Shown one piece after another: positions 1-12,021 of a stretch of DNA of 12,021 bases. Source of the DNA: Desulfobacterales bacterium (GTDB lineage: Bacteria > Desulfobacterota > Desulfobacteria > Desulfobacterales > Desulfobacteraceae). Below the pieces are notes generated by a model. That model was not told where the DNA came from, did no database searches, and saw nothing but the letters and a program-made list of their open reading frames with translations. The stretch lies in assembly GCA_022361535.1 (NCBI GenBank), contig JAKSAU010000979.1, positions 1-12,021 on the forward strand, written 5' to 3'. Position 1 is the stretch's first letter, and the number at the start of each line of letters is the position of its first letter. Position numbers and translations under genes: made by a program.

Positions 1-104
1 ATTCCATTATTAAGGTTCTTGAAACAACTATTCCCAAGGACTTTATGGAAATGAACAAAAAAGCCCTTAATCTTGGTTTTGAAATGGGAGCATCCCAAGC
101 CTGA
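1..104 (+). CDS. C-terminal fragment, possible 2-oxoacid:acceptor oxidoreductase gamma subunit
   Basis: The reading frame beginning at base 3 is open from the window edge and stops at TGA 102-104, giving about 33 residues. The tail contains IPKDFMEMNKKALNLGFEMG. This recalls the C-terminus of the gamma subunits of ketoacid:ferredoxin oxidoreductases (KorC/VorC/IorB type), which end in a helix of the form 'IP.kf.elN.kAl.lGye'. That match is from memory of the family and rests on a short segment, so the product is tentative; the coding status is better supported by the clean frame and the strong terminator that follows. The 5' part lies outside the window. If the call is right, alpha and beta subunit genes should lie just upstream. 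Confidence 0.45.
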   Translation, partial: SIIKVLETTIPKDFMEMNKKALNLGFEMGASQA

Positions 105-132
105 TAACCAATTTAAGAGTGTTGTAAAATTT

Positions 133-170
133 AAGCCTGCTGACAGGAATTCCTGCAGCAGGCTTTTATT
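133..170 (+). terminator. Rho-independent terminator
   Basis: A perfect 10-bp stem, AAGCCTGCTG (133-142) with CAGCAGGCTT (156-165), is topped by a 4-bp inner stem CAGG/CCTG around an AATT loop, with A143 bulged. It is followed by TTTTATTATT. It lies 28 bases after the stop codon of the partial upstream gene and between convergent genes. On the minus strand the tail is only AAATTTT, so it may also stop transcription from 225-533 less efficiently. Confidence 0.88.
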
Positions 171-224
171 ATTCGATAAAGTGTTTTTTTGATAACCAGC
201 CCAAAGGACAAGTATAAAAAACGT

Positions 225-533
225 TTACTCTTTGGCTTTGGGTTTGGCAGGTTCGTCCGAAGATTTTGCCGGAGGGACCGTTGCCGGGAACAGATCCTCC
301 AGGTTAAGTCCTTTTATTTTTTTAAGGCAGTCTTCCAATGCCTCTTCCTCTGTATTACCGGCACCCTGGTGTTCTGAAGTTGCAATGATGTTCACCAAGT
401 TAGGTACAGCAATAAAATCTCCTGCAAGTTGCCCCTGAACTTTCTTGTGAAGATCAATATAGATCATTCTGCCGTTACGGATAAGGTTATACCGGGTCAC
501 CCGGGTTAAAATATCATTGACGTGAAGTTCCAT
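225..533 (-). CDS. Small conserved-type protein, HicB-like alpha/beta pattern
   Basis: This encodes a 102-residue soluble protein with no signal peptide or membrane segment. The start is well supported by AAAAAGGAG placed 6-9 bases before the ATG at 533. Residues 1-75 form an alternating strand/helix pattern: a strand-turn-strand around 'RNGRMIYIDL', then 'GDFIAVPNLVNIIATSEHQGAGNTEEEALEDCL'-like residues, in which the 'G-T-E-E-E-A-L' element resembles the helix after the core sheet in HicB/UPF0150-type folds. The last 20 residues are a Pro/Lys/Glu/Ser-rich tail that is probably disordered. No HicA-like toxin gene is adjacent, so an antitoxin role is not supported and the function is unknown. 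It is divergent from panP, with 146 bases between their start codons. Its fold assignment is a guess; that it is a real gene is likely. Confidence 0.75.
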   Translation of the reverse strand: MELHVNDILTRVTRYNLIRNGRMIYIDLHKKVQGQLAGDFIAVPNLVNIIATSEHQGAGNTEEEALEDCLKKIKGLNLEDLFPATVPPAKSSDEPAKPKAKE

Positions 534-615
534 TTGATTTTCTCCTTTTTTTAGGGTAGACCTGCCATACTTTCAGGCGGTTTTCAAGGGCTTTTTGGTT
601 CACAACCGGCTGAGG

Positions 616-644
616 TTGACATTGGTGCCCTACAGGAGCATGAT
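616..644 (+). promoter_or_regulatory. Sigma-70-type promoter for panP
   Basis: A perfect -35 TTGACA (616-621) is separated by 17 bases from CATGAT (639-644, 4 of 6 matches to TATAAT). This places a transcription start near 651, about 29 bases before the panP start codon. It lies in the intergenic region shared with the divergent small gene. The assignment is by pattern only. Confidence 0.5.
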
Positions 645-679
645 TGAACTTTTAATATTAAAGGTTAAGAGACATTCAA

Positions 680-2353
680 ATGGATACCCCCCCCTCACCC
701 CGTCAGTATCCGGATACAGCATCGGGACAAACCTGCGAACAGGGACTCTCCCAGGAACTCATCGCTGACTGGCAGACCCTTCACAGGGTTTTTATCCGTC
801 CTGAAGATGAGAACAGCAAAAAAACCCTGATCAAATACATGGAACAAATCCTTTTCGGCCTCCATGATTTTCTTAACAAGCACGTTGGGGTTACCGAAGA
901 AATCAGCCTAGCAGAATTGGCAAAGCATTACACAGAGGTGAGGATTAACCGCGAACCCCAGAAAAAACTGGCAGACGTAATTGAAGATATCATTACAGAC
1001 ATAGCACCAAGAGCCGTGAATGTTGCCTCTCCATACTTTATCGGCCACATGACATCTGCCATTCCCTTTTTCATGGTCCATCTCAAAGCAATCTCCGCCG
1101 CACTGAACCAGAACGTAATCAAACTGGAAACCTCAAAGGTGCTTTCCGTACTTGAAAAACAAGTCCTGGCCAAAATGCACCGGATGATCTATCAAAGGGA
1201 AAAAAGCTTTTACCAGAAACATGTGCAAAACACACGTACTGCATTAGGCTCTTTTACCACCGGCGGAACATCTGCCAATATAACAGCCTTGTGGGTAGCC
1301 AGGAACAGGTTGTTTCCCCCCAAAGGCGATTTCACAGGTATTGAAGAAAACGGTTTCTTTGAAGCCATGCGTGCCCATGACACAGACCGGGTGGTCATTC
1401 TTGTTTCTAAACGTGGGCATTTTTCTCTGCGTAAAGCAGGCGGTATTTTAGGCATAGGCAACCAGAACGTCATTGCCCTGGATGTGGACGAAAACCGTTC
1501 TATTGATTTAGACAAGCTGAATCAGACCATCCGGGCGATCAAAAAGGACGGACGTACTAAAATTGCAGCATTGATTGGCATTGCCGGTGCCACAGAAACC
1601 GGCGTCATTGATCCTCTGCCCAAGCTTGCTGATATCTGTGAGCAAGAAGGGATTCATTTCCATGTAGATGCGGCTTGGGGCGGACCGGTTCTATTGTCTG
1701 AGAGGTATTGCCACCTTCTAGAAGGGATACAACGGGCTGATTCAGTGACCATTGACTGCCACAAGCAGTTTTACATGCCCATGACCGCCGGGATGGTCTA
1801 TTTTAAAGATCCAAAAGCCCTGGATGCCATAGCCTACCATGCCCGGTACGTGAATCGGAAAGGGTCTGTGGATTTGGGTATCAAAACCTTGGAAGGCTCC
1901 AGGGAATCTTCTTCTTTGATCCTGGATGCCGCGTTGAAAATCATGGGTTCGAGAGGCTATGGGCTCATGATCGAGCATGGCATCGAAACAGCCCGTGCAT
2001 TTGCAGATAAAATCAATGAACGTCCTCTGTTTGAACTGGTTTCTGAACCTGTGCTCAACATCCTTACCTATCGTGTTGTACCAGAATCCATCCGGGAAAA
2101 GCTTGCAACAGCAAATACCAGCGAACAGATACAATTGAATAAAACCCTGGATAATATCAACACCAACATCCAGCGAATTCAGCGTGAGGCAGGCAAAAGC
2201 TTTGTTTCCAGAACCCGGCTTAAGCTTGATGCAAGTGATAACTTCAATGTAGCGGTATTAAGATCTGTGATCATGAACCCTTATACCACGCCTGAAATCC
2301 TGGATGACATTCTGGACGAACAAGAACTGATCCTGGCTGGATTAAGCTGGTAA
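680..2353 (+). CDS. panP: PLP-dependent aspartate 1-decarboxylase PanP
   Basis: This is a cytoplasmic group II pyridoxal-phosphate decarboxylase that converts L-aspartate to beta-alanine plus CO2, feeding pantothenate and coenzyme A synthesis in bacteria that lack the pyruvoyl enzyme PanD. The 557-residue length fits the PanP family (about 550). Recognisable blocks are SPYFIGHMTS (117-126), the ALNQN and LETSK stretch near 141-153, the PLP phosphate-binding GGTSAN (195-200), HVDAAWGG with Asp330 contacting the pyridine nitrogen, and the Schiff-base lysine Lys362 in DCHKQFYMP. The C-terminus keeps the family block GKSFVSRTRL. A stop at 659-661 leaves ATG 680 as the only reasonable start, although its ribosome site (AAGAGA) is weak. 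It stands alone, convergent with the selenoprotein gene only 10 bases downstream. Family assignment is firm; the aspartate preference over other amino acids is inferred from similarity to Vibrio-type PanP. Confidence 0.9.
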   Translation: MDTPPSPRQYPDTASGQTCEQGLSQELIADWQTLHRVFIRPEDENSKKTLIKYMEQILFGLHDFLNKHVGVTEEISLAELAKHYTEVRINREPQKKLADVIEDIITDIAPRAVNVASPYFIGHMTSAIPFFMVHLKAISAALNQNVIKLETSKVLSVLEKQVLAKMHRMIYQREKSFYQKHVQNTRTALGSFTTGGTSANITALWVARNRLFPPKGDFTGIEENGFFEAMRAHDTDRVVILVSKRGHFSLRKAGGILGIGNQNVIALDVDENRSIDLDKLNQTIRAIKKDGRTKIAALIGIAGATETGVIDPLPKLADICEQEGIHFHVDAAWGGPVLLSERYCHLLEGIQRADSVTIDCHKQFYMPMTAGMVYFKDPKALDAIAYHARYVNRKGSVDLGIKTLEGSRESSSLILDAALKIMGSRGYGLMIEHGIETARAFADKINERPLFELVSEPVLNILTYRVVPESIREKLATANTSEQIQLNKTLDNINTNIQRIQREAGKSFVSRTRLKLDASDNFNVAVLRSVIMNPYTTPEILDDILDEQELILAGLSW

Positions 2354-2363
2354 GTTTTTTTAG

Positions 2364-2696
2364 CTAAAGCCGGGTATAAATGTCTTCGTTGAACCCGATC
2401 AATACCTTACCACCGGTTTTAACGGTTGGAGCCCGAAGGTTTCCGGATCTGCCCATCGCGCTTTTAAGTATGTCCTCTCGGTTGGCCTCATCCGGTGTAA
2501 ATTCAAGGATTTTCTTACCCTTACCAATAAAGACTTGACTTTGCCCCTTGACCATATCCCAGGCCTGGTCTGCATCAATCTTTTCTTTTCTTGCGTCTGA
2601 AATTTGTTCAACACTTATCCCGTTTTCCTCAAAATACTTTTGAGCTTTTCCACAAGACACTCAGCCTTTCCTGATATATGCCCATTCTATCTGCAT
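2364..2696 (-). CDS. ArsC-family thioredoxin-fold selenoprotein (Sec12, UxxC)
   Basis: The frame starts at ATG 2696-2694, preceded at 6 bases by AAAAGGAG, and reads M-Q-I-E-W-A-Y-I-R-K-G before an in-frame TGA at 2663-2661. It continues V-S-C-G-K-A-Q through a further 98 codons. Reading TGA as selenocysteine gives 110 residues with Sec12-Val-Ser-Cys15 at the position of the CxxC/CxxS active site of ArsC/Spx/glutaredoxin-like proteins, at the end of the first strand. The C-terminal 'RAPTV' block supplies the cis-proline typical of the thioredoxin fold (Pro90), followed by a GGKVLIGFNEDIY strand-helix. ArsC-family (seleno)proteins of this kind are known in Desulfobacterota. The likely role is a thiol/selenol reductase; substrate is unknown and arsenate is only one possibility. 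A bSECIS-like hairpin follows the UGA. An automated start at GTG 2660 would remove the first strand and the selenocysteine. It needs selA, selB, selC and selD elsewhere in the genome. Confidence 0.88.
2628..2660 (-). promoter_or_regulatory. bSECIS-like element after the UGA codon
   Basis: In the mRNA, 16 nucleotides after the UGA there is a perfect 7-bp stem CUCAAAA/UUUUGAG closed by the loop GUA (hairpin 2644-2628). The loop begins with G and lies 23 nucleotides after the UGA. This agrees with the bacterial SECIS rule of a short stem-loop with an apical loop G about 16-37 nucleotides downstream. The stem is AU-rich, so it is moderately stable. This is the element SelB would bind to deliver selenocysteyl-tRNA. 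Confidence 0.7.
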
Positions 2697-2736
2697 ATCC
2701 GGCTCCTTTTAAAAATGGTTAATTCGCGGTCTATTT

Positions 2737-2765
2737 AAAATAGTTCCGGGTTCCCTTTACGTCAA
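2737..2765 (-). promoter_or_regulatory. Sigma-70-type promoter for the selenoprotein gene
   Basis: On the minus strand, TTGACG (2765-2760) is separated by 17 bases from TATTTT (2742-2737). Transcription would start near 2730, leaving a leader of roughly 34 bases that contains the AAAAGGAG ribosome site. The position supports the ATG at 2696 as the true start. Pattern match only. Confidence 0.5.
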
Positions 2766-2828
2766 GCCAAGCGCATTACAACCTGAATGATCATATGGAT
2801 TCTTTTATTCGTTTATCTGTTTATTACC

Positions 2829-2857
2829 TTGTTATTTTCAAAACCAATACTTATACT
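2829..2857 (+). promoter_or_regulatory. Candidate sigma-70-type promoter for the UPF0324 transporter
   Basis: TTGTTA (2829-2834), 17 bases, TATACT (2852-2857): four and five matches to consensus. The start site would be near 2864, giving a leader of about 127 bases that contains two adjoining inverted repeats. A weaker alternative is TTGACG at 2860-2865 followed by TAAGAA. Confidence 0.4.
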
Positions 2858-2913
2858 TTTTGACGTTACTCTTTGTCAGAATTAAGAAACACCCACTACA
2901 TAACACTGACCAT

Positions 2914-2948
2914 AATTAAACATGGTTTAATTGACGATATTTTCGTCA
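2914..2948. repeat. Two adjoining inverted repeats, operator-like
   Basis: AATTAAAC-ATG-GTTTAATT (2914-2932) is a perfect 8-bp-arm dyad. It is followed directly, sharing one base, by TGACGA-TATTT-TCGTCA (2932-2948), a perfect 6-bp-arm dyad. Both lie 43-77 bases before the transporter start codon, downstream of the candidate promoter. They could be operators for a dimeric repressor or leader hairpins; the sequence alone does not decide. Confidence 0.5.
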
Positions 2949-2990
2949 CTTTAAATCTATCCAAAACAACTACGAAAAGGATCTTTCATC

Positions 2991-4745
2991 ATGGATCAAA
3001 AAAATGAGGCCGAAAAACCGGATGCGACTGTCACCGATACGGCACAAACCAAGCTAAGCGATTTATGGCTAAAGGAAGATTATTGGGCCATCTGGCTTGG
3101 CTTTGCTCTTCTCATTGCAGGTATGATTATCTTCCTGCCCAATAAACCACAAGGCATGAACACAGTTTTTGAGACATCCAATGCGATGATGGCATCTGAG
3201 GCCCAATCTTCTCCATTTAGAACAGTGGCCTATTATCAGGCACAGGATGCAAAAGAATCTGTAAAAGCAAGAAACCAGGATTTTGCCAAAAAAATCAGCA
3301 CAATTCTTTCTACTCCTGCCGGATGGAAAAACAATTTCATGCAGTCTTTTATATTATCTAAAGAAGACGCCGATCGCATGAATGAGGAAAACAAAAGCAA
3401 ATATGAACAAACAAAGTTAAGTACTCAAGCCGCATTAACCAAGGCCCTGGCTGCCGAGTCTGCTGCCAAGGCTGATGGATATAAAAATGCAGATCTTATT
3501 CAAACAGCAGAAACAACCATTGACGAATGGCGTAAAGCAAAAGCAGCAGAGGGGTCAGCTAAAAGAGGGGTATCAAATAAACCCTATAACAAGTTTCCGA
3601 CACTTATAATTGTAATGGTTTCCATGGGACTTTTCTTTTCCATTGGCATCAAATTCATGGGACATTCTGTGCCTAAATTTCTTCTGGGATTTGTGGTCGT
3701 ATTTTTTGTCAGTGTACTTTCCTATTTTCTGGCAGGCCAGGCAACCATGAAGCATTACGGTGTTGGATATGCGGCCTGGGCAATCGCCTTGGGAATGATA
3801 ATCGCGAATACCATTGGGACTCCCAAGTGGGTAAAACCTGCCCTCCAGGTAGAATTCTTTATTAAAACCGGCTTGGTTTTGCTCGGGGCAGAAGTGCTTT
3901 TTAATAAAATTGTTGCCATAGGGGTTCCAGGCATTTTTGTGACATGGTTTGTAACTCCGGTTGTTTTGGTTACCACATTTATCTTTGGCCAGAAAGTTTT
4001 GAAAATAAAGTCAAAAACCCTCAATATAGTTATCTCTTCTGATATGTCCGTTTGCGGAACTTCGGCGGCCATTGCTGCGGCTGCAGCCTGCCGGGCGAAA
4101 AAAGAAGAATTGACACTTGCTATTGGTCTTTCTTTGATTTTCACATCCATTATGATGATTGTCATGCCTGCTGTGATCAAAGCAACCGGGATGCCTTATA
4201 TCTTAGGCGGCGCATGGATGGGGGGAACTATTGATGCAACTGGCGCTGTTGCTGCAGCCGGAGCCTTTTTATCTGAAAGTGCGTTATATGTCGCTGCCAC
4301 AATCAAGATGATTCAAAATGTACTTATTGGGGTTACCGCTTTTGGTATTGCCATATATTGGACCATGAAAGTCGAGGCAAACAAAGGGCAGCAAGTGGGA
4401 TGGATGGAAGTCTGGCACCGCTTTCCAAAATTCGTACTGGGATTTTTAGCAGCATCGATCTTTTTCTCTTTTCTTTATACTCAAATGGGGGATGATGCAG
4501 GTTTTACCATGATTGATAACGGTGTACTCCGAGGATTTACCCGGATTTGCAGGGACTGGTTTTTCTGCTTTTCTTTTGCCGCTATTGGCCTTGCTACAAA
4601 TTTTCGCGAACTGGCTCACCATTTTAAAGGCGGAAAACCTTTGATTCTTTACGCCTGTGGTCAAGGATTCAACCTAACACTTACCTTGGTAATGGCGTAC
4701 ATTATGTTTTATCTGGTATTTCCTGACATCACAGCCAACATATAA
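2991..4745 (+). CDS. YeiH/UPF0324 family putative sulfate (oxyanion) exporter, long form
   Basis: This is an inner-membrane transporter of the Cons_hypoth698/UPF0324 family. Members next to sulfonate catabolism genes (TauZ type) are proposed to export sulfate; the substrate here is inferred, not seen. Typical YeiH proteins have about 350 residues, but this one has 584. A cytoplasmic start and one membrane helix (about 33-49) are followed by roughly 150 hydrophilic, Ala/Lys/Glu-rich, helix-prone residues (50-202). The transporter core of about ten hydrophobic segments runs from about 203 to the end. The core carries the family motif S-V-C-G-T-S-A-A (353-360), followed by an alanine-rich helix, and the GGAWMGGTIDATGAV loop. 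The start is supported by AAAAGGAT upstream. A hairpin after the stop separates it from two small membrane ORFs. In a sulfate reducer, an exporter of sulfite, sulfate or another sulfur oxyanion would be plausible. Confidence 0.85.
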   Translation: MDQKNEAEKPDATVTDTAQTKLSDLWLKEDYWAIWLGFALLIAGMIIFLPNKPQGMNTVFETSNAMMASEAQSSPFRTVAYYQAQDAKESVKARNQDFAKKISTILSTPAGWKNNFMQSFILSKEDADRMNEENKSKYEQTKLSTQAALTKALAAESAAKADGYKNADLIQTAETTIDEWRKAKAAEGSAKRGVSNKPYNKFPTLIIVMVSMGLFFSIGIKFMGHSVPKFLLGFVVVFFVSVLSYFLAGQATMKHYGVGYAAWAIALGMIIANTIGTPKWVKPALQVEFFIKTGLVLLGAEVLFNKIVAIGVPGIFVTWFVTPVVLVTTFIFGQKVLKIKSKTLNIVISSDMSVCGTSAAIAAAAACRAKKEELTLAIGLSLIFTSIMMIVMPAVIKATGMPYILGGAWMGGTIDATGAVAAAGAFLSESALYVAATIKMIQNVLIGVTAFGIAIYWTMKVEANKGQQVGWMEVWHRFPKFVLGFLAASIFFSFLYTQMGDDAGFTMIDNGVLRGFTRICRDWFFCFSFAAIGLATNFRELAHHFKGGKPLILYACGQGFNLTLTLVMAYIMFYLVFPDITANI

Positions 4746-4759
4746 CCATAATAAGAAAG

Positions 4760-4792
4760 GCCCTGGTGTGGGCTTTTTCACACCAGGGCTTT
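4760..4792 (+). terminator. Strong hairpin, terminator or attenuator
   Basis: A perfect 11-bp GC-rich stem, GCCCTGGTGTG (4760-4770) with CACACCAGGGC (4779-4789), has the loop GGCTTTTT. It is followed by only three T residues before AAAGGA, the ribosome site of the next small ORF. The short T-run makes it an incomplete terminator, perhaps allowing partial read-through into 4805-5086. Confidence 0.65.
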
Positions 4793-4804
4793 AAAGGAAT
4801 AATC

Positions 4805-5086
4805 GTGAAAACGCAAAAGCCACTATCAATAAAAATAGTCCAGTTCACGCTATCTATGGCATTCATCTGGCTGCTGACCTTTAAAATTCTACCCTTTATA
4901 ACAAGCGTGTCATCAAATGCCCGCCAATTGGCAGATTTTATTGATACATCCGGAATTGAAACCGGGCAATTTTATTATACTGGCGTTGAAATCATTACCC
5001 AGGCAGAAAGCAGTGCCAGGGGGGCTGTTTTCTTTACAAACCAACAGAAGAGCGAAAACACAGGTTCTTTAAATCGCGCAGATTAA
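4805..5086 (+). CDS. Small single-pass membrane protein, function unknown
   Basis: This encodes 93 residues starting at GTG 4805, chosen because AAAGGA lies 6 bases upstream. The longer version from ATG 4766 would begin inside the hairpin and has no ribosome site. One hydrophobic helix (about residues 11-35, rich in Ile, Leu and Phe) is followed by a polar domain of about 55 residues, so the protein is likely an N-terminally anchored membrane protein. I do not recognise a family. It sits 59 bases after the transporter and 21 bases before the next tiny ORF. That ORF is in the same frame and separated by a single TAA, so the two may be halves of one interrupted gene. Confidence 0.55.
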   Translation: MKTQKPLSIKIVQFTLSMAFIWLLTFKILPFITSVSSNARQLADFIDTSGIETGQFYYTGVEIITQAESSARGAVFFTNQQKSENTGSLNRAD

Positions 5087-5107
5087 ACCAGGGTAAATAA
5101 CTATTGG

Positions 5108-5296
5108 ATGGATCATCCTGTATCGGACTTGAGTATTAGTTTTAGAGAGCATTTCACTTCTATACAAGAGGCCGGAACTCAAGCCTTGAGGCACTGTGCA
5201 ATCATTTTGGCCAGACCTGTTTTTCAAAATCAAGTAATCACACCTCTCATATTATCTTTAACTTCGATCATTTTTCTCATGGGAAGTTACCTTTAA
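5108..5296 (+). CDS. Tiny ORF with C-terminal membrane helix, possible second half of the preceding ORF
   Basis: This encodes 62 residues starting at ATG 5108; no good ribosome site is visible in the 15 bases before it. The last 20 residues (VITPLILSLTSIIFLMGSYL) form a membrane helix ending at the C-terminus. The first 40 are amphipathic and polar. No family recognised. Its frame is continuous with 4805-5086 except for the TAA at 5084-5086, with no other stop in the 21 bases between. It could be a translated downstream cistron, or the remains of a single protein of about 163 codons broken by a nonsense mutation. Confidence 0.4.
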   Translation: MDHPVSDLSISFREHFTSIQEAGTQALRHCAIILARPVFQNQVITPLILSLTSIIFLMGSYL

Positions 5297-5363
5297 CTTA
5301 ATCTGGACATTAAAAATCAAAAGACCTAACATTCAAAGATTAATGACTAAAGGAGTTATAATT

Positions 5364-5990
5364 ATGCCCCCTTTTCCTATGCTTTTGAGTGTTGCATCAA
5401 TTTGGGCGCTGGCTGTCATTACTCCCGGACCCAATTTCTTCATTACGGCGCAGACAACAGTCAATCATTCCCGTTTCGCAGGTTTTTTTATAGTTTTAGG
5501 TACTTGTACAGGAACAATGATTTGGTCTCTTGCCGGTTTTTTCGGAATAGCATCCCTATTCATTATGGCCCCATGGCTTTATATTACCTTAAAAATAGCA
5601 GGCGGAAGCTACATCTTTTACCTTGGTATCATGATGATCATCAACTCATTTAAACCCTCGACCAACCCTGACACTTTTACCAAAATTTCTCAAAGCAGAT
5701 TTTTAAACTGGAGAAAAGGATTGGTAACCAACCTATCCAATCCCAAAACAGCTATGTTTGTAACAAGCTTATTTGCATCTGTTCTCCCCAAAGAACCAAC
5801 TATAGGCCTTGGCGTCTTGGTTTTGTCTTTAATGGTTATGATCTCATTCGTCTGGTATTCATTTATTGTAATAATCTTTTCATCCAATGGATTCAGATAT
5901 TATTACAATAGAATGCAGAAGTGGCTGGAAGGTTTTGCCGGAATCATTTTTATGGGTTTTGGTGCCAAACTCATTTTCAGTGACAAATAA
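5364..5990 (+). CDS. LysE/RhtB family amino-acid exporter
   Basis: This is a polytopic inner-membrane protein of 208 residues, the usual length for LysE/RhtB exporters, which expel amino acids or related metabolites by proton exchange. The N-terminal signature ALAVITPGPNFFITAQTTV, followed by a glycine-rich second helix with GTCTGTMIW, is characteristic. The mid-protein FLNWRKGLVTNLSNPKTAMF block before the C-terminal helices also matches. The start ATG 5364 follows AAAGGAG at 8 bases; the upstream in-frame ATG 5343 is less likely. It has its own terminator-like hairpin downstream, and the 67 bases upstream show no clear promoter. The substrate cannot be told from sequence. Confidence 0.9.
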   Translation: MPPFPMLLSVASIWALAVITPGPNFFITAQTTVNHSRFAGFFIVLGTCTGTMIWSLAGFFGIASLFIMAPWLYITLKIAGGSYIFYLGIMMIINSFKPSTNPDTFTKISQSRFLNWRKGLVTNLSNPKTAMFVTSLFASVLPKEPTIGLGVLVLSLMVMISFVWYSFIVIIFSSNGFRYYYNRMQKWLEGFAGIIFMGFGAKLIFSDK

Positions 5991-6025
5991 TTAAGTATAA
6001 TTTTTCTAATTTGTTCTTTTTGATG

Positions 6026-6055
6026 GGTAGTAGCTATGTTGGTGTACTACCTTTT
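6026..6055 (+). terminator. Terminator-like hairpin after the LysE gene
   Basis: GGTAGTA (6026-6032) pairs perfectly with TACTACC (6045-6051) around a 12-base loop and is followed by TTTTC. It lies 35 bases after the stop codon. The stem is short, so it is probably a moderate terminator. Confidence 0.55.
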
Positions 6056-6066
6056 CAACTTCTCTT

Positions 6067-6158
6067 TAGTTTTCAGGTATTTTTTCTTCAATGCCCGGTT
6101 AGCACAATTAATTTTTGATAGTTTTTTACTTTTCAGGTATTTAGTAATACAGTCCCGG
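6067..6158 (+). repeat. Two direct repeats exactly 60 bp apart upstream of the sigma-54 activator gene
   Basis: Copies at 6067-6098 and 6127-6158 share TTTTCAGGTATTT and, 11 bases further on, CCCGG. Within the 32-bp unit about 22 positions agree, with the two blocks fully conserved and the middle variable. The second copy overlaps a weak TTGATA-N17-TATTTA promoter (6115-6143). They may be binding sites controlling the activator gene or a short local duplication. Confidence 0.5.
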
Positions 6159-6189
6159 AACTAATAGTGATGCATGTTTTATTAAAACC

Positions 6190-6206
6190 AGTCCTTTAAA
6201 AGGACT
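6190..6206. promoter_or_regulatory. Short palindrome before the activator ribosome site
   Basis: AGTCCTT-TAA-AAGGACT is a perfect 7-bp-arm inverted repeat, ending 7 bases before the GCGGAG ribosome site of the 6223 gene. It could form a leader hairpin affecting translation or be an operator. Low certainty as to function. Confidence 0.4.
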
Positions 6207-6222
6207 TAGCGGAGAATGACCT

Positions 6223-8085
6223 ATGAGTGAAGGTCCAAAGCCAGAAGAACAAGATGGACATCTATACAAATTAAAAAAGGTTGAATCCGCTTACAAAAAA
6301 GAAATTAAACGTCTGACAGAAGAGAATAATATTCTTGAAGAGGCACTAGACGGCATACCGGACATCATTGGGATTCAAAAACCCGATCACACAGTGGTTC
6401 GGTACAATAAAGCAGGGTGTGAAGCTGTTCAAAAATCCCAAGAAGAAGTTATCGGGCAGCCCTGCTATTCATTATTGGGCAAGCCTGTTTCCTGTGAAGA
6501 CTGTGCAACTCACCTTGCGCTGAAAAGTAAAAAACTTGAGACTATAGAGCGGTTTATACCGGAGTTAAACAGGTATTTTATCTGCCGCAGCAGCCCTGTT
6601 TTAGATGATTCAGGAAACGTCAGCCATATTATTGAACAACTACATGACATTACCCACCGCAAACAGCTTGAAACAGAAAAGGACCACCTTATTGCTCAAC
6701 TACAGTCTGCTATTTCTGAGATGCACAGCCAGGCGCTATACAAAATGCTTGCAGAAAGAATCAGCGAAGGGGTGATTATCGGATATGAAAATAGAATTGT
6801 ATATGCCAATCCTGCCGCCTTAAGTATTTTAAAAAGAGGGGAAGACGAACTCTACAGAATACAGCCAAAAACTCTTATTCATAACGACCACATAAAGTCT
6901 TATGAGACCATGATCCAGGGTGCACAAAACAAGAATCCCCAAAAGGAGTTCGAACTTTGCTGTTTGGACAGCAATAGCAGTGAAATATGGATACAGGCAA
7001 ACTGCAGGCCCCTTGAATGGGAAAAAGAAGAAGGTATCCTTATAACATTCATGGATATTACCCGGCAAAGAGAAAAGCGGCTGGTTGCAAAAAAGGAAAC
7101 GTCCCGGCTTAAAAAAGAGAACAGACTTTTGCGCTCCAAACATATTCACCCATATGGTTTGGCTCATCTGGTTGGAACCAGTGATGTCATGCAGGACGTT
7201 TATGATAAAATCATCAATGCCATACCCATTGACGAGAATGTAATTATCTACGGGGAATCCGGTACCGGAAAAGAACTGGTGGCCAAATCCATCCACGATT
7301 TAAGTCACCGCAAAAATGGTCCTTTTATTGCTGTTAATTGCGGCGCCATACCGGAAAACCTCGCGGAAAGTGAATTTTTCGGACATAAAAAAGGGGCTTT
7401 CTCCGGGGCGGACATGGATAAAGTCGGTTTATTTGAAAGCGCCCATGACGGCACCCTCTTCCTGGATGAAATCGGTGAAATACCTCTGCCATTGCAAGTA
7501 AAACTACTGCGTGCCATTGAAGGTTACGGATTTTCCCCTGTTGGCACCACAGAGGTTAAAAAATCGAATGTCCGAATCATTGCCGCCACCAACCGGGACC
7601 TGAAAATCATGGTCAAGAACGGAACGGTTAGAAAGGACTTTTATTACAGGATTCACATCATTCCCATCCAGCTTCCGCCTTTAAAAAAGAGAAAAGAAGA
7701 CATCCCGCTTCTCGTGTATCATTTCACCCGGAAGATGAACCCATCCGGGCCCAAAAGACATATACCTGACGATGTAATTGAAAAGTTTACAACCCATGAC
7801 TGGCCAGGCAATGTAAGGGAATTACAGAACACTGTTTCCCGGTATCTTGCATTTGACAATGTGGAATTTGTAGAATCCGGTATTGAAACATCCCTCCCGG
7901 ACAACATGACTACTGAAAACGGATCTCAAAAGGGGAGAAACTTAAACTCCCTGCTTGCTGCATATGAACGCCAAGTAATCGGAACTGCTATGAAAGAAGC
8001 AGAGGGAAACAAATCCCTGGCCGCAAGAATTCTTGGTATTGACCGCCGTTCTCTTCACAGGAAAATTTCTCGCTTGGATCTATAG
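6223..8085 (+). CDS. Sigma-54-dependent activator, PAS-PAS-AAA+-Fis HTH
   Basis: This is a cytoplasmic enhancer-binding protein of 620 residues that would remodel sigma-54 RNA polymerase closed complexes using ATP. The order is an N-terminal coiled coil (about 14-42), PAS 1 (about 43-147), a linker helix, PAS 2 (about 172-285), a second coiled coil (285-305), the AAA+ domain (about 314-540) and a Fis-type helix-turn-helix (about 577-620). Walker A is GESGTGKE (Lys350) and Walker B is Asp415-Glu416. The sigma-54-contact loop reads GAFSGA (391-396), with Ser394 replacing the usual Thr. No receiver domain is present, so ligand or redox sensing by PAS is likely. PAS 1 holds Cys66, Cys81, Cys91 and Cys94, the last two as CxxC. 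GGAG lies 8 bases before the ATG. Directly downstream are three dyad sites and a -24/-12 promoter, so the next two genes are the probable targets. Confidence 0.95.
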   Translation: MSEGPKPEEQDGHLYKLKKVESAYKKEIKRLTEENNILEEALDGIPDIIGIQKPDHTVVRYNKAGCEAVQKSQEEVIGQPCYSLLGKPVSCEDCATHLALKSKKLETIERFIPELNRYFICRSSPVLDDSGNVSHIIEQLHDITHRKQLETEKDHLIAQLQSAISEMHSQALYKMLAERISEGVIIGYENRIVYANPAALSILKRGEDELYRIQPKTLIHNDHIKSYETMIQGAQNKNPQKEFELCCLDSNSSEIWIQANCRPLEWEKEEGILITFMDITRQREKRLVAKKETSRLKKENRLLRSKHIHPYGLAHLVGTSDVMQDVYDKIINAIPIDENVIIYGESGTGKELVAKSIHDLSHRKNGPFIAVNCGAIPENLAESEFFGHKKGAFSGADMDKVGLFESAHDGTLFLDEIGEIPLPLQVKLLRAIEGYGFSPVGTTEVKKSNVRIIAATNRDLKIMVKNGTVRKDFYYRIHIIPIQLPPLKKRKEDIPLLVYHFTRKMNPSGPKRHIPDDVIEKFTTHDWPGNVRELQNTVSRYLAFDNVEFVESGIETSLPDNMTTENGSQKGRNLNSLLAAYERQVIGTAMKEAEGNKSLAARILGIDRRSLHRKISRLDL

Positions 8086-8087
8086 CC

Positions 8088-8123
8088 TGTGACATATTGC
8101 CCCACCCGGGACAATATGTCCCT
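8088..8123. promoter_or_regulatory. Paired upstream activator sites (UAS1 and UAS2)
   Basis: UAS1 (8088-8104) is TGTGACA-TAT-TGCCCCA. UAS2 (8107-8123) contains the perfect 15-bp palindrome GGGACA-ATA-TGTCCC. Their centres (8096 and 8115) are 19 bp apart, near two helical turns, so dimers would bind on about the same face. GACATATTG and CAATATGTC also form a 9-bp-arm inverted repeat across the pair. The first site begins 3 bases after the activator gene's stop codon. Binding by that activator is inferred from position and symmetry. Confidence 0.65.
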
Positions 8124-8178
8124 TTCCTTTGCCAATTATAAGTTTGGGGGGTGAACATGCCAAAATCCCGCAAACAAC

Positions 8179-8195
8179 TGTGACACTTTGTCCCA
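8179..8195. promoter_or_regulatory. Third upstream activator site (UAS3)
   Basis: TGTGACA-CTT-TGTCCCA repeats the 7-3-7 architecture of the two upstream sites (consensus TGKGACA-N3-TGYCCCA). Its centre (8187) is 72 bp from UAS2 and about 120 bp upstream of the -12 element, a normal distance for an enhancer of a sigma-54 promoter. Confidence 0.65.
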
Positions 8196-8235
8196 GTTAT
8201 TAAAAACACCTATCCACGGTCCTCTGAAACGCCTT

Positions 8236-8279
8236 CACAATAAAAATAATATAATTTCAGCACATTAAAAATAATACAA
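8236..8279 (+). repeat. 19-bp AT-rich direct repeats between enhancer and promoter
   Basis: CACAATAAAAATAATATAA (8236-8254) and CACATTAAAAATAATACAA (8261-8279) match at 17 of 19 positions and begin 25 bp apart. They lie between UAS3 and the -24/-12 promoter, where an IHF-type bend is often found. No clear IHF consensus was seen, so a bending or nucleoid-protein role is only inferred. Confidence 0.6.
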
Positions 8280-8295
8280 CACTAATTTTCACACA

Positions 8296-8310
8296 GGCAC
8301 CCATGTTGCT
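8296..8310 (+). promoter_or_regulatory. Sigma-54 (-24/-12) promoter
   Basis: GGCAC (8296-8300), five bases, TTGCT (8306-8310) gives GG and GC exactly 12 bp apart, close to the consensus TGGCAC-N5-TTGCW (only the leading T is A). The start site would be near 8321, about 37 bases before the receiver gene's ATG. The upstream dyad sites and the adjacent enhancer-binding protein gene strengthen the call. Confidence 0.88.
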
Positions 8311-8357
8311 AATGTTCAAGCGGATCTTTAAACCATGTTTGAGTAGTTGGATGACCA

Positions 8358-8753
8358 ATGAACATTTTAATAATTGATGCTGAAGAAGATACTGCAGACA
8401 GCTTAGCCAAAATGCTGCAAGGCTGGGATCACAATGTGGTCCGTGTGTCCACAGATGCAGAAGCCATTGCTAAATCAAAGCAGTCCTTCTTTGAAGTTGT
8501 TTTAATGGAACTGGTTTTAAAAGGTATGCCTGTTTATCAGATCATTCCTGATTTAAAGCTCTACAATCCAGGTGTCAGTGTGATTACAATGACCCGGGAA
8601 AATTCCCCGGACCTGGAAAAAAAGGCGAGAGAACGCGGTATTTCGTTTTATACGGGTAAACCCGTTGACCGCGGTCTGCTAAAACAAATCTTGGATCAAT
8701 TGACTATCTTCCACCTCAATTCCGGGGATTGGAAGATGGTGGCACCCTTTTAA
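8358..8753 (+). CDS. Receiver-only protein with Glu at the phosphorylation site (pseudo-receiver)
   Basis: This encodes a 131-residue single receiver domain with no output domain. It begins MNILIIDAEED, ends helix 5 near residue 115, and carries a short C-terminal tail. Compared with CheY/NtrC receivers, the conserved Thr (Thr79) and Lys (Lys101, in TGKPV) are kept. The phosphoacceptor Asp in the VLMDL block is Glu51 (VLMEL), and the second acidic pocket residue after strand 1 is Ala8. Ordinary Asp phosphorylation is therefore not expected, and Glu at this position often mimics the phosphorylated state. It is the first gene after the sigma-54 promoter and lies 24 bases before the chemoreceptor gene, so a role in the same chemosensory pathway (CheY-like, adaptor or sink) is plausible. 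The ribosome site is weak (GTTGGATG). Fold certain, function inferred. Confidence 0.9.
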   Translation: MNILIIDAEEDTADSLAKMLQGWDHNVVRVSTDAEAIAKSKQSFFEVVLMELVLKGMPVYQIIPDLKLYNPGVSVITMTRENSPDLEKKARERGISFYTGKPVDRGLLKQILDQLTIFHLNSGDWKMVAPF

Positions 8754-8777
8754 AACAAAGCTGATATAGGAGATATT

Positions 8778-11300
8778 ATGAATTGGAAGAATTTAAGTAT
8801 ATTTAAAAAAATCGGTGTTGGACCTGGGATTGTAATCATCTTTCTGGTGGCCATAGGCGCTCAAAGTTTTCTTGGGGTAACCGATATTTTAAATGATTCC
8901 AAGGAAGTCATATATGGTAACCGCCTTGACGGGACAATGACCCAAAAAGAGGTTGACCAATTGGCCTGGGCCAACCGGTTGGGCAAATTATTAAAAGGGG
9001 AAGACCCAGGCAATCTGGATATAGAAACAGATCATACCAAAAGTTCTTTGGGGAAATGGCTTTATGGCGAAGACCGTAAAATAGCAGAGCAGATGGTGCC
9101 TGAACTTGCACCTCTTTTTAAAAATATTGAAGTCCCCCACAAAGAAATGTATGAGTCTGCTAAACTTATCAAAGAAACCTATAAACCAAACCATAACGGA
9201 TTGGATCTTGTTTTATCCAAACTGTTAGGAAACCAACTGACCTGGGTGGCAGACTTAGGAAAAGCAATTGCTGAAGAATCTGCCGGGATTTATGTATACC
9301 AGAGCCTTCTTAAGACCAGTACCCAGCAGGCCATGTCACAAATCAAAGCCCTTGATAAACGAACAGATCTTACTCTTGCAGAGCGCAAAGCATTGGCCTA
9401 TGAGAACCTTAAAAATCTGCGGTACGGTGAAAATGATGATGGATACTTCTTTATCTTGGATACTGATGTCAATATGGTCATGCATCCCCACAATCTTTCA
9501 TTGGAGGGTAAAAGCCAAACAAAAACCCCTGATAAGCGCGGAGACCTGTTTTTCAATGACATTGTGGAGGTCGCCCAAGCAAATGACAGTGGGTTTGTAA
9601 CGTATTATTGGCAGCTGCCGGGAAGCGATGAAATCGCGCCGAAGATATCTTTCTCCCAGATTTATAAGCCCTGGAATTGGGTCATTGCAACCGGATTTTA
9701 TGTTGACCATACCAATGCCCGTCTTATGGAACGGGTTGAAGCATTTGCTGCAGAGGTGCCTTACTCTTGTGGTTTACAGTTAAATCATAAGAAAACTGAT
9801 CTGGGCAAATTTATATTATCTGAAGAGGCCCAAAAGCTTGCAGAAGAATTTCCTGCACTCAAAGAAACCTTAGCCGGAATTTCTGCTCCCCATCAGGCAA
9901 TCCACATCTTAGCTGTGGATATTGAAGATGCCATTAATGAACTGAATATGCCGAAAGCGATTAAAATATATCAAAATCAAGTACAGGCCAAACTTGACGA
10001 AATTCAAAAGCTTTTAACCCACACCATTGAAGCGGAAAAAGCTTTGAAACAGACAAAAGTGGTTGCCGAGACCATTTTTACAGAACAGACCCTTCCTAAG
10101 CTGGCGGAATTGGGAATCGCATTAAATGAAATTCGCACCAATGCCCGTGAGCACATCACAACAGATGCGGCGATCTTAAATGGTGCAACCTCCCTTCGGA
10201 CCCGGGTGGTCATATTCAGTTCCATTGCTGTTGCTATCGGTATTTGCCTGACATTTCTCATTGCGGCCAGTATCAGCCGCCCCCTGACCAAAACCATAGA
10301 TTTTGCAAAGACAGTAGCATCCGGGGACCTGACACAAAAAATCGACATCAATCAAAAAGATGAGGTGGGATCATTGTGTGTTGCCATGAATGAAATGTCC
10401 GGGCACCTCAATGAGATGTTTACCGATGTAAATAAATCTGTTCACACTCTTACCTCTTCAGCTACAGAACTTTCAGCCGTTTCTGAGCAGATCACCAACA
10501 ATTCTTTGCAGACAGCTGAAAAATCCACCAATGTATCCGGAGCCGCAGAGGAGATGACCGGTAATATGAATTCGGTTGCCGCTGCTACAGAGCAGGCTAC
10601 ATCCAATGTTCAGATGATCGTTTCTGCTGTTGAAGAAATGTCTTCAACCATTAACGAAATCTCTAAGAATACATCCAAAGGGAGCCAGACCACGTCAAAG
10701 GCAGTGGAAAATGCAAAGCAGGTTTCCATTAAAGTTGATGAACTTGGACAAGCTGCTTCGGAAATCAGCAAGGTCACCGATTCTATTGCCGATATTTCGG
10801 AACAGACCAACCTGCTGGCATTGAATGCTACCATAGAGGCTGCAAGAGCCGGAGAAGCGGGCAAAGGATTCGCCGTAGTTGCAAACGAAATAAAAGCCCT
10901 TGCCCTTCAAACTGCAGAGGCAACTCAGGAAATCAGTTCAAGAATTGATGGGGTCCAGGTAACCACAAATGAATCCATCCAGGCAATTGAAACCATTGTC
11001 AATGTCATCAACGATATTGATGCCATTGTGATTTCAGTCGCCACTGCCATCGAAGAGCAGTCTGCCGGAACTCAGGAAATTTCCCAGAATGTAAACCAGG
11101 CAGCTTCCGGGCTCGAAGAAGTGAACCAGAACGTAGGCCAGACATCTCATATTGCCACATCCGTAAATCAGGATATCAACGAAGTTTCCCGGGCAACAGA
11201 CGAGATGAAGACCGGTAGCAGCCAGGTCATGAGCAGTGCAACTGAACTGTCGAGGATGGCAGAAAGCCTAAATGAAATGATCAGCCGGTTTAAAATATAG
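8778..11300 (+). CDS. Methyl-accepting chemotaxis protein, CZB-like/sCache periplasmic region
   Basis: This is an 840-residue transmembrane chemoreceptor. TM1 spans about 13-34. Its periplasmic region (about 35-475) starts with a CZB-like four-helix module (about 44-132) containing AWANRL, LGKWLYG and PHKEMY. An sCache-type sensor domain (about 165-310) contains DGYFFI (221-226), VMHPH and VIATGFYVD. A second CZB-like half (about 321-385) contains LGKF and PHQAIH. TM2 is 477-499, HAMP about 500-553, and the signalling tip is EQTNLLALNATIEAARAGE (675-693). The zinc Cys is missing in both CZB-like modules (Ser89, Thr340). The C-terminus lacks the NWETF-type CheR tether. AGGAG lies 7 bases before the ATG, and the gene forms an operon with the pseudo-receiver under the sigma-54 promoter. 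The ligand is unknown; sCache domains often bind small carboxylates. Confidence 0.95.
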   Translation: MNWKNLSIFKKIGVGPGIVIIFLVAIGAQSFLGVTDILNDSKEVIYGNRLDGTMTQKEVDQLAWANRLGKLLKGEDPGNLDIETDHTKSSLGKWLYGEDRKIAEQMVPELAPLFKNIEVPHKEMYESAKLIKETYKPNHNGLDLVLSKLLGNQLTWVADLGKAIAEESAGIYVYQSLLKTSTQQAMSQIKALDKRTDLTLAERKALAYENLKNLRYGENDDGYFFILDTDVNMVMHPHNLSLEGKSQTKTPDKRGDLFFNDIVEVAQANDSGFVTYYWQLPGSDEIAPKISFSQIYKPWNWVIATGFYVDHTNARLMERVEAFAAEVPYSCGLQLNHKKTDLGKFILSEEAQKLAEEFPALKETLAGISAPHQAIHILAVDIEDAINELNMPKAIKIYQNQVQAKLDEIQKLLTHTIEAEKALKQTKVVAETIFTEQTLPKLAELGIALNEIRTNAREHITTDAAILNGATSLRTRVVIFSSIAVAIGICLTFLIAASISRPLTKTIDFAKTVASGDLTQKIDINQKDEVGSLCVAMNEMSGHLNEMFTDVNKSVHTLTSSATELSAVSEQITNNSLQTAEKSTNVSGAAEEMTGNMNSVAAATEQATSNVQMIVSAVEEMSSTINEISKNTSKGSQTTSKAVENAKQVSIKVDELGQAASEISKVTDSIADISEQTNLLALNATIEAARAGEAGKGFAVVANEIKALALQTAEATQEISSRIDGVQVTTNESIQAIETIVNVINDIDAIVISVATAIEEQSAGTQEISQNVNQAASGLEEVNQNVGQTSHIATSVNQDINEVSRATDEMKTGSSQVMSSATELSRMAESLNEMISRFKI

Positions 11301-11356
11301 CCATGTGATCAACAAAAGGGACTCAAAATCTTCATTTGATTAAGAGGCTCAAACTT

Positions 11357-11397
11357 AGGGCCGCCTCTAAAGATTCTTACAGGGGCGGCCTTCTTAT
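11357..11397 (+). terminator. Rho-independent terminator of the receiver/chemoreceptor operon
   Basis: GGCCGCC (11359-11365) pairs with GGCGGCC (11384-11390). Flanking A-U, G-U, C-G and U-A pairs extend the stem to about 12 bp (11357-11368 with 11381-11392). The loop is 12 bases, and TTCTTATTT follows. It lies 57 bases after the chemoreceptor stop codon. Confidence 0.85.
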
Positions 11398-11634
11398 TTA
11401 GCGCATTCCCAAAAAACCAAATTCTAAAAATGGCCCCCCTTTAATTGCGTAATTGCAAAACACTTGTAGCTATAGGCAGAAGCTTCAGTTGAAATAGTAA
11501 AGGTGCTGGCAAGAAAAACACTTTTTTTCTGCTATGTAGCAGATGCTACAGACACCATACAAATACTTTCGTATTTTGGGTATCGAAACATTTTAGATGT
11601 ACGATCCTAATCAATTTAAAATAAGGAGATCTCA
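11398..11634 (+). other. AT-rich intergenic leader with overlapping inverted repeats, upstream of the flavodoxin gene
   Basis: No ORF is supported in this stretch. CTGCTA-TG-TAGCAG (11529-11542) overlaps GTAGCA-GA-TGCTAC (11536-11549), so two mutually exclusive hairpins, or three TGCTA half-sites, are possible. AAATAC-TTTC-GTATTT (11561-11576) is a third hairpin, and a run of seven T residues lies at 11522-11528. No recognised riboswitch class or clear -35/-10 pair was found. The ribosome site AAGGAG precedes the next start codon. Confidence 0.45.
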
Positions 11635-12021
11635 ATGAAAGTATTAGTGACTTATTTCAGCCAGAGTGGAAATACTGAGAAAATAGCAAAAGCCATATAC
11701 GAGGAAGTTACGGCCCAAGGTGGTAATGCTGATTTGAAAAAGCTTGAAGAACTTACCCCTGAATTGGTTGCCGATTATAATTGCATCTTTATGGGATCCC
11801 CCTTGCACTCAGGCAGCCTGGCAGCCCCGATAAAAGAATGCCTGAAAGTTCTCAAAGCGACTACCGGCCAACAGATGGCGGGATTTATCACCCATATGGC
11901 GCCTGCCTATCCGGAACAGGACATGGAAGCCTTTGCAGAACCTATGAAAGCAGCCTGCCAGGAAAAAGGTATTGAGTATAAAGGATGTTTTGATTGCCAG
12001 GGCTTTTTGGCGGAATCCATG
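11635..12021 (+). CDS. Flavodoxin-family protein, 5' part
   Basis: ATG 11635 follows AAGGAG at 7 bases, and the frame stays open to the window edge (129 codons). The N-terminus MKVLVTYFSQSGNTEKIAKA carries the FMN phosphate-binding loop S-Q-S-G-N-T of flavodoxins and NAD(P)H:quinone oxidoreductase-like flavoproteins. The second nucleotide-contact loop is MGSPLHSGSLAAP, and the third region contains FITHMAPAYPE. A CFDCQG element near residues 119-124 is the usual tail strand in single-domain flavodoxin-like proteins of anaerobes. Up to the window edge it looks like a single flavodoxin domain with one-electron carrier or quinone/thiol reductase potential; C-terminal additions cannot be excluded. 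Its own transcription unit is likely, since the chemoreceptor terminator precedes it. Confidence 0.9.
   Translation, partial: MKVLVTYFSQSGNTEKIAKAIYEEVTAQGGNADLKKLEELTPELVADYNCIFMGSPLHSGSLAAPIKECLKVLKATTGQQMAGFITHMAPAYPEQDMEAFAEPMKAACQEKGIEYKGCFDCQGFLAESM

Follow-up and report, generated by a model that had tools for sequence, protein, structure and literature searches.

A gene of the ArsC-like NF041106 family in which an in-frame UGA is very probably read as selenocysteine

Passages of a 2006 survey record ArsC-like selenoproteins in Desulfotalea psychrophila and a 'distant ArsC homolog' in Desulfuromonas acetoxidans (PMC1794560). Arsenate reductase selenoproteins with a UxxS motif are described in an excerpt on the Sargasso Sea sequences (PMC1088965), and a corresponding excerpt on GOS lists 'ArsC 1' (UxxS) and 'Arsenate reductase 2' (UxxC, cd03032) (PMC2398784). 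A table in a 2026 review gives NF041106 as a UxxC selenoprotein family under the name 'Arsenate reductase-like protein', and a passage of the same review calls the functions of such selenoproteins largely uncharacterized (PMC13188914); an entry of that arsenate reductase-like name stands under COG1393 in part of a 2022 review (PMC9312934). The phrase 'ArsC family selenoprotein' was not found in the limited literature collection that was searched. According to excerpts on two further proteins, YffB is a proposed glutathione-dependent thiol reductase (PMC3169414), and the redox-responsive helix alpha4 of Spx carries R60 and K62 (PMC2801614).

The whole stretch of DNA analysed here (the window, 12,021 nucleotides) contains on its minus strand an open reading frame of 98 codons that runs from a GTG at 2660 to 2364. 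An earlier note on this DNA had proposed that reading the TGA at 2663-2661 as selenocysteine (Sec) joins this frame to eleven upstream codons and puts Sec12 in the CxxC position. Translation of 2696-2364(-) with TGA as U bore this out and gave MQIEWAYIRKG-U-VSCGKAQ..., a product of 110 aa with one internal TGA and with U12-V-S-C15 at the place of the [UC]xxC motif of NF041106. The Sec form matched this NCBIfam model ('ArsC family (seleno)protein', ArsC_rel_Se_1) with 128.3 bits, over the cut-off of 85, and along profile positions 1-107 of 107. The GTG-start form gave 104.2 bits and matched from profile position 12 onwards; it is without residue 12 and, as had been claimed, without the first strand of the fold. 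The features of the locus are:

2364..2696, minus strand: predicted ArsC-related selenoprotein gene, 110 codons and stop TAG, with Sec12-Val-Ser-Cys15 (from translation, NF041106 match and AlphaFold2 model)
2661..2663, minus strand: in-frame TGA, residue 12, predicted selenocysteine (TGA in the best 80/80 genome loci, TGC in 5 relatives)
2652..2654, minus strand: Cys15 codon; the residue is the predicted resolving cysteine of UxxC and is invariant in an 18-row alignment
2628..2644, minus strand: putative bacterial SECIS apical hairpin CTCAAAA-GTA-TTTTGAG, 7-bp stem and GUA loop
2427..2453, minus strand: codons 82-90, conserved GRSGNLRAP loop that holds the invariant Pro90
2703..2710, minus strand: Shine-Dalgarno-like AAAAGGAG, 6-nt spacer to the ATG at 2696
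2737..2765, minus strand: sigma70-like promoter match TTGACG-N17-TATTTT, weak and hardly above chance

The ATG is thus accompanied by the well-spaced AAAAGGAG that the note had pointed out. The promoter proposed with it is present but hardly exceeds chance expectation, as 4 sites of this class occurred in 2250-3000, where shuffled sequence had 1.8 on average (sd 1.4).

Among 5.8 billion proteins searched, 105 homologues were found. The full-length ones carried Cys (P0007 and P0010 are examples) or Trp at position 12, the Trp presumably deriving from gene callers that use code 4, and many shorter ones started exactly after position 12. One of these is HUN04_23825 from a Desulfobacter sp. MAG, a 98-aa 'hypothetical protein', an instance of the truncation that the note had expected from automated annotation. 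A genome scan with one genome per species gave at least 584 confirmed loci, and in the best 80 of them, which were analysed, the Sec codon was TGA in 80/80. The N-terminus ahead of the TGA was largely conserved in these 80 as MxI(D/E)WAYxRKG, with the variant WGYFRNG in L063, L067 and L079 and the variants WLY, WIY or WMY in L005, L028, L047, L078 and L080. Six stretches of viral contigs fitted a pattern, and there was no relative among them.

Codon-level comparisons were made on 98 distinct genes gathered with a motif that fixed W5, Y/F7, R9 and C15 and allowed only U or C at position 12. Under these restrictions position 12 was U in 93 genes and C in 5, and residue 15 was C in 98/98, as the motif demands. 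Two loci outside the motif (L088, L110) were each reported to have one TGA. Pairwise differences at codon positions 1/2/3 were 0.21/0.08/0.57 over codons 2-11 of the 87 ATG-starting Sec genes, window included, and 0.65/0.68/0.66 over the 30 nt ahead of the ATG in the same genes. The N-terminal conservation of this 87-gene set is partly conditioned, because the collecting motif required the residues named above; the best 80 genome loci, which had not been filtered by it, displayed the same kind of N-terminus. These patterns indicate that the extension upstream of the UGA is conserved as coding sequence beyond chance.

The distribution of Sec and Cys forms was examined in the 86 scanned genomes of the family to which G001, the best match of the genome scan, belongs. 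A family gene above the cut-off was present in 30/86, with one TGA in 25 and no TGA in 5, and two more genomes had partial, sub-threshold matches only. The 5 genes without TGA carry TGC, so that 5/30 are Cys-12 homologues with continuous N-termini, a type of relative for which the note had advised searching. In an even sample of the phylum (148 genomes), the family was found in 9, each time with one TGA. We placed the sequences in a tree of 100 rows, which the 98 genes entered with position 12 masked; many of its forks are unresolved and its root is an arbitrary choice. The five TGC genes formed one group with support of 100/100. They lie within a set of 20 rows (96/95), other members of which are the window and Desulfobacteraceae genomes. 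P0062 and P0090, which are also Cys proteins, fell elsewhere in the tree, on long branches, and the closest identity to the window in the tree set was 72% (L093). The simplest reading of the tree would be one Sec-to-Cys change in a lineage still having SelB.

The loci of this group (L081, L085, L090, L094 and L098) combine TGC at the Sec position and a retained SelB with the lack of a 7-bp hairpin after the codon. Apparently, the change from Sec to Cys was not accompanied by loss of the Sec machinery.

In the window, a hairpin starts 16 nt after the UGA and places its loop G 23 nt after it. It agrees with the bacterial SECIS pattern (a hairpin just 3' of the UGA, with a G in the apical loop) as judged by a simple stem rule with a loop of 3-8 nt, a G in the first two loop bases and a location 16-37 nt 3' of the UGA. 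By this rule, 89/93 Sec genes had a stem of 5 bp or more against 43.9 expected from synonymous shuffles, 73/93 one of 6 bp or more against 24.0, and 54/93 one of 7 bp or more against 8.0. The counts for the same three lengths in Cys genes were 2, 2 and 0 of 5 (1.3, 1.0 and 0.1 expected), the contrast between Sec and Cys forms being based on 5 related Cys genes only. In the 73 Sec genes whose stem reached 6 bp or more, the loop lay at 23 nt in 36 and at 20 nt in 18.

Over the 93 Sec genes, the fold z-score (synonymous shuffles) averaged -1.27 just after the UGA, whereas four other stretches of these genes gave -0.08 to -0.26. The values for the 5 Cys genes were -0.25 and -0.37 following the codon and between -0.67 and 0.84 in other stretches. 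For the window alone, a 54-nt stretch gave z = -2.70 against dinucleotide shuffles, and against synonymous shuffles the values were -0.05 at 36 nt, -0.83 at 42 nt and -2.69 at 45 nt. Minimum-energy folds of 47 nt contained the hairpin in the window and in many, not all, relatives, these being estimated without a count. Rfam gave no match in the window at gathering thresholds.

When the 23-nt register was examined over 81 distinct rows, 72.7% of the cells were paired (66.8% in shuffles) and the covariation score was 0.269 (0.177 in shuffles), with 0/500 shuffles as high in either case, and in pairing as well as in covariation score the register was ahead of slides from -3 to +3. Two-sided cells numbered 41 against 15.4 in shuffles, a slide of -2 giving 40, and neither two-sided pairs (4) nor pair types (12) were in excess over shuffles in these rows; related sequences may exceed such pair-count shuffles without any structure. 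The support that pair counts lend to the hairpin is mixed but favourable. For the 20-nt register, no covariation above shuffles was found in the whole set. This register, of the GCACA-GGC-TGTGT type, was seen in L008, L011, L014, L016, L021, L024, L028 and other, mostly Desulfobulbaceae, loci.

SelB scored above its cut-off in 9/9 relatives' genomes of a first set and in 10/10 of a second, which included all 5 Cys genomes. Together, 24/24 distinct family-bearing genomes checked had SelB (9 + 8 + 7, with repeats and G039, a genome with no family match, left out), as compared with 2/14 control genomes. In the phylum sample, all 9 family-bearing genomes were among the 131 with SelB. A tRNA-Sec above the cut-off was found in 8/9 relatives' genomes, and the best match in G004 reached 40.8 bits, under the cut-off of 47.

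The AlphaFold2 model of the 110-aa product (mean pLDDT 93.4) displays a thioredoxin fold of the order beta-alpha-beta ... beta-beta-alpha. The motif lies at the N-terminal end of helix 1, and residues 54-66, within the insert, form a beta hairpin in the model. The folds nearest to the model were Spx and ArsC-related chains; at the sequence level, YffB 1rw1 gave a weak match (E 0.05). G82, G85, L87, R88, A89 and P90 were invariant in 74 rows. As a whole, the family shows more resemblance to Spx and YffB than to arsenate reductase.

If the UGA were an ordinary stop, the product would be the 98-aa protein from the GTG, made possibly through re-initiation behind a leader of 11 codons. The GTG directly follows the UGA, several database entries start there, and it is not clearly without a ribosome site, because AGGAAAGG lies 4 nt ahead of it; in this respect the earlier note had overstated the case. 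In the longer frame, the bases of AGGAAAGG belong to codons 9-11 (RKG). Comparison provides the better argument against the GTG start: a start codon (ATG, GTG or TTG) stands right after the UGA position in only 5/98 distinct family genes, window included, and a start at the GTG position is thus not general among relatives. The coding-type substitution pattern upstream, the Cys in place of the UGA in one clade, and the absence of strand 1 and residue 12 from the shorter product also argue against it, and we regard termination at the UGA as very unlikely. Still less weight falls to an error of sequencing or to a pseudogene whose TGT/TGC codon has decayed, an account with which the finding of the window's protein on a single contig would agree but which we consider negligible. 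An error at the TGA is very unlikely because the same TGA is present in 80/80 top relatives, and the frame is conserved on both sides of it.

As for function, a true arsenate reductase that uses Sec seems improbable. The match to Pfam ArsC (PF03960) was 16.3 bits, under the gathering score of 24, and no arsenic gene was recognised in 33 neighbour clusters, by eye and by nine family scans that did not include an arsenic-family search. Moreover, the residue ahead of Pro90 was Ala in 74/74 rows. In ArsC, the corresponding position would be that of the arsenate-binding Arg94, which belongs to the arsenate-binding set Arg60/Arg94/Arg107. The motif is UxxC, as against the HX3CX3R given for classical ArsC in part of the YffB paper (PMC3169414). 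It is also doubtful, to a similar degree, that the protein is a selenium-based switch of the Spx type, with Sec12-Cys15 sensing the redox state and the protein binding RNA polymerase. In anaerobes, there is a slight chance that a low-potential selenenylsulfide formed on oxygen or sulfur stress alters how the protein contacts RNA polymerase or some other partner; if true, this would be selenium chemistry acting directly in gene regulation. The match to the Spx/MgsR model TIGR01617 (26.8 bits, under the cut-off of 75.05) argues against such a switch, as do the Ala in place of Spx R92 and the predicted beta hairpin 54-66, which lies about where Spx has helix alpha4 (the placing is read from the alignment). 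A search of a limited literature collection for Spx together with selenocysteine, ArsC and RNA polymerase found nothing.

The preferred reading is that the UGA is decoded as Sec in an ArsC-like (NF041106) family selenoprotein, which we consider very likely from the sequence comparisons. SelB, acting on the hairpin 3' of the UGA, would deliver Sec-tRNA(Sec). The product would be a Spx/YffB-like protein of 110 aa with a thioredoxin fold, in which the UGA supplies residue 12. Sec12 would lie just ahead of helix 1 and Cys15 three residues further. Judged from analogous UxxC/CxxC proteins, Sec12 may serve as the attacking selenolate and Cys15 as the resolving thiol, and the protein would presumably be an oxidoreductase that acts on some partner by disulfide (or mixed-disulfide) chemistry. 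Taken alone, the UxxC thiol/disulfide oxidoreductase step is somewhat favoured by this analogy. At the level of sequence, there is good support for the coding extension, for reading the UGA as Sec, for the hairpin and for the family membership.

The gene looks monocistronic, and the host looks like a sulfate-reducing bacterium of the Desulfobacteraceae type. No conserved operon was found among the neighbours of the best 80 loci and the window (33 clusters with at least 4 loci listed), and none of the neighbours is kept to a degree that would point to a partner. The commonest neighbours within 600 nt were BioF-like (13), RqcH/fibronectin-binding-like (5), ferritin (5) and, weakly, MbfA/encapsulin-ferritin-like (5). 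The BioF-like gene (L028:6352-7539 and 12 more loci) lies on the same strand as the selenoprotein gene, and its representative scored 413.6 bits with TIGR00858, under the cut-off of 426.45. Further down, 15 loci share a cluster whose representative had no NCBIfam match and which by its look is presumably another biotin gene. The window itself appeared in only two listed clusters (PAS/sigma54-type and chemoreceptor-type). We drew no function from the context, because the neighbours vary and neither of these two clusters is adjacent to the gene.

Within the window, a convergent pyridoxal-dependent decarboxylase gene (PF00282) at 680-2353 ends 10 nt from the selenoprotein stop. The divergent gene at 2991-4745 encodes a PF03601 membrane protein, presumably of the YeiH type, in which the Pfam match starts at residue 233 and leaves a long N-terminal part outside; in a synteny search its best match was 73% DNA identity over 956 bases, in G005. 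The chemoreceptor encoded at 8778-11300 has a CZB zinc-binding domain at 62-131, N-terminal to its Cache and HAMP domains. A crude scan for in-frame TGA codons (one TGA, at least 90 codons, Cys within 3) gave two further candidates in the window, 180-509 and 2364-2738, both on the plus strand. The second is antisense over the selenoprotein gene; the first, with its one TGA near a Cys, is antisense over the 225-533 minus-strand ORF and probably due to chance.

The earlier note had called the selenoprotein overlooked. This holds for the locus and its gene calls and is limited to them, because the family is already named and is listed as NF041106 in the table of the 2026 review (PMC13188914). Since the selenoprotein family is already catalogued, the gene is a new example and not a new thing: one gene model is corrected, and the picture of selenoproteins is unchanged. 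The 93 distinct Sec and 5 Cys genes show how well the UGA and the hairpin are kept, and the Cys clade, with SelB kept in 5 genomes and no stem of at least 7 bp, constitutes a small natural control. Because the functions are described as largely uncharacterized in that part of the review (PMC13188914), the NF041106 family, like several others, offers a ready target for selenoprotein biochemistry.

Compared with known systems, the protein shares with Spx (1z3e, 3ihq, 6ghb) the fold, a CxxC at the same place and a C-terminal VGYNED-like stretch, but differs from it in falling under the Spx model cut-off, in having Ala for R92 and in the predicted beta hairpin in the insert. With YffB (2kok, 1rw1) it has in common an ArsC-related fold without the full ArsC arginine triad, whereas the YffB motif is GX3CX3K and that of the window UxxC, as far as the excerpt on YffB describes it (PMC3169414). 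The forms described in the Sargasso Sea and GOS excerpts belong to the ArsC superfamily and have Sec in what would be the attacking position, as here. Unlike the window protein, the UxxS form is without a resolving Cys, and it has a separate entry (TIGR00014) in the table of the 2026 review (PMC13188914). GOS 'Arsenate reductase 2', compared by its description only, has UxxC as here (PMC2398784), and the Desulfotalea and Desulfuromonas proteins, also compared by the description in the survey passages, are ArsC-type selenoproteins from the same broad bacterial group (PMC1794560). With NF041106, the window gene has in common a whole-length match over the cut-off, the UxxC motif and mixed Sec/Cys members, and there is no notable difference between them.
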